Shown here piece after piece: positions 1 to 64,000 of a DNA stretch of 64,000 nucleotides (positions are counted from its first letter, which is position 1; each line of letters opens with the position of its first letter). The notes beneath the pieces are model-generated. The model saw only the letters and a list, made by a program, of their open reading frames with translations. It was not told where the DNA came from and did no database searches. The DNA is taken from NCBI GenBank assembly GCA_015061815.1, contig SUVW01000003.1, positions 62,001-126,000 of the forward strand, in the 5' to 3' direction. Position numbers and translations under genes: made by a program. This DNA comes from Lentisphaerota bacterium. Lineage in GTDB: Bacteria; Verrucomicrobiota; Lentisphaeria; Victivallales; Victivallaceae.

Positions 1-1
1 C

Positions 2-1210
2 ATTGAAGAAAATGAGGTCCGCCCCGGTGAAGAAGATGACGATGCCCCGATCATCCGGCTGGTTTCCAAAATCATCATCGATGCCTACAAAATGCGGGCA
101 TCAGATATCCACCTCGAACCGATGGAAAAACGTTACCGCGTCCGTTACCGGATCGACGGCGCGCTCCGGGAGGTCGACGGGCCGCCGAAGTATCTGCAAT
201 CCAACTTCACCAGCCGTATGAAGATCATGGCGCATCTGGATATTACCGAAAAGCGCATCCCGCAGGACGGACGTATCCAGTTGTCGGTCGGCGACAAAGA
301 TATCGACTTGCGTGTGTCATCCATCCCGACTATTTTCGGCGAAAGTATCGTCATGCGTATTCTGGATAAGAGCAGTATCCAGCTCGACATTCCCCGGCTG
401 GGTTTTTACGCGGATGACCTGGAACTGGTAACTAAAATCATCAACTATCCGGACGGCATCTTTCTGGTGACCGGCCCGACCGGTTCGGGAAAAACCACCT
501 CTTTGTACGCGTTCCTGAATACGATCAACACCACTGCCAGAAAGCTTATCACCGTTGAGGACCCGATCGAGTATCAGCTGCCGGGTATCAATCAGGTGCA
601 GGTCGACCGGCATGTGGATATGACCTTCGCCGCCGCCCTGCGAAGCATGCTGCGTCAGGCGCCGAATATCATCATGGTCGGTGAGATCCGTGACTTGGAA
701 ACTGCCGAAATCGCTATCAACGCCGCTCTTACCGGTCACCTGGTCTTCAGTACTCTGCATACCAACGATGCTCCCGGTGCGGTGGCCCGTCTGGTGGATA
801 TGGGAGTAAAACCGTTTCTGGTGGCAACGGCTCTGCGCGCGGCGATGGCCCAGCGTCTTTTGCGCCGGGTCTGCAAAGAGTGCGCCGAACCGTACAACCC
901 CAGCGCAGCGGAAAAACGTATCCTCGGTCTTACCGATGAATATATCGCCAATCATAAATTCATCAAAGGCAAAGGCTGCCGCCACTGCGGATACACCGGT
1001 TACAAGGGCCGGGTGGGTATTTATGAGATATTCCTGATCACTGAAGATATCGCCCGGTTGATCTTTGCCAATGAAACCAGCGGTACTTTGCGATCCTTTG
1101 CCCGCCGTAACGGCATGAGAAGTTTGCGTGACGATGCCATCCGGAAGGCGGAAGCGGGCATTTCCACGCTGGAAGAGGTGATCTTTGTCACCATGCGCGA
1201 TGAAAACTAA
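2..1210 (+). CDS. GspE/PilB-type secretion ATPase, 5' end outside window
   Basis: Hexameric ATPase of a type II secretion or type IV pilus assembly machine, expected at the cytoplasmic face of the inner membrane. The reading frame is open from base 2, so the N-terminus lies upstream. Visible in order are the DAPIIRLVSKIIIDAYKMRA stretch and SDIHLEP, the Walker A GPTGSGKTT at about residue 158 of the visible part, the Asp-box/Walker B region IIMVGEIRDLETAEIAI, and a zinc-binding tetracysteine (CKEC, then CRHC) before the GRVGIYEI C-terminal block. A second GspE-like ATPase follows after a 28-bp gap, then a GspF homologue, so an operon is likely. GspE and PilB cannot be told apart here. It has the SDIHLEP block and C-terminal zinc site of GspE/PilB rather than PilT. 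Confidence 0.95.
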   Translation: MEENEVRPGEEDDDAPIIRLVSKIIIDAYKMRASDIHLEPMEKRYRVRYRIDGALREVDGPPKYLQSNFTSRMKIMAHLDITEKRIPQDGRIQLSVGDKDIDLRVSSIPTIFGESIVMRILDKSSIQLDIPRLGFYADDLELVTKIINYPDGIFLVTGPTGSGKTTSLYAFLNTINTTARKLITVEDPIEYQLPGINQVQVDRHVDMTFAAALRSMLRQAPNIIMVGEIRDLETAEIAINAALTGHLVFSTLHTNDAPGAVARLVDMGVKPFLVATALRAAMAQRLLRRVCKECAEPYNPSAAEKRILGLTDEYIANHKFIKGKGCRHCGYTGYKGRVGIYEIFLITEDIARLIFANETSGTLRSFARRNGMRSLRDDAIRKAEAGISTLEEVIFVTMRDEN

Positions 1211-1238
1211 CTGATCTTTGGAAAGAGGCTGTGACAAC

Positions 1239-2927
1239 ATGTTGGATATAGAAAGTTCGGCACTGATAGATTTACTGCGGGATTACCGTGCCGCCGGGAA
1301 TGAATCGCTGGCTTCCCATCTCAAAGAAATTGAGGAAGAGTGTGAAAATTCCGGCAAAAACGCCTTTGAAGTAATTGAAAACTTCGGTTTTTTCACCCGG
1401 CAGGAGATGCTTCAGGCGATGGCAGAGAATCTCGGTTCTTACATCTGGAACCCAAAAGCCAAAGATCTGGAGCGCGATCTGATAAAACTCATTGATGTGG
1501 ATACCGCCCGCACTTACGGAGTAATTCCGGTGGAAGATGACGGCGACAGTCTGCACATGGCCATGCGGCACCCGCTGGACTTCCAGCCGCAGGAGTCGCT
1601 TCGCTTCATTATCGGCAGAAACATCTTCCCGGTGATCTGCGATCCGGATCAGTTTGAAAGTGAACTTGACCGTTACTATCCGGAAAAAGAGGATACCGTC
1701 GATGACATTGTCGCCGAACTCGGCGAATTTGAGGTGGCAGAAGAGGATATCCCCGATGAAGATAAAGCCAACGAAATGCCGATCATCAAATTCGTGGATG
1801 TGATCATCCATCAGGCGATCAAGGATAAAGCTTCAGACATCCATTTTGAACCTTTTGAAAAGAATTTCCGTATCCGTTACCGCGTGGACGGAGCTCTTTA
1901 TGAGATGCCGGAACCTCCCCGCAGTCTGGCGACACCGGTCATCAGCCGTATAAAAATCATTTCCGGCTTGAATATTTCCGAACGCCGGCGCCCGCAGGAC
2001 GGACGTATCCAGTTGAAGTACAACGGCCGCCCGGTGGACTTGCGTGTATCCTGTCTGCCTACCAGTCACGGCGAATCAGTGGTGCTCCGTGTACTTGACC
2101 GGACAGTGGTGAATCTGCAGCTGGATTCTCTGGGTATCGGCGAAGACGTGCTGGAAAAATTGCGGGAGATCATCCATCTGCCCAACGGCATCCTGCTGGT
2201 GACCGGTCCGACCGGTTCAGGCAAAACCACCACGCTCTATTCAGCGTTGAGCGAAATCAACAAGATCGAAGATAAGATCCTGACCGCCGAAGACCCGGTG
2301 GAGTACGATATTGAAGGATTGGTACAGTGCCCGATCAATGATGCGGTGGGGATGACGTTCCAAAAAGCTCTGCGTGCCTTCCTCCGTCAGGACCCTGACC
2401 GTATCCTCGTCGGTGAGATCCGTGACTTTGAAACAGCCCAGATCGCAATCGAAGCATCGCTTACCGGACACTTTGTATTCAGTACCCTGCACACCAACGA
2501 TGCCGCCAGTACCATCACCCGTCTGATGGATATGGGGGTCGAACCGTTTTTGATCGCTTCATCTCTGGCCGGAGTGCTTGGACAGCGGCTTATCCGCCGG
2601 GTCTGCCCCCAGTGCAAAACCTATTACACTCCGACCGATGAAGACCTTGACCGGCTCAATCTGGAACGCGCCCAGGTGGAAGGAAAACAATTCTGTTACG
2701 GGCGCGGCTGTGAATTGTGCAGCAATACCGGTTACAAAGGACGGAAAGCTCTGACAGAATTGATGATCATCAATGATACGCTCCGGGATATGATCGCCGA
2801 CAGTGCCCCGGCCAATATCCTCGGCAGCAAAGCTTCGGAATTCGGCATGCGGACATTGCGTGAAGATGGTCTGCTGGCGATTTTCAACGGCGAAACAACT
2901 GTGGACGAAGTAGTCCGTTACACCTGA
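1239..2927 (+). CDS. GspE/PilB-type secretion ATPase, complete
   Basis: Second extension-type ATPase of the same machine, 562 residues, a normal length for GspE/PilB. I start at ATG 1239 because a GAAAGAGG ribosome-binding site lies 11 bases upstream; an in-frame TTG at 1218 is less likely. Residues 1-150 form the MshEN/T2SSE N-terminal domain. SDIHFEP, Walker A GPTGSGKTTTLY (about residue 323), ILVGEIRDFETAQIAIEA and a zinc tetracysteine (CPQC, CELC) follow. The Walker A, Asp-box and GHxVFSTLHTNDA blocks closely resemble the neighbouring gene, so the two look like paralogues, perhaps serving different substrates or forming a mixed ring. The downstream GspF homologue begins 34 bases after the stop. 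Confidence 0.95.
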   Translation: MLDIESSALIDLLRDYRAAGNESLASHLKEIEEECENSGKNAFEVIENFGFFTRQEMLQAMAENLGSYIWNPKAKDLERDLIKLIDVDTARTYGVIPVEDDGDSLHMAMRHPLDFQPQESLRFIIGRNIFPVICDPDQFESELDRYYPEKEDTVDDIVAELGEFEVAEEDIPDEDKANEMPIIKFVDVIIHQAIKDKASDIHFEPFEKNFRIRYRVDGALYEMPEPPRSLATPVISRIKIISGLNISERRRPQDGRIQLKYNGRPVDLRVSCLPTSHGESVVLRVLDRTVVNLQLDSLGIGEDVLEKLREIIHLPNGILLVTGPTGSGKTTTLYSALSEINKIEDKILTAEDPVEYDIEGLVQCPINDAVGMTFQKALRAFLRQDPDRILVGEIRDFETAQIAIEASLTGHFVFSTLHTNDAASTITRLMDMGVEPFLIASSLAGVLGQRLIRRVCPQCKTYYTPTDEDLDRLNLERAQVEGKQFCYGRGCELCSNTGYKGRKALTELMIINDTLRDMIADSAPANILGSKASEFGMRTLREDGLLAIFNGETTVDEVVRYT

Positions 2928-2961
2928 TTTCAAGCAGTATAACCAACAGGGAGATAAAAAA

Positions 2962-4215
2962 ATGCCTTTATTCACATATACCGCGATGGACGGTAACGGC
3001 AAAGAGCGCAAAGGTAAAATAGAATCTGCCAGCGAAGATGCCGCCGTAATTGAGTTACGGGCAAAAAATCTGTATGTCACCTCCATCCGGGTGGCGGTAA
3101 AAGCCCAAAAAGTCAAAAAGACCGCATCTTCCGGCGGCGGCGGATTCAATATGAATCTGGGGCCGGTGGTCATCAAACGCAAGGAGTTGACCGTTGTCAC
3201 CCGTCAGCTGGCGATCCTGCTGGCGGCCGGGCTGCCGCTGATACGTTCACTGCGGACACTGGAAAAGCAGGCGAAAAATCCTTCGGTGAAGATGGTTCTC
3301 GGAAAAACTTCCGACATCGTGGAGGGCGGTTCGACCTTTGCAGAGGCTTTGGCTCAAAGTCCGAAATCCTTTGACAAACTCTATTTGAATATGGTGCGGG
3401 CCGGTGAAGCATCCGGTGCGATGGAGGTCATCCTTGACCGTCTGGCCGGATTTATGGAAAAGGCCGCGCGCATTTCCGGAAAAGTGAAGTCCGCAATGAT
3501 CTATCCGTCAGTGATTTTAAGTATTTCAATTCTGGCGGTCGTCGGTTTGATGATCTTCATCGTGCCGAACTTCAGTAAAATATTTTCCGACTTGCTCGGT
3601 CCGGATGAACCGTTGCCGGGCATCACCACGTTTTTGATCAATTGTTCCAATTCAATGGTGGAAACCTGGTACTACTGGCTTATCGGCGTAGCGGTCATTA
3701 TCATATCTTTCAAAATCGCCGGCAAGATCCCGGCCGGTAAATACGGACTGGACTGGTGCAAATACAACATGCCGCTTTTCGGACCGATCATCGCCAAAAC
3801 TGCAGTATCCCGCTTCAGCCGGACCCTGGGAACACTGATGAGCTCCGGTGTGCCGGTATTAAGTGCATTGGCGATCGTTAAAGAGACCAGCGGCAACGAT
3901 GTGGTTTCCGGAGCAGTACAGCAGGTTTACGATGCGGTAAAAGAGGGCGAAGGCATCGCCGTTCCTCTGGGTAAAACCAAAGTCTTCCCGGAGATGGTGA
4001 TAAGTATGGTCGAGGTCGGCGAAGAGACCGGTAAACTGCCGGAAATGCTGGATAAAATCGCCAACACTTACGAGGAAGAAGTGGATAACGCGGTAAGCGC
4101 ATTGACCTCACTTATCGAACCGTTGATGATCGTGGGGCTGGCCGGTATCGTCGGTACGATCGTTATCGCGCTCTTCCTGCCCCTGACCAAGATCATCGAA
4201 AAGATGTCCGGCTAG
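2962..4215 (+). CDS. GspF/PilC-type inner-membrane platform protein
   Basis: Polytopic platform protein that couples the cytoplasmic ATPase to pseudopilus or pilus assembly. Its 417 residues match the family length. The MPLFTYTAMDGNGKERKGKI start is typical of PilC/GspF. Two T2SSF repeats are visible: about 80-200 (LLAAGLPLIRSLRTLEKQ) and 285-405 (FSRTLGTLMSSGVPVLSALA). Each is followed by hydrophobic helices (VILSISILAVVGLMIFIV and LIEPLMIVGLAGIVGTIVIA). An AGGGAGAT ribosome-binding site precedes ATG 2962. It follows the two ATPases in the same direction and is probably co-transcribed with them. No prepilin peptidase, secretin or PilT is visible in the window, so the rest of the machine is encoded elsewhere. 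Confidence 0.95.
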   Translation: MPLFTYTAMDGNGKERKGKIESASEDAAVIELRAKNLYVTSIRVAVKAQKVKKTASSGGGGFNMNLGPVVIKRKELTVVTRQLAILLAAGLPLIRSLRTLEKQAKNPSVKMVLGKTSDIVEGGSTFAEALAQSPKSFDKLYLNMVRAGEASGAMEVILDRLAGFMEKAARISGKVKSAMIYPSVILSISILAVVGLMIFIVPNFSKIFSDLLGPDEPLPGITTFLINCSNSMVETWYYWLIGVAVIIISFKIAGKIPAGKYGLDWCKYNMPLFGPIIAKTAVSRFSRTLGTLMSSGVPVLSALAIVKETSGNDVVSGAVQQVYDAVKEGEGIAVPLGKTKVFPEMVISMVEVGEETGKLPEMLDKIANTYEEEVDNAVSALTSLIEPLMIVGLAGIVGTIVIALFLPLTKIIEKMSG

Positions 4216-4230
4216 AGAGAAGCATGACAG

Positions 4231-4920
4231 ATGATTCGGGTGCTGGATATAGGCAACACCTTTACCCGCATTGCGTTGTGGGATGGTGAAAAATTCACGG
4301 ATATCATCCGGGTGCCGACAGAAAAACTGGAGTTGGATGCAGATGGCATACCGACAGCGGCAGCCTGTGTATGTCCGGCGGTCAAAGAGCGTCTGCAGCA
4401 TCTTGATATCGACTTTATTTCAGCTGCAGATCAGCACGGCAAGGTGGATTTTTCTCCGGTAGACTGCCGCACACTGGGAGCAGACCGGGTGGCCAATGCT
4501 GTGGCGGCGGCGGAATTTTTCCCTCTCCCGGCGATGGTAATTGATTGCGGAACAGCGATAACTTGCGAAGTCATTGACAAAGAGTGCCGCTTTGCCGGTG
4601 GTGCTATCGCCCCCGGACGGAAACTGATGCGTTCGATCCTGGCACAGGGAACAGCCCAACTGCCGGAAATCCCGGTAAGCACGGTTATCCCGACGGAAAT
4701 AGGACAAAACACCAGAGATGCGATAACCTTTGGTGTTGACAACGGTGCCATCGGTATTATCCGCCGCTGGATAGAGGTGGTGCAAAAAAAATATCCGGAT
4801 CTGACCCTCATCCTGACCGGGGGTGATGCCGGATTCTTTGCTCCGGCTTTACCGGAAGCAGTACTGACTGATGACAAATTCACTTTGCACGGGATACGTT
4901 TAGCGTGCAAAATATTATAA
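4231..4920 (+). CDS. coaX: Type III pantothenate kinase
   Basis: First step of coenzyme A synthesis: ATP-dependent phosphorylation of pantothenate by the ASKHA-fold type III enzyme, in the cytoplasm. Conserved family motifs are visible: DIGNT at residues 5-9, GADRVANAVAA, DCGTAIT and GGAIAPGRKLM. At 229 residues it is a little shorter than the usual 250-260, but all motifs are present. The start at 4231 puts MIRVLDIGNT at the N-terminus, as in the family; a nearby ATG at 4224 is out of frame. It follows the secretion genes by 15 bp and may be read through from them. A strong promoter for the next gene lies just after its stop. Confidence 0.93.
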   Translation: MIRVLDIGNTFTRIALWDGEKFTDIIRVPTEKLELDADGIPTAAACVCPAVKERLQHLDIDFISAADQHGKVDFSPVDCRTLGADRVANAVAAAEFFPLPAMVIDCGTAITCEVIDKECRFAGGAIAPGRKLMRSILAQGTAQLPEIPVSTVIPTEIGQNTRDAITFGVDNGAIGIIRRWIEVVQKKYPDLTLILTGGDAGFFAPALPEAVLTDDKFTLHGIRLACKIL

Positions 4921-4956
4921 AATTCAAATTTTTTCACTATTTCCGCATAATCCGGC

Positions 4957-4985
4957 TTGACATTGAAAAAATCCTCCGTTATATT
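4957..4985 (+). promoter_or_regulatory. Sigma-70-type promoter of the beta-helix gene
   Basis: TTGACA at 4957-4962 and TATATT at 4980-4985 with exactly 17 bp between. Transcription would start near 4992 and give a leader of about 60 bases before ATG 5055. Confidence 0.8.
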
Positions 4986-5054
4986 AACGGTTGAGGCTTG
5001 CAAGGATCTTATAAAATAATTGCTTCAGCCGGAAAATCAAATATGGGGGAAACG

Positions 5055-6376
5055 ATGAAAAAGTTTTTTTGACAGCATTGTTGGCATCTGCAACACTTGG
5101 TTCATTGATGGCGAAAGATATTTTCGTATCACTGTCAACCGGAAAAAACAAAAATGCCGGGACCAAAGAAGCCCCGTACAAAAATCTTTGGAAAGCTCTT
5201 GCAGTTGCCCAGGATAATGATGTCATTCATATCGCCGAAGGCAATTATCCCGGCAGAATGAAATGCGGCTGGTTCAAAATTGAAAAACCGGTTTCTCTTT
5301 TCGGCGGATATTCTTCGGATTTCACCCAGCGCGACCCGCTTAAATTCAAAACCATGTTTCAGCCTAAAAATGAAAACAATGACAAAAAATCCGGTGCTCT
5401 GGGCCTGCTGCATATCGAATTGGATAAGTCGCCGATGACCGCCCCCAAAGGCTTTCACATGGTCATTGACGGTATAATTTTCGATGATGGTTTTGCTTCA
5501 AGTTATCACGCGACCAAAGGCAAACCGGACGGATTTGATACCGGCATGTGGCTCGAAGGTCCCGCCTACAACAAAACTGCCGACAAGTTCCCCAGTGCCA
5601 ACCGTTACAGCATTTACACGGCAACCGCTTCTCGCGGAGATGGTACTCTGACTATAAGAAACTGTACTTTTGTCAACGGTTCAAACTACGCGGTAAATAT
5701 CAACTGGTACAAAGGCAAAGTTGCTGTTATCAACAACGTTTTCTGCAACAACCGTATGCTTTCGATCAATGTCACCTGTTCCAACGGCAGCGGCAAAATC
5801 GATTGGGAGTGTGCCAATAACACGATCCTTTTCACCTGGAGCCGTCTTAATGACCTCGCGGATATGGGCTTCGCCATCCGCAACAATACCAACTGCAACG
5901 CCGATATCCACAATAACATCATCGGTTTGAACGTACTGACCGGTTTTGACAATACCAAAGGCAACCCCAAACAGAAAACCACCAAACTGGATAACAACAT
6001 TTTTTTCCTGAACCGGGAATCTGATGTTCAGATGACCGTGTCACCTTCCATCGCAAAAGTGAAAGTTGACGGTTTTGAAGATCTCGAAGGCGTGGACGGC
6101 ATTGAATCCATCGAAGGCAATATCGATCTTAAAGATCCCTCTATCTTCAAAGGGCGTATCAATGCCCGGTATCTCAATGCGTTCCTTTCCATGAAATATT
6201 CCGAAAAGACCAAACTTGATCCGGGCAAATGCAATGCTCTGCGCAGTGTACTCGGTCTGCCTCTCCAGGGGACGATCACAACGACGTGCGACATGTATGC
6301 CAACCGTTATCCCTGGGAAGAAGCACTGAATCTTTTCGGCGCAGTCAAAGATTACGGCGCACAAATGCCCCAATAA
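5055..6376 (+). CDS. Secreted right-handed beta-helix protein, apparent frameshift in signal peptide
   Basis: Exported protein of about 440 residues with a DUF1565/parallel beta-helix pattern: DIFVSLSTGKNKNAGTKEAP near the N-terminus, repeated Asn-rich turns (INNVFCNN, ANNTILF, IHNNIIG, LDNNIFF) through residues 190-300. ATG 5055 reads MKKFF and then hits TGA. The continuing frame (from TTG 5069) reads TALLASATLGSLMAKD, the hydrophobic core and cleavage site of a signal peptide. One more T in the seven-T run at 5064-5070 would join the two into MKKFFLTALLASATLGSLMA. Either the run is miscalled, the gene is switched by slippage, or a weak TTG start is used. The ligand or substrate is not evident; such folds are often polysaccharide lyases or adhesins, but no catalytic motif is recognisable. 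Confidence 0.8.
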
Positions 6377-6394
6377 TAAAACAGGAGAAAAATC

Positions 6395-6664
6395 ATGGAC
6401 TTCAAAAAAATCATCGACACCTACATCAGCATCGTCAAAACAAAATACATTTGTTTTGAAGGTACCGCCACCCAACAGGAACTGCTCTATTATATCGCAG
6501 TCTGGGTCGCCGGCGCGATCGCTTTGGCAATCGTTTCCGTTATACTCGGAGTTATCGGACTTGGTTTCATCGGAGCAATTCTTTGCACTGTGTGGAATTT
6601 GGCGAACCTGCTGCCGGGTATTGGTACACTGGTGCGTTTTCTCAACTCCAGAAAAGCTGAATAA
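6395..6664 (+). CDS. Small membrane protein, DUF805-like remnant
   Basis: 89-residue protein 18 bases after the beta-helix gene and likely co-transcribed; an AGGAG ribosome-binding site precedes ATG 6395. Residues 20-33 (YICFEGTATQQELL) resemble the FsGRasRxEyW entry motif of DUF805 proteins. A long hydrophobic helix follows at 34-60 and a second at 60-83, ending NLLPGIGTLVRFLN, like the IP.lavtvRRLHD region of that family. It is shorter than usual DUF805 proteins, which have more membrane segments. Function unknown. The similarity is by eye and could be superficial. Confidence 0.75.
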   Translation: MDFKKIIDTYISIVKTKYICFEGTATQQELLYYIAVWVAGAIALAIVSVILGVIGLGFIGAILCTVWNLANLLPGIGTLVRFLNSRKAE

Positions 6665-6744
6665 TTGAGAAACGACTCTCACGCCCTTGCCGCTGATGAT
6701 AAATCAGCGGCAAGTGTAAATCAAACTATTCCGGGAAAGCTTTT

Positions 6745-7737
6745 ATGAAAAAAAAGATCAGATTTTTTGTACTTGTATTGACAGGGATCACTCTTGCCGG
6801 ATGCAATTGCGCCAATACCCATTATCCTGGACGGCATCTTGAACATGGCCCGAATCCGGATTCAACGGATGCATTTTTCTGCGTACTGGATTTTCTTTTG
6901 TTCCCGCCGGAAAATTGCGAACATCCTCAAACTGTCGTGGTAACAGCTCCGCCGCCGCCACCGCCGCCGCAACCGGTTGTAGTTGCTCCGCCGCCGCCAC
7001 CGCCGCAACCGGTAGTGGTTACTCCTCCTCCTCCGCCGCCGCCGCGTCCGGTAGTGGTTACTCCGCAGCCGGCAGTTGTGGCTCCGGTCCAGCAACAGGT
7101 GGTCGTTCAACAGCAAGTGGTCGTTCAGCAGAGTGCGCCGCAGGTAGTGGTCGTGGAAAAAGAAAAACCCCGTCCGGTCAGACCGGTGGTTGTCAAACCG
7201 CAGCCGGTAGTGAAGCCCAAACCGGTGGTTGTCAAGCCGCAGCCGGTAGTGAGACCCAAACCGGTGGTTGTCAAACCACAGCCGGTAGTGAGACCCAAAC
7301 CGGTGGTTGTCAAACCGCAGCCAATACCAAAACCCAAACCGGAAACTGTCTATAAACCGGTTGTATCCAGACCGTCAACCACCGTCAGCAGACCGTCAAC
7401 CACCGTCAGCAGACCGTCGACCACCGTCAGCAGACCGTCAACCACCGTCAGCAGACCGTCAACCACCGTCAGCAGACCGTCAACCACCGTCAGCAGACCG
7501 TCAACCACCGTCAGCAGACCGTCGACCACCGTCAGCAGACCGTCGACCACCGTCAGCAGACCATCAACCACCGTCAGCAGACCATCAAATGCAGCAGGTG
7601 TCAAACCAGCCAGAGCGACCTCTTTCGCGCCGGCGAAATCATCAAATGTAAACCCCAATGCTGTTTACCAGGTGAAATCATCCGGAACAACCAAACCGGC
7701 AGAAAAAAAGCAGCCTTTCAATGGGGCTGAATGGTGA
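6745..7737 (+). CDS. Proline-rich repeat lipoprotein
   Basis: 330-residue predicted lipoprotein with signal peptide and lipobox LAGC (Cys at about residue 19). After about 45 ordinary residues come polyproline blocks (runs of six to eight Pro separated by QPVVV or RPVVV). Four copies of a 13-residue PVVVKPQPVV(K/R)PK unit follow, then ten copies of STTVSRP and a short tail ending GAEW. Such a chain would be extended and could span the periplasm or project from the outer membrane, like TonB-type or stalk linkers. No binding domain is recognisable. The DNA repeats are in-frame (39 and 21 bp), so copy-number change would alter length without breaking the gene. The lipoprotein call is firm; the role is unknown. 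Confidence 0.88.
   Translation: MKKKIRFFVLVLTGITLAGCNCANTHYPGRHLEHGPNPDSTDAFFCVLDFLLFPPENCEHPQTVVVTAPPPPPPPQPVVVAPPPPPPQPVVVTPPPPPPPRPVVVTPQPAVVAPVQQQVVVQQQVVVQQSAPQVVVVEKEKPRPVRPVVVKPQPVVKPKPVVVKPQPVVRPKPVVVKPQPVVRPKPVVVKPQPIPKPKPETVYKPVVSRPSTTVSRPSTTVSRPSTTVSRPSTTVSRPSTTVSRPSTTVSRPSTTVSRPSTTVSRPSTTVSRPSTTVSRPSNAAGVKPARATSFAPAKSSNVNPNAVYQVKSSGTTKPAEKKQPFNGAEW
7183..7338 (+). repeat. Four tandem 39-bp repeats inside the lipoprotein gene
   Basis: Units at 7183-7221, 7222-7260, 7261-7299 and 7300-7338, each beginning CCGGTGGTTGTCAA and encoding a 13-residue PVVVKPQPVV(K/R)PK unit. The last unit has diverged. Confidence 0.9.
7371..7580 (+). repeat. Ten tandem 21-bp repeats inside the lipoprotein gene
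   Basis: Ten units of ACCGTCAACCACCGTCAGCA plus G, varying only at A/G and G/A positions, encode STTVSRP. Near-identity suggests recent expansion or homogenisation. Because of the repeats several other frames also stay open here; these are not genes. Confidence 0.95.
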
Positions 7738-7753
7738 AATTTCCGCTTTGACC

Positions 7754-7801
7754 GGGGCTGTTGCCAAACCTTAAAGCAAGGTGAGCAACGCCCCCTTTTT
7801 T
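7754..7801. terminator. Terminator between convergent genes, repeat family copy 1
   Basis: GGGGC-T-GTTGC pairs with GCAACGCCCC, with an inner ACCTT/AAGGT stem, followed by TTTTTT at 7796-7801. It sits between the lipoprotein stop (7737) and the stop of the minus-strand regulator (7800-7802). It is very similar to hairpins at 14524 and 23533. Confidence 0.85.
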
Positions 7802-9179
7802 ATATCTTTCCCATTGCCATTTTCACCAACATAAGTGCCGTCCGCAATTTTTTATCCGACCCGGCTGAAGAGAGCGACAGCCGCAAAAAATTTCTCCCCG
7901 GACGGGACAGCACCGTAAATCGGCCGGAGTGCTGGACCTTCACCCCGAAAGCTTCAAACCTGGCCTCGGTTTCCTGCGGCCGGGAAAAATTTTCCGGCAA
8001 TTCGACTGTCCGGAAAAATGCTCCTTCAGCCGCCGCTGTTTCCTCCGGAAAGATCCGGGAAAAGATCCGGTTGGCCCGCAAAGACAGCCGGTATTTTTCC
8101 TGCAGGACATTTTCTGCCTTGCCGCTTAATATCAATTCGGTCATGATCTCGGCATCCAGCGCACTGGTACGTATATTCAGATAAAACAGCCCATTGAGCA
8201 AATCAGTACGGAAACGCTCCGGGAATGCCGCCGCCGTCACCCGCAAGCCGCCGCATAAATAGCGGAGAGTGCCGCAAATATACAAAGTTTGACCGGGAAG
8301 CATGGAATACAGTGAGCGATAACCTTTTCCCGGCGGCAGAATCGCGGTATCATCTTCGATCAGGATCAATCCGTGTTTGCGGATAACTTCAGCTAAAGCA
8401 TATTTGCGTTCACCGGATAAAGTTATCCCGGTGGGATTGGCACAATTAGGCATCAGAAATATTCCGGTAATACGGTGCTTCCGGCACACTTCATCCAGCT
8501 TTTCCGGCAGCATTCCGCCATCATCTCCCGCCACCGGACACAACCGGATATGAGCCAGATGAGCCGTACCGATCAGATTGGCATAGGTAAAATAATCCAC
8601 CGCCAGCGTGTCACCGAGTTTGAATAATGAAAGCAGTGCCGCGCTGATGGCATTTTGGGAACCGGCAAAAAGAGCAGTATGTTCCTCATCACTGACCACA
8701 TCAAATTTTCTCATCCAGTTCACCGCCGCCGCCCGCTGATGCAGATGGCCGAATGAAGCCGTATAACTGTACAATTTTTCCAGATAACCTTTCTTCAATA
8801 CCGCCTCTGTCGCTTCGATGATCTGTTTGTTGACCGTATCAAAACCGTTGACCATCCCCAGATCAAGCAGTTCTCTGTCCTGTCCGTTTTCCCCGGCTTT
8901 CACTCCGGGCAGCGGCGAGACAAAAGTTCCCCGGCCGGTGGAACCGTAGATCAGATGACGCTCCCGGCAGAGATTATAAGCACGGGTGACAGTGGTGAAG
9001 TTTATATCCAGATAATCTGCCAGCTCCCGCTGCGGCGGCAGTTTGGTCCCCGGAGCAAGTTTACCGCTGCGGATATCATCTTCCAGCATATTGGCAATCG
9101 CCAGATAGCAGGGACGGCTCAACACAGCAGCAGAGGGTGTCCAGGAAAGAAAAAAGTTTTTAAATGAATTTACCGGCAT
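7800..9179 (-). CDS. MocR/PdxR-type GntR regulator with aminotransferase-like domain
   Basis: Likely regulator of the divergent pdxST genes. Residues 15-85 are a GntR winged helix (GKLAPGTKLPPQRELADYLD). Residues 110-459 are a fold-type I aminotransferase-like domain with PNCANPTGITLS and LIEDDTAILPPG. In MocR proteins the PLP-binding lysine lies in a GTFSK motif; here the matching stretch reads GTLRYLCGGLR, with Tyr at about residue 307 in place of Lys, so an internal aldimine cannot form in the usual way. I use ATG 9179 (MPVNSF) because upstream frame extensions run through the promoter region. An inverted repeat at 9191-9211 overlaps its transcription start and the pdxS -35, consistent with autoregulation. 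Family placement is firm; control of pdxST is inferred from position. Confidence 0.9.
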   Translation of the reverse strand: MPVNSFKNFFLSWTPSAAVLSRPCYLAIANMLEDDIRSGKLAPGTKLPPQRELADYLDINFTTVTRAYNLCRERHLIYGSTGRGTFVSPLPGVKAGENGQDRELLDLGMVNGFDTVNKQIIEATEAVLKKGYLEKLYSYTASFGHLHQRAAAVNWMRKFDVVSDEEHTALFAGSQNAISAALLSLFKLGDTLAVDYFTYANLIGTAHLAHIRLCPVAGDDGGMLPEKLDEVCRKHRITGIFLMPNCANPTGITLSGERKYALAEVIRKHGLILIEDDTAILPPGKGYRSLYSMLPGQTLYICGTLRYLCGGLRVTAAAFPERFRTDLLNGLFYLNIRTSALDAEIMTELILSGKAENVLQEKYRLSLRANRIFSRIFPEETAAAEGAFFRTVELPENFSRPQETEARFEAFGVKVQHSGRFTVLSRPGRNFLRLSLSSAGSDKKLRTALMLVKMAMGKI

Positions 9180-9190
9180 TTTTGTAATCC

Positions 9191-9211
9191 ATACAATTTC
9201 TGCAATTGTAT
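9191..9211. promoter_or_regulatory. Candidate operator for the MocR/PdxR-type regulator
   Basis: Perfect 8-bp inverted repeat ATACAATT-TCTGC-AATTGTAT. The right arm contains the -35 of the pdxS promoter, and the site lies just downstream of the -10 of the divergent regulator gene. Confidence 0.65.
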
Positions 9212-9233
9212 TTAATATACCACCGGTTATATT
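9206..9233 (+). promoter_or_regulatory. pdxST promoter
   Basis: TTGTAT at 9206-9211 and TATATT at 9228-9233, 16 bp apart. The -35 lies in the operator's right arm. Confidence 0.7.
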
Positions 9234-9242
9234 ATCTGTCAA
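9214..9242 (-). promoter_or_regulatory. Promoter of the MocR/PdxR-type regulator
   Basis: On the minus strand TTGACA (9242-9237) and TATATT (9219-9214) are separated by 17 bp. It overlaps the pdxST promoter back to back. Confidence 0.75.
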
Positions 9243-9325
9243 ACAGAACAATTGCGCAGATCGTAATTTCACACGCAATGACCACCGTACAAACTGAACA
9301 GCAATCATAAAAAAAGGAAAACATC

Positions 9326-10207
9326 ATGCCTGAAATCACCAGACAACAGGAACTCAACCGCAATCTTGCCGCCATGCTCAAAGGCGGAGTCATCATGGAT
9401 GTCACCACCCCGGAACAGGCCGTTATTGCCGAACAGGCCGGAGCTTGCGCGGTGATGGCCCTGGAGCGCATCCCCGCAGACATCCGCGCCGCCGGAGGTG
9501 TTTCCCGGATGAGTGATCCGGCGATGATCCGCACTATTCAGCAGGCAGTAACCATCCCGGTGATGGCCAAATGCCGCATCGGTCACTTTGCCGAAGCGCA
9601 GATACTTGAAGCCGTTGAGATCGACTATATCGATGAAAGTGAAGTGCTTTCACCGGCCGATGACACTTATCATATTGATAAAAACAAATTCAAGGTCCCT
9701 TTTGTCTGCGGGGCGCGTGATCTCGGCGAAGCACTCCGCCGGATTGCCGAAGGAGCTTCCATGATCCGCACCAAAGGAGAACCGGGCACCGGAGATATCA
9801 TTCAGGCTGTTCGCCACATGCGCAAAATGAATGCTGAAATCCGCCGGATAGTTTCCTTATCCGGGGATGAACTTTATGAAGCGGCCAAAAATCTTCAGGT
9901 GCCTTTGGAATTATTGCAAAGTGTCCATGACAACGGCAAATTGCCGGTCGTAAATTTCGCCGCCGGAGGTATCGCCACCCCGGCCGATGCCGCGTTGATG
10001 ATGCAGCTTGGCGCAGAAGGTGTTTTTGTCGGTTCCGGTATCTTCAAATCCGGCGATCCGGTCAAACGGGCCAGCGCCATCGTCAAAGCTGTAACCAATT
10101 ACACCGATGCCGCCATGCTCGCAGAACTCTCCAGCGATCTCGGAGAAGCGATGGTCGGGATCAATGCCGATGAAATCGCATTGATCATGGAGGAACGCGG
10201 TAAATGA
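9326..10207 (+). CDS. pdxS: Pyridoxal 5'-phosphate synthase lyase subunit PdxS
   Basis: Condenses ribose 5-phosphate, glyceraldehyde 3-phosphate and PdxT-derived ammonia to PLP (DXP-independent pathway). 293 residues, full family length, highly conserved throughout. Visible are [10 protein letters not shown] (catalytic Asp), [30 protein letters not shown] (imine-forming Lys in the MAKC motif) and [12 protein letters not shown] (second catalytic Lys and phosphate loop). An AAAAGGAAAA ribosome-binding site precedes ATG 9326. It overlaps pdxT by four bases (ATGA), indicating translational coupling and a 1:1 complex. Confidence 0.98.
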
Positions 10208-10794
10208 AACTGCATATCGCCGTTCTTGCCCTGCAGGGAGCGTTTGCCGAACACCGGAAAATGCTGGAAAATTCAGGTGCCGATGTTTTTGAATTGCGGT
10301 GCCGTAAAGATCTGGATAAAAAATGTGACGCTCTCGTCCTCCCCGGCGGAGAAAGTACAGTTCAGGGGAAATTGCTGCGGGAATTGGGACTCTTTGAACC
10401 GTTGAAACAGCGTATCGGCAACGGCTTGCCGGTTATGGCGACCTGCGCCGGAGTCATACTTCTGGCAGAGAAACTGGAGGATGACCCTGCGACTCATTTC
10501 GGCACGCTGCCCATTACAGTACGGCGCAACGCTTACGGCCGGCAGCTGGCCAGTTTCTATACCGACGGCCATTTTTCCGGAATAGATGCCCCGGTGCCGA
10601 TGCCATTTATCCGCGCTCCGCAAATCGTCGGATATAATGACAAAACCGAAGTGCTGGCAACCGTCGGCAACTCTCCGGCCGCCGTCCGATTTCACCGGCA
10701 GCTGGCCATGACTTTTCATCCGGAAATCACCGGTAATCCGTCCATCCACCGATATTTTCTGGAAAAAATAGTCCTGCCCGGCCGGAAAAATTGA
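10204..10794 (+). CDS. pdxT: Pyridoxal 5'-phosphate synthase glutaminase subunit PdxT
   Basis: Class I glutamine amidotransferase that feeds ammonia to PdxS. 196 residues, the usual size. Seen are the [16 protein letters not shown] start, LPGGEST (oxyanion/glutamine site), nucleophile Cys in [10 protein letters not shown], and the His-Glu pair in TFHPEIT near the C-terminus. The start overlaps the pdxS stop by four bases. The -35 of the next gene's promoter (10791-10796) overlaps the pdxT stop codon. Confidence 0.98.
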
Positions 10795-10819
10795 CTTTAT
10801 ATACTTTCCGGTGTATATT
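10791..10819 (+). promoter_or_regulatory. Promoter of the GltS-family gene
   Basis: TTGACT at 10791-10796, 17 bp, TATATT at 10814-10819. It gives the symporter gene its own transcription start despite close spacing to pdxT. Confidence 0.75.
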
Positions 10820-10877
10820 TGGATGATGTTTTACTGACATAAAGTTTTGAATCAAATTCCAAATACCGGGGGGTAAT

Positions 10878-12224
10878 ATGAGTGCAGTTATCGTATTTTG
10901 TTCACTATCCATACTGTTGGTGGCAGGAAAAATAATCCGGGTGGCCATTCCGGTATTGCAGCGGCTTTATCTGCCCAGTTCGGTTATCGGCGGAGCTGTC
11001 GGTCTGCTGATGATTTCCCTGCTTGGTGACAAACTGCCATCCGGCGTGATCCCGGCAATGAAACAGCTGCCCGGATTCCTTATCAATGTGATCTTCGCCG
11101 CTCTCTTTCTGGGTACGGTCACTCCCGGATTGAAGGCAATATTCAAAATGGCCCTGCCGCAGCTCTGCATGGGACAGATGCTCGCCTGGGGACAGTATGT
11201 CATCGGGCTGGGAATAACCGGTTTCCTGCTCATTCCGCTTTTCGGAGTTAATCCGGCTTTCGGCAATCTGCTGGAGATCGGTTTTGAGGGCGGACATGGA
11301 ACCGTCGGCGGCATGAGTGGAACATTCAATCAATATTGGAATGACGGCATCGCGCTTGGTTACACGGTGGCCACCGGCGGAATGATCTTCGGGATCCTGC
11401 TGGGCATGGCTCTGATCAACTGGGCGTTGAATAAAAAAATCATCAGCAGTGTCCGGACCTTCAATGAACGTGACCGGTCGGAAAAACTGGGCATCTACCG
11501 GGAACAGGATCGTCCGGAAGCCGGTAAACAGACCGTGTTTTCCGATTCGATCGACTCCCTGGCCTGGCATATTGCTCTGATCGGATTGTCGATTTTCCTC
11601 GGATTCATCATACTCAAGTGTCTGCAAACTGCTGAAATAAAGCTGTTCCCGGATAATCAGACCCGGCTTTTTTCCGGCTTTCCCCTCTTCCCGCTGTGCA
11701 TGATCGGCGGAGTTATCATCCAGCAGTTCTGTCAGAAAATGAAAGTTGAATACCTTATCGATCACGGGCAGATGCAGCGGCTGTCCGGGGCAGCTCTGGA
11801 CTTTCTGGTGGTGTCTGCAGTCGCCACGATCCAACTGTCAGTGGTTGCGGAAAATTATCTGCCGCTGCTCATTCTGATGGCTGCCGGAGTGATCTGGAGT
11901 GTGATTCTGCTGTTGTTTGTCGCACCAAAAATTTTCAAACAGGCATGGTTTGAATGTGCCATTGCTGAATTCGGTCAGGGCTTGGGAGTGACCGCCACCG
12001 GCTTGATGCTTCTGCGGACAGTCGATCCGGAAAACAAGACCGTCGCCGCCGCCTCATTCGGCTACAAACAGCTGATCCATGAACCGGTCATGGGCGGCGG
12101 ATTATGGACAGCTTTCGCATTGACTCTGGTCTTCTCTTTCGGCTGGATGCCGGTATGGATATTCTGCACCGTCATGCTGATCGTCTGGGGCATCATCTCT
12201 CTGATACTCATCCGGAAACATTGA
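10878..12224 (+). CDS. GltS-family sodium/glutamate symporter
   Basis: Inner-membrane secondary transporter, 448 residues, with about ten to twelve hydrophobic helices in two inverted halves. The family signature FEGGHGTVGG is at about residue 135. The second half shows LDFLVVSAVATIQLSVVAENYLPLLI and a GLGVTATGLMLLRTVDP loop, as in GltS. A GGGGGG-type ribosome-binding site lies a few bases before ATG 10878. Sodium-dependent uptake of glutamate or a related dicarboxylate is the family expectation; substrate is not provable here. It is convergent with the PocR-AraC gene (11 bp between stops) with no obvious terminator. Confidence 0.9.
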   Translation: MSAVIVFCSLSILLVAGKIIRVAIPVLQRLYLPSSVIGGAVGLLMISLLGDKLPSGVIPAMKQLPGFLINVIFAALFLGTVTPGLKAIFKMALPQLCMGQMLAWGQYVIGLGITGFLLIPLFGVNPAFGNLLEIGFEGGHGTVGGMSGTFNQYWNDGIALGYTVATGGMIFGILLGMALINWALNKKIISSVRTFNERDRSEKLGIYREQDRPEAGKQTVFSDSIDSLAWHIALIGLSIFLGFIILKCLQTAEIKLFPDNQTRLFSGFPLFPLCMIGGVIIQQFCQKMKVEYLIDHGQMQRLSGAALDFLVVSAVATIQLSVVAENYLPLLILMAAGVIWSVILLLFVAPKIFKQAWFECAIAEFGQGLGVTATGLMLLRTVDPENKTVAAASFGYKQLIHEPVMGGGLWTAFALTLVFSFGWMPVWIFCTVMLIVWGIISLILIRKH

Positions 12225-12235
12225 GCCGGCCGGAT

Positions 12236-13096
12236 TCAGTTGAATTTACACTCCCCGGCCCGGCGCATCTGACTGCGGAATTTACCCGGCGGCATCCCTT
12301 TTCTCCGGCTGAATACCCGTGAAAAGTAGAATTGGTCGCAAAATCCGGAAGCAAACGCCACTTCGGCCACTGTCGCTCCGGGATCATCGCGCCACATCTT
12401 TTCCGCAATTTTCAAGCGGGCATCAAGCAGCAGACCTTTGAAACTGGTCTGATAATTATTCCGTAAAAATTGCGAAATCGTCGAAACACTGCGGCCAAGT
12501 TTTTTAGCCATATCCGGCAAGCGGATATCTTCTGAAGCGTGTTTTTCAATGTAAAGGTCGATCTCATTACGCAACCGGTCGCCCTGTAAAACCGCCAGTT
12601 CGCGGACGGCGATATAGTCGATCAGGGTTTTCAAAACTCCCAGTACCGCCTGCAATTTTTCCCCGGTAAAACAGGGTAATTCAAAATAAGCCTGTTTCAT
12701 CCTGTCCCGGAGCTGTTCCGGGATCATCCGCCAATCAGGTTCCGGATCGCCCTCAATGCGGAATTGCCCGAACATCACAAATCCGGCCACCCGGTTGCGT
12801 ACTGTCACCGGAGCCAGACATTCATGCAGTCCGGCGTGACAACGGTAATCCATGATCCTGCCGGTCTGAACCGCTTCCTGCTGCTTGTGGCAATCCATTG
12901 ATACACAACGGTTGTACCCATCCAACTGTTCATGCACCAGCGAACAGAATGTGCAGTTATGCATCTCTTTGCCCCGGCGCAGCGGTTCGCCGGACAGAGA
13001 GAAAAAAGTAACCCGGACATCCAGCAGCGATGCAAAGTCATCCAACAGGCTTTGCACCTCATCACTTAAAAAAAGTTCCATCGGCATATTGCTCAC
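12236..13096 (-). CDS. AraC-family regulator with PocR sensor domain
   Basis: Transcription factor of about 286 residues. Residues 5-165 are a PocR-type ligand domain with its cysteine signature (NCTFCSLVHEQ, RCVSMDC, YRCHAGLHECLAPV). Residues 190-285 are two AraC helix-turn-helix motifs (LPDMAKKLGRSVSTISQFL and VAEVAFASGFCDQFYFSRVF). Start: GGAGGT at 13107-13102 sits 5 bases before GTG 13096 and 14 before ATG 13087; either is possible, whereas the upstream ATG 13114 would place the ribosome-binding site inside the gene. It lies divergent from the NahK-like kinase, across about 315 bp, and may control it or the GltS-type gene. Confidence 0.92.
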   Translation of the reverse strand: MSNMPMELFLSDEVQSLLDDFASLLDVRVTFFSLSGEPLRRGKEMHNCTFCSLVHEQLDGYNRCVSMDCHKQQEAVQTGRIMDYRCHAGLHECLAPVTVRNRVAGFVMFGQFRIEGDPEPDWRMIPEQLRDRMKQAYFELPCFTGEKLQAVLGVLKTLIDYIAVRELAVLQGDRLRNEIDLYIEKHASEDIRLPDMAKKLGRSVSTISQFLRNNYQTSFKGLLLDARLKIAEKMWRDDPGATVAEVAFASGFCDQFYFSRVFSRRKGMPPGKFRSQMRRAGECKFN

Positions 13097-13412
13097 GGTC
13101 CACCTCCATGACATTAATAATCATCCCGCCGGTTATGAAAGCAAAACCTCATTGTCCTGCCGGCAAAATACAATATTTGCCACATATTTCCGCACACATC
13201 CATAAACACAGCTGCCTGCTTTACAAAATCCGGGACGCTATCCGTTATTATAAATATACACCACGTTTGCAGAAAAGTCCATAGTCTTACCGGATTTTAT
13301 ATTGGCAAAGTTGATTTTTCCGGCTATATTATATATGATGAGGAAATTTCAAAACTCCTCAAAAGTTCCTGACATTCATCGTGTGATCAATTGTAAAAAA
13401 GGAGAAAACAGT
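13097..13412. other. Intergenic region between PocR-AraC and kinase genes
   Basis: About 315 bp, AT-rich, no convincing ORF. It holds the kinase promoter at 13311-13339 and short AT-rich stretches suited to regulator binding. I found no long inverted repeat. Confidence 0.6.
13311..13339 (+). promoter_or_regulatory. Promoter of the NahK-like kinase gene
   Basis: TTGATT at 13311-13316, 17 bp, TATGAT at 13334-13339. An additional CTATATTA lies within the spacer. Confidence 0.6.
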
Positions 13413-14501
13413 ATGGAATTCAATATTGCGGAGATCTGCAAAGGCTTCAAAGTGGATGGTGATTTTATTGAAGCGGCCAGATTCGGGACCGGACATATCA
13501 ATGACACATTCAAAATGCGAACTGCCGGCAACACCTATATCATGCAGCGGATCAACACTTCGATTTTCCGCGAACCGGAAAAGCTGATGGATAACTTTGT
13601 CCGGGTCTCCAGCCATATTTCCGGAAAAATCGCCGCAGAAAAAGCAGTCGATCCGACCAGCCGCCGCCGTTATCTGCAGGTGATAATGTCCCATAAAAAT
13701 GAACCGTTTTTTATTGATGCAGACGGTAATTTCTGGCGGTGCTACATCTATGTGGATGAAGCCCGCACCTATGATGTGCTGGAAAAGAGCGAACAGGCTT
13801 TCGCCGCCGCCAAAGCATTCGGCGCATTTCAGAACGATTTGGCCGATCTTCCAGGACGGCTCAACGAAACTATCGCCAATTTCCATAACACCCCCAGCCG
13901 TTTTGCTGACCTTAAAGCCGCCGCCCGGGCCGATAAATGCAACCGGCTTAAAGAGGTCGCCCCGGAACTGGACTTCATTATGGCCAGAGAAAAAGAGTAC
14001 TCGCTTCTGCTCAATGAACTTGCCGCCGGCAATGTTTTTGAACGCACCACCCACAATGACACCAAACTCAACAACGTCCTGATAGATGATGTTACCGGGG
14101 AAGGCATCTGCGTGATCGACCTCGATACCGTCATGCCTGGATTGCCTCACTATGACTTCGGTGACATGGTCCGCACCGGTACCAGTCCGGCTCCGGAAGA
14201 TGAACTGGATCTTTCCAAAGTCGGAATGCGCTTTGAAATGTTTGAAGCTCTGCTGCGCGGATTTCTTTCCACCGCCGGGAACTTCCTCAATGCCCGGGAA
14301 AAAGAACTTCTGCCGTTTTCCGGCAAACTTATCACTCTGGAAATCGGCATGCGTTTCCTGACCGATTACCTCTCCGGTGACGTCTATTTCAAAATCCACC
14401 GGGAAAAACACAATCTCGACCGCTGCCGCACCCAGATCAAACTGGCTCAATCCATCGAAGCTCAGTTTGATGCCATGCGGAAACTCAACGATTCTCTCTG
14501 A
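13413..14501 (+). CDS. Aminoglycoside-phosphotransferase-fold sugar kinase (NahK-like)
   Basis: 362-residue cytoplasmic kinase of the APH superfamily. Start ATG 13413 has an AAAAAAGGAG ribosome-binding site; the upstream in-frame extension has none. Features: GTGHINDTF phosphate-loop region at about 28, catalytic loop THNDTKLNNVL at about 215, metal-binding VIDLDTVMPG and YDFGDMVR at about 235-255. This set, especially DLDTVMPG with DFGD, resembles N-acetylhexosamine 1-kinase (NahK), which phosphorylates GlcNAc/GalNAc freed from host glycans. That substrate is inferred from motif similarity; another sugar or choline-like substrate is possible. Flanking genes give no pathway confirmation. Confidence 0.88.
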   Translation: MEFNIAEICKGFKVDGDFIEAARFGTGHINDTFKMRTAGNTYIMQRINTSIFREPEKLMDNFVRVSSHISGKIAAEKAVDPTSRRRYLQVIMSHKNEPFFIDADGNFWRCYIYVDEARTYDVLEKSEQAFAAAKAFGAFQNDLADLPGRLNETIANFHNTPSRFADLKAAARADKCNRLKEVAPELDFIMAREKEYSLLLNELAAGNVFERTTHNDTKLNNVLIDDVTGEGICVIDLDTVMPGLPHYDFGDMVRTGTSPAPEDELDLSKVGMRFEMFEALLRGFLSTAGNFLNAREKELLPFSGKLITLEIGMRFLTDYLSGDVYFKIHREKHNLDRCRTQIKLAQSIEAQFDAMRKLNDSL

Positions 14502-14523
14502 ATCTGAGACCGGATTACAAAAC

Positions 14524-14570
14524 GGGGCTGCTGCTTACCTTTTCAAGGTTGGCAACAGCCCCACTGTTTT
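14524..14570. terminator. Terminator between convergent genes, repeat family copy 2
   Basis: GGGGCTG...CAGCCCC stem with inner ACCTT/AAGGT pairing and a TTTT run at 14567-14570. It lies between the kinase stop (14501) and the stop of the 839-residue minus-strand gene (14595). Its reverse complement nearly matches the 7754 hairpin. Confidence 0.75.
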
Positions 14571-14594
14571 ACCGGAAAATCATCCGGTTGTCTG

Positions 14595-17114
14595 TCACTC
14601 AAAATACGGTGTCAGATTGACAAAGTTGAGGATACGTTTGCTGCCGGAAGCTTCACCGGGTTCTTTATCATTTTTCCAGTCATGGAAAGTGATCGTCACT
14701 TCGCTCTTTTTGGGAATGAAAACCACTTTATGATTGCAGATCATGGGACGGGTCTTGGAATTAAACCGTTTCTTGAAGACATATCCCAGTTCCGGAACAA
14801 TTTCAGCATCGCTGATATCGACATTGAAAACAAAGGTTTCTTTAACCTCTTTTGCTTTGGCGACATCTTCCGGGTCGGCAGTAACGAAGTGCAGTGAATA
14901 CTTCTTGCCGGGGATCAGATTTTTTGCGGTCTGAAAGAGTTTGTTCGGAGCTTTTTGGCTCCGGACAAAGAGGGCGGCATGATCGCCGAGACCGCCGGTT
15001 TCACTCTGGCGCAGCTGCATCAGCGCTCCGTAATGACGGCGATACCAGGGTTTAAGGGTATCGGCTTCAGCCGGAACAGCAGTCCAGTTCTGGAATTTAT
15101 CATCAAAATCGCAATTTTTGAGATGGCCGGGGTTACAGGTGATACCGTATTTTTCAGCCAGCCGATCGGTTCTACCCTCCACGCAGTAGTGGCGCATAAG
15201 TTTGCCGATCCAGCGGACGCGTTCCTCGTCGCAATTGTTGATATCGTAGCAGCCGATAGCGAAAATGCCTTTGAGTTCCGGATCGGTGGCGAACTTCCAG
15301 AAGAAGTAATCCATGCTGTATTTGATATCGGATTCCGGATAGATGTTGATATTCCACGCGCCGGCGGAAATATAACCGGACATCATGAATGAGAGCCGGC
15401 TTTTGGCATCCGGAATGCATTTTTCGGCATAGCGGACATGATGATTGAGCAGCATCATATATTTTTCCACTTCTTCGGCATTTTTCGATGAACTGATGTA
15501 AGTTTCCATAATCAGTTTGCCGCGACCGCCGCCGGCATTGGATGCAGCGGAAAGCAAGGGCCGGTGGATCATCGGGTAGAAGAGATGTCCTCTGGTTTTC
15601 GCCATCCACAAATAGACGGATTTATCGAAGTTGCTCAAGCGGAAGAGAGCCTCGGTAACAGCAAGCTGATTGCGGAAGGAGTGCCAGTAACCAAGCTCAT
15701 CAAGCGCACGACCGTCGAAAATCTCAATATCCCGTTCGGTACGGACACTTCTTTCCACCGCATCGGTATCCGACCATCTGGCATTGCCGGAGTTGATCAG
15801 ACGGATACCCCGGGCGCGGGCCTCGGCCATACTTTTGGCAGAGAGGCTCTTTTCAAACTGCCAGAACTGGGTATTCACCGCCGGCCACAGATTTTTGCGG
15901 AAGAAGTCCATATCATACTGGAACATGGTCAGATCCTGCTTCTCATAGACATTGAAGGGGAAAAGCTGCAGCTGTTTCACCGTCCGGATACGCAGATGAT
16001 TTTTCGCTTTGATCCCGGTGATCCGCAAGCGGTGTTTACCGGCATCCATAAAGCGCATGGTTTCCAGATTTTCGCCGTCACGATAGATGATGACCGGCAT
16101 ATCGGAATCATCGAGGAAGACTTTCACCGTTTCTTCCGCGCGCTCAAAGCCCAGAAAGATCCAGCCGTCGCGGGGGGCGGTGAATTCATATTCCATATCA
16201 CCGGTGACGTCAAAAGCAGCCAGTTCGGTAACGAGGTTGTTCAAGGTTTTTTCCGCAACTTTTTCAACGGGCTTGACGGCGACACACGGATAGGAGTTGT
16301 GCAGTACCGCCTTGCCGTCGGACTTCTGACGCAAAGTCAGTTCCAGCCGGTATCCGCCGGGAGCGACCTCCGGCAAAGCTGCAAAAACATTGTGCTGGTA
16401 ATCCAGCGGGAAACGGCCGGTTTTGCCGCCCATTGAGACTTCCAATTCATAATCTTCATGTTTGCCGTTGACCGGATAATAGACGGTAAAGTGCATTTCC
16501 GGTTTGGCGGCACTGATCCGGTTGAGTACCGGCATGACCGGCACCACGCGTTGATAGGTGTACAACTCCGGAGGAGCGATAGTGGTTTTTTCTTCGCCTT
16601 TTTCATCCACCGGGATCACAAAAGGATCGGAAATTTCCAGCGTACCGGTCGAACCGGGCGCAAAAACCGCAAAGTGGCAGGAAGCTCCCCGGGATTTGGG
16701 CAGAGTGACAAGCTTTTCCACTTTGACCCATTCGCCGTTGGTGTTTTCCGGGAAGACCGGAGTTTTCAACCGCCAGTAGCAGGCAGAGGGGTCAAGGAGC
16801 ATGAAGCACGCCCCTTTGGGAGAGGAAAAATTTTTGGTGCGGACGTAACCGCCGATCAGATATTTACCGCCGGGTACACTGCGGATGCCGAGATGGGAAA
16901 AGAATTCCATCACATTGAACTTCAAACGCAGAGCATTTTTGCCGTTCACACCGGCTTTGGGCAGCAAAGTGGCTTCCACATCGTGCTTGCCGGTAGTCCA
17001 ATAACCGAATTCTCCGCAGGCATCCGGTTCAAATCCGGTACTTTTCAAAACGTTTTCTCCGGCGTTTAACACCGCGCAAATCAATGCCGCCATGATCAAA
17101 CCTTGTAATTTCAT
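14595..17114 (-). CDS. Large secreted protein, probable carbohydrate-active, unknown family
   Basis: 839 residues starting at ATG 17114 (MKLQGLIMAALICAVLNAGE), a clear signal peptide. Residues 20-160 read like a CBM-type jelly roll (LKSTGFEPDACGEFGYWTTG, ALRLKFNV). A C-terminal beta region around 690-835 includes LIPGKKYSLHFVTADPEDV. The centre (about 375-650) is alpha/beta with Trp, Asp and Tyr-rich segments (NTQFWQFEKSLSAKSMAEAR, GIFAIGCYDINNCDEERVRW), compatible with a TIM-barrel glycosidase, but I cannot assign a family or catalytic pair. It is the last gene of a minus-strand unit after a pseudopilin and another secreted protein, a typical setting for glycan degradation in this lineage. 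Confidence 0.85.
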   Translation of the reverse strand: MKLQGLIMAALICAVLNAGENVLKSTGFEPDACGEFGYWTTGKHDVEATLLPKAGVNGKNALRLKFNVMEFFSHLGIRSVPGGKYLIGGYVRTKNFSSPKGACFMLLDPSACYWRLKTPVFPENTNGEWVKVEKLVTLPKSRGASCHFAVFAPGSTGTLEISDPFVIPVDEKGEEKTTIAPPELYTYQRVVPVMPVLNRISAAKPEMHFTVYYPVNGKHEDYELEVSMGGKTGRFPLDYQHNVFAALPEVAPGGYRLELTLRQKSDGKAVLHNSYPCVAVKPVEKVAEKTLNNLVTELAAFDVTGDMEYEFTAPRDGWIFLGFERAEETVKVFLDDSDMPVIIYRDGENLETMRFMDAGKHRLRITGIKAKNHLRIRTVKQLQLFPFNVYEKQDLTMFQYDMDFFRKNLWPAVNTQFWQFEKSLSAKSMAEARARGIRLINSGNARWSDTDAVERSVRTERDIEIFDGRALDELGYWHSFRNQLAVTEALFRLSNFDKSVYLWMAKTRGHLFYPMIHRPLLSAASNAGGGRGKLIMETYISSSKNAEEVEKYMMLLNHHVRYAEKCIPDAKSRLSFMMSGYISAGAWNINIYPESDIKYSMDYFFWKFATDPELKGIFAIGCYDINNCDEERVRWIGKLMRHYCVEGRTDRLAEKYGITCNPGHLKNCDFDDKFQNWTAVPAEADTLKPWYRRHYGALMQLRQSETGGLGDHAALFVRSQKAPNKLFQTAKNLIPGKKYSLHFVTADPEDVAKAKEVKETFVFNVDISDAEIVPELGYVFKKRFNSKTRPMICNHKVVFIPKKSEVTITFHDWKNDKEPGEASGSKRILNFVNLTPYFE

Positions 17115-17127
17115 GCGTTTTCCCATT

Positions 17128-17959
17128 TTATTTTACAAATTCTCCGGTCTTTTTCTCTTCGTCAGTCATGTTATTATAAGCGTCGCGCATTTCAGCGATA
17201 TCTTTAGTAACCACATGACCATCGGCACAGGCGATATTCATCACTTTGCCGTGACGTTCAGAAAAACGTGCTGAACTGTCAATACGCCAGCATCCCATTT
17301 TTTCATAACCGGCATTGCTGTATTTACCGTCACCGATCAGATAAGTTTTTGAATGATTTTTCACCCGGGTGGTTTTCCAGGGAGCATAATAGGGGGTGTT
17401 TTTGATTTTGATCGAAGGAGTGTTGCCGCTGCCGCCTTCCATAATGCAATTTGCCAGGGCACTGCTGCCGGTCATACGGCCAAAAAAAGTCTCATGGTCA
17501 GTCACCTTGCCCGGACTGTATACTATTGACGGGCAATACATCACGCTTGAGGCAGGCATTTTGTAAGGATTTCCCGAACCGATCGGCAGATATCCGATCC
17601 GGTAAAATGTATAACACCAGGAGAACATATTGGTCAAATCGCGTATCGGCGTATAGTGATCATCGAAGTTGTCGGCATAACTCAAAATGTACATTGCCAT
17701 CGTTTTCTGATTGGAAGTACAATTGACCAGTTTGCCGCGTTCACGCGCCGCATTGAGCGCAGGCAGCAGGATCGCCGCCAGAATGGCGATGATCGCGATT
17801 ACTACAAGAAGTTCAATTAAGGTAAAGCTGGATAGCTTTACCTTCAGATCTGAAGGTAAAGCTGGATAGCTTTACCTTCAGATCTGAAGGTAAAAAGTAA
17901 TTACGGGAAGTCTGATCGGAGTGAAACGGGACCGTTTCATGGCATTTTTTTTCTTTCAT
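17128..17959 (-). pseudogene. H-X9-DG pseudopilin gene disrupted by a 34-bp tandem duplication
   Basis: ATG 17959 (after AGGGAGAAAA) opens a leader MKEKKCHETVPFHSDQTSR that should run into [19 protein letters not shown] 34-bp unit is present twice in tandem (17821-17854, 17855-17888), which shifts the frame and produces a stop (TGA in the AATTGAACTT stretch). Removing one copy restores a 265-residue pseudopilin reading [16 protein letters not shown]. The rest is intact, including H-GKVMNIACA-DGH near the C-terminus, the H-X9-DG motif typical of Lentisphaerota pseudopilins. It lies between two secreted-protein genes on the same strand. It may be a recent loss of function, a reversible switch, or an assembly artefact. 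Translation from an internal ATG (17700) would lack the pilin segment. Confidence 0.85.
17821..17894. repeat. Tandem 34-bp duplication of a palindromic block
   Basis: Two exact 34-bp copies plus a 6-bp partial. Each unit contains GGTAAAGCT-GGAT-AGCTTTACC (22-bp hairpin), and at the junctions an 18-bp perfect palindrome ACCTTCAGATCTGAAGGT. 34 is not divisible by three, so it breaks the pseudopilin frame. Confidence 0.95.
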
Positions 17960-17987
17960 AGCATTTTCTCCCTGTTCTGGTTTTTAT

Positions 17988-18779
17988 TTATTCGGCAAAT
18001 TCTTCGACTTTGATATCGTCAACGAACAGTCCGCGTTCTTTGTATTCATCGGCAAGATTGATGACCAGGATCACCTGTGCCATATCCGCCTTGCGGATGG
18101 AACTGCCTTTGACTTTGGGGGATTCCCATCTCACCCATGATCCCGGAGCGATAACACCCTTTTTCAGATAATGATATCCGCCGAGCGAATGTTCACGCAC
18201 CAGAGTTCCGGCCGGATAATCTTTTTTGAGTGCTTTGCTGAAAGTGATCACGTCACCCTCCGGAGTATTCCGTTTGATGGAAACGATGCCGGAGGAAAGC
18301 TCCCGGTTCGGCAAATCGCTGCCGTCAGCTTTGGCATTGAATGCCACCACATTGAAACGGCTCGCTTTCCACTTAACTCCGCTTTTGACCGTGATGCTCT
18401 CATCACCTTTTGCTGCCGGTTTCGCCAATTCAGCCACCGCTGCATAATTGTCGGAATAATATTGGTGCGCAATATATTTTTTGTCAGATGTACACGGGAT
18501 CAACCCCAGATACATGTGGCCCGGCACAGGATCAACCGTCTTCACCCACGCGGAAATAATATAGTAAGCATCCGGATTGATTTTGAACGACCCATTGGTA
18601 CGCAATTCCACTCTCCGGGGACAATAGTATGCTTTCTTTCCCGAAAAAGCGTTTTCAGTAACAGTGATCCCCGAACCGGACACATCCAGCTTTTTCGCCT
18701 CCGCTCCGAAATGCATGAGTTCTGCACCATAAGTACAGCAGCATGCCAATAGCAGTTGGATCAAAAATACCTTCCTCAC
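17988..18779 (-). CDS. Secreted protein with CBM-like fold, unknown function
   Basis: About 263 residues from GTG 18779, giving a signal peptide (MRKVFLIQLLLACCCTYGAE). Frame is open further upstream to 18869, and ATG 18833 is an alternative start. The mature protein is predicted mostly beta: SFKINPDAYYIISAWVKTVD and ASRFNVVAFNAK, ending in LFVDDIKVEEFAE, the usual last strand of carbohydrate-binding jelly rolls. No catalytic residues are recognisable. It is the first gene of the unit followed by the pseudopilin and the large secreted protein, with the promoter at 18885-18913. A glycan-binding role is inferred. Confidence 0.8.
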   Translation of the reverse strand: MRKVFLIQLLLACCCTYGAELMHFGAEAKKLDVSGSGITVTENAFSGKKAYYCPRRVELRTNGSFKINPDAYYIISAWVKTVDPVPGHMYLGLIPCTSDKKYIAHQYYSDNYAAVAELAKPAAKGDESITVKSGVKWKASRFNVVAFNAKADGSDLPNRELSSGIVSIKRNTPEGDVITFSKALKKDYPAGTLVREHSLGGYHYLKKGVIAPGSWVRWESPKVKGSSIRKADMAQVILVINLADEYKERGLFVDDIKVEEFAE

Positions 18780-18884
18780 GACTCCACCAAACCTTTCTTT
18801 TTTGTTTGTGACCTTGTTTGACGGCAGAACTCTCATCACCTGCGCCATCTGCGCATACAGTCCCGCCACGCCGACTTTGTATTA

Positions 18885-18913
18885 AAAATAATACATTTTT
18901 TTGCATTTGTCAA
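18885..18913 (-). promoter_or_regulatory. Promoter of the secreted-protein/pseudopilin unit
   Basis: Minus-strand TTGACA (18913-18908), 17 bp, TATTTT (18890-18885). The AT-rich region downstream leads to the first gene of the unit. Confidence 0.65.
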
Positions 18914-18948
18914 GCCGTGTCAAACAATTTTTACAAAAATTAAAAAAA

Positions 18949-18987
18949 CATTCTCCGGCAGTTATCCTGTCCGGAGAATGTTTTTTT
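18949..18987. terminator. Bidirectional terminator after the aldolase gene
   Basis: CATTCTCCGG (18949-18958) pairs with CCGGAGAATG (18971-18980), with seven T after it and an A-run before it. It ends minus-strand transcription from the aldolase gene and insulates the next promoter. Confidence 0.85.
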
Positions 18988-19016
18988 ATTGCATCACCGC
19001 AAATGATCTATGACAG

Positions 19017-19802
19017 TTATTTCAAGTGGTTGATACTCTCTTCATACATCTTGCGGATACTCTGACAATTGCTGTGCAGCGCGATCACATCAGCTCCGCA
19101 GTTGACAAAATCAAATCCTTCCTCATAGCAAGCTTGAAGCGACGGAAGTGAAACCGTCCCGGCAAATTTACCGTATTTATGGGCAGTTTTCACGATCAAC
19201 TGCCGTACCCGGGCGATTTCCGGATGATCAAACTTGAATGGTTCTCCGATCGCCTGACTGAAATCACCGGGGCCGAAAAAGATCATATCGATCCCCGGCA
19301 CCTGACAGATCTTATCCAAATCCGCCAACGGTTCAGGATCCTCGATCTGAACGATGACCAGCCGGTTCTCATTGCAGAACTTCAAATAATCCATCCCGCC
19401 GAGCTGACAGTAAAGACCATCGGCATTTCCGCCATCCAGAGGACGCAGACCGATCGGCGCAAAACGTACTGTACGGGCAATATATTCCGCCTCTTCCAAA
19501 CTCATCAGGTGCGGGATCATGATTCCGGATGCATCAGTTTCCAACGGCCGGATGTAATCGCTGTAACTGCCTTTGGCGACACGCACGATAACATCCATAT
19601 CATGAGCTTTGCCTGCCAGAATGATGCTTTCCATCGTTTTGAAATCGGTCGCCACATGCTCCTGACATATCCACAGGGCATCGAAGCCGGATAAACCGAC
19701 GATCTCCGCCACCCGGGGACAGGTGAGGTTTGATTTGTAACAGAGGGCTTTTTTTCCGGCGCGCATAATTTCAAGCACCCGGCTCTTTCTCGGATAATCC
19801 AT
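19017..19802 (-). CDS. HpcH/HpaI-family class II aldolase
   Basis: 261-residue cytoplasmic metal-dependent aldolase of the HpaI family, which cleaves or forms 2-keto-3-deoxy acids (for example 4-hydroxy-2-oxoheptanedioate or 2-keto-3-deoxyrhamnonate). ATG 19802 is chosen because AAAAGGAG lies 7 bases upstream. Motifs: DALWICQEHVATDFKTME near 32, VIVRVAKGSYSDYIRPLETD (active-site Arg), IVQIEDPEPL (metal-binding Glu), IFFGPGDFSQAIG (metal-binding Asp). Divergent from an AraC gene whose product may control it. The exact substrate cannot be told from sequence alone; a sugar-acid catabolic role fits the neighbourhood. Confidence 0.88.
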   Translation of the reverse strand: MDYPRKSRVLEIMRAGKKALCYKSNLTCPRVAEIVGLSGFDALWICQEHVATDFKTMESIILAGKAHDMDVIVRVAKGSYSDYIRPLETDASGIMIPHLMSLEEAEYIARTVRFAPIGLRPLDGGNADGLYCQLGGMDYLKFCNENRLVIVQIEDPEPLADLDKICQVPGIDMIFFGPGDFSQAIGEPFKFDHPEIARVRQLIVKTAHKYGKFAGTVSLPSLQACYEEGFDFVNCGADVIALHSNCQSIRKMYEESINHLK

Positions 19803-19849
19803 CGTCAAACTCCTTTTCTATTTTCAGACTGCATTCCGGTTTGCAGAGT

Positions 19850-19878
19850 AATATAGATGCCATAAGCACGAACTGCAA
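19850..19878 (-). promoter_or_regulatory. Promoter of the HpaI-family gene
   Basis: Minus strand: TTGCAG (19878-19873), 17 bp, TATATT (19855-19850). Confidence 0.65.
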
Positions 19879-19996
19879 CTGCAATATCGTGTATTTATCA
19901 ACCGCAAACAGTGTAATTTTTTAAGATTAAAGGAAGCTTTTTTCTGTTTATCCGGATTTTCAGTGGATTTTTCACAACAAAACTCTGCGAACAGCA

Positions 19997-20025
19997 TTGC
20001 ATTCACCGGCAGCCGGCAGTATATT
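19997..20025 (+). promoter_or_regulatory. Promoter of the AraC gene at 20058
   Basis: TTGCAT at 19997-20002, 17 bp, TATATT at 20020-20025, about 33 bp before the start codon. Confidence 0.7.
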
Positions 20026-20057
20026 ACAACAAAAGACACAGAGGAATAAATCCGGCA

Positions 20058-20816
20058 ATGAACAACACGAAACTTGCTGAAAATCTGAAAGATGACATCC
20101 GGCAGCTGACTGCCCGGCTGGATATTCCGGCGGCAGTGATATGCAAAGATGTGACTCTGGCGGAAACCCCGGAGATCCACCAGCACGAAAATTATGAATT
20201 GCGCCTGCATCTTGCGCCGGATGAAAAGAGTTTTTCCCATGTGGATGTCATCCATCCGGAAATACTCCACCGGCAGCTGACAACAGAAGAAAGTTTGCGG
20301 ACGATGACAGTGATCTTTCATTCCGGCTGCTTCCGTTACCGGCATAAAGATTCCGCAATGACCTTCATGCATTCACCGTATATGTGCGAAGTAACCGGAT
20401 TGCTGGATCGTTTTACTCCTGATGATACCGGAGAATTGCTGTTAACTCTGGCTCTGATGCTGCACAAATCCTTCCCGGCAGGCGACCTCCGCGAAAAGGA
20501 GAGGATCACCCGGGCCATCCGCTATCTGGAACAGCACTATTACCGTCAGGATCTGACCATCGTTTCGCTGGCCGAAATCGCCGGTTATTCCCCGAATTAT
20601 CTGCAAAAACTCTTTACCGCCGCCACCGGATACCGCCCTAAAGAATATTTGCAGAACTACCGGATGCAGATGGCAGCCGGATTTCTGAAGAAAAAGCGTT
20701 ATCTGGTCAAAGAGGTCGCGGCAATGTGCGGCTATTCAGATGCTCATTATTTTGCCAATGTTTTCCGTCGCCATTACGGCTGTCCGCCGGGAGATTTTGC
20801 CGGAATGCAGGATTGA
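20058..20816 (+). CDS. AraC-family transcriptional regulator
   Basis: 252 residues. An N-terminal cupin-like sensor (about 25-115; HQHENYELRLHL) is followed by a C-terminal AraC DNA-binding domain (about 150-250) with LAEIAGYSPNYLQKLFTAATGYRPKEYL and VKEVAAMCGYSDAHYFANVFRRHYG. It is divergent from the HpaI-family aldolase across about 255 bp with back-to-back promoters, so it most likely regulates that gene and itself; the inducer is unknown. An AGAGGAATAAA ribosome-binding site precedes ATG 20058. The promoter of the next gene begins inside its last codons. Confidence 0.9.
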   Translation: MNNTKLAENLKDDIRQLTARLDIPAAVICKDVTLAETPEIHQHENYELRLHLAPDEKSFSHVDVIHPEILHRQLTTEESLRTMTVIFHSGCFRYRHKDSAMTFMHSPYMCEVTGLLDRFTPDDTGELLLTLALMLHKSFPAGDLREKERITRAIRYLEQHYYRQDLTIVSLAEIAGYSPNYLQKLFTAATGYRPKEYLQNYRMQMAAGFLKKKRYLVKEVAAMCGYSDAHYFANVFRRHYGCPPGDFAGMQD

Positions 20817-20840
20817 TTTATCCGTCGAACCATCTATATT
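20813..20840 (+). promoter_or_regulatory. Promoter of the PTPS-like gene
   Basis: TTGATT at 20813-20818, overlapping the preceding stop codon, 16 bp, TATATT at 20835-20840. Confidence 0.65.
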
Positions 20841-20897
20841 GGTTTATGCACGCAACGGTTGCGGCAAAACGGAACAAATCAAACAGAGGAGAAAAAA

Positions 20898-21464
20898 ATG
20901 AGGAGTTTCACCACACTGCATCTGCAGTACGCCCACCGCTTCTACAACTTCAGAGGAGAGGCGCAATATCTGCACGGACACACCGGCACGCTGACTATTG
21001 AAGTGGAAGATTCCATCAACTGCGGGGTAAATATGGTTTTCCCCTGCAATGAAATCAAAAAAACCGCCTGGGAGGTACTGCAGAATTTTGACCACGCACT
21101 GATCCTGCGGGAAGATGATCCCCTGCTGCCGGTGATTCTGGAGGTCTACGAAAAGCAGGGCATCCGGGAAGGCACTCCCACCAACACCATGACCGGCCCG
21201 GCATTCAAAACCGCTTCAGCCACCGCATATCCCGACTGCCGGGTGGTCGTGACCAAAGAGACCATGACCGTCGAAGGAATGATAAAACTTGTCTATGAAC
21301 TTCTGAAAGACAAGTTGAAAATCGCCAAACTTACCTTTACCAGCGGCGATAATGCCGCGACTTGTGACTACACACCGACCGGCACAATCGACCGTTGTCC
21401 ATGCTGCGGTATCGCTCTTGACGCCAATGGTGTCTGTCCCAAATGCGGATGCCGGAAAATGTAA
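20898..21464 (+). CDS. 6-pyruvoyltetrahydropterin synthase-family enzyme (PTPS-III-like) with C-terminal zinc ribbon
   Basis: 188 residues from ATG 20898 (AGAGGAG ribosome-binding site). The tunnelling-fold pterin domain shows zinc ligands His13, His26 and His28 (YAHRF and LHGHTG), with DHALIL later. Where QueD has catalytic Cys-x3-HGH, this protein has Glu21-x4-HGH, the pattern described for the PTPS-III subgroup that makes 6-hydroxymethyl-dihydropterin and bypasses FolB in folate synthesis. After about residue 160 a CPCC...CPKCGC zinc ribbon is appended, which is unusual for the family. A folate role is inferred from the motif; a queuosine or other pterin role is the alternative. No other folate gene is adjacent. 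Confidence 0.88.
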   Translation: MRSFTTLHLQYAHRFYNFRGEAQYLHGHTGTLTIEVEDSINCGVNMVFPCNEIKKTAWEVLQNFDHALILREDDPLLPVILEVYEKQGIREGTPTNTMTGPAFKTASATAYPDCRVVVTKETMTVEGMIKLVYELLKDKLKIAKLTFTSGDNAATCDYTPTGTIDRCPCCGIALDANGVCPKCGCRKM

Positions 21465-21478
21465 CGGCGAAACCGGAA

Positions 21479-22255
21479 TCATATCAATCGTGATTTACGG
21501 TATCTGCCGGGGGAAAACGAGGTGTGCTTGCGGAAAAAACGGGAAAATTCCGCCGGAGAATCAAATCCGCAAGCCGCCCCGATCTCTTTTATATTCAACG
21601 AACTGTTTGCCAGCAATTCCCGCGCCAGACGCACCCGGCAATGAATAACGAATTGATGCGGCGGCATTCCGGTCCCGGCGGTAAAAAGCCTTGTCCAGTG
21701 GCGCAAGGTCAAACCGCTTGCCGCTGCTTCGGCGGCGAAGTTCCAGTGTCTGCCCGGATCACGATTGATTTTCTGCAGCAGTTTGTCGAATTTCCGGGCG
21801 GCCGGCTCCTTGCTGACCGCCTCCTCTTCCAACATGGCGGCGAACTCCTCAAAGCACATTGCCATCCGGAAATTATAACGGGGATTACCGGCTATGAACA
21901 ACCGCCGGATCTCCTCAAGTTTGCCGGTGAAACGTTCCGGATTGCCGATCGGAATGTGACACCATCTGCCCGTTGCCCCCCAGGAGTGCATAAGCCGGTC
22001 ACTGCGCCCGCCCAGACACTCTATATAAAAATTGTCCCGCTTCTTTCCCTGCGGCGAAAGCCAGCCGTCGTAAGCACGCAAATTACGCGGGGTCAGATAA
22101 ACAAAAGGTTCTGTCACTTCCACATCATTGACGATCACGCTGCCGGTCATCACCCCGACATAATTGCAGGATGTCACAAATTCCGATACCGCTGCCGAAC
22201 CGTACATCTCAACGTGTATGACATTCAGTAATTGCAAATCATCAAAATACCCCAT
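21479..22255 (-). CDS. AraC-family transcriptional regulator
   Basis: 258 residues with a divergent N-terminal sensor region and a C-terminal AraC domain (about 160-255: LTLRHWTRLFTAGTGMPPHQFVI and IKEIGAACGFDSPAEFSRFFRKH). A GAGGTGG ribosome-binding site precedes ATG 22255. It is divergent from the NodB-like gene at 22395 with about 140 bp between, making that gene its likely target. It converges on the PTPS-like gene (14 bp between stops). Ligand not evident. Confidence 0.9.
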   Translation of the reverse strand: MGYFDDLQLLNVIHVEMYGSAAVSEFVTSCNYVGVMTGSVIVNDVEVTEPFVYLTPRNLRAYDGWLSPQGKKRDNFYIECLGGRSDRLMHSWGATGRWCHIPIGNPERFTGKLEEIRRLFIAGNPRYNFRMAMCFEEFAAMLEEEAVSKEPAARKFDKLLQKINRDPGRHWNFAAEAAASGLTLRHWTRLFTAGTGMPPHQFVIHCRVRLARELLANSSLNIKEIGAACGFDSPAEFSRFFRKHTSFSPGRYRKSRLI

Positions 22256-22303
22256 TTACCACCTCAATGTCACATTCCGTCAACAAATGTCTTTTTTTGC
22301 ATA

Positions 22304-22332
22304 TTTACTTTTACTGCGAACCATGATATAAT
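22304..22332 (+). promoter_or_regulatory. Promoter of the NodB-like gene
   Basis: TTTACT at 22304-22309, 17 bp, TATAAT at 22327-22332. Confidence 0.6.
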
Positions 22333-22394
22333 ATATCACAGATGGCAAAAATTTCCAACAATCAGCAACGTAAAATGCAAAGGAGAAAATTATC

Positions 22395-23510
22395 ATGCTG
22401 GAAATTACCAATTTGCGCGATGGAGCCGTACTTGATCACCGCTGCGGCTGTGAAACCGATGATTATCTGGAAATCACCGTTGAGGGTATCGCTGCTCCGC
22501 AGGCGATCGTCAAAGTCAACGGGACCGTTGCCCAAAGACATGACCGCAACTTTATTGCCAAAGTCAGATTGACGGAAAAAGTCAACCATATCACCGCTGT
22601 ATCTGATGATTATTTCGGGGTGAAAACGCTGACCATCACTGTTATCTGGGATAAAAAATCCTTCCCCCGTTACAACTTCTTCTTTGACGATTGCGTGTTT
22701 GCTCTGCGCAGCGTTGCCAAAAACCATCCGGAATCGGTTTTTGAAGAACTTTTCCTCGGCAGATTGAAAAAAATCCACGACCTTTACGGAACCAAATTCA
22801 CCTTGAATCTTTTTTACAATGATGATCATCATAAAGATTTCAACTTGAGCAACATGCCGGAAACCTACAAAGCCGAGTTCCAGGCCAATGCCGACTGGCT
22901 GCGCTTCTCATTTCACGCTTACAGTGAATTCCCTGACCGTCCGTATCAAAATGCTTCTGCAGAAAAGCTGGCAAAAGATTTTGATCTGATTTATAACGAA
23001 GTCTGCCGTTTCGCCGGTAAAGAGTGTTTTATTGCGCCGGTGGTCATCCACTGGGCCATGACCAATCCGGAAAATTTTTCAGTTCTCAAAGAGCGTGGCG
23101 TGAAATGCCTTTCCGGAGCCTTTCTCGGAGCAAAAACTGCACTGGATGAGGAACACACTTTCCAGGTGACCGATATTGCTTATCATTATGAAAAAGATGT
23201 GGCATATTATGCTTGCGACAAACATATCATGTATGACCGTTACTATGATCTGATGCTGATGACCAGTCTGACCTGCTGCAATTTCGACAGCATTCCGACT
23301 CTGGAAAAGAAATTTGCGGATCTGGCCGCCGATCCCCGGGATGTGGTCAGTCTGATGACCCATGAACAGTACAGTTATCCGGATTATTTCAACCACATCC
23401 CCGATCACCTTGACCGGATCGAAACCGCCTGTCGTCTGGCTTCGGAAGCCGGGTTGAAGCCGGTCTGGTTCGCTTACGGCGTATACGGGAACGAAATCTG
23501 GGGGAAATAA
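22395..23510 (+). CDS. NodB/polysaccharide-deacetylase-like protein with N-terminal Ig-like domain
   Basis: 371 residues, no signal peptide, so probably cytoplasmic. Residues 1-90 form a small beta domain (ITNLRDGAVLDH, EITVEGIAAPQAIVKVNG). Residues 92-371 look like a NodB-type barrel: YNFFFDDCVF near 92-101 resembles the TFDDG metal motif, SFHAYSEFPDRPY near 171 resembles the His motif, and MTHEQYSYPDYF lies near 320. Motifs are degenerate, so deacetylase activity is not assured. AAAGGAG precedes ATG 22395. It is divergent from an AraC regulator and ends at a strong terminator, so it is probably a one-gene unit. Substrate unknown. Confidence 0.75.
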   Translation: MLEITNLRDGAVLDHRCGCETDDYLEITVEGIAAPQAIVKVNGTVAQRHDRNFIAKVRLTEKVNHITAVSDDYFGVKTLTITVIWDKKSFPRYNFFFDDCVFALRSVAKNHPESVFEELFLGRLKKIHDLYGTKFTLNLFYNDDHHKDFNLSNMPETYKAEFQANADWLRFSFHAYSEFPDRPYQNASAEKLAKDFDLIYNEVCRFAGKECFIAPVVIHWAMTNPENFSVLKERGVKCLSGAFLGAKTALDEEHTFQVTDIAYHYEKDVAYYACDKHIMYDRYYDLMLMTSLTCCNFDSIPTLEKKFADLAADPRDVVSLMTHEQYSYPDYFNHIPDHLDRIETACRLASEAGLKPVWFAYGVYGNEIWGK

Positions 23511-23532
23511 CCGTTTTCCCCGGACAAAAAAT

Positions 23533-23577
23533 GGCTGTCGCTTACCATTTTACAGGGTTTGCGACAGCCGTTTTTTT
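23533..23577. terminator. Terminator between convergent genes, repeat family copy 3
   Basis: GGCTGTCGC (23533-23541) pairs with GCGACAGCC (23561-23569), followed by TTTTTTT at 23571-23577. Loop and inner sequence resemble the 7754 and 14524 hairpins. Confidence 0.85.
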
Positions 23578-23621
23578 GATTTGGTCCGGTTGCCGGGATC
23601 ACCGGCAGACGGGAAATTTTT

Positions 23622-24803
23622 TCAGAGTTCGGTTTTAAGCACTTTGGCCATCCGTTCAACTTTGGCCAGAGCCTTTTCCACACTGGCATCGCGGGCCAGC
23701 AGCACACCAAGACGGCGGTGACCGCGCAAAGTGCCTTTACCGAAAATCCGCATTGAAGTATCCGGTTCGGCGAGCACTTCGGCCAGATTTCCGAAACTTA
23801 CAGCATCGGAATTTCCGGCGACCTTGATCGCTTTACTGGCACTGGGACCGTGAAACGCGATATTCGGGATCGGCAAACCGAGTATTGCCCGGGCATGCAG
23901 ATCGAATTCGGAAAGATCCTGGGAGATCATCGTCACCATCCCGGTATCATGCGGTCTGGGACTTACTTCACTGAAAATGACCTCATCACCGCAGACAAAG
24001 AGTTCCACTCCGAAAATCCCTCTGCCGCCCAGAGCATCGGTGATCTTTTTTGCGATATCCCGCGCTTTGGCGATGGCAGTCTCACTCATTTTCTGCGGCT
24101 GCCATGATTCCTGATAATCGCCATCGACCTGATGGTGGCCGACCGGTTCGAGGAAGCTGGTGCCGCCGACATGTCTGACGGTCAGCAAAGTTATTTCAAA
24201 GTCAAAATTGACGAATCCTTCCACAATTACTTTCCCGGCACCGGCCCGGCCGCCCTTCTGGGACTCTTCCCATGCGGCATCGATCTGATCGGCGCTTTTG
24301 ACGGTACTCTGACCGTGTCCGGAACTGCTCATGATCGGTTTGACCACACACGGCAATCCGATCTCTTTTATCGCCGCGTCAAACTCTTCTCTGGTGGCGG
24401 CAAATTTATACCGGCTGGTGGGGATCCCCAACTCCTCGGCGGCCAGACGGCGGATACCTTCCCGGTTCATGGTCAACTGGGCGGCCTTTGCCGTCGGGAT
24501 AACAGTAAAGCCCTCGTTCTCAAGTTTCACCAGCTCCGCAGTAGCGATAGCTTCGACCTCCGGAACGATATAATCCGGCCGTTCTTTTTCGATAACTTCC
24601 CGCAAAGCCGCACCATCAAGCATATTCACCGTGTATGAACGGTGAGCCACCTGCATAGCCGGGGCGTTGTCATAACGGTCGACAGCTACCACTTCCACAC
24701 CGAGCCGCTGCATGGCGATGGCCACCTCTTTACCGAGTTCTCCGGAACCGCAAAGCAGGATTTTAGTTGCACTTCCGGTCAATGCTGTACCAAGTTTTGT
24801 CAT
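23622..24803 (-). CDS. purT: Formate-dependent phosphoribosylglycinamide formyltransferase
   Basis: ATP-grasp enzyme making formyl-GAR from GAR, formate and ATP, third step of purine synthesis without folate. 393 residues, full length. Seen are [21 protein letters not shown] at the N-terminus, [29 protein letters not shown] (ATP loop), [42 protein letters not shown] (metal/ATP site) and [11 protein letters not shown]. It is downstream of the LOG-family gene on the same strand, separated by a short spacer with a 21-bp direct repeat. The neighbouring hpt adds purine salvage to the same strand run. Confidence 0.97.
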
Positions 24804-24815
24804 AATCGTTTTCCT

Positions 24816-24859
24816 TTGTTTTATATTTTATCACTCTCTTGTTTTATATTTTATCACTC
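24816..24859. repeat. 21-bp direct repeat between the LOG-family gene and purT
   Basis: Two identical copies (24816-24836 and 24839-24859) beginning TTGTTTTATATTTTATCACT, offset by 23 bp. The second covers the LOG-family stop codon; the first lies in the purT leader. It looks like a recent small tandem duplication. Confidence 0.9.
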
Positions 24860-25546
24860 ACTGCGATCACCGATCACCGAACCGCGTTTGCCGTACCGGT
24901 GACACTCTTTCAGGAAATTGACCGCTTCTTCCGCGCTGTCCACGACTTCGATCAATTCCATATCCTCCGGAGAGATCATCCCGTCATTTATCATGGTGTT
25001 TTTGAACCACTTTATCAATGGCGACCAGAACTTTTTATTGACGAAAATGATCGGTATCAGATTTATCTTGCCGGTTTGCACCATCGTCAGAACTTCAGAT
25101 AATTCATCCAGTGTACCGAAACCGCCGGGATAAACGATCACCGCCGTAGAATATTTCAAAAATGAGACTTTGCGGACAAAAAAGTAATCAAAATCCACCG
25201 AAGCCGTCTGATATGGATTGGGATGCTGCTCCATCGGCAGTTTGATATTCAACCCGATGGAAGTGCCGCCTTTTTCGTAAGCTCCCCGGGAGGCTGCTTC
25301 CATTACTCCCGGCCCGCCGCCGGTGATCACGCCGTAACCGGCTTGAGCCAGCAAGTTTCCCAATTCCCGGGCGGAAACATAGACCGGGTCATCCTCTTTT
25401 GTCCTTGCGGAACCGAATACGGAAACCAGCATTTTGGGCTGTTCCCGCATGGCATCAAATGATTGAACAAATTCTGCCATGATCCGCATTACCCGCCACG
25501 AATCCATCGGCATGAATTCGATGCGTTTGTCGATATAATTTTTCAT
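24854..25546 (-). CDS. LOG-family Rossmann protein (TIGR00730)
   Basis: 230 residues with the family signature GGGPGVMEAASRGAYEKGG at about 78-96 and YPGGFGTLDELSE at about 139. These form the nucleotide-phosphate pocket of LOG/lysine-decarboxylase-like proteins, many of which are AMP or cytokinin-riboside phosphoribohydrolases. The N-terminal extension (residues 1-40) is common in bacterial members. Position between purT and hpt fits nucleotide metabolism. GGAGAATG context supports ATG 25546. Activity is inferred from family. Confidence 0.92.
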   Translation of the reverse strand: MKNYIDKRIEFMPMDSWRVMRIMAEFVQSFDAMREQPKMLVSVFGSARTKEDDPVYVSARELGNLLAQAGYGVITGGGPGVMEAASRGAYEKGGTSIGLNIKLPMEQHPNPYQTASVDFDYFFVRKVSFLKYSTAVIVYPGGFGTLDELSEVLTMVQTGKINLIPIIFVNKKFWSPLIKWFKNTMINDGMISPEDMELIEVVDSAEEAVNFLKECHRYGKRGSVIGDRSE

Positions 25547-25681
25547 TCTCCGCCTTTCCTCCTGCGTGCTTCAACTCCAAACCAGTCAAAATTCCCTGAA
25601 TTATTTAAAGTAATTTCAAAAGTTCCCGGAACTTCCGCGTTCACTGCGCTGTTCCGGAAAAAGTTTTTGCGACCACCTGTA

Positions 25682-26182
25682 TTAATTCATTGCTCCTATA
25701 AACGGCAAATTGCGATGAAACTCCTCTGAATCCAGCCCGAACCCGACCAGATAACGGTCAGGAGCCTCAAATCCGGCCCAATCCGGCTCGCACGTTCTGC
25801 CGGGCAGTTTTTTATTGACCAGAACCGCTGATTTGACCGATACCGCCCCGGCTTCAAGCAGATACTGACGGCAGGTCCTGACAGTTTCGCCGCTGTCAAA
25901 AACATCATCAGCCAGCAGTATATGCCGCCCGGTGACCGGCAGTTTGAGAGTTTCAGTCAATGTAACTTTTCCTTCGCGCCGGTCATGGATGTAACTGGAG
26001 GCCCGCAAAGAATCGAACCACAACGGGATATTCATCTCTCTGACCAGATCACAGGCAAAAAACGCTCCGCCATTCATCAGCACGATCACGGTCAACTGCC
26101 TGCCGGCATAGAAAGAGGATAGCTCTCTGCCCATCTCTTTTATCCTCATGCTGACAACTTCCCGTGAAAACAACTGCTCCAT
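25682..26182 (-). CDS. hpt: Hypoxanthine phosphoribosyltransferase
   Basis: Purine salvage enzyme converting hypoxanthine (and guanine) plus PRPP to IMP/GMP. 166 residues. The PRPP-binding motif ILLADDVFDSGET is at about residue 93; VIVLMNGGAFFACDL near 33 and YLVGFGLDSEEFHRNLPFIG near the C-terminus match the family. It starts 6 bases after the stop of the small zinc-ribbon gene, which argues for an operon. Downstream, about 135 bp separates it from the LOG-family gene. Confidence 0.95.
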   Translation of the reverse strand: MEQLFSREVVSMRIKEMGRELSSFYAGRQLTVIVLMNGGAFFACDLVREMNIPLWFDSLRASSYIHDRREGKVTLTETLKLPVTGRHILLADDVFDSGETVRTCRQYLLEAGAVSVKSAVLVNKKLPGRTCEPDWAGFEAPDRYLVGFGLDSEEFHRNLPFIGAMN

Positions 26183-26188
26183 AAAAAA

Positions 26189-26407
26189 TTACCTCATAAA
26201 ACGGTGAAAACTGCTGCCTGCCCAGCGATTCAAAAGCGGACGCAAAATAAACGCCTCCACTTCCGGAGTATTCTGAAACTGATAATTACAGTACGGACAC
26301 CGCAGAAACATCTCCAGATCTGCCGGTACCAGCGGTTCCTCACACTGGGGGCAGAATTTACCGGAAAGAAGAAATCCCGGCTGTTCTGTATCTTTTTTTT
26401 CCATCAT
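26189..26407 (-). CDS. Small zinc-ribbon protein
   Basis: 72 residues with two CxxC knuckles (FCPQCEEPL at about 18-26 and RCPYCNYQF at about 36-44), a treble-clef or zinc-ribbon arrangement, then a basic/aromatic tail. ATG 26407 follows an AGGA ribosome-binding site; ATG 26404 is immediately adjacent. First gene ahead of hpt with 6 bp between, so translational coupling is likely. Function unknown; such proteins can be RNA-binding or assembly factors. Confidence 0.8.
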   Translation of the reverse strand: MMEKKDTEQPGFLLSGKFCPQCEEPLVPADLEMFLRCPYCNYQFQNTPEVEAFILRPLLNRWAGSSFHRFMR

Positions 26408-26423
26408 TATGATCCTGTTTTTC

Positions 26424-26452
26424 TTGCAATGCAGAACTTTCTGCGCTATCTT
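26424..26452 (+). promoter_or_regulatory. lpxB promoter
   Basis: TTGCAA at 26424-26429, 17 bp, TATCTT at 26447-26452. It faces the minus-strand promoter at 26482-26510, and the two -10 regions form an inverted repeat (GCTATCTTAT/ATAAGATAGC). Confidence 0.65.
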
Positions 26453-26481
26453 ATAAATATGTAAAAGCTATCACCTGATAT

Positions 26482-26510
26482 AAGATAGCTCCGTTTGTCG
26501 ATAAAATCAA
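26482..26510 (-). promoter_or_regulatory. Promoter of the zinc-ribbon/hpt unit
   Basis: Minus strand: TTGATT (26510-26505), 17 bp, TATCTT (26487-26482). Predicted start near 26475, so its transcript overlaps the start of the lpxB transcript by about 15 bases. Confidence 0.65.
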
Positions 26511-26542
26511 ATCCGTCCGGCGGTCTGCCGGCACAAAAACGT

Positions 26543-27691
26543 ATGAAAAAATTTTGGATCATTGCCGGAGAATCCTCCGGAGACATTTACGGGGCAGCTC
26601 TGGCCCGCGAATTACGCCGGCTTGCCGCCGCAGAGAATGAGAGTATTGAAATTTCCGGCATGGGCGGCGCGGAGATGATAAAAGCGGGGGTGAAAGTAAA
26701 GGTCGATTCCACTGAATTGGGAGTTATCGGCATTTTTGAAGTGTTGAAAAGCATATTCACTTTCATCCGGATATTTTTCCGGCTGCTCAAAGCTGCCGCA
26801 GCCGAGCGTCCGGATGCGGTCATTCTGATCGATTATCCGGGATTCAATCTCCGGTTCGCCAAAAAATTGCACAAACTGGGCATCCCGGTTTACTGGTATG
26901 TCAGTCCGCAGGTGTGGGTCTGGGGCAAAAAACGGCTGCCGGTACTGGCGGAAGTGTGCAGTAAAATGCTGGTGATCTTCCCCTTTGAAGTGGAAGTTTA
27001 CGCGCAAACCTCCCTGCGGGCCAAATTTGTCGGTCATCCGCTGGTCGATGTGATCTCTTCCCGGCGCGATCCGTCAATAACGCGGGACCCGGATACCTTT
27101 CTGCTGCTGCCCGGCAGCCGTAAAAACGAGATCGAACGGCTGCTTATCCCCATGCTGGATACCGTTGAAGCTCTGTCGCAAAAGCATCCGCAATTGAAAT
27201 TTATTCTGGCCGCCCCCCGGGAAAAGATCGCATCATCCTGCCGGGAAAAGATCACAGCTTACCGGAAAAAACATCCGGAACTTCCGGAAATCACCATCGA
27301 AGTGGGCAATACCGGCAAACTTCAGCAGCTTGCCGGTACCGGTCTGGCCGCCAGCGGAACGGTGACTGTGGAGTGCGCACTTTCCGGATTGCCGCTGGTG
27401 GTCGGGTACAAACTCAACCTGCTCACGCTCGCTCTGGCCCGGATACTGGTAAAATTGTATCGCGGCTACTTTACAATGGTCAATATCATTGCCGACAAAG
27501 AGGTTTATCAGGAGTTTCTGCAGTGGCACTTCTGCAAAAAAGAGCTGCTCCCGGCAATCGAAGCGATCCTGCCGGGCGGGGAACGCCGGGATGAGGTGGA
27601 AAAAGGCATGCAGATGGTGGCAGAAGAATTGGGTGCAGCTTCCGGAGAATCCGCATTGCACCGGGCCGCAGTGGAAATGTACCGCGATTGA
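26543..27691 (+). CDS. lpxB: Lipid-A-disaccharide synthase
   Basis: GT19 glycosyltransferase joining UDP-2,3-diacylglucosamine and lipid X, a peripheral inner-membrane step of lipid A synthesis. 382 residues from ATG 26543, the usual length; the in-frame TTG 26495 adds a non-homologous extension. Motifs: IAGESSGDIYGAALARELRR at the N-terminus, ISGMGGAEMIKAGVKV, LIDYPGFNLRFAKKLHKLGI, YVSPQVWVWGKKR, LLLPGSRKNEI and ASGTVTVECALSGLPLVVGY. This supports a lipopolysaccharide-bearing outer membrane. pepF follows after 21 bp. Confidence 0.97.
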   Translation: MKKFWIIAGESSGDIYGAALARELRRLAAAENESIEISGMGGAEMIKAGVKVKVDSTELGVIGIFEVLKSIFTFIRIFFRLLKAAAAERPDAVILIDYPGFNLRFAKKLHKLGIPVYWYVSPQVWVWGKKRLPVLAEVCSKMLVIFPFEVEVYAQTSLRAKFVGHPLVDVISSRRDPSITRDPDTFLLLPGSRKNEIERLLIPMLDTVEALSQKHPQLKFILAAPREKIASSCREKITAYRKKHPELPEITIEVGNTGKLQQLAGTGLAASGTVTVECALSGLPLVVGYKLNLLTLALARILVKLYRGYFTMVNIIADKEVYQEFLQWHFCKKELLPAIEAILPGGERRDEVEKGMQMVAEELGAASGESALHRAAVEMYRD

Positions 27692-27712
27692 TCGCACAAC
27701 CGGAGGATTTGT

Positions 27713-29488
27713 ATGGATAAAGGAGTTGTTTCATGGGATCTTGCGGCACTCTATGCCGATGTGCAAGATTGGGAAAAAGATTTCGCCCTTCTGCCGGAAC
27801 TGGCGAAAAAATTTTACTCTTTCCGGGGACGGCTCGCCGCATCGCCGGAAACACTGAAAGAGGCCATCGAAGCTTCCGATGCCTTTGACCGGCTGGCAGA
27901 AAAACTGTATACTTTCGCTCATTTGCTCTCGGATGAGGACACCACCGTCGGAGTCAACCGCGCCCGGGTCGACCGGGTCAGTGCCAAACTGGCAGAATTA
28001 TCCGGCATGGACAGCTGGTTTGAACCGGAAATAATGTCCATCCCCGATGAAAAAATGCAGGAACTGCTGGCATCGCCGGTGTTGGATTTTTACCGCCGCA
28101 GCCTGTTGGAACTGCTCCGGGAAAAACCGCATACGTTAAGTGAGGCTGAAGAACGGCTCATCGGTACGCTCGGAGATGTTCTGGGCACTTCCGACGAGCT
28201 GTTTTCCACGCTCAATGACACCGATCTGGAATTCGGTAAAATCCGCAATTCCAAAGGGAAAATGGTGGAATTGTCGCACGGTTCATGGGGCAGTTTCATG
28301 GAAGAACCTGACCGTGAAGTGCGGAAAAAAGCGTTCCACCGGCTCTACCGCCAGTACCGGAAACACCGCAACACTCTGGCTGTAACTCTGGATGGAACCG
28401 TCAAGCGGCACACAACGATGGCCGGCATACGTCACTTTGACTCTCCGCTGCAGGCGGCTCTTTTTTCCGAAAACATTCCGGAAAACATTTACAGCAATCT
28501 GATTTGTTCCGTCCGGAAAAATCTGCCCGCCCTCTTTGAATATTTTGATTTGCGGCGGCAGATACTGCAGGTCGATGATCTGGATATGTATGACCTTTAC
28601 GCGCCGCTGGTCCCGGAATGTGATCAGAATTGTTCATTTACCGATGGTTCGGAACTGATCAAACGCGCGCTGGCTCCGCTGGGCGGAGAGTATGCATCCG
28701 TACTGGAAAAAGCGTGGAAAGAACGCTGGATAGATGCTCCGTGCCGCAAAGGGAAACGTTCCGGAGCTTATTCCGGCGGCTGTTATGACAGTTTCCCGTA
28801 TATTTTGATGAGTTATGACGGCAAATTGAGCGATGTATTCACCCTCGCCCATGAATTGGGCCACTCCATGCACAGTGCCTTTTCCCGGGCAAATCAGCAC
28901 TTTCATTATGCCGGATATGACATTTTTGTGGCGGAAGTGGCCAGCACCTGCAATGAATTGCTGTTGTCACACTATCTGCTGGAACATGAATCCGAACCGA
29001 AAGTCAGAGCCTCCATTCTGGCCCGGCTGGCCGATGATATCCGGGCGACCGTCTACCGGCAGACCATGTTCGCTGAATTTGAAAAACTTATCCATGAAGA
29101 TTGCGCAAACGGCATCCCGCTGACAGCCGATCATCTCTGCGAAAAATATTATGCGCTCAATGCCGATTATCACGGATTTATCAAGGCGGATAAAGATATC
29201 GAATTGGAGTGGGCACGCATTCCGCACTTCTACTATAATTTTTACGTTTACAAATATGCCACCGGCATGTCTGCGGCCTTGAAACTAGCCCGGGGCATAC
29301 TTTCCGGCAGTGATGATGCCCGGGAACGTTATCTGACCTTTCTGAAAGCCGGCGGTTCAAAAGATGCGCTGGATATTCTGAAAGATGCCGGAGTTGACCT
29401 GACTTCACCGGAACCGGTGGATTCAGCTCTCGGATTTTTCCGGGAAACAGTGGCAAATTTGCGCCGGACAGTGGCGGAAATAGAATAA
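27713..29488 (+). CDS. pepF: Oligoendopeptidase F family metallopeptidase (M3)
   Basis: 591-residue cytoplasmic zinc endopeptidase that trims short peptides. Zinc motif HELGH at residues 380-384, with the third ligand Glu in FVAEVASTCNELL about 25 residues on. Upstream the oligoendopeptidase N-domain (about 100-190) and FHRLYRQYRKHRNTLAVTLDG match the family. The C-terminal HFYYNFYVYKYATGMSAALKLA block is characteristic of PepF. Length is normal. It is probably co-transcribed with lpxB. Confidence 0.96.
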   Translation: MDKGVVSWDLAALYADVQDWEKDFALLPELAKKFYSFRGRLAASPETLKEAIEASDAFDRLAEKLYTFAHLLSDEDTTVGVNRARVDRVSAKLAELSGMDSWFEPEIMSIPDEKMQELLASPVLDFYRRSLLELLREKPHTLSEAEERLIGTLGDVLGTSDELFSTLNDTDLEFGKIRNSKGKMVELSHGSWGSFMEEPDREVRKKAFHRLYRQYRKHRNTLAVTLDGTVKRHTTMAGIRHFDSPLQAALFSENIPENIYSNLICSVRKNLPALFEYFDLRRQILQVDDLDMYDLYAPLVPECDQNCSFTDGSELIKRALAPLGGEYASVLEKAWKERWIDAPCRKGKRSGAYSGGCYDSFPYILMSYDGKLSDVFTLAHELGHSMHSAFSRANQHFHYAGYDIFVAEVASTCNELLLSHYLLEHESEPKVRASILARLADDIRATVYRQTMFAEFEKLIHEDCANGIPLTADHLCEKYYALNADYHGFIKADKDIELEWARIPHFYYNFYVYKYATGMSAALKLARGILSGSDDARERYLTFLKAGGSKDALDILKDAGVDLTSPEPVDSALGFFRETVANLRRTVAEIE

Positions 29489-29556
29489 CACCGTTGCCGG
29501 GATCGGAGTCTTGCCGGTTGGAAAAATTCATGAATTTTGAAAAATCATTCAGTCAT

Positions 29557-29585
29557 TTGCATTATCCGGCAAACGGTGCTATATT
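29557..29585 (+). promoter_or_regulatory. Promoter of the small exported protein gene
   Basis: TTGCAT at 29557-29562, 17 bp, TATATT at 29580-29585, preceded by TGC (extended -10). Confidence 0.7.
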
Positions 29586-29631
29586 ATTGTCAATCAGTTA
29601 TAAAAAATACAATTCCATGAAAGGGCGAATC

Positions 29632-30207
29632 ATGAAAAAATTTCTGTTGCTGACGGTAATGCTGGCAGCCGCACTGTTAAGCGGTACGGAGCAGGATGTC
29701 ATAAAAACTGTCCGTGCCTACCGGGAAGCTGCTTCTCAATTTGACTTTGCCAAAACGCTTGCCATCTGTTCACCGGACTACGAGGAGACCACCCCCGCCG
29801 GAACCAAACTGACTTACGCCGACTTGCAGGAAGTTGTCAAGTCATTTGAAATCATCCGCAACAGCAACGATCTGGAAACTCTGCTCGTCGCAGTGATGAA
29901 ACTGCAGGGACAGACCATGCCGGCGGAACAGCTCAAACAGATCCGCACCATGAAAGGAACCGAACAGGAAAAAGCTCTCATTGCCGGAATCAGGCAGCAG
30001 CTCAATGCGATGAGCCTGCAAGCCAAAGCCCTGATCGCCAACTTGCAGATCATCGATTGTAAAATTTCCGGCAGCAGTGCCGCTGCCGCCCAGCTGGTTG
30101 CCGATCCGTTCAGCGGCAAAACCATCCGTACCGAATACACTCTGGTCAAAAAAGACGGCAAGTGGCTCATCCGTTCCATCGGAGCTCCAAAAATCATCAG
30201 CAAGTAA
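29632..30207 (+). CDS. Exported protein, NTF2/SnoaL-like
   Basis: 191 residues from ATG 29632 with a signal peptide (MKKFLLLTVMLAAALLSGTE). I reject upstream in-frame starts because they read through the promoter. The mature part begins QDVIKTVRAYREAASQFDFA, then ICSPDYEETTPAGTKLTYADL, and ends TEYTLVKKDGKWLIRSIGAP. This helix-then-beta pattern with a terminal KDGKWLI strand is typical of NTF2-like (SnoaL/DUF4440-type) folds. Middle residues 65-135 are helical and Gln/Lys-rich. Role unknown; probably periplasmic. Confidence 0.8.
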   Translation: MKKFLLLTVMLAAALLSGTEQDVIKTVRAYREAASQFDFAKTLAICSPDYEETTPAGTKLTYADLQEVVKSFEIIRNSNDLETLLVAVMKLQGQTMPAEQLKQIRTMKGTEQEKALIAGIRQQLNAMSLQAKALIANLQIIDCKISGSSAAAAQLVADPFSGKTIRTEYTLVKKDGKWLIRSIGAPKIISK

Positions 30208-30250
30208 CTGAAATTTACATTGTTCCACCGGCTTATAAAACAGAGGAATT

Positions 30251-32128
30251 ATGATGAAAATATTGGATAGGATCGTTTTTTGGTGTATCCTTTTGATATG
30301 GTTGGTCTTTTTGCTTCTGTCACCTTTGCTGTTGTCTTGGGTGATTGTGGAGTTTCTTTGGGACGACCCTGTGATGGGCATGTTCATACCAATTGCCATG
30401 TTTTTGATGATAGTGTTTCTTGGTGGGGGGATAGCATCACACTATGCCTACATACAGAGATACAAAGGAGCCCGGGCTGTATGGACGATGAGCCTGTCCG
30501 AAAGATTGGAGAAGCTGCGTAACAGTTCGCTTGACGTGAAAATAATCTTCTATCCGCCGCAAATAATCGCATGCCTGTTTCTATCATTTTTCCACTACCT
30601 GCTTCTACCATTTTTCCACTGTCTGTGGCTGATCGTTTCATATCCGGTAAGGGAGGTGCAGAAGTGTATTGATGAAGACTTCTTTTGGGGCAAAGTAAAC
30701 TTTTTTACTGTTTCCCGGGCAATGATCAAACGGGTTTTCAATTTTTTCCGGGATATATTTAATTGTGAAGGAACAGACTTGGAGTGTTTTTTCACAATTT
30801 CATTTCCTCTGACCACCAATTTTATTGTCAATCGGAGTAAATGGAATTCTGTTTATTCATGGTGTTTGAATATCCAAATTGTCCTTGTTTTGCTGATATT
30901 TGACCTGCCCTGGTTCTGTCTGTTGTGGATATTTGCCGGTATCTGGGGGTTTCTTTTCAACGTGGCCCCGGGAATATTCGCAAATTTCCGGTCTATGGCA
31001 AAAACAGTCCTTTTTATTGTACTGGCAATTGTGGTGATATGGTCAATAGCTTATATGGCGGCTCCGGAAAAAACTGCGGCGTTCACTTACAAAACTTCAG
31101 TGATGTGCCGCGTACCGCCGGCAACTATTGACAAGGTTGCCGGAGCTTTCAAATATGTATTCGGCGATCACCACTCGCCCGCGCAGGAGGATGACAGTTA
31201 TACCCCGGGCGCATCCGCAAATACTGCAAACAATTACAGCAAAACTTTCAATGAATACAAAGACAAGACCATTGGCTTTTTCAAAAAACTTTTCGGCCAG
31301 GATACCGGCAGCCGACACCAGACTGCACCTGCCAGAAGAACAAACAATCTGTTGAGCACATCAAATACGGACAGCTGCAGCAGTGCAAGTTCCTCAAGCA
31401 GTGCAAGTTCCTCAAACAGTTACTCTTCTTCGAATTACAGCAATACTTACTACTCCACCTATTCCCCGGTATATGTCGGCGAATTTCAAGTGTACAATGA
31501 TACCCAGCAGAATATGTTTTATTGGATGCAGGAAACCTCCAATAACATAAAAAGCGGGGATTACAACCGGGCGATCGCCTGTGCTCAATATAATTTACGG
31601 GCAGGCTGTGAATATTTTGCAAGCACTGATGCCACAGAGGCTTCAGATCGTCTGACTCTGGCAATGCTCTGGTGGAGCGTCGGCGAAAGAAGCAACGCCA
31701 TAGAAGAGATGGAAAAGATGATTTCAACATTGAAAAACGGCCGCTATACCAGTGGTTCAGGCTGTGAAGCCCGGGCAGAAATATTTTTGCAGAAGATGCG
31801 TTCAGGAAATCTGCCCTCCCGCTTTACTCCGATAGATTTCGGCGGTTATCTTCACAATTTCATAATGGAAGTTCCCTATGCGGCACAAAGCCGGACATTG
31901 CATAAGATTTCCGCCCGTTACGAAGCGATCGGCAACATGGCGGCAGCGGCGACCGATGTATACCGGTCGCAGGGGCGGGCGCAGGCGATGATGGCCAAAC
32001 ATTATGCCAGCAGTGAATACCAGAAATACACCGGCAGAACCTTTTCTCCGGATGATCCACCGGCTTACGGCACAAAAGACCGCGAAAGGTGGGAGGGTGT
32101 CAAACGTATCTACGATATTTTCAACTGA
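30251..32128 (+). CDS. Multi-pass membrane protein with Ser-rich linker and helical C-terminal domain
   Basis: 625 residues. AGAGGAATT precedes ATG 30251 (a second ATG follows at once). Hydrophobic helices lie at about 8-38, 43-68, 96-122, 203-240 and 252-275, many rich in Phe, Trp and Leu. Residues 370-400 are a low-complexity Ser/Tyr/Asn linker (CSSASSSSSASSSNSYSSS), partly built from a repeated 17-bp unit. Residues 415-625 form a soluble, mostly helical domain (NNIKSGDYNRAIACAQYNLRA, LTLAMLWWSVGERSNAIEEM) that resembles TPR pairs. The codons are more AT-rich than neighbours, suggesting weak expression or transfer. Function unknown; no named family recognised. Confidence 0.8.
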   Translation: MMKILDRIVFWCILLIWLVFLLLSPLLLSWVIVEFLWDDPVMGMFIPIAMFLMIVFLGGGIASHYAYIQRYKGARAVWTMSLSERLEKLRNSSLDVKIIFYPPQIIACLFLSFFHYLLLPFFHCLWLIVSYPVREVQKCIDEDFFWGKVNFFTVSRAMIKRVFNFFRDIFNCEGTDLECFFTISFPLTTNFIVNRSKWNSVYSWCLNIQIVLVLLIFDLPWFCLLWIFAGIWGFLFNVAPGIFANFRSMAKTVLFIVLAIVVIWSIAYMAAPEKTAAFTYKTSVMCRVPPATIDKVAGAFKYVFGDHHSPAQEDDSYTPGASANTANNYSKTFNEYKDKTIGFFKKLFGQDTGSRHQTAPARRTNNLLSTSNTDSCSSASSSSSASSSNSYSSSNYSNTYYSTYSPVYVGEFQVYNDTQQNMFYWMQETSNNIKSGDYNRAIACAQYNLRAGCEYFASTDATEASDRLTLAMLWWSVGERSNAIEEMEKMISTLKNGRYTSGSGCEARAEIFLQKMRSGNLPSRFTPIDFGGYLHNFIMEVPYAAQSRTLHKISARYEAIGNMAAAATDVYRSQGRAQAMMAKHYASSEYQKYTGRTFSPDDPPAYGTKDRERWEGVKRIYDIFN

Positions 32129-32170
32129 CAGAAGATACCGGCATATCTGCCCGGGAAATCCGGCTGCAGC

Positions 32171-33103
32171 TTACTGCCAATCACTGACAAAAGGATTGTC
32201 GATTTCATAGTCGTTCCAGAATTTTTCCCGGTCGGAGTGCTGACGCATGCGCTGACGGTATGCCCGGGGAGATTCACTGATGACATTGCGGAAACATTTG
32301 GAAAAGTGACTGCTGTCGCAAAAACCGCATTCGATGGCAATTTGTGAAATCGAAAGGTTGCTGACGGCAATCATCCGGGCGGCATGAGCGATGCGTTTGC
32401 GGATGACGAACTGCATGGGAGAAACTCCGGCAACAACCCGGAAGCGTCTGATAAAATTGCTGCGGCTCATCGCAGAAATTTTCAGAAGATACTCCAGATC
32501 AAATGGTTTAAGATAGTTGGCTTTCAAATATTTCACTGCAGATTCCACATTCTGCTCATAGTAACTCGGCACCTCTGATTCATCACTGCTGCAATATGAC
32601 CTCAACAAATGGCAGAGGAAATTCATAAACAGACCGAGCATAGCACTGCGGTAACCGCTGCGGCCGATATTTTTCTGTTCTTTTCTCATGAGTGACAATA
32701 ACATACGTATATGACGGAAATCTTCATCCCCAAGATGGAAAAAGTGACGGCAGATCTCATAATCATCAGGATCGGGATTGAAAATATCCTGAAAACCGGG
32801 AAACTTCACCAGATCCTGCTGCGGGATATTCAACTCCCGGGGATGGAACAGCACATTGCACATGGAAAAATTTTCCACCTCCGGAAAACTGTGCCGCTGT
32901 TCCGGGGCGAGGATGATCACATCCCCCGGATACAGAAAACGGGTATTCCCGTTGTACAAGTGGGCGGCCTTGCCCCGTAAAACGATACCGATCTCAACGC
33001 AGTCATGGGAGTGTTCCCCGGTATCCGGCATATAATTGCTGAAGGTCATGGTCAGCGGGAAAAAAGCCGGTAATTCATCACTTTTAGTTAAAATTTTATA
33101 CAT
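32171..33103 (-). CDS. AraC-family regulator with cupin sensor
   Basis: 310 residues. An N-terminal cupin (about 15-110: HSHDCVEIGIVLRGKAAHLY, LYPGDVIILAPEQRHSF) binds a small ligand in RhaS/RhaR-like proteins. The C-terminal AraC domain (about 190-290) carries LEYLLKISAMSRSNFIRRF and ISQIAIECGFCDSSHFSKCF. Divergent from the 1355-residue secreted protein across 179 bp that contains a perfect palindrome and a -10 without a -35, the layout of an activator-dependent promoter. It is therefore the likely activator of the downstream glycan locus (33283-44087). The inducing sugar is unknown. Confidence 0.92.
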   Translation of the reverse strand: MYKILTKSDELPAFFPLTMTFSNYMPDTGEHSHDCVEIGIVLRGKAAHLYNGNTRFLYPGDVIILAPEQRHSFPEVENFSMCNVLFHPRELNIPQQDLVKFPGFQDIFNPDPDDYEICRHFFHLGDEDFRHIRMLLSLMRKEQKNIGRSGYRSAMLGLFMNFLCHLLRSYCSSDESEVPSYYEQNVESAVKYLKANYLKPFDLEYLLKISAMSRSNFIRRFRVVAGVSPMQFVIRKRIAHAARMIAVSNLSISQIAIECGFCDSSHFSKCFRNVISESPRAYRQRMRQHSDREKFWNDYEIDNPFVSDWQ

Positions 33104-33201
33104 TTGTTTTCACCGTAACTGTAGTAAATGACATATTATAACACAGTTTTGCCGCTTTTGCAAATATATATTCGGTCATTTTGAGCATTCAATACAACTT
33201 C

Positions 33202-33244
33202 CTTGTACTTTTATACAAGTTTTTTATTTTTCCGGAGCTATATT
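33202..33244 (+). promoter_or_regulatory. Candidate activator-dependent promoter and palindrome
   Basis: CTTGTA-CTTTTA-TACAAG (33202-33219) followed by TATATT at 33239-33244. At the -35 position (33216-33221) the sequence is CAAGTT, not TTG-type, so the palindrome occupies the place where an AraC-type activator would contact polymerase. Confidence 0.5.
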
Positions 33245-33282
33245 AAAATCAGAGTCAACGATAATGGAAAGGATAATCTATC

Positions 33283-36200
33283 GTGAAAAAAATCATTCTT
33301 TTTTTAACAGCGGCGGTCATATTGAATGCCGCCGGAGCATGGAAAACAGATATTGCCGGGGATAATCAGACGGCGGTGTTTTACAATGATGACGGGGAAA
33401 ACGCCATAAAAAATAAAAAAATGAAAATTTTTGCGATGGCAGGCCCGGGCAATTGGATGGAAAAAAAGTTTGATCTTTCCCAGCTGCCGCCGGAATGGAA
33501 AAATAATGTCGGCGGAGCTTCCATACGTATTTACATGCAGCTTGCCGACCAGAGCAAAGCGGTGAAAAAACGTCCCCGGGAAAACGGTTTTACCGAACAA
33601 ATGATTATTCAAATCAACGGAAAAAACAAAATTTACTCTACCGGCGATCCTCTTTGGCCGACTGCCAAGAAATGGGTGGATATCCCCATTTCGACCGAGG
33701 AACTGCAAGGCGATGAACTGGTCATCCGCATCGGCAAAATCAAATCTGACACCAATGATGATTATGTATACGTTGGTATGGATACATCCGCTGATCCGGG
33801 CAACAGTAAAATCAGCATCGACAGCGGCAAAAATTTCCGGCTGCAAAACCGCCATCTGCCTGAATTCAAAGGAGAATTCATGCTCCGTCTGGTTCTCTAC
33901 CGGGCGGTACAGGAATTCAGCGCGGATCTTACGGTCAAACCGGAAGCCGTATCCGCCTTCAAACTGGAAAACGGCTGCAAAACTGCTGACAAAGCTCTGG
34001 TCTTTGACGGTGTGAATTCCCGTGCCATCCTGAAAAATTCCAAAACTTTCAATGTTACGGAAAAGGGTCTGACCATTGCCGGAGTGATGCGGATGGATTA
34101 CAATGGCCCCGATTCACCGAAAAAAGATCACAATATGCTGATTGCCTTCAAGCCCGGCGCCTGGTTTCTCGGCAGGACCGGCAATCAGATAAATTTGAGT
34201 TTCAGCACTGACGGCAAAAGCTGGATGTATGCGCTTTTCGGCAGTGAGTTCCCCGACCTGGGCGAATGGTTCCATATCGCAGCCGTCTTTGAAAGAGTCA
34301 ATCAATCTGCAGAAAGTTTGATCGGCTACAACCTCACATTGTATCTCAATGGAGAACCTGCCGGACAGAAAATGTTTTATCACCTTGATCCGTCGGCGAC
34401 AGATGAACCGGTGATCATCGGTAACGGCAGCATAGAGAATTACGGCTTCAAAGGCAGTATTTCAGCTTTGGACATTTTTCAGCGTTCCCTCAATGCCGGG
34501 GAGATCGCCGAATTGATAAAAAAAGCCAACCGCATCAGCAAGCTGCCGCCGGGATTTGTGGAACTTATCCCGGAACTGGACAGACAACTGACGGCGGCAG
34601 CAAAAAATGCCCCCACTCCGTTGGCCCGTTTTCTGGTGAATATGGTCAAACGTGCCGCCGCGACCGGATATGATCAGAAAGCGATCCTTGCGGCCATGCC
34701 GAAAATGAAAAAGCTGTTTACGGCAGCTGATTCCCCGGAAAAGCTGGCCGCGAAATGGAATTCAGAGTCACCGCTTTTCAATATTTGCGCTTCTTCAAAC
34801 GCATTGCTTTTCACGGCTCCGGGCAAAAGTTCCGGCAACTCTCCGGTGCTGGGATTGTATGACCTGCACAGCCAGCGTGATATTTTCGACAATCGTGCCA
34901 CCAGCTGGGCAGTTACCGCCAACGGCCGCAAGATCCACGATCGCTCCACCGGGGTGAATTACCGGATGACTCCGGTGAAAAAGAACCGGAACGGCGGAAC
35001 TTTTCAGGTGATCTGGGAAAAAGCCGGAGATTTTGAATGTATTTCAAATTACACCTTTTCCGGCAGCCGTCTGGAACAGAGTTTTGAAGTAAAGAATCTC
35101 AATAAAAATCTGCTGATTTCCGAAGTGGACTTCCCCCGGTACTTTTTCACCAAACTTCCCGGCAAAAAGGATCAGTTGGTCTTTCCCAGATTCAACGGTC
35201 TGCTCCGGGATAATCCGGCAAGCGGCTACGGTGAAAGCGGCCTTTATCCCAGTTGCCATGCTTCGATGCAGTTCATCGGGTATTTTGATGAATCCGCCAA
35301 TGGTATTTACGCCGCATTTGAGGCAGTCGATGCCGGAGTGAAAACCCTTTCCGTCAGCGGCAAAAACAATACTCTTGAATACAAATGGAATTCTCCGGTG
35401 GCTCAACCATTCACCGGTCAGGGCGGCAACCACTACAAATCCGCCGGCAATGCCGTTGTTGAAACTTACCGGGGCAACTGGTTTGAAGCCGGACAGCTTT
35501 ACAAAAAATTCGTGGAGGCCAAAGCCCCCTGGGCGGTCAGAGAACTTCCCCGCAAAGATACTCCGGAATGGTACCGGGACAACTGCCTCTGGCTGGCTTC
35601 AAGTTCAGACCATGTCCCGTCGATGCTCTATTTGCGCAAATATTTTGACATCCCCTATGCTTCATGGCACTGTCAATGGTTCAATGTGGACAAAGGGACC
35701 TTGCCCGACTGGTCGATCCGTCAGCAGGATAAAGAACCGATAGCCAAACTGTTGAAAAACGGTATATATGTCCATCCATACTGCAACGCGCGTATATACG
35801 GTTATACCAACGGCAGATACTATATGGACCGGACGAAGAGCAAAGAATTTCTGGAAAACAGTGTGGTCCGGCCTGACGGACAGCGGTATTTTGAAGATTA
35901 TGACGGTGCCTACGGAGTGATGTGCCCCGGAACGGAGTTCTGGCAGGACAGGCTGCTGCAAATGGCCCGGGCTGTTGCTGACAATGGCATGAATGGCTGT
36001 TATTATGATCAGCTGCCCTGTTCCAGTCCCCGGGTCTGCTATGCCAAAAATCACGGTCACGCTCCCGGAGATCCGGCCTCATGGGCTCCGGGTTACTGGA
36101 AAATGCTCAAAGAGCTGCGCCGCCGTCACCCGCAGTTGGGATTGGATGGTGAGGACAACTCTGAAGTTTATGTCAACACGCTGGATGGATTCATGACCTG

Positions 36201-37350
36201 GCGCAGCAGCGGCGTCGGACACGTACCTCTTTTCCAATCCATTTACGGCGGCGGCCGGGCGCAATTCACGGCACGCGGATTCGATGCTTTCGGCGGCAAA
36301 AGCGGTTCTTATGAAGCGACCTTTGCCAAGCTCGGCGAACAGTTTGTTTACAGCGAACAGATCGGTTGGCTGCACATTTTTGACATCCGCTGGGGCACTC
36401 CCCGCCGCACTTACGCCAAAAAACTTGCCCATCTGCGCCGCGCGATGCTCGGTTATCTCAATGAATCAGACATGCTTGCTCCGCTGAAATTTGCAGAAAA
36501 AATTCCGCAGATGAGTGTGGTTTGGGGCTGTGTGGGAGAAACCATCACCAGTGACAAAGTGTTGTCCTGTGCGTGGAAGCGGCTGCGTGACGGCCGGATC
36601 GCAGTACTTTTCACCAACACCAGTGAAGAGAAGATCACCGTCAAACCGGCGACCCGTTATCCGGGATATGATAAACTTGCCGTCTGCTCCGAGGGCAAAG
36701 ATGTCCGTTATATCACTCTGGCCTCCGGCTCTGCTCTTCCGGCAGTGGAACTTGCACCGCACAGCACGGAAATCTGGCTGCTGGGCAAAACCTTTGACCG
36801 CGCTGAAGCGGAAAAAATCGCAGCAGTAACCAAAAAAGTTGCTTCATTCACCGATGCCGGGGAATCCATCCATTATCAGGCTCCGCAATTCAAAGTTTCC
36901 AAAAAGCTCACTGCGGATCCCGGGAAATGGTTCACCGCTGAAGACTCCTCCTGGCTGCTTTACGCATTCAAAGAACGGCATCCTTCTCTCGGTTTCAACA
37001 ACCGCAGCAGACAGGCCACCGAAGCAGAAAAAGGGAACTGGATACTGGCACGTGCCGGGGCGGTGATCAGCTATGGAGAAGTTGATTTCGGCAATAAAGC
37101 TCCGAAATATCTTGAAATGCAAATCGCGATCTCCCCGGAAAATGCCGGAGGAAAAATCAGCATGGATGATGTTTCCGGCCAATCGGAACCGAATAAAACT
37201 CTGGCGGAAATAACCACCGCTCCGACCGGAGGATTTTTCAAGTGGAAAACAGTCCGGGTACCGATCAAACCGGTCACCGGAAAGAGAACGATCGTATTTC
37301 ATGTTACCGGAAAGGATTGCAATATCCGGGCATGGAGAGTTATTAAATAA
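33283..37350 (+). CDS. Giant secreted glycosidase-like protein with LamG domain (DUF6259-like)
   Basis: 1355 residues with signal peptide [20 protein letters not shown]. Residues 20-220 form a beta domain. About 228-410 is a LamG/concanavalin-like domain ([47 protein letters not shown]). About 750-1130 resembles the glycosidase-like TIM barrel of DUF6259: [80 protein letters not shown]. Acidic pairs in YYDQ and DGEDNSE are candidate catalytic residues. A beta-sandwich closes the protein (about 1195-1355). Probably degrades or binds host or plant glycans outside the cell. It heads the locus controlled by the divergent AraC gene; a pseudopilin follows after 28 bp. The exact substrate is unknown. 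Confidence 0.88.
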
Positions 37351-37378
37351 AACCAACAACACAAAGGAGGTAAGCATC

Positions 37379-38209
37379 ATGAAAGACATTAAAAGAACAC
37401 ATTACTTGCTTGGCATCAAGCAAGTAAACTCCCGGGAGTTTACGTTGATCGAACTTCTCGTTGTAATTGCGATCATAGCAATTCTGGCGGCAATATTGCT
37501 TCCCGCCCTCAATTCGGCGCGTGAACGCGGCCGCGCCGCCAGCTGTATCAACAATCTCAAACAGAATGGTATGGCAGCCCTGCAGTATGCCAGTGACAAT
37601 GGTGACTTATTGCCGGTAAAAATGGGTGGCGGAGATTTCCAAGCGGTAGCAAACGACAGCACCTTGACACTCTCCGGCGCACTGGTTCTGGGATTCAAAA
37701 CAATCGGACAGCCCGTTGAACCCGGCAAAGGCTATCTGGCTGATTACAGCACTCTTATGTGCCCGAGTGCCGGAACTCCCGCTGTCATGCCGGCTGGCAA
37801 GACCCGGAATGAAATGATCAAATTCAGCGGCGGATATGCAGTTTCATTCGGGAAAAATTATCATCCGTACGTTTACGACGCGGAGGCACCGGTCACTTTG
37901 GGACTCGGGAACAACACAGACCTGAACTTCATGCTGCAATTGAAAAAAGCTAAACAGCACTCCCGGGTACTTATATTTGCAGAAGGATACCGGGTAAACG
38001 ATTCCACCCTTGGTGGTGTTTGTTCGATGTTTTCCAACAATGGCAGTAATTTAATGAATTTTCTGCATAACGGTCAGATGAATGCACTCTGGGCGGATGG
38101 TCACGTGGATACCAATACTCCGGAAAGCTTCAAATCGATCTTTACTGCTGCCAATGGCTATTTCCCAATTACTCAAGTCCGTGTGAACGGAAGTGTCAAA
38201 TCTTTATGA
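37379..38209 (+). CDS. H-X9-DG pseudopilin with palindromic leader
   Basis: 276 residues; ATG 37379 follows AAAGGAGGTAAG, one of the best ribosome-binding sites in the window. A 23-residue leader ends NSRE, then [18 protein letters not shown] forms the pilin helix (Glu at +5), followed by the [19 protein letters not shown] stretch conserved in these proteins. The C-terminus has [13 protein letters not shown]. Such proteins are processed by a prepilin peptidase and assembled or retained by a type II secretion-like machine. The leader DNA contains a 22-bp hairpin and an 18-bp palindrome. It is close behind the secreted glycosidase-like gene, hence probably co-expressed, perhaps as a substrate-holding surface component. 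Confidence 0.93.
37404..37442. repeat. Hairpin and palindrome in the pseudopilin leader
   Basis: ACTTGCTT-GGCATC-AAGCAAGT (37404-37425, 22 bp) abuts TAAACTCCCGGGAGTTTA (37425-37442, 18-bp perfect palindrome). Both are translated in frame. The same layout with other bases occurs in the pseudopilin at 17128. Confidence 0.9.
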
Positions 38210-38217
38210 TATCCTGT

Positions 38218-38237
38218 CCCCGGCGGCAACGCCGGGG
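38218..38237. other. GC-rich stem-loop after the pseudopilin gene
   Basis: CCCCGGCG-GCAA-CGCCGGGG, an 8-bp stem with a tetraloop, 9 bases after the stop. No T-run follows, so it may stabilise the mRNA end rather than terminate. Confidence 0.6.
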
Positions 38238-38284
38238 AAACTGTTTCATAAACGGCAAAAATCACAAAAAATAATTCGGAGCTA

Positions 38285-38313
38285 TTGATTGTTCCGGAAA
38301 CGTGTGCTATATT
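38285..38313 (+). promoter_or_regulatory. Promoter of the SSS transporter gene
   Basis: TTGATT at 38285-38290, 17 bp, TATATT at 38308-38313 with TGTGC just before it (extended -10). Confidence 0.75.
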
Positions 38314-38385
38314 AACTCCGTCAAACCGGTTTCACAAGGATGCCGGACGCTTTAATTTTAAAAAACAAGGAGTTGAAAGAGAAAA

Positions 38386-40710
38386 ATGCATTGGTTAGAC
38401 TGGATTTTGGTATTTATACCGCTACTCATCGTAATTTGGGTCGGGGTAAAGTCCCAACGCTATTGCACAAGCGTGGCGGACTTCCTTTCCGCCAGCCGTG
38501 TTGCCGGCCGCTATATGGTTTGTGTGGCATCGGGTGAAGCCGGAACCGGATTGATTTCAGTGGTAGCCATGCTGGAGTTGTATTATCACTGCGGATTTTC
38601 CTACTCATTCTGGAACCAGGTGATGATCCCGATGACTCTGGTTTTTTCTCTGACCGGCTTCTGTGTCTACCGTTACCGCGAAACCAAAGCCATGACCATC
38701 GGTCAGTTCCTTGAAATGCGCTACAACCGCGCTTTCCGGATCTTCGCTTCGATCCTCCAGTCGATCAGCGGTATTCTCAATTACGCCATCTTCCCGGCGG
38801 TCGGCGGCAGATTTTTCATCTACTTCCTCGACCTGCCCCACCACTTTGAATTTCTGGGCATCACCTGGTCTACTTTCGGTGTCGTCATGGCATCATTCCT
38901 CCTGATCGCTCTGGCCATCTGTATGCTCGGCGGTCAGGTCACCATCATGGTCACCGACTGTATCCAGGGACTGCTCTCCTATCCTCTTTACATGATCATT
39001 GTCATTTACTTCATCTGGAACTTCTCATGGTTCGATGAGATCGCTCCGACGATGATCAACCGCGTGGCCGATGAGAGCTTCCTGAATCCCTTTGACATGG
39101 AAAACATGCGCACATTCAACGTCTTCTACGTTGTTGTCGGTATCTTCTCATCCATCATCAACCGCGTCGGTATGGGCGGTGCCATCGGTTATTCCGGCGC
39201 AGCTAAAAATGCCCATGAACAGAAAATGGGCGGACTGCTGGGCACCTGGCGCAGCGGATTCTCCAGCATGATGTATGTGCTTGTCGCCATCTGCGGCATC
39301 ACCTTCCTCAATCACTTCGACTTCGCTCCCAAAGCAAAAGAGACCCGTATGTATGTCGCGGCCAAAGTGGTCGACGAAGTCATGCACGACAGCAAATTCG
39401 ATACAGCCAAAGCTCCTTTGCAAAAAGATTTTGAAGCGATCCCCGAATTGACGGAAGAACAATTCAAAACTACCAGACTTTCCCAGAAAGACAATCTCGA
39501 AACTCCCTATGTCCAGGCGGTTGCGGAAAACACCAAAGGCATCGAGGGTGCCGGAGCTATTCCGCAGAAATTCTCCACCATCTACCATCAGATGCTGCTG
39601 CCGGTGGCAATGCGTGATTTGCTGCCCATCGGTATCACCGGTATTTTCTGCGCGATCATGATCTTCCTGCTCATCTCCACCGACACCACTTATATGCATT
39701 CCTGGGGTACGGTGCTGATGCAGGATATTTTCATGACCATCACCAAAAAGACTTTTTCGCCGAAAACCCACTTGTGGCTGCTACGCGGATTCATCACGCT
39801 GGTCTGTCTTTTTGCCTTCTTCTTCAGTTTCTACTTTGCTCAGATCGACTACATTCTGATGTTCTTCCAGATCACCGGTGCCATCTGGCTCGGCGGCGGC
39901 GGCGCGGTTTGCATGTTCGGACTCTACACCCGCTGGGGTACTCCGGCCGGTGCGTTTGCCGGACTTGGCGGCGGTTCATTCCTGGCGGTAGCCGGATTCG
40001 TCCTGCAGAACACCTGGGCCGAACACGTCTATCCTTTCCTTGCGCGTAACGGTTGGGTCGAAAGCGTCGGCAACTTCCTTGAAACGGTTTCCAAGCCTCT
40101 CAATCCCTGGGTTGTCTGGACGATGGATGCCCAGAAGTTCCCGATCAACTCGCAGGAAATTCTCTTTATCGCCATGCTCTCCAGCGTGCTACTCTATGTG
40201 ATCGTGTCGCTGCTCACCTATCGCAAGCCCTTCAACCTTGACCGGATGCTCCATCGCGGCAAATATGCTCTGGACGGCGATAAGAAAGTGGAATTGCCCG
40301 CATTCAGCTTGAAAAATATGTACAAGAAACTCATCGGTATCACTCCGGAATATACCAGAGGCGACAAAATCCTCGCCTGGAGCGTATTCGGTTACAGTTT
40401 CGTCTACATGTTCCTGATCCTTTTCCTCGGTTCGGTCATCTGCAATCTGATCTCTCCCTGGGGAAGCAAAGGATGGAGCAACTACTTCCTGGTTGCCAAC
40501 CTGATCGTCCCGGCCATCATCGGTATTGTATCGACCTTCTGGTTCGGCATGTGCGGAACCCGGGATCTGATCCGGCTTTTCCGTGACCTGGCCAACAAAA
40601 AGGATAACCATCTGGATAACGGACAGGTTTCCGGCAACATGTCGCTCGCGGATAAAGCGGCCCTCGAAGCCGTTGATAAAGATACTGCCTCTGAAAAAGA
40701 ACAGCAGTAA
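38386..40710 (+). CDS. Sodium:solute symporter (SSS family), long form
   Basis: Inner-membrane sodium-coupled transporter, 774 residues, against about 500-600 in typical SSS members. AAGGAG precedes ATG 38386. The N-terminus ([20 protein letters not shown], then [10 protein letters not shown]) and the [20 protein letters not shown] segment are family hallmarks. About 13 membrane helices are visible. Extra length comes from a charged loop at about 305-410 ([20 protein letters not shown] onward) and a C-terminal charged tail. Its position between a secreted glycosidase-like gene and a GH106-like gene suggests import of the released mono- or oligosaccharide. Substrate unknown. It has its own promoter and terminator. 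Confidence 0.92.
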
Positions 40711-40732
40711 GCTGGAATATATATCAAACAGT

Positions 40733-40766
40733 TCCCCCGGAAGCAAATTCCGGGGGATTTTTTTTT
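40733..40766 (+). terminator. Terminator of the SSS transporter gene
   Basis: TCCCCCGG (40733-40740), 9-base loop, CCGGGGGA (40750-40757), then nine T. Confidence 0.92.
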
Positions 40767-40803
40767 ACCGGCGGCAAACGGCGGCTGTACCGGGTGCGCG
40801 GGC

Positions 40804-40823
40804 GGGCGGCAAACGTGCCGCCC
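40804..40823. repeat. REP-like palindrome, copy 1
   Basis: GGGCGGCA-AACG-TGCCGCCC. Related cores (GGCGGCAAACGTGCCGC or its reverse complement) occur near 44038, 45137 and 45229. Confidence 0.7.
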
Positions 40824-40946
40824 CCCTATTTTGAGACTTTCTTACAACTTTTTCGGAATTATATCACAGTTTTTTCTTTTTTTCGGGGTATATTAAGGGC
40901 GTATTTAAAAAAATAACTCAACAGCCAACAACAAGGGTTTGACAAT

Positions 40947-43900
40947 ATGAACGGCGTGGATTCTGAAATTTTTTTTAAAAACTTTATTTCTCCCGGCAAA
41001 GAATACCGGGGAATGCCTTTCTGGGCGTGGAACGCCCGCCTGGATGAAACAGAATTGCGCCGGCAGATCAGATCATTTCACGAAATGGGATTAGGTGGAT
41101 TTTTCATGCATTCCCGGGTGGGACTGGATACGGAATATTTGGGAAAAGAGTGGTTCAATTGCATCAAAGCCTGCACCGATGAAGCTGAAAAGCTGGGCAT
41201 GCAGGCGTGGCTTTACGATGAGGACCGCTGGCCATCCGGAGCCGCCGGAGGGTTGGTGACCCGCGATGACAGATTCAAAATGAAAGAGCTGCGCTCGGAG
41301 TATTCTGCCGATGCCGCAGCTTTGAGCGGAAAGGGGGCCACCGTCGGATACTATCTGGCTGAAATCGATGCCGGCAAAAGAATTATCAAAAACTGCCGCG
41401 AAATCGATTCCCCGGCGGGAATCACACCGGAAGGAGATGAAGTTTTCCTCCGGATCTACTGGCAATACCATGAAAGTTCCTCATGGTTCAACGGGGAAAC
41501 CTATCTGGATACCATGAATCCGGAAGCGGTCGGCAGATTCATCGCCGTCACCCACGAAAAATACCGGGAGCAAACCGGCGGAAAATTCGGCAATACCATC
41601 CCCGGAATATTTACTGATGAACCGAATTATCTCCACTTTTCAAAGATGGCTCTCCCCTGGACAGCGGCCATGCCGGAGAAATTTCAGGAAAAATATCACT
41701 GCAGTATAACTGCGCATCTGCCGGAATTATTCTTTGACCCGGCCGACGGTTTAAGTCAGTTGCGCTGGCAGTTTTTCAATCTGGCCACCGAATTGTTTGT
41801 CGATGCATTTTCCCGGCAGATCGGCGATTGGTGCGAAAAAAATTCGCTCAAATCAACCGGACATGTCCTTTCTGAAGACTCCCTTACCGGTCAGGTGGCC
41901 ACCGTCGGGGCCGCAATGCGCTTCTACGAATATATGCAAGTGCCGGGAATCGACCTGCTTACTGAAATCTGGAATATTTTTACCACTGTCAAACAATGCA
42001 CCTCCGCCGCGCGGCAATTCGGCAAACCTTTGCGCTTGAGTGAAACATACGGCACGACCGGATGGGACTTCCCGCTGGCCGGACATAAAACTCTGGGTGA
42101 CTGGCAGTACGCTCTGGGAATCAACTGCCGCTGTCTGCATCTGGCATTTTATTCGATGAAAGGTGAAGCCAAACGGGATTATCCGGCCAGTATCCATTAC
42201 CAGTCGCCCTGGTACAAACAGTATCATGTGCTGGAAGATCACTTCGCCCGGCTCGGAGCCGCCCTGACCGGCGCGGAAGAGATCCGCAAACTTCTATTCA
42301 TCCACCCGATCGAATCACGCTGGTGCAACTATCTGCCGCATGATGAAGTCATCCCCGCCAAACGCCCGCCGTACGATACCGCGTTTGAAAAATTGACCAA
42401 TACCCTCCTGGCGGAAAATCTGGATTTTGATTACGGCGATGAAGCGATCATGGCAAAAATCGGCAAAGTTGATTCCGCCACGCTTGAAATCGGCAAAGCT
42501 GAATATCAGGCGGTGCTTATCCCGCAGCTGCTGACCATAAGGCAAAGCACTCTGGATCTGCTGAAGCGTTTCGCACTTGCCGGAGGCATGGTCTGTTATC
42601 TGGGAGAGGCCCCGGAATATGTCGATGCAGTCAAATCGTCCCGGGCGCAGGAGGTTTTCCGGGATCACTTCCACCCGGTAACGGCGGATAACTTCATTTC
42701 TGAACTCTCTCCCCGGTCGCGGGTGTTTTCACTGCAGACGCCCGATGGCAAAGAGGCCGGACCGATGCTGGCATTTACCGGCAGAAAATCTTTCGGCACT
42801 CTCTTTTTCGTCACCAATACCGGCGCGGAATTCGCTGAAAATATGCTGAACAATCCCCGGGTGGCGGAAAGAAATACCGCATTTGACCGGATTGATATTT
42901 CACTCGCTTTGCCCGAAGAGGGGAAAGTTTATGAATTGGATACTGTAAACGGTAAAATTTCAGAAAAAGAGTACACTTATTCCGACGGCAAATACCATTT
43001 TTCCGCCGGTTTTGCTCCCCGCGATTCGCGGTTGTTCCTGATTTCAAAGGAAGCGATACCGGCTTCGCAGCTGTCTGCTCCGGCGGCCGCCGTACCGGCG
43101 GATCACGTTGAAATAAATTTGCCCGCCGCAAATTGGGAATGCCGGACCGATGAACCGAATTGTCTGCTGCTTGACCATGCCGATGTGACAGTTGACGGAG
43201 TAAAACGTTTTGATGATCAGTATATTCTGACCACCGATTCCATTCTGCGCAAGGAACTCGGCGGCGGCACACGCGGCGAAGCAATGATCCAGCCCTGGTG
43301 CCGCAAAAATAAAGCAGTTTCACGGAAATATGATCTGCTTCTGGATTATCACTTCACCGTCAAAGATATACCGCATAACGCGAAAATCGCTTTGGAAGAA
43401 CCGGAAAATTGCCGTCTGACCCTCAACGGTCATCCCATCAATACGACCGGAAAAACCGGATGGTTCGTCGACCGGGCGATCCGGACTGTCGATATCCCGG
43501 AAGGCGTGATGTGCACCGGCAGGAACCATCTGCGCTGCCAACTGGATTTCGATGCCGCCTGCGCCGGTTTGGAATATATCTACATCCTCGGCAACTTCGG
43601 GGTAGATCAGATTGATGCAATAACCGCCATGCCGGAAGTGCTTGACTGCGGCAACTGGTGCGAACAGAAATTACCCTACTATTCCGGAGCTGTCACCTAC
43701 TGCAGAGAGTTGCCGGAACTTCCGGAAGGGAAAAGAATATTTATGGAAATTCCCCGCTGGGCCGGTTCGATCATGGAAATAAGCGTCAATGATTCCCCGG
43801 TCCTGACCGTCGGCTGGCCGCCGGAATCTGTGGAATTGACCGGCTTGATCAAACCCGGAGAAAAAAATATACTGAATATAAAAGTGGTCAGCCACCGGCG

Positions 43901-44087
43901 CAACGCTTTCGGACCATTCTATCTGAAAGATAAGTGGACACCCTGGATGGGACCGAAAACTTTCTGCGCTTATGAAACCGGCGGCATCAAAAATCTTGTC
44001 CCATGCGGTCTGCTGTTGCCGCCGATACTGAAAGTGGCGGCGGCAGACGTGCCGCTCCGCCAACCACACCTGCACTCACCACGTTGA
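40947..44087 (+). CDS. GH106-like glycoside hydrolase
   Basis: 1046 residues, no signal peptide seen, so possibly cytoplasmic. The N-terminus is characteristic of the GH106 (alpha-L-rhamnosidase) group: RGMPFWAWNARLDETELRRQ, MGLGGFFMHSRVGLDTEYLG, and WLYDEDRWPSGAAGG at about 88-102, with EPNYLHFSK near 224. Central barrel to about 560, then beta domains. A galactose-binding-like sandwich (about 790-1030) includes CRLTLNGHPINTTGKTGWF and RNHLRCQLDFDAACAG. Likely removes rhamnose or a similar sugar from oligosaccharides imported by the adjacent SSS protein. The last 12 residues (from VPLRQPHLHSPR) are encoded by the left inverted repeat of the next segment, so the native C-terminus was probably different. 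Confidence 0.88.
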   Translation: MNGVDSEIFFKNFISPGKEYRGMPFWAWNARLDETELRRQIRSFHEMGLGGFFMHSRVGLDTEYLGKEWFNCIKACTDEAEKLGMQAWLYDEDRWPSGAAGGLVTRDDRFKMKELRSEYSADAAALSGKGATVGYYLAEIDAGKRIIKNCREIDSPAGITPEGDEVFLRIYWQYHESSSWFNGETYLDTMNPEAVGRFIAVTHEKYREQTGGKFGNTIPGIFTDEPNYLHFSKMALPWTAAMPEKFQEKYHCSITAHLPELFFDPADGLSQLRWQFFNLATELFVDAFSRQIGDWCEKNSLKSTGHVLSEDSLTGQVATVGAAMRFYEYMQVPGIDLLTEIWNIFTTVKQCTSAARQFGKPLRLSETYGTTGWDFPLAGHKTLGDWQYALGINCRCLHLAFYSMKGEAKRDYPASIHYQSPWYKQYHVLEDHFARLGAALTGAEEIRKLLFIHPIESRWCNYLPHDEVIPAKRPPYDTAFEKLTNTLLAENLDFDYGDEAIMAKIGKVDSATLEIGKAEYQAVLIPQLLTIRQSTLDLLKRFALAGGMVCYLGEAPEYVDAVKSSRAQEVFRDHFHPVTADNFISELSPRSRVFSLQTPDGKEAGPMLAFTGRKSFGTLFFVTNTGAEFAENMLNNPRVAERNTAFDRIDISLALPEEGKVYELDTVNGKISEKEYTYSDGKYHFSAGFAPRDSRLFLISKEAIPASQLSAPAAAVPADHVEINLPAANWECRTDEPNCLLLDHADVTVDGVKRFDDQYILTTDSILRKELGGGTRGEAMIQPWCRKNKAVSRKYDLLLDYHFTVKDIPHNAKIALEEPENCRLTLNGHPINTTGKTGWFVDRAIRTVDIPEGVMCTGRNHLRCQLDFDAACAGLEYIYILGNFGVDQIDAITAMPEVLDCGNWCEQKLPYYSGAVTYCRELPELPEGKRIFMEIPRWAGSIMEISVNDSPVLTVGWPPESVELTGLIKPGEKNILNIKVVSHRRNAFGPFYLKDKWTPWMGPKTFCAYETGGIKNLVPCGLLLPPILKVAAADVPLRQPHLHSPR

Positions 44088-44168
44088 TTTGCACTCCCAC
44101 GCCCCTTGCAACAAAATCTCAAATAATGAGATTTGCTCCGAGTGTTACGATTTAGAGGGGCAAAAGAT

Positions 44169-44197
44169 TTGTTTTTTTCACAGTTTTTGTGTAAAAT
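44169..44197 (+). promoter_or_regulatory. Promoter of the cassette pseudopilin gene
   Basis: TTGTTT at 44169-44174, 17 bp, TAAAAT at 44192-44197. A CACA/TGTG dyad lies in the spacer. Confidence 0.55.
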
Positions 44198-44272
44198 ATA
44201 TGTTAGCGAGTACGGTAATAATGCCGAAAAAAATGCGGATGGTCCGCAAAAAAAGAAAGGAAAAACAAAAAA

Positions 44273-44890
44273 ATGAAAAAGAGTCGTGGATTTACTCTTA
44301 TCGAACTGTTGGTCGTTATCGCGATCATCGCCATCCTGGCCGCAATCCTGCTGCCTGCTCTGCAGAAAGCCCGTGAAAGCGGTCGTCGTGCAAGCTGCAC
44401 CAACAACCTGAAACAGATCGGAAACGCTCTGGAATTCTACACCCAGACCTCCACCGGTCAGCTCCGTCCGCATGGCACCGTGAAAGGTGGCAAGAGCATT
44501 ACCCTCACTAGTAATACCGCAAATGATGCTGACGTTGCAATGGAACTGCTCCGCAGCGAAGGTCACCTGACCGACCACAAAGTCTTTGTCTGCCCCTCCT
44601 CCACTGCGAGTGCCGGTGACAGCGAAGACACTTTGTCGATGGGCAGCAAGAACCTGACCTATGGCTATGTCTACATCGACAGCCAGTACAGCAGTGCTTC
44701 TGCCGTTTCCGCTGACTTGAACAAGGCCGGTGGCGGTAGGGCTGGTACCGGCGCTGCCAACCATACCGATTTCGGTAACCTCCTCTATGCTGACGGTCAC
44801 GTCAAAGGCTATGCCGCGACCCAATGGTATACCGATGAAAACACTGGTTTGGTTGATATTGCCCCGAACGGTGCGACTGGAACTGAGTAA
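44273..44890 (+). CDS. H-X9-DG pseudopilin, minimal leader
   Basis: 205 residues; the leader is only MKKSRG before [38 protein letters not shown] follows, then a beta-rich body with few charges, and [13 protein letters not shown] near the C-terminus. An AAAGAAAGGA ribosome-binding site precedes ATG 44273. Codons are strongly biased (CTG, CGT, AAC, ACC), more so than in neighbours, which suggests high expression; it may be a major pseudopilin. Unlike the two other copies it has no palindromes in the leader. It lies inside the 963-bp inverted-repeat-bounded segment and ends at a strong terminator. Confidence 0.93.
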
Positions 44891-44920
44891 TCCAGTCTGA
44901 CGTAAGTCAAAAAATCCAAA

Positions 44921-44949
44921 AACGCAGGAATAAACCCCTGCGTTTTTTT
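44921..44949 (+). terminator. Terminator of the cassette pseudopilin gene
   Basis: AACGCAGG (44921-44928), 8-base loop, CCTGCGTT (44937-44944), T-run to 44949. Lies inside the inverted-repeat boundary. Confidence 0.9.
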
Positions 44950-45085
44950 ATGCCTTTTGCCCCGGCATGATGCAAATCAACGTGGTGAGTGCAGGCGTGG
45001 TCGGTGGAGCGACCGTGACGGACAGAAACGGACTTAACAGACAATAACGGACACGGGTGGTTACACGTCTGCAAACAAACGCTTG

Positions 45086-45269
45086 CAGTCTGCCCCCCTG
45101 CCGCCGCCCAGCGAAGCGAAGGCGCACTTACCGCAGCGGCACGTTTGCCGCCGAGCGCAAGCGAGCCGACAAAAAACAGCAGTCTGCACCCCCGCGCCCA
45201 GCGCAGCGAAGGCGCACTTAATCGCAGCGGCACGTTTGCCGCCGAGCGCAAGCGAGCCGACAGAAACAG
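45086..45269. repeat. Two tandem GC-rich repeats of about 92 bp
   Basis: Units 45086-45178 and 45179-45269 share CAGTCTGC, GCGAAGGCGCACTTA, GCAGCGGCACGTTTGCCGCC and GAGCGCAAGCGAGCCGACA. Each contains the REP-like core in reverse complement. Confidence 0.85.
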
Positions 45270-45327
45270 GGATTGTGAACGGATAACACCGTTTAAAAAC
45301 AAAAATGGCATCTCCAACGGGAGTCGA
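45267..45327 (-). repeat. 61-bp copy of tRNA-Glu 3' end and downstream flank
   Basis: Matches 45488-45548 at 60 of 61 positions. It includes the last 22 bases of tRNA-Glu plus 39 bases of downstream flank. A truncated tRNA end in direct orientation is the classic trace of integration at a tRNA gene or of a local duplication. Confidence 0.9.
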
Positions 45328-45392
45328 CGGAAGGGCGGAAGCCCGACGAGCCGGAGCGAAGCGACGGCAACCCACACAAAAGTGAGCAATCC

Positions 45393-45419
45393 CATTTTTT
45401 GCGGAAAACGCAAAAAATG
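45393..45419. other. Perfect 11-bp hairpin
   Basis: CATTTTTTGCG-GAAAA-CGCAAAAAATG. It could end transcription in either direction. Confidence 0.7.
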
Positions 45420-45426
45420 AACAAAA

Positions 45427-45488
45427 GCAAAAAGAAAAAGCAACTGCGGGGAAAACAAAGTTTTCCAAAGCAGTCGCTTGCTTTTTGC
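45427..45488. other. Long nested hairpin next to tRNA-Glu
   Basis: Outer arms GCAAAAAG (45427-45434) and CTTTTTGC (45481-45488), middle arms GCAACTGC and GCAGTCGC (one mismatch), inner GGAAAAC-AAA-GTTTTCC (45450-45466). It lies just downstream of the tRNA-Glu 3' end and may act as its terminator or be a small structured RNA. Confidence 0.6.
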
Positions 45489-45526
45489 AGGGATTGTGAA
45501 CGGATAACACCGTTTAAAAACAAAAA

Positions 45527-45602
45527 TGGCATCTCCAATGGGAGTCGAACCCATGTTGCCGGGATGAGAACCCGGTGTCCTAGGCCTCTAGACGATGGAG
45601 AC
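45527..45602 (-). tRNA. tRNA-Glu (anticodon CTC)
   Basis: 76 bases reading GTCTCCATCG... on the minus strand with the CCA end encoded. Anticodon stem CCGGG/CCCGG encloses TTCTCAT, giving anticodon CTC for GAG. T-arm ATGGG-TTCGACT-CCCAT is perfect and the acceptor stem pairs over seven positions (one G-T). It is divergent from gltX, whose product charges it. Confidence 0.96.
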
Positions 45603-45670
45603 GCGTTCACTAACACAAACAAAATATATAGCAAAGTTGTGTAATTGTCAAGTAACTTTGCAAATAAAAG

Positions 45671-45699
45671 TTGAAAATATCCGCAATAAAGGTTATATT
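45671..45699 (+). promoter_or_regulatory. gltX promoter
   Basis: TTGAAA at 45671-45676, 17 bp, TATATT at 45694-45699. Confidence 0.75.
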
Positions 45700-45766
45700 A
45701 TGCAAAATGATGTGATTGCCAAAATAATTCAAAAAGAGATCGAAAAATCATCGAAGGGATAAAGTG

Positions 45767-47215
45767 ATGTCAGAAGTCCGAACCCGTTTTGCTCCGAGTC
45801 CGACCGGTTTCATGCATGTCGGCAATTTGCGTACAGCACTTTATGCGTGGCTGCTGGCGCGTTCAGAGGGTGGTAAATTCATCCTGCGCATAGAAGATAC
45901 CGATCAGGCGCGCTATGTGGAAAATGCGGTGGAAGTGATTTATGCCACGTTGAAGAGTGCCGGCTTGGATCATGATGAAGGGCCGGATAAAGATGGCGGT
46001 TACGGACCGTATATTCAGAGTGAGAGAAAAAATTTGTACCGTGAATATGCGGAAAAGCTGGTAGCTTCCGGTCATGCGTATTACTGTTTTTGTGACAAAT
46101 GCGATGAAGAATCCGGAGAGGAGATCCATGAAGCTTCATCGTTATGTCCGTGTGCCGCAATGGATGCGGGGACGGCGGCGGCGGAAGTTGCTTCCGGGCG
46201 GGCACATGTGATCCGTCAGCGGATCGACCGTACGCAGACGAGCAGTTTCAGCGATGCGGTTTTCGGGGACATCCAGATAGAGAACAAGGTGCTTGACGAT
46301 CAGATACTTATCAAGCAGGACAATATGCCGACGTACAATTTCGCCAATGTGATCGATGACCATCTCATGCACATTACGCACGTGGTACGCGGTTCGGAAT
46401 ATCTGTCAAGTACGCCGAAATACAATCTGCTTTACCAGGCATTCGGCTGGGAAGTGCCGACTTACGTGCATTTGCCGTTGATCATGGGTCGAGATGCGGA
46501 GGGGAATGTTTCCAAATTGAGCAAGCGTCACGGTTCGGTAAGTTTTGAAAATCTGGTCAAAGAGGGTTATCTGCCGGAAGCGATCGTCAACTACATTGCG
46601 TTGTTGGGCTGGTCACCGAAGAGTGACCGTGAGATCTTCACGCTGGACGAATTGGCGGCGGCATTCAAGATAAGCGGTTTGAATAAATCCCCGGCGGTTT
46701 TTGATTATGACAAGCTGCGCTGGATGAATTCCGAATACATCAAGGCCCTTTCACCGGAAAGATTTGCCGATCTTGCCCGTCCGTTTGCCGGTTCGGCCGG
46801 CACCTTACCGGATGAAAAATGGGAACTTATTGCCAAACTGCTGCACGGACGGACGGAAATTTTCAGTGAAATTCCGGAAAAAATCGCCTTTTTATCTGAA
46901 TTGCCGGAGTATCAGGTTGAATTATTCACCCACAAAAAGAGCAAGAGTGATCCGGAAAACACCCGGACCGACCTGCCGGTACTGCGGGAAGTGTTGTCCG
47001 GTATATCAGAATGGAATGCGGAAAATATTTCGGCAGCTTTAAGCGAATTTGCGGCAGCCCGTGAGGTGAAAGCCGGCCGGCCGATGTGGCAGGTGCGGAT
47101 CGCGGTTTCCGGATGTGCAGTCACACCGGGCGGTCCCGGAGAGATCATGGAAATTCTCGGTAAAGAGGAGTCTTTGCGCCGGATCGATCTGGCGTTGGTC
47201 AAATTGAATGGTTGA
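45767..47215 (+). CDS. gltX: Glutamate--tRNA ligase
   Basis: Class I aminoacyl-tRNA synthetase charging tRNA-Glu. 482 residues from ATG 45767 (AAGGG eight bases upstream; GTG 45764 is adjacent). RTRFAPSPTGFMHVGNLRTA carries the HIGH-type motif. VSKLSKRHG is the KMSKS-type motif near residue 250. The cysteine cluster CFCDKC...SLCPC near 110-125 matches the zinc insertion of some GltX proteins. The C-terminal half is the helical anticodon-binding domain. First gene of an eight-gene co-directional run to 55189; the tRNA-Glu gene lies divergently upstream. Confidence 0.97.
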   Translation: MSEVRTRFAPSPTGFMHVGNLRTALYAWLLARSEGGKFILRIEDTDQARYVENAVEVIYATLKSAGLDHDEGPDKDGGYGPYIQSERKNLYREYAEKLVASGHAYYCFCDKCDEESGEEIHEASSLCPCAAMDAGTAAAEVASGRAHVIRQRIDRTQTSSFSDAVFGDIQIENKVLDDQILIKQDNMPTYNFANVIDDHLMHITHVVRGSEYLSSTPKYNLLYQAFGWEVPTYVHLPLIMGRDAEGNVSKLSKRHGSVSFENLVKEGYLPEAIVNYIALLGWSPKSDREIFTLDELAAAFKISGLNKSPAVFDYDKLRWMNSEYIKALSPERFADLARPFAGSAGTLPDEKWELIAKLLHGRTEIFSEIPEKIAFLSELPEYQVELFTHKKSKSDPENTRTDLPVLREVLSGISEWNAENISAALSEFAAAREVKAGRPMWQVRIAVSGCAVTPGGPGEIMEILGKEESLRRIDLALVKLNG

Positions 47216-47252
47216 TAAAAATGGCCATCAGATTTAATTAAGGGGGAGAAAA

Positions 47253-48740
47253 ATGAAACTTTTTATTACCGGATTGATTATTCTGGCCGCAGGCTGCTGG
47301 CTTTACGGCGGGATCGTAAAAAGGATATTGAAGCCGGATGACCGTCAGACTCCGGCGGAAAAATATTACGATGCGGTGGACTTTCTGGTTCTGCCGAATT
47401 GGAAAAATATGCTGATCCAGCTGCTCAACATTGCCGGTATCGGCCCGGTTATCGGGGTTATTTCCGGAATTCTTTTCGGTGACATAGTTTTTGTGATCAT
47501 CCCGGTCGGCTGTGTGCTTATGGGAGCAGTCCATGACTTTGTGGCCGGTATGATGTCCATGCGCCACAAAGGGGCGAATCTGACCGAATTGGTAAGGATC
47601 ACAGCGGGGAAACATCTTTACCGGATATTTTCGGCATTTCTGGTACTGGCACTGCTGCTGGTGGTGGCGGTATTCATCAATGTTCCGGCGCGGCTGTCAG
47701 CGGGTTTGATCGGTGGAGAGAGTTTCTACTGGTGTGTTGCGGCGATATTTCTTTACTACATCTGCGCCACACTTTTCCCGGTGGATAAGATCATCGGCAA
47801 AATCTATCCGATATTCGGCGGCGTATTGCTTCTGGGAACCGGCGCACTGCTGATAAGCCTGCTCATTCATGCATTCAAAGAACCGTCACTGCTCATCGAA
47901 AGTGCGGAATTTCAGAGCAAAATGTTCTCTCCGGAAAAAAATCAGCCGATACTGCCGATGCTTTTTGTCACCATCGCCTGCGGTATACTTTCCGGATTTC
48001 ATGCGACCCAGGCCCCGATCGTGGCCCGGACGATAAAAAGTGAAAAGCAGGCTTTCGGAGTATTTTTCGGAATGATGATCGTCGAAGGTTTTATTGCGAT
48101 GGTCTGGTCCGCCGGAGCGTTGGCGGTCTACAATATGTTCCCGGAGCTGATCGGCAGCAACCCCAATGGTGTACTGATGGAAATAACCGGGACTTTTCTG
48201 ACGGGAAATATTTCAACAGTGGTGATCATCAGCGTGATCATTCTGGCGATCACCAGCGGCGATACAGCCATGCGGAGTTTGCGTTTGAGTCTGGCAGAGA
48301 TGTTCCACATCGACCAGAAACCGATACTTCCCCGGTTGTGGGTGATGCTGCCGCTGATAGCGTTGACCGCAGGATTGCTCTTCTGGAGCAATCAGGATGG
48401 CGGCAGTTTCCAGAAGCTCTGGACCTATTTTGCCTGGAGCAATCAGGTGATCGCCGCGTTTGCCCTGCTGGCCGGTTCGATCTGGCTTTTCGCGCTGAAA
48501 CGTCCGGCATTTATCACGGTGATGCCGGGCATGTTTATAACTTTTATCGTCACAACTTATATCCTCTGGATCAGTCCGGAACACGGTGGTCCGGTCGGCG
48601 TCGGTCTGGAACTGTCCGATGCTTATCTGATCGCCGGTTTCGTGGCAATAACCGTTTTTGCCTGGGCAAGGATCAGAGGCAGTGAATTGAATATCAGCTG
48701 TGAGCAGGAAACATCCCAATGTCAGGATCAGAAAAAGTAA
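47253..48740 (+). CDS. CstA-family carbon-starvation/pyruvate-type transporter
   Basis: 495-residue inner-membrane protein with about 13-15 hydrophobic helices. CstA signatures: RQTPAEKYYDAVDF at 29-42, NIAGIGPVIGVISGILFGD, VHDFVAGMMSMRHKGANL, FHATQAPIVARTIKSEKQA and ITSGDTAMRSLRLSLAEM. Shorter than E. coli CstA (about 700), similar to compact members in anaerobes. CstA proteins import peptides or pyruvate; substrate here is undetermined. GGGGGAG precedes ATG 47253. The next gene overlaps it by 22 bp in another frame. Confidence 0.92.
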   Translation: MKLFITGLIILAAGCWLYGGIVKRILKPDDRQTPAEKYYDAVDFLVLPNWKNMLIQLLNIAGIGPVIGVISGILFGDIVFVIIPVGCVLMGAVHDFVAGMMSMRHKGANLTELVRITAGKHLYRIFSAFLVLALLLVVAVFINVPARLSAGLIGGESFYWCVAAIFLYYICATLFPVDKIIGKIYPIFGGVLLLGTGALLISLLIHAFKEPSLLIESAEFQSKMFSPEKNQPILPMLFVTIACGILSGFHATQAPIVARTIKSEKQAFGVFFGMMIVEGFIAMVWSAGALAVYNMFPELIGSNPNGVLMEITGTFLTGNISTVVIISVIILAITSGDTAMRSLRLSLAEMFHIDQKPILPRLWVMLPLIALTAGLLFWSNQDGGSFQKLWTYFAWSNQVIAAFALLAGSIWLFALKRPAFITVMPGMFITFIVTTYILWISPEHGGPVGVGLELSDAYLIAGFVAITVFAWARIRGSELNISCEQETSQCQDQKK

Positions 48741-50056
48741 CACCATCGTATGCGAAAAAATATCGCGACCTCAAACTCCTGAAGCGGAAGTGGTTCCCGC
48801 TTTGGGTGCTGGATGGGTATATCCTCAAGGAATTCCTCATCAAATATGCGATCTTGATGCTGGTTTTCATAATGCTTTTCGTTTTGAGCGATATCTATCG
48901 GGATATAGATGAATTTCTGGATGTCGGTGCGCCCTGGCAGATGGTGGTGCTGTATCTGCTTTACCGGCTGCCCAGCAATATCTGCTTTGTCATGCCGATA
49001 TCCATGCTTCTGGGCTGCATGTGGACAATGGCGACATTCGGCAAGAATCTGGAAGTAACAGCGATGCGGGCTTCCGGAGTTTCACTTTTCCGCTGCGGCG
49101 GAGCGATATTTGCAATGGGTCTGCTGATGACCGGAGTCAATATTTACTTCAACGAATTGCTGATTCCGCAAACATCCGTAGCTTCAGAAAATATTCTGGC
49201 CGACCAGACCAAATCCAAGCGTAACGCAAAAAAACTGCTGGTTTATAAAAGCGATGACGGCAGCCGCCGGTGGCTCTTCCAGCTTTTTGTCAACGGCGAA
49301 AAACAGGAAAATGTGACCATCAAAACCATTTGGACCCCGGGGATCGCAGAAAAACTGCTGGGGAAAGCCGGAACAGCAGAGTATGAAAATAAATTGAAAG
49401 AAATTTTCGGCAAACGTTACGAAACCTTGCCGGAGAATAAGGAAAAACGCCAACAGACAGTCAACCGGCTGCTTTTCAAGCGGAAAATGGATTTGGATAT
49501 CGACCGCTCCTATTATGATAAAGAGAACCGTGAATGGGTCTTTGAAAGCGGCAGTTTTATCAGTTATGACCGGGTGGAAGAAACTTTATTCAAGGAATCC
49601 CGGGGCACAGTGCTGCTGCATCAGCCGCTGCCATTCAAGGAGTTGCGTTTCGGCGCAGCAGAGATAAAAGAAACTCCGCAGGATATCCTCAATGCCGTTC
49701 AGGAAAAAGACAACCTTTCCACTCCGGTGATCATGAAAATATTGCGGGAAAATCCCAATATGCCGCATAAGATCCGCTGTATATACGAAACAGTACTGTA
49801 TTACCGTCTGGCATTCCCCTGGGCATGTTTTCTGGCGGTGTTTCTCGGAGTACCGCTGGCCACCCGCAATGAGCGCACCGGCAGTATGCTGGCGATCATT
49901 TCCGCGATTGCATTGATTGTAATTTACATTGTTGTGGCGCAATTGTTTCTGCAGATCGGAAAAAGCGGAGCATTGAATCCGATGATTTGCGGATTGGCTC
50001 CGACGATAGCTTTTATTGTTGCCGGAGCAGCGAAAATATTACATGACCGGATTTAA
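48719..50056 (+). CDS. LptF/LptG-family lipopolysaccharide export permease
   Basis: 445 residues of the YjgP/YjgQ family, the inner-membrane half-transporter that extracts lipopolysaccharide for the Lpt bridge. N-terminal KEFLIKYAILMLVFIMLFVL then RLPSNICFVMPISMLLGCMW and LEVTAMRASGVSLFRCGG are family hallmarks. A periplasmic beta-jelly-roll domain (about 150-320) is longer than usual, and three helices close the protein (LAVFLGVPLATRNERTG...). Whether it is LptF or LptG cannot be told, and its partner is not in the window. It overlaps the upstream transporter gene by 22 bp and precedes the tatD-family gene by 5 bp. Confidence 0.92.
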   Translation: MSGSEKVTPSYAKKYRDLKLLKRKWFPLWVLDGYILKEFLIKYAILMLVFIMLFVLSDIYRDIDEFLDVGAPWQMVVLYLLYRLPSNICFVMPISMLLGCMWTMATFGKNLEVTAMRASGVSLFRCGGAIFAMGLLMTGVNIYFNELLIPQTSVASENILADQTKSKRNAKKLLVYKSDDGSRRWLFQLFVNGEKQENVTIKTIWTPGIAEKLLGKAGTAEYENKLKEIFGKRYETLPENKEKRQQTVNRLLFKRKMDLDIDRSYYDKENREWVFESGSFISYDRVEETLFKESRGTVLLHQPLPFKELRFGAAEIKETPQDILNAVQEKDNLSTPVIMKILRENPNMPHKIRCIYETVLYYRLAFPWACFLAVFLGVPLATRNERTGSMLAIISAIALIVIYIVVAQLFLQIGKSGALNPMICGLAPTIAFIVAGAAKILHDRI

Positions 50057-50061
50057 GAGCG

Positions 50062-50877
50062 ATGGAAATATTTGACACTCATTTTCACTTGGAAGCGGAG
50101 GATGGATTCAGCACTTTTCTGCAGCGCAGTTATGCTGATTTGCGTTTGGCTTCGGAAAATTTTCTGACCGTACCGGATAAATTGCTGATGCTCTGTGCGG
50201 GAGGAAGTTTTGCCGGTTCGCTCCGGGCGATGGAGTTTGCTCAATATGCTCCGGAAGTATATTTTTCCTGCGGAGTTCATCCTCACGATGCCGGGGAATA
50301 CCGGCAGAAGCACAGTGATTTCTCCTGTTTCAAAGATCATCCCAAACTGTTGGCGATAGGTGAGATCGGACTCGATTACTTCTATGATTTTTCCGACCGG
50401 GCCTCCCAGCTGCCGGTTCTGGAGGAGTTTCTGGCTCTGGCTCTGGAATGGGATAAACCGGCGATGCTGCACCTGCGGGATAAGGATAACAGCCGTCAGG
50501 CCTATGATGATGCGCTGGCACTGCTCCGGGAATTCAGCGGTTCCGGGGGGCGTTTTATTATCCATTGCTATGCGGGAAACGGTGAAGATGCCCGGAAATT
50601 TCTGGATATGGGCGGTTTTTTCGGAGTGACCGGGATGTACACATTCAAAGCCGCCGGGAATATCCGGGAAGCGATAAGTGTCATTCCCTCTGACCGTCTG
50701 CTGATCGAAACTGATTCGCCGTATCTTGCGCCGGTACCGTACCGGGGACGGAACAATACGCCGGGGATGGTGGCTCTGGTTGCGGAAAGTCTGGGAGCTT
50801 CCCGGCAGATGACTCCGGAAGCGGCAGTGGAACTTTTCACGGCCAATGGCAAACATTTTTACCGGATAGAGGAGTAA
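50062..50877 (+). CDS. TatD-family metal-dependent hydrolase
   Basis: 271-residue amidohydrolase-fold DNase-type protein. Metal ligands: DTHFH at residues 4-8, Glu in GEIGLDYFYDF near 95-105, MLHLRD, IIHCYAG, and IETDSPYLAPVPYRGRNNTP near 215, all canonical. TatD proteins act as 3'-5' exonucleases or D-aminoacyl/peptide hydrolases; the exact activity is unproven. Tight spacing (5 bp before, 4 bp after) places it in the gltX operon run. Confidence 0.95.
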   Translation: MEIFDTHFHLEAEDGFSTFLQRSYADLRLASENFLTVPDKLLMLCAGGSFAGSLRAMEFAQYAPEVYFSCGVHPHDAGEYRQKHSDFSCFKDHPKLLAIGEIGLDYFYDFSDRASQLPVLEEFLALALEWDKPAMLHLRDKDNSRQAYDDALALLREFSGSGGRFIIHCYAGNGEDARKFLDMGGFFGVTGMYTFKAAGNIREAISVIPSDRLLIETDSPYLAPVPYRGRNNTPGMVALVAESLGASRQMTPEAAVELFTANGKHFYRIEE

Positions 50878-50881
50878 GGGG

Positions 50882-51424
50882 ATGATTTTTTTACTGGAAT
50901 TGATCGCAGGTGCGATAATTTTTGCCGGATTGACGGTCTTGTACTGCCGGGCAGATGCCGGCAACATTGAAAAACTGGAAAAACTCTGCCGCAACCGCAA
51001 CATCGGTTTGGCCACAGCTCTGCCGTCAGCATTGCTGTGTGTACCGCTGGCGATTCCGGTATCCCCGGATTTTCTGCTCTTCTGGTTATGGCCGCTGGCG
51101 GTGATCCTGCCGGTGCTGTCCTATTTTTACATTGACAGTTATGCCTCCCGGGGATTATCTTTTTTCATGGTTCTGCTGGCGTATGATCTGATTCACGGGG
51201 TCTTTGAATTGCACACTCCGGGAGCGCAAATAATAACCGTTCTGGCATTATTATTGGGCATTTGCGGGATCTGTTTTGCCGCCAAACCGTGCCTTGTCCG
51301 TGATCTGTTCCGCTGTGCCGCTGCCAAACGGAAATGGAAATACACTGCTGCCGGGAGTGCGGCGGTAATTTGTCTTACTTCGATTTATGTCCTTTTCACC
51401 ACTTTATTTGGAGTATCTGCCTGA
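50882..51424 (+). CDS. Integral membrane protein of unknown function
   Basis: 180 residues with five to six hydrophobic helices (about 3-22, 41-60, 65-86, 92-110, 115-134, 152-172) and a basic loop (RDLFRCAAAKRKWKY) before the last. It starts 4 bases after the tatD-family stop and its stop overlaps the hisC start (TGATG), so it is translationally coupled within the operon. No recognised family. Confidence 0.85.
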   Translation: MIFLLELIAGAIIFAGLTVLYCRADAGNIEKLEKLCRNRNIGLATALPSALLCVPLAIPVSPDFLLFWLWPLAVILPVLSYFYIDSYASRGLSFFMVLLAYDLIHGVFELHTPGAQIITVLALLLGICGICFAAKPCLVRDLFRCAAAKRKWKYTAAGSAAVICLTSIYVLFTTLFGVSA

Positions 51425-52482
51425 TGAAATCCTACTTCCGCAAAGAGATCGATGCCATTGCCGGTTACACCCCGGGCGAACAGCCGAAAATGGCCAATCT
51501 GATCAAACTCAATACCAATGAGAATCCATATCCGCCCTCGCCGCAGGTGTTGGAAGTTCTGCGGAATTTCGATCCGGCGCGGCTGCGCCGTTATCCTGAT
51601 CCGACCGCAGATGAATTGCGCGATCTTTTTGCCGCATCGGTGGATATGAAACGGGAAAATGTGATCATCGGCAATGGTTCAGATGATTTGCTGACAATGA
51701 TTTTCCGGGCATTCACCTCTCCGGAACTGCCGGTGGCGATCTTTGAACCGACCTACTCACTCTATCCGGTGCTGGCCGCGATGCAGGGAGCCAAAGTTAT
51801 CAAAATCGCGCTTGACCCGACGGATTTCTCCTATCCGGATGATGCAGTTCAAAAGGCCGGGAACGCCAATTTGCTTATCATCACCCGTCCAAATGCGCCG
51901 ACCGGGAATTGCGCTTCCCGGGAACTGGTCCGGAATATCTGCCGGGATTTTGACGGTATTGTGCTGATTGATGAAGCATACAGCGATTTTGCGCCCGATA
52001 ATTGTGCGGATTTGGCTGCAAAGTTTGACAATGTGCTGGTCATGCGGACATTTTCCAAAGGTTCTTCGATGGCGGGTTTGCGTCTGGGATATGCTTTCGG
52101 CAGTGAAAATCTGATCTCCGGACTTATGAAACTGAAAGACTCCTACAATGCAGACATGCTCTCCCAGGAGCTTGCCAAAGCCAATTTCCTGGATGCTGAA
52201 TACCGGGAAAAGTGTGTTGCACAAATCATTGCCGACCGGGACAAACTGGCCGCCGGATTGAATAAACTTGGTTTCAAAGTCATTCCGAGTGCCGCCAATT
52301 TTCTCTTTGCGGCTCCTCCGGATGGTGATGGGGAAAAATGTTTTACTTTTCTGCGGGAAAGGGCGGTGATCGTCCGTTATTTCCCCGGGGAAGTGACCGG
52401 CAGCTATCTCCGGATAACCATCGGTACTCCGGCTGAAAATGAACGGCTGCTGGCGGTACTGCAGGAACGGTTCAGCAAATGA
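51424..52482 (+). CDS. hisC: Histidinol-phosphate aminotransferase
   Basis: PLP enzyme of histidine synthesis (imidazole-acetol phosphate to histidinol phosphate), 352 residues from ATG 51424. Upstream frame extension belongs to the previous gene. Seen: KLNTNENPYPPSPQV near 25, GNGSDDLLTMIFRAF (PLP phosphate), RPNAPTGNC, LIDEAYSDF, and RTFSKGSSMAGLRLGYAFG with the PLP-lysine near 205. No other his gene is adjacent, so it may also serve other aromatic or cobalamin-type substrates, but sequence favours HisC. The next gene overlaps by 4 bp. Confidence 0.93.
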   Translation: MKSYFRKEIDAIAGYTPGEQPKMANLIKLNTNENPYPPSPQVLEVLRNFDPARLRRYPDPTADELRDLFAASVDMKRENVIIGNGSDDLLTMIFRAFTSPELPVAIFEPTYSLYPVLAAMQGAKVIKIALDPTDFSYPDDAVQKAGNANLLIITRPNAPTGNCASRELVRNICRDFDGIVLIDEAYSDFAPDNCADLAAKFDNVLVMRTFSKGSSMAGLRLGYAFGSENLISGLMKLKDSYNADMLSQELAKANFLDAEYREKCVAQIIADRDKLAAGLNKLGFKVIPSAANFLFAAPPDGDGEKCFTFLRERAVIVRYFPGEVTGSYLRITIGTPAENERLLAVLQERFSK

Positions 52483-53273
52483 AAAAGCTGCTTTCCGCCA
52501 TCATATTTTCCGGAGTGCTGCTTTCCGGCACCGCCGGAGAACTGCGTCTGACCGATGCTACCGGCGGAGTTCCGCTGACAGTGGTGACACTGGCGGCAAT
52601 GCATCTGTCCCGGCAGGATGAAAGCAACTCGATCTCACTGACTAAACTTCTTCCATCCCAAGCACTTTCCCAATTAGATTCCGGCCGGACCGATGCGGTC
52701 ATCATCGATCACCGTTTCGCCGGTAAACGGCCACAGATCCCGTTGGCAGCTGATGCGATGGCCGTTTACGCCAGCACCGGCAATCCGGTCATGGATATCA
52801 GCGCAAAAGAGATCAGAGAGATCATCACATCCCCCCGGCCGACATGGAAAAAATATATCAACCGGAATGAAGATATCCAGCGGATCGCTTTGAAACCTGA
52901 CCGTCCGGGAGGAACACTCCTGCACCGGATATCCGGCAACAGAGAGCTGCCCGGAGAGATATTTCAGGTTTCAACCCCCGGCAGCGGTTTTGCCTTTATG
53001 AATACGGCATCGCTGTTTTTCGCAAATTTCCGGTCACTGCCGCCGGATTCTTCCAAAGTCAAAGCGATCAAAATAGATGGCGTCTATCCGGCAAAAGATA
53101 ATATTATTTCCGGGAAGTATCCACTGGCATTGAAATATGTCATCGTATTCAAAAAAGAACATCCGCTGCTGAAAAAACTGATAAAAGTGATGATGCAGGA
53201 TGCTTTTTTGCAAAAACAGATGGAAAATTCCGGTCTTCTGCCGCTGTTTCCTGAAACTTATCCGGGAGAATAA
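52479..53273 (+). CDS. Exported PstS-like substrate-binding protein
   Basis: 264 residues with signal peptide MKKLLSAIIFSGVLLSGTAG. The PBP-like fold resembles phosphate-binding PstS: DAVIIDHRFAG, DAMAVYASTGNPVMDISAKE, TSPRPTWKKY (like the typical IFxGkixnW element), RPGGTLLHRI, and PLALKYVIVFKKEHPLLKKL. Phosphate-specific residues are not clearly retained, and no permease or ATPase gene is near, so it may be a sensor or an unlinked binding protein. It overlaps hisC by 4 bp and precedes the RNase R gene by 2 bp. Confidence 0.82.
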   Translation: MKKLLSAIIFSGVLLSGTAGELRLTDATGGVPLTVVTLAAMHLSRQDESNSISLTKLLPSQALSQLDSGRTDAVIIDHRFAGKRPQIPLAADAMAVYASTGNPVMDISAKEIREIITSPRPTWKKYINRNEDIQRIALKPDRPGGTLLHRISGNRELPGEIFQVSTPGSGFAFMNTASLFFANFRSLPPDSSKVKAIKIDGVYPAKDNIISGKYPLALKYVIVFKKEHPLLKKLIKVMMQDAFLQKQMENSGLLPLFPETYPGE

Positions 53274-53275
53274 AA

Positions 53276-55189
53276 ATGAAAAAAGAACGAAAACTCCGCT
53301 TGCGCCGTATTGCAGAAAGAGCCGCCAGACGGCGGCAGGAACGGGAGGGGGAAACTTTGACCGGGATCATCCACATGACACCGGCCGGATTCGGTTTTGT
53401 CACGCCCGACAATGCCCCGGAAGATAACGGAGATGTGTTTGTTCCGGCTAAATTTTCCGGATTTGCGCTGGATGGCGATCAGGTGAAAGTGAAACTTCTG
53501 CCGCCGCGCAAGGGACATCCGGAAGATTCAGCTCGCGGTCCGGTGGGCAAAGTTGTGGAAATACTGCACCGTTCCCGGGAAAGTTTCGTTGCCGAATTGC
53601 TGCCCGGTTCTTTTGTTTCTCCGTTGAATACCAAATTGCCGGAAATAATTTCCATCCGGGGCAGCCGCAACGGGGCGGAACGCGGCGATTGGGTCAAAAT
53701 CAAATGCATCACCGGAAAAGACGGGGAGTTGACCGGCACGATCAGTGAAGTTATCGGTAAAGCCGGAGCTGTTTCCGGAGATCTGGATGCGATCATGGCT
53801 GAATTCAATCTGCCGGGGAAATACAGTGCCGCCGAAGAAGAAGAAAGCAGCCGGATCGTTCCGGCTGAAATTACCAGAAAAGATTGCCGGGAACTTTTCG
53901 TTCTTACCATCGACCCGTTTGATGCCAAAGATTTTGATGATGCCCTTTCCATCGGGAAAGATGAAGATGGCAATTTTACCGTCGGTATCCATATCGCGGA
54001 TGTTGCCGCCTATATCCGCTGCCGCGATAAATTTGATCAGGAGGCCAAACGCCGGGCTTTCAGTTGCTATCTGCCGGGGCGGACACTGCCGATGCTGCCG
54101 GCAGCTCTTACAGCCCGGATAAGTATGCAGCAGGGGCAGGATTCACTGGCCCATTCCGTGTTTCTCACCGTTTCTCCGGATGGAAAAATTCTTTCCGGAC
54201 AGCGCGGACATACCCTGATAAAAGTTGCCCAGAGACTGGATTATGATGAAGTTCAAAACTTTCTGGATACCGGGATGGTCCCGGAACACTGGCTGGAAAA
54301 AACTCCGGAAACGCTGCGGACTTTAGCTGCCGCCGTAAGCAAAATGCGGGAATTCCGGGCGGAAAATGAGGAATTTATCGATTTACCGCTGCCGGAAGTG
54401 CGGGTGATCTGCGATGAGAAAAATAATACTGTCACCGGCATAGAAAAACGCCTGCCGCGCCAATCGGAACAATTGGTTGAAGAGTGCATGCTGGCGGCCA
54501 ATCAATTTGTCGGCCGGGAAATGCCGCAAAAATCGGTAGCCGGGATTTACCGGGTGCATCCGGAACCGGAAGCAGAAAAAACAATTGAATTTTCCGATAC
54601 CATGCATGAGGCATTCAATCTGCCTGCCGGAGATATTTCCGACCGCAGTTACTGCCGTAAATTCATTGCCGACTTGCCGGATGATGCCAATAAAAATCTG
54701 ATTTTGAGCATGCTTCTGCGCTCTCTGTCCCGCGCCTCATACAGTGTCAAAGGGGAATTGCATTTCGCTCTGGGCAAGACCTTTTACGCCCACTTCACCA
54801 GTCCGATACGCCGCTACACCGATCTGACTGTGCATCAGCAGTTGTGGCAGCTTGACAGCAGCAACCGCACCCGCAGCAGTCAGGCTTTGGCGGGAATTGC
54901 AGAATATTGTTCGGAAGCTGAAGAAAATATCGATGCCGCCTGCTTCGCAGCCAATGACCGTTTGAAATTGCGTATCGTTGAGGAAGAGATTTCCCGTGAT
55001 CCCGGAAAAATGTTTGATTGCACCGTAATCAGGATCCTCAATTCCGGACTTCAGGTGGAACTGCCGGAATATGCGCTTACAGCGTTTGTCAATTACAGTG
55101 ATTTGCGGAAAACCGCCTCAATGTTCCGCCTCGGTCAGCAGGTCAGCATCCGGGGCGACCGGCTTAATTTTGCCGGGAAACGCCAGTAG
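53276..55189 (+). CDS. rnr: Ribonuclease R / RNase II family exoribonuclease
   Basis: 637 residues. Cold-shock-like domains occupy about 25-180 (GIIHMTPAGFGFVTPDN). The RNB catalytic domain (about 200-545) carries the metal-binding cluster LTIDPFDAKDFDDALSI and HIADVAAYI, then YAHFTSPIRRYTDLTVHQQL. An S1 domain closes the protein (DCTVIRILNSGLQVELPEY). It lacks the N-terminal HTH and long basic tail of E. coli RNase R (813 residues), so it is compact. The last 72 bases overlap the convergent BASS transporter gene. Confidence 0.95.
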   Translation: MKKERKLRLRRIAERAARRRQEREGETLTGIIHMTPAGFGFVTPDNAPEDNGDVFVPAKFSGFALDGDQVKVKLLPPRKGHPEDSARGPVGKVVEILHRSRESFVAELLPGSFVSPLNTKLPEIISIRGSRNGAERGDWVKIKCITGKDGELTGTISEVIGKAGAVSGDLDAIMAEFNLPGKYSAAEEEESSRIVPAEITRKDCRELFVLTIDPFDAKDFDDALSIGKDEDGNFTVGIHIADVAAYIRCRDKFDQEAKRRAFSCYLPGRTLPMLPAALTARISMQQGQDSLAHSVFLTVSPDGKILSGQRGHTLIKVAQRLDYDEVQNFLDTGMVPEHWLEKTPETLRTLAAAVSKMREFRAENEEFIDLPLPEVRVICDEKNNTVTGIEKRLPRQSEQLVEECMLAANQFVGREMPQKSVAGIYRVHPEPEAEKTIEFSDTMHEAFNLPAGDISDRSYCRKFIADLPDDANKNLILSMLLRSLSRASYSVKGELHFALGKTFYAHFTSPIRRYTDLTVHQQLWQLDSSNRTRSSQALAGIAEYCSEAEENIDAACFAANDRLKLRIVEEEISRDPGKMFDCTVIRILNSGLQVELPEYALTAFVNYSDLRKTASMFRLGQQVSIRGDRLNFAGKRQ

Positions 55190-56047
55190 TTGCAGAGAAT
55201 TCCATATATTGTGATATATGACATAAAAGACCAGAGCCAGCACCGCTGCGCCGCCGGAATACTCCAGCGCAAGAAACAGCGCGAGCGTGGTGTTTTTCTG
55301 CCCCAGCATTTGGGATGACTCCCTCCGGAAACGCCGGTTGATCCAAAAACCGGTAATAAAGTTCAGTGCGCACATGAATAAAGACACTCCGGCCGGCAGA
55401 AACATTCCGGAAATTGTGTCGTTCTGCAAATCCAGATAATCCCGGGCAACCGCTACAATAATGAACAGTGACAGCGACCACAAAGACAGAGAACACATTT
55501 TCAACTTCCCGGCGGAATCACGCAACCGGGGAAATATCCGGCACAATATCTGCGCCGCCAGCAGCGGCAAAGCAATCGCTTCGATCAGTGAACGGAGTAC
55601 AGAAAAGAAGAAGTCCAGTGCCAGATTACCGGTTACAAGCGGCAGCAGAAACAGTAAAACTGTTGCGATCCCCACATTGCTTATCACAAATGCGGTCAAT
55701 GCAAAACCGATACTGCCGTTGAGCAAAGCCACCACCACCGATGAGGCGACTGCAGTCGGGGCGATACCGGTAAAAAATGCCGCTTGCGCCATAGTATCAC
55801 ATCCGGCACTCTGAAGCAGAAAAAACGGCACGACCCCCAACAGAATGTTGGCCGCCAGCAAGACCCAATGTTCTTTGCACGGCTTCAATTCCGACGGCCG
55901 GATCTGCAAAGAATTGATGAATATCATGACACAAAGTGCCCATTTGATGAAATTATAAGGACTTTGGGCCAACACCCGGACTTCCGGAAAAAGCACTCCC
56001 AATATCAAAGGGGTGATCAGCATCGCCGGGCGGATCAGTTTTTTCAT
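55118..56047 (-). CDS. Bile acid:sodium symporter-family (BASS/SBF) transporter
   Basis: 309 residues with nine to ten hydrophobic helices. FINSLQIRPSELKPCKEHWV and FFTGIAPTAVASSVVVALLNG (crossover region) are SBF landmarks, with EYSGGAAVLALVFY near the end. Likely imports an organic anion with sodium; substrate unknown. Its 3' end overlaps the RNase R gene by 72 bp on the opposite strand. The C-terminal tail (KIKPVAPDADLLTEAEH) falls in the overlap and may be non-native. Confidence 0.88.
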   Translation of the reverse strand: MKKLIRPAMLITPLILGVLFPEVRVLAQSPYNFIKWALCVMIFINSLQIRPSELKPCKEHWVLLAANILLGVVPFFLLQSAGCDTMAQAAFFTGIAPTAVASSVVVALLNGSIGFALTAFVISNVGIATVLLFLLPLVTGNLALDFFFSVLRSLIEAIALPLLAAQILCRIFPRLRDSAGKLKMCSLSLWSLSLFIIVAVARDYLDLQNDTISGMFLPAGVSLFMCALNFITGFWINRRFRRESSQMLGQKNTTLALFLALEYSGGAAVLALVFYVIYHNIWNSLQLLAFPGKIKPVAPDADLLTEAEH

Positions 56048-56099
56048 CTTCTGTCAATAATGTTCCGTTTTTTGAAAAAGAGCCGATATGGACAAAACG

Positions 56100-56124
56100 G
56101 GCGGCATTGCATCTGCCGCCCGCT
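56100..56124 (-). terminator. Terminator of the Gfo/Idh/MocA gene
   Basis: CGGGCGGCA-TTGCATC-TGCCGCCCG, followed on the minus strand by TTTT. It lies 17 bases past the stop. Confidence 0.75.
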
Positions 56125-56141
56125 TCGCCGTAACATCGTTG

Positions 56142-57431
56142 TTACTTGATGAACGAAGTCAGATCCTGCACTCCGCCGTCTTTGATGGAATTGTAAACCG
56201 CATCTCCGATGGAGATGGCGCGGAGACCATCGACCGATTTGGCCAGAATGTCAAATTTACGGGCAGGGTCTTCACCGAGGAAGATATCTTCGCGGATCAG
56301 CGGATCGCCGCCGCCGTGACCGCCTTCACCGGCAGGAACATTGATTCGCTCACGTCCTTCAAAGATGGGGAAGTAATCGATATACTGCCCGCCCTCATGG
56401 AATTTGGGCAGCGCAGCACCGCCGGCACCGCCGAATTCCTGGGTTTCCAAACGACCTCTGGTTCCGTTGATCGAGAGGTTGTAACCCTCATACGGAGTGG
56501 AGAAGTTGGCAGAATAATTCAACAAAGCACCGTTACGGTATTTGACGTTGACCACAAAGGTATCGTAGATATTGATTTTTGAGTCAAACATACACATGTG
56601 CGGGCTGTAATTGGTGTATTTGGGTTCTTTGCCGTCAAAAGCATTGATATGATCGTCAGCGGCAAAAATGGAGGAGTTGCGGGTCGCCCAGCGCGCCTCG
56701 TATGGGCACTTCATCAATTCCGGGCAGTTGGTGCAGTCACGGCCATCGACTTTGGAGGGATTGAATTCACCTTCCGGGCCGAAGTGGTTGAGAGCTCCGA
56801 AAGCGTGTACCTGTTCCGGAATACCGTCGATCCACCAGTTGACCAGATCGAAGTGATGGCTGGATTTGTGGATAGACAAACTGCCGGAATTTTCCCGCAT
56901 CCGGTTCCAGCGATGGAAGTAACTGGAGCCGTGTTTGATATCGATATACCAATTCAAATCGACATGAGTGACCCGGCCGATCTTGCCGGCAAGGATCAAC
57001 TCGCGCAATTTGCGGTGAACCGGATTGTAACGGTAGTTGAATGTACAGGTGACTTTGCCTTTGGATTTGGCCTCTGCATCCATGACCCGCAGGGCATCTG
57101 CAGTGTTGGTGGTCATGGGTTTTTCGCAAATAACATCCAGATCATGTTCCAGACCGGCAACGATATATTTCACATGGGTGCAATCCATGCTGACTACAAG
57201 CAGAGCATCCGGTTTGGTTTCAGCAAGCATCTTTTCAAAATCTTCAGCCATGTATTCAGGGACATTGGCAGCTTCCGGCACAGCTTCTTTGCAAACTTTG
57301 AACCGCAAAGGATCGATATCAAGCAAACCGACCAATTCGGCACAGTGTGAGAATTTTTTGCACATCGGATCGATGTAAGAATAGATTGCGCGGGCGGAAA
57401 CACCGCAAACCGCATAACGTTTTTTTGCCAT
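56142..57431 (-). CDS. Gfo/Idh/MocA-family NAD(P)-dependent oxidoreductase
   Basis: 429 residues from ATG 57431 (AAGGAGAG upstream). N-terminal Rossmann domain (about 1-130) with VVSMDCTHVKYIVAGLEHDL and the catalytic-site EKP at 103-105. The C-terminal alpha/beta domain begins FNYRYNPVHRKLREL and includes SSHHFDLVNWW. Near residues 225-240 a cluster DCTNCPELMKCPY (three Cys in a CxxCx5C pattern) is an uncommon insertion that could bind metal. Acts on a sugar, inositol or sugar-acid derivative, not identifiable here. Single-gene unit with its own promoter and terminator. Confidence 0.92.
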   Translation of the reverse strand: MAKKRYAVCGVSARAIYSYIDPMCKKFSHCAELVGLLDIDPLRFKVCKEAVPEAANVPEYMAEDFEKMLAETKPDALLVVSMDCTHVKYIVAGLEHDLDVICEKPMTTNTADALRVMDAEAKSKGKVTCTFNYRYNPVHRKLRELILAGKIGRVTHVDLNWYIDIKHGSSYFHRWNRMRENSGSLSIHKSSHHFDLVNWWIDGIPEQVHAFGALNHFGPEGEFNPSKVDGRDCTNCPELMKCPYEARWATRNSSIFAADDHINAFDGKEPKYTNYSPHMCMFDSKINIYDTFVVNVKYRNGALLNYSANFSTPYEGYNLSINGTRGRLETQEFGGAGGAALPKFHEGGQYIDYFPIFEGRERINVPAGEGGHGGGDPLIREDIFLGEDPARKFDILAKSVDGLRAISIGDAVYNSIKDGGVQDLTSFIK

Positions 57432-57487
57432 TTTTCTCTCCTTGTTTTTACGGGCAAAGTTAAAGTGCTTTACAAACACCTGACTAT

Positions 57488-57516
57488 AAGATACACCTTT
57501 TTTATATTTTTTTCAA
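57488..57516 (-). promoter_or_regulatory. Promoter of the Gfo/Idh/MocA gene
   Basis: Minus strand: TTGAAA (57516-57511), 17 bp, TATCTT (57493-57488). Confidence 0.7.
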
Positions 57517-57736
57517 TCACATCGATCATAAAAAAACAAATTATTTCCCCGTTTTTATAAAATAACACATCGGGAAACACAATTGCCTGTTCCGGGTAAT
57601 TTACGGATAATATAATGGCTTGCTGACGTTTTTACAATGAATGATCCTGTTAAAAAGATGTGTGATCGTATTTTTTGTTATTTTACCGTTTTTGTGATAC
57701 GATCATGCCGCCGGAATGTTCTGCACAACTGAAATT
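57517..57736. other. AT-rich intergenic region with a spaced inverted repeat
   Basis: With the adjoining promoter this makes about 305 bp without a gene. TGATCGTAT (57663-57671) and ATACGATCA (57697-57705) form a perfect 9-bp inverted repeat across a T-rich 25-bp spacer. It lies downstream of the glycosyltransferase stop, so it could be a terminator-like fold or a pair of half-sites. Confidence 0.6.
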
Positions 57737-59470
57737 TTACAATGCCCCTCTGTAAATCCTGCAAATAACAAAACTGTTGTTTTTTTCAGGATTATCATCG
57801 GAAAAATCCACATCTTTTGCTTCAACCGCCAGCGGTTTGCGTTCTTCGATCTTCCACCCCCGTCCGGCGATGATCCGCTGAAACAGCCGTATATCCATTT
57901 TCCGGATAATAACTTTAGCATCCCCCGTATCTATCCGGTCAAGCGCACTTTCCACCTCACCCGGCAAATGCACAACCGTTGGCGTTCCCGGCAAATTCAT
58001 GTAGTATCTGGCCACCGGAGATGGCGCAGCAGCAAAAAATATCACCTCCTGTGATGGCAGCGGACGGCATATCTCACCACACTTTTCCCAAAACGGACGC
58101 CCGGTGCGGTAGCGGGTCAACGCCGGTGTTGCGATCGTGAAACACGCGATCATAAAAGCTGTTCCGGCCAGAATATAACCGCCGCATACTCCGGAAATCC
58201 CGCTTAACCTCTCCACTGCGCTGGCGGTGCCGGTATCAAACACGATCATCAACAGACCGAGCAATCCCAGTACCGGCACTCCAAACATGATCCATAACGG
58301 CGGTGCAGATAAAAACACCATCTCCCACAACGGCCACGTGATTATCACTGCGGTCATAAATGAACAGAGCAGACTCATCATGTACTTCATAACGATATTG
58401 CTCCGCCGGTTCCATAAATCGACCCCGAGCAATCCGGTCATACCGGCGGCACCTGAAGCCAGAAAAAACGGCAGTTGGCAGAGCTGATATTCCCACCGGC
58501 GGCCGGGAAAAAGTCCGGTACAGCAAAAAAGCAGCACCGTCCCCAGAAAAAAATGCCGGTGATCATCGGATAATTCCCGGAACTTGCAAACGATCCCGGC
58601 CAGAGCGACCGTTACCGGCAAAGTCCAGGGCAGCATCAACCGGCCCCAATTTATCCAGTTCTTGAATATATTGGCCGATATCCCCGGGTAAACGGCAGTA
58701 TGCCACGAATCAGCAAATGATTCTTTCAATGCCGCCAGAATACGCGGCCAATACTCTCCGGCAGAGATACCGGGATAATTCACCGCCGCCACAAGCAAAC
58801 TTCCGGTGATCACTCCGGCAAAAATTACCGCCGGGATCGACCGCCAGTTGAAAACTGCTCTGCGGCAGCTGGAAAATGTGATAAATATTATTCCCGGCAG
58901 CTGCAGAATATAATTCATCCCCCAGAATGCACTCCCGGTCAATACCACCAGAAAGAAAATCGCGCGCCACCAGAAATGCGCCCGGGCATTGCGGAGCAGC
59001 ACCGCACTCCAGATGCCCCAGGCAGCAAGCATCATGAAACTGCCGGCAAAACGCCCCCAATAGATAAAACCATAGGAACTTATCAACATCCACGCCGTAC
59101 AGCACATTACCCGCCAGTCAAAAAAATCTTCCACCAGGATCATCATCCCGGCCAGAAACAGCAGAGCTGAAAATGCCGCCGGAAACCGGCAGGCAAATTC
59201 GTTATTCCCGAATATCGCCGCCGGAAGTGCATAAATTTTGGCGAACCACCTGACCATCGGATGTTCCGGCTGCCATTGGGTATTGAAAATATCCGCACTC
59301 CCCAATATCTGCCTCATTGCTTCAGCGGTTTCACCCTCACTGCTTAAAAGAGCATTGCGCCCCAGCAGAAAGAACAGGACAAATCCGGCGACCAGAAAAA
59401 TCAGCCATAATGTCCGCCGCAAAGGAGCTGTTTCCGGAGCAAAATCAAATGCCGGTAAGTTTCTGTTCAT
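57737..59470 (-). CDS. ArnT/GT39-like membrane glycosyltransferase
   Basis: 577 residues with about ten to twelve membrane helices. The first periplasmic loop contains NALLSSEGETAEAMRQIL, matching the acidic-residue loop of ArnT/PMT-type enzymes, which transfer a sugar from a polyprenyl-phosphate donor. WQPEHPMVRWFAKIYALPAAIFG continues the loop. The C-terminal 110 residues form a soluble periplasmic domain (LPSQEVIFFAAAPSPVARYY). Likely modifies lipid A or another envelope glycan. Its start overlaps the mazG stop by 4 bp, so it is the last gene of the dnaB-bamA-mazG run. Confidence 0.87.
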   Translation of the reverse strand: MNRNLPAFDFAPETAPLRRTLWLIFLVAGFVLFFLLGRNALLSSEGETAEAMRQILGSADIFNTQWQPEHPMVRWFAKIYALPAAIFGNNEFACRFPAAFSALLFLAGMMILVEDFFDWRVMCCTAWMLISSYGFIYWGRFAGSFMMLAAWGIWSAVLLRNARAHFWWRAIFFLVVLTGSAFWGMNYILQLPGIIFITFSSCRRAVFNWRSIPAVIFAGVITGSLLVAAVNYPGISAGEYWPRILAALKESFADSWHTAVYPGISANIFKNWINWGRLMLPWTLPVTVALAGIVCKFRELSDDHRHFFLGTVLLFCCTGLFPGRRWEYQLCQLPFFLASGAAGMTGLLGVDLWNRRSNIVMKYMMSLLCSFMTAVIITWPLWEMVFLSAPPLWIMFGVPVLGLLGLLMIVFDTGTASAVERLSGISGVCGGYILAGTAFMIACFTIATPALTRYRTGRPFWEKCGEICRPLPSQEVIFFAAAPSPVARYYMNLPGTPTVVHLPGEVESALDRIDTGDAKVIIRKMDIRLFQRIIAGRGWKIEERKPLAVEAKDVDFSDDNPEKNNSFVICRIYRGAL

Positions 59471-60285
59471 TTTTCTCCGATCTTTTTCCGCGCTTCATCC
59501 GCTTTGACCGCATCCCAATACTCATTCATCTCTTCCGGAGATGTTTTATCAGGAACTTTACCGTCTGCAGCCAATTTGGCTTCCATCGCCCGGAAACGGT
59601 CTTCAAATTTCAAATTTGCCCGCCGCAACAACTCCGCAGCGTGGCTCTTTCCGCGAAAACGGATCAGATTGACCACCGCAAAGAGCAGATCACCCAGCTC
59701 TTCATCGATATGCTCATCATTTCCTGAAATCATTGCTTCGCGTACTTCGGCAGTTTCTTCGGTGATTTTATCCAATACGCCACCGGCACTCTCCCAGTCA
59801 AATCCGGTCTTTGCGGCTGCTTTCTGCAATTTCTCCGCCCGGTCCAATACAGACAATGAAAGTTTCACATCATCCATAACTGATTTGGATTCAGGAGATT
59901 TACTATGTTCAGCAGCCTTGATTTTCTGCCACAATGCAGCCACTTCTTCGGCACTGTCAGCGCGGGAATTGCCAAAAATATGATCATGACGGCGAATCAT
60001 CTTATCAATGATCCCGCGCCAGACATCTGCAAGAGTAAATTCGCCGTTTTCTTCAGCGATGATCACCTGAAAAAAGAGATTCATCAGCAGATCGCCCAGC
60101 TCTTCGCAAATATTCGGCACATCCTCCCGGTCGATCGCGTAAATCAATTCCGCGCACTCACCATCCAGATGCCGCACCAGACTTTTGCGGGTCTGTTCCC
60201 GATCCCAGGGGCAACCATCCGGCGCACGCAAACGCCGGAGTATCGCCATCAGAGAATCTGCTTCAGGCGGATAAACTGTGCTCAT
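59467..60285 (-). CDS. mazG: Nucleoside triphosphate pyrophosphohydrolase MazG
   Basis: 272 residues, the full two-domain form. The first MazG domain has RLRAPDGCPWDREQTRKSL and the EExxE-type magnesium motif in GECAELIYAI...CEELGDLLMNL; the second has ITEETAEVREAM...EELGDLLFAVVNLIRF. It hydrolyses NTPs or dNTPs to NMP and pyrophosphate, cleaning nucleotide pools. It begins one base after the bamA stop and overlaps the glycosyltransferase gene by 4 bp. Confidence 0.96.
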   Translation of the reverse strand: MSTVYPPEADSLMAILRRLRAPDGCPWDREQTRKSLVRHLDGECAELIYAIDREDVPNICEELGDLLMNLFFQVIIAEENGEFTLADVWRGIIDKMIRRHDHIFGNSRADSAEEVAALWQKIKAAEHSKSPESKSVMDDVKLSLSVLDRAEKLQKAAAKTGFDWESAGGVLDKITEETAEVREAMISGNDEHIDEELGDLLFAVVNLIRFRGKSHAAELLRRANLKFEDRFRAMEAKLAADGKVPDKTSPEEMNEYWDAVKADEARKKIGEK

Positions 60286-62613
60286 TCAGAAAGAGAATCC
60301 AACATTGAAGTGAACCCGGAGCTTGCGCCGGATATTATCCTGTCCAACCACTACCGGGTAAGCCAGATCCAACCGTAAAGGTGCCTGGATCATCGGCAGT
60401 TTCAACCGCAAACCATAGCCGACACCGACATTCATGGTACTGAAATCCATGCTGTATGCGTTGTCCCAGGTGTCACCGGCATCCACAAATGCGGCACCGC
60501 GCAACGGTCCCCAGATCGGATGGGAAACTTCCGCATTGAGCAGCAGCATAGTCTGACCGCCCACATTGCAGCCGTTGACCATCTTGCCGATATCCCGGTA
60601 ACCGAAACCGCGAACTGAACCGCTGCCGCCGAGAAAATATTTTTCATACAACGGCACATCATCATGATAGTCGAATCCGGTGACCACACCGATTTTCGCA
60701 CCGAGAGAAACCACGATCGCTTTGTCAAAGAAGCTGTAGTGATAACTGCCTTTGGCCTCCAGACGGAAAAAGTTGGTGCTGGAGCCCAGCACTTCCGGTG
60801 ATATCGCTCCGAAAAGATTGATATAGTATCCTTCCGTCGGATCAACGATGCTGTCCCGGGTGTCCCGGCTCAACATAAGCGAAAACTGACTGACACGTGA
60901 CCACCGGTCAAAGTCATGGGAATTCAAATATCCCCGGATGCGGTCATCAATATTGTGAACGTGAACAACTTCAAATTTATAACCGGCAGCAATGGTGGTG
61001 AAGTCATCAAATATCTTGCGCTGCAGCGATGTTCTCACGCCCAGATGCTCTTCATCCCAGTCATCATATTCCGATGTGGTCAGGTAACTGGACAACTCAA
61101 ACCGCAACGGCATATCAAAGAGCCAGGGCTCAACAAAATCGATGTTGAATCCGGCATCATCAATACCGTAAATACCCTGTATACGCATCCGCTGACCGCC
61201 GCCGTAAAACCAGTTGCCGGGATTGGTTATATCAAAGTTGTTGGTCGATATCTCCGCCATACCGAAAAAGCTGTTCACATCCGATGCCCCGGCACCAATG
61301 CGGAAATTATAGCGGTCCGGTTTCTCTTCGACGGTTATCCGGATATCCTTTTCATTCAGAGCATCGGCGTTGACCGCTTCAGCTTCGACTTTGGTAAAAT
61401 ATCCCATCCCCATCAGCCGCTGACGGCTGATCTCAATGCGCCGTTTGGTCACCGGATCGCCGGGCTGGATCGCCAGTTCCCGGCGCAAAACTTTTTCTCT
61501 GGTGGCACTGTTGCCAATAATATCCACGTTGCGGACAAAATATTTCCGCCCTTCGCTGATCTGAAAATCCACCGACACTTTGTGATTCGGATAATCGGCC
61601 GCCAGCACCGGGCGCACCGTCAGATCACTGTATCCATCAGCATCATAAACCGCACTGATCGTACGTATGGTATCATCGCGGGAAGCTTGAGAATAGACCT
61701 CACCGGACTTCAATCTGACCAGCGGCAGCAGCCGCTCGGAACTCAATTTTTCATTACCGCTGACCGTAACTTTGTCCACGATGTACGGTTCACCCTCTTC
61801 AACGATGAAGTGCAGATCGACGAACTCCGGATCATCGGCCGTCGGAGTCAATTTGATATCTTTCACCTTGAAGTCCAGATAACCTTTATTGAAATACAGT
61901 GTGCGCAGCCGCGCCCGGTCGGTTTCCAATTCGTTCCGGTCAAGCAGACCGTGATTGAGGAAATCATTGATAAACGGCAGCAAATTCCAGTAACTGTAGC
62001 TGTTGTACATCGCAGAACGCAGTTCGCGTTCCTTGAATACTGTCACCCCCTCAAAGGTGACATCATTGACCTTCAATCGCAGATTTTCCTCAATTTTGAC
62101 CGTCACGATCACTCCGCCATTGCCGTCCGGAATCGTTGCCGGCAGTGAAATGACCGCATCGGAATAACCTTTTTCCTGATAAAATTTACGCAGATTTTCC
62201 ACTGACTGACTCAATGCCCGGCTGCTTAAACGGTCACCATCGGCAATGACCAGACACTCCTGCAGATCTTTGGTGGAAAATTTCTCATTCCCTTCGATTT
62301 TGAATACCGAAATGATCGGCGACGGCGTTATTTTGTAGATGATTTCGATCTTTCCGTCCGGCATCGTGCGGAACTCCGAAACCGCATCGGAAATTTTGCC
62401 GGTATTGTAAAGATTTTTCAAATCCTCATCCATGTGCGCCGCACTGAATTCCATACCTGGACGCAGACGCAATGCCACCTGCAGCAGATCATCCGGGATC
62501 GGATTCTTCCCCTCCTGAATAAATTTCACTGCTCCGACCTCTGCTCCGGCAGCGATCACCGTCATCAGCAGCACCGGAAACAGCAGCATCCGGTAAATAA
62601 AACTTTTCATCAT
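60286..62613 (-). CDS. bamA: Outer membrane assembly factor BamA
   Basis: 775 residues from ATG 62613 (GGGGAGAG upstream; ATG 62610 adjacent). Signal peptide YRMLLFPVLLMTVIAAGAE. Five POTRA domains (about 25-420), for example ISVFKIEGNEKFSTKDLQ, VNDVTFEGVTVFKERELR, VDKVTVSGNEKLSSERLL and VRNVDIIGNSATREKVLR. A 16-strand beta-barrel (about 430-775) contains the signature GGSGSVRGFGYRDIG (L6 VRGF motif) and ends in Phe, the usual outer-membrane terminus. Catalyses folding of outer-membrane proteins, confirming a diderm envelope. Lies 24 bp after dnaB. Confidence 0.97.
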   Translation of the reverse strand: MMKSFIYRMLLFPVLLMTVIAAGAEVGAVKFIQEGKNPIPDDLLQVALRLRPGMEFSAAHMDEDLKNLYNTGKISDAVSEFRTMPDGKIEIIYKITPSPIISVFKIEGNEKFSTKDLQECLVIADGDRLSSRALSQSVENLRKFYQEKGYSDAVISLPATIPDGNGGVIVTVKIEENLRLKVNDVTFEGVTVFKERELRSAMYNSYSYWNLLPFINDFLNHGLLDRNELETDRARLRTLYFNKGYLDFKVKDIKLTPTADDPEFVDLHFIVEEGEPYIVDKVTVSGNEKLSSERLLPLVRLKSGEVYSQASRDDTIRTISAVYDADGYSDLTVRPVLAADYPNHKVSVDFQISEGRKYFVRNVDIIGNSATREKVLRRELAIQPGDPVTKRRIEISRQRLMGMGYFTKVEAEAVNADALNEKDIRITVEEKPDRYNFRIGAGASDVNSFFGMAEISTNNFDITNPGNWFYGGGQRMRIQGIYGIDDAGFNIDFVEPWLFDMPLRFELSSYLTTSEYDDWDEEHLGVRTSLQRKIFDDFTTIAAGYKFEVVHVHNIDDRIRGYLNSHDFDRWSRVSQFSLMLSRDTRDSIVDPTEGYYINLFGAISPEVLGSSTNFFRLEAKGSYHYSFFDKAIVVSLGAKIGVVTGFDYHDDVPLYEKYFLGGSGSVRGFGYRDIGKMVNGCNVGGQTMLLLNAEVSHPIWGPLRGAAFVDAGDTWDNAYSMDFSTMNVGVGYGLRLKLPMIQAPLRLDLAYPVVVGQDNIRRKLRVHFNVGFSF

Positions 62614-62637
62614 CTCACGCTCTCCCCACATTTAATC

Positions 62638-64000
62638 TCACTGTCCGCTGCTGCCGGGAGCAAATTCCCGGTTCACCGGCGGAGCAGCTTCAAACAACAT
62701 TCTTGAAGGATAAAAATTCAATTTGACCGTACCGATTTTTCCGTTACGGTTCTTTTCCACGATCAATTCGGCTTCAGTGGATGCTCCATCAGCTATATTC
62801 TTGGCATCATCCCGGTTGCGGTGCAGAAATGTCACGATATCGGCATCCTGCTCGATAGCTCCTGATTCACGGAGATGCGCCAGTTTCGGCCTGGCGTTGG
62901 CACTGGTATTTTTATCGATTTCACGGTTGAGCTGGGCCAGAACCAACACCGGAATATCAAGGTCTTTAGCCAATTTTTTAATGCCGCCGGATATTTCAGC
63001 GACCTCCTGCTGACGGCTGTCCACGCGGGCATCAGCATGCATAAGCTGCAAATAGTCAATGACTATCAGCTGAATATCATGTTCATTTTTCAATCTTCGT
63101 GCTTTGGCACGCAATTCAGAAATCGTCAAACCGCCGGTCGGATCAATAAAAAGATTGGCATTGCGGATATTGGCAGCGGCGGTAGTCAGTTTCACCATAT
63201 CCGAATCATTGAATGTGCCGTTCCAGAACACGCTCTCCGGAATCCCCGCTTCAGTACAGAGCAAACGGCGGGCGATTTGACTGTCGGTCATTTCCAAACT
63301 GAAAAAAGCTACCGGACGGCGTTTTTCACCTTTGATCGCCACATTGGCAATAATATTCAGTCCCAGAGTCGTTTTGCCGATGGACGGGCGGGCGGCAAGC
63401 ACAAACATTTCACCCTTTTTCAACCCTCCGGTAAAGTCATCCAGCGGCGTGTATCCGGTGGGGATGCCGACTTCAATGCGGTGGTCTTTGATATCCATAA
63501 GCATCTGGAACTCCTGCGCCACCAGCAGCCGCAGATCCCGGATGGCTTCAGTCGCTCCGGAAGTGCGGATATTGTAAATATCTGTTTCGATCTCTTCGAC
63601 CAGTTTATTGGGGTCGGCATCATTATCAAAACATTTCATCAATGCTCCGGAACAGGCATCGATCATCCGGCGGAGCATGGCAAGATTACGGAGAATTTCG
63701 CACCACGATTCGATATTCACAGTGGTGGCGATGGCAGCATATATTTCTGCCAGATAGAGTTCGCCGCCGGCGGCATCAAGCTTATCCGCTGATTTCAATT
63801 TCTGGGCGACACTCAAAAGATCCGGCGCGGTGCCGGCTTTGTGCAATTCTACTGCACTGATAAAAATATTGCGGTTGGCGGCACTGTAAAAAGCGTCGCC
63901 GGAAGTGCCGAGCTTTTCAATAACCGTATCGACACAACTTTTCGGTTCGCGGAGAATGGCGGCAAGCACCGCCTGTTCCACTTTCAGATTATGCGGCTGC
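62638..64000 (-). CDS. dnaB: Replicative DNA helicase DnaB, N-terminus outside window
   Basis: At least 454 residues visible; the frame is open to the edge, reading QPHNLKVEQAVL, the usual start of DnaB within a few residues of Met. The N-terminal helical domain occupies about 1-110. RecA-like domain: VLAARPSIGKTTLGLN (Walker A), AFFSLEM, LIVIDYLQLMH (Walker B), ILAQLNRE-type segment VLAQLNREIDKN, and the EQDADIVTFLHRN arginine-finger block. Unwinds DNA at replication forks. First visible gene of the run with bamA, mazG and the glycosyltransferase. Confidence 0.97.
   Translation of the reverse strand, partial: QPHNLKVEQAVLAAILREPKSCVDTVIEKLGTSGDAFYSAANRNIFISAVELHKAGTAPDLLSVAQKLKSADKLDAAGGELYLAEIYAAIATTVNIESWCEILRNLAMLRRMIDACSGALMKCFDNDADPNKLVEEIETDIYNIRTSGATEAIRDLRLLVAQEFQMLMDIKDHRIEVGIPTGYTPLDDFTGGLKKGEMFVLAARPSIGKTTLGLNIIANVAIKGEKRRPVAFFSLEMTDSQIARRLLCTEAGIPESVFWNGTFNDSDMVKLTTAAANIRNANLFIDPTGGLTISELRAKARRLKNEHDIQLIVIDYLQLMHADARVDSRQQEVAEISGGIKKLAKDLDIPVLVLAQLNREIDKNTSANARPKLAHLRESGAIEQDADIVTFLHRNRDDAKNIADGASTEAELIVEKNRNGKIGTVKLNFYPSRMLFEAAPPVNREFAPGSSGQ

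Follow-up and report, generated by a model that had tools for sequence, protein, structure and literature searches.

A pdxST-linked clade of MocR-type regulators in which the PLP-binding lysine is mostly replaced

Regulators of the MocR type join a GntR winged helix-turn-helix (wHTH) to an aminotransferase class I/II domain, in which a lysine binds PLP. The lysine is described as present in all MocR-like regulators (PMC2018728), and GabR Lys312 and Asp279 as conserved in all MocR clusters (PMC6677901). In GabR, Asp279 lies at the pyridine nitrogen and Arg319 at the phosphate, while Arg430 holds the carboxylate of the effector (PMC6917764). Two described groups are among the closest to the regulator considered here. 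PdxR (Bacillus clausii, Listeria and Corynebacterium; profile NF052282) is likewise a MocR regulator divergent from pdxST, and the intergenic region between the two carries direct and inverted repeats (PMC5320631). According to the same paper, regulators of PLP genes have emerged in many MocR groups and do not cluster on the tree, and separate recruitment to such genes is therefore not new in itself. EnuR/EhuR (NF052286) has the same architecture and is associated with ectoine genes; Lys302 of EnuR carries PLP, as determined by mass spectrometry, and the lysine is fully conserved in 278 EnuR proteins (PMC8739950).

The regulator described here stands instead beside pdxST, and lacks the lysine. 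The window, meaning the whole analysed stretch of 64,000 nucleotides from a Lentisphaerota bacterium (contig SUVW01000003.1), contains the following core genes.

7800 to 9179, minus strand: MocR-type regulator, 459 residues, wHTH and aminotransferase-like domain
9326 to 10207, plus strand: pdxS
10204 to 10794, plus strand: pdxT

The regulator reading frame begins MPVNSF and ends with TAA at 7800-7802 (minus strand). Both domains of a MocR protein are present according to Pfam, each above cut-off (GntR wHTH, 49.5 bits; Aminotran_1_2, 46.7 bits). An AlphaFold2 model from 79 aligned sequences has a mean pLDDT of 91.4. Its best Foldseek matches in the PDB include GabR, MppQ, PdxR and LysN, and a second structural aligner ranks aminotransferases first, with GabR and PdxR at Z scores of about 34-35. 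The genes pdxS and pdxT were identified by Pfam and NCBIfam, above the NCBIfam cut-off. The regulator starts at 9179 and pdxS at 9326, and the divergence from pdxST claimed in the first-pass annotation, a feature of PdxR loci, is thus confirmed.

Directly 3' of pdxT is a GltS-like symporter (PF03616; 10878-12224, plus strand), convergent with an AraC-type regulator carrying a PocR sensory domain (12236-13114, minus strand). The regulators L006 and L008 are divergent from a GltS-like transporter, in place of pdxS. The symporter was considered as the B6 transporter of the regulon, and this was dropped as unsupported: 51 of the 78 family genomes carry such a gene, and pdxS is missing from many of these. 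The product of 6745-7737 (plus strand) is of low complexity, with stretches of proline, repeats of the type PKPVVVKPQPVV and an SRPSTTV repeat run; it has no Pfam match.

Relatives were collected at several levels. The regulator was found in 27 of the 78 family genomes searched (in one only as a fragment), in 37 of 137 genomes in the order search and in 29 of 387 in the phylum search. A named scan contributed its best 80 of 531 matches; one of its two search patterns includes Asn248. Identical proteins were counted once, and the fragment L028 and other proteins shorter than 400 residues were left out before counting. Among the matches listed, this gave 91 distinct proteins of at least 400 residues: 48 from a clade of Lentisphaeria, Kiritimatiellae and kin, 42 from Firmicutes, and the outlier L148. 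Clade rows were assigned from record titles or kinship, the Firmicutes rows from record titles. The clade rows take in L063, from a bin labelled Proteobacteria, and L061, labelled uncultured bacterium. A search of a viral collection found no relative of the regulator. On trees built without the motif columns, the clade forms one side of a branch, with support of 100 on a quick tree and 100/98 on a second tree of 50 rows.

Within the clade, 38 of the 48 rows show regulator and pdxS in divergent orientation; among the remaining matches listed, four have fewer than 250 bases upstream and six have no pdxS upstream. The association is strong across the 78 family genomes, where 24 have the regulator and pdxS, three the regulator only, four pdxS only, and 47 neither (Fisher p 6e-13). 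The three regulator-only genomes and two of the four with pdxS only are incomplete (71-84%) or have just part of pdxS. In L043 about 1.1 kb separates the regulator from pdxS, and no operator match was found within 350 bases. The Firmicutes relatives are 41-48% identical to the window protein and have a different divergent neighbour: in 32 of 43 rows (including L148) azlC lies no more than 250 bp away, and in four more it lies at 255-415 bp. No pdxS was found in the flanks of these azlC-type relatives. The Bacillus relative L064 has a RidA-type and a PhzF-type gene as divergent neighbours, in place of azlC.

The first-pass label of a MocR/PdxR-type regulator therefore needs to be divided. The MocR part stands on the two domains, whereas the PdxR part fails on the profile score, the pocket type and the azlC-side relatives. 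Against the PdxR profile NF052282 the regulator scores 122.4 bits, below the cut-off of 320, and descent from PdxR is ruled out by this score and by the pocket type. Its best match of 37 families is the EhuR/EnuR profile NF052286, at 263.9 bits, itself below the cut-off of 480. Fifteen matches to the PdxR profile were above cut-off in the phylum, and 14 loci were examined. These have His/Phe-type motifs and no Arg433 (0 of 14), whereas the window regulator has Asn248, Tyr139 and Arg433, and Arg433 is found in 48 of 48 clade members among the matches listed. Of the 30 phylum loci found by the PdxR profile, three have pdxS nearby, within short flanks. Judged by profile score and pocket type, the regulator lies nearer to the EnuR/EhuR group than to PdxR. 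Since the Firmicutes relatives are also mostly beside azlC, it seems to have arrived at pdxST separately from PdxR.

The positions in the aminotransferase-like domain that concern the cofactor are as follows.

8436 to 8438, minus strand: Asn248, B6 contact
8352 to 8354, minus strand: Asp276, equivalent of GabR Asp279
8262 to 8264, minus strand: Arg306 (CGC), occupying the position of the PLP-binding lysine
8259 to 8261, minus strand: Tyr307 (TAT), adjoining that slot
8241 to 8243, minus strand: Arg313, equivalent of GabR Arg319
7881 to 7883, minus strand: Arg433, equivalent of GabR Arg430

The PLP-binding lysine, which the first-pass annotation had reported missing, is indeed absent. The residue placed there, a tyrosine at about 307, was however one position off. 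The slot aligns without a gap, YICGTSKSICSGLR in lysine-bearing relatives against YICGTLRYLCGGLR in the window protein, pairing YICGTSK-SICSGLR with YICGTLR-YLCGGLR. LysN aligns in the same register (YLGSFSK-VLSPGLR), and the EnuR peptide TIYLTTFTK302 matches it on inspection by eye. Arg306 thus occupies the aldimine position, and Tyr307 is its neighbour; a register with Tyr307 in the slot was rejected, since it needs a gap for which the relatives give no support. Arg is also found in the seven nearest family relatives (L003-L009, 74-87% identity), and the Arg codons at the slot are all CGC or CGT.

The lysine is absent from 44 of the 48 distinct sequences of the pdxST-linked clade, among the matches listed: the slot holds Met in 25, Arg in 15, Ala in three, Ser in one and Lys in four. 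It is lysine in all 42 Firmicutes relatives (among the matches listed) and in 29 of 30 other phylum loci found by the PdxR profile and used as a control (MocR proteins, perhaps with plain aminotransferases among them). The exception in the control, L184 of genome G277 (L210:7142-8704, minus strand), is a PdxR above the NCBIfam cut-off with Arg in the slot (GTFSRTLAPSLR); no pdxS was found within the 15 kb examined around it. The lysine-less genes are not decaying, since their frames are open and dN/dS in eight pairs is 0.04-0.19.

Both trees require at least three changes between Lys and non-Lys. A single loss, with all lysine-less rows in one clade, was rejected by the AU test (p = 3.9e-6), so the slot residue has changed more than once. 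Its history is either repeated loss of the lysine or loss plus regain, which look the same on the tree. The first branch within the clade is the lysine-bearing L061. Its regulator gene has an in-frame TAG at codon 124; pdxST is adjacent, and at a distance of 2-3 kb there are matches to azlC (32% identity) and azlD (41%). L061 is perhaps a go-between of the pdxST and azlC contexts.

Most of the rest of the pocket has been kept. Among the matches listed, Asn248, Asp276, Arg313 and Arg433 are each present in 44 of 44 lysine-less proteins, and Arg433 in all four lysine-bearing clade members. The two PLP contacts that the first-pass annotation took to be kept, Asn248 (in CANPT) and Asp276 (in IEDD), are among them. 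Eight pocket positions were matched by residue role to GabR and to kynurenine aminotransferase II. These positions (Tyr139, Gly173, Gln175, Tyr199, Asn248, Asp276, Arg313 and Arg433) are each at least 95% conserved in the 44 lysine-less proteins among the matches listed, against a domain background of 72 of 355 columns; they were picked after the conservation table had been inspected, which means that the count was not made blind. Of the columns conserved to at least 95% in the lysine-bearing set, the lysine-less set keeps 7 of 7 at pocket positions and 36 of 74 elsewhere (Fisher p 0.009). Twenty-six sequences from a whole-protein search, which is free of the bias of the Asn248 pattern, have Asn248, Asp276, Arg313 and Arg433 invariant. 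Close to the slot, positions 278, 279 and 303-305 differ or vary, and 307 varies too. Loss of the equivalent of GabR Tyr281 was considered as a change tied to loss of the lysine and was dropped: the position is already Ile in 37 of 42 lysine-bearing Firmicutes relatives (among the matches listed), and EnuR-group proteins have Ile or Val there (PMC6677901).

The intergenic region contains a conserved site and two candidate promoters.

9182 to 9211, no strand assigned: putative operator TTGTAATCCATACAATTTCTGCAATTGTAT, between regulator and pdxS, with a shared 16-mer
9206 to 9233, plus strand: likely pdxS promoter, weak -35 TTGTAT within the operator, 16 bp, -10 TATATT, recognised by eye
9214 to 9242, minus strand: regulator promoter-like site TTGACA-17-TATATT, 11/12, from the promoter scan

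The 16-mer TTGTAATCCATACAAT opens the site. Among the 45 clade rows with at least 60 upstream bases it is exact in 30, has one or two mismatches in eight and at least four in seven; on the Firmicutes side it is exact in 24 of 43 rows. At up to three mismatches it is a single copy in the source genome (2.5 Mb, 94% complete). Where the regulator is not beside pdxS, the operator has four to six mismatches (L006, L008, L009, L040 and L041) or one (L022). In G036 and G023 the regulator and pdxST are on different contigs, and an exact 16-mer still precedes pdxST. The promoter scan gave two sites in the stretch against 0.8 expected, and did not call the likely pdxS promoter. From the promoter-like site at 9242-9214, the regulator's own transcript would start within the operator, a layout that fits self-repression. 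It fits control of pdxST as well, probably by activation, because the -35 of pdxS is poor.

On the basis of these observations, we propose that the protein is a pdxST regulator on the MocR plan whose aminotransferase-like domain is probably a non-covalent receptor for a B6 phosphate. The missing lysine, the kept pocket, the linkage to pdxST and the operator are observed here; of the readings considered, sensing that involves no Schiff base agrees best with the retained pocket. There is a precedent among enzymes: ColD and the E1 sugar 3-dehydratases, also of fold type I, have lost the lysine, have a catalytic His in its place, and hold and use PMP (PMC8987622), although the window protein is a regulator. 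The lysine-bearing relatives share the operator with the lysine-less ones, which also supports this reading. Some observations speak against it. The four lysine-bearing clade members have the same operator and neighbours, so the role can be filled with the lysine in place, and six of the 48 clade members are not beside pdxS.

The weightiest counter-evidence is that EnuR with Lys302 changed to His loses PLP and represses constantly, while still forming dimers (PMC8739950). This favours a protein deaf to any ligand, fixed in the apo state and bound constantly to its operator, with pdxST on, its own level steady, and the pocket serving only to support the fold or the dimer. The activating form of PdxR is indeed apo-PdxR (PMC5320631), and the variability at 303-305 and 307 agrees with such a protein. 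However, the pocket is kept far above background, including Arg433, which is absent from the PdxR proteins of the phylum, and a regulator with no signal would hardly need such residues. We regard this explanation as unlikely, although it deserves to be taken seriously. Re-tuning of the domain to a quite different ligand, such as an amino acid or keto acid alone, would suit the retention of Arg433 for a carboxylate and the divergence of positions 278-279 and 303-307 from the lysine-bearing set, and is improbable: Arg313 for the phosphate and Asp276 for the pyridine ring are invariant as well, and such a ligand would have no use for them; moreover, the gene adjoins pdxST. Covalent PLP binding through a different lysine that has moved into the site, a possibility raised in the first-pass annotation, is very improbable; the window protein is rich in lysines, but a search of the aminotransferase domain of the lysine-less set found none that is newly conserved, and of six columns with Lys in at least 60% of that set, the five within this domain are mostly Lys in the lysine-bearing set too. 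A sequencing or assembly error can practically be dismissed, since, although many sequences come from metagenome assemblies and L061 has its in-frame stop, the lysine is likewise absent from the seven nearest relatives and across many separate genomes, and dN/dS is low.

For the non-covalent B6 receptor, the following mechanism is suggested. The regulator would bind 9182-9211, a site that spans the likely transcription start of its own gene and extends to the -35 of pdxS. Most likely it would repress its own gene, and act on pdxST, probably as an activator. The pocket would non-covalently hold PLP, PMP or an adduct of PLP with an amino acid, and this ligand would shift the dimer and lower pdxST expression at high B6, the effect that PLP has with PdxR. 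The ancestor would have been a lysine-bearing regulator of the kind now beside azlC in Firmicutes. With the B6 compound acting as the signal itself, instead of assisting an amino-acid signal, the lysine may have become dispensable and been replaced. Among the matches listed, the replacement is Met or Arg in 40 of 44 cases; both resemble Lys in shape.

A more specific and rather doubtful idea, offered tentatively, is that the ligand sensed is a preformed Schiff base of PLP with an amino acid, or PMP together with a keto acid, so that the regulator would read B6 and amino acid together. It is suggested by the retention of both the B6 pocket and Arg433 for a carboxylate, the latter absent from 14 of 14 PdxR loci of the phylum, and by the fact that without the lysine no internal aldimine would compete. 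If true, a cofactor would have been made into a pure ligand, and the lysine lost several times for that reason.

Conservation of the lysine in all MocR clusters (PMC6677901) makes the window protein a variant by that feature. No lysine-less MocR clade was found in the literature searched, which was largely open-access, the 2011 and 2018 MocR surveys lying outside it; within this scope, no report describes such a loss in a conserved clade linked to pdxST, while separate recruitment was already known. What emerges is a coherent clade of gut Lentisphaeria and kin that is under purifying selection and stands with the genes of PLP synthase; the lysine is replaced in nearly all its members and the pocket mostly kept. 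It raises the question of how a cell senses PLP without trapping it, for which the lysine-bearing and lysine-less clade members with the same operator are ready natural variants. If the pocket still binds B6, the clade would show how a covalently held cofactor can become a free ligand in nature.
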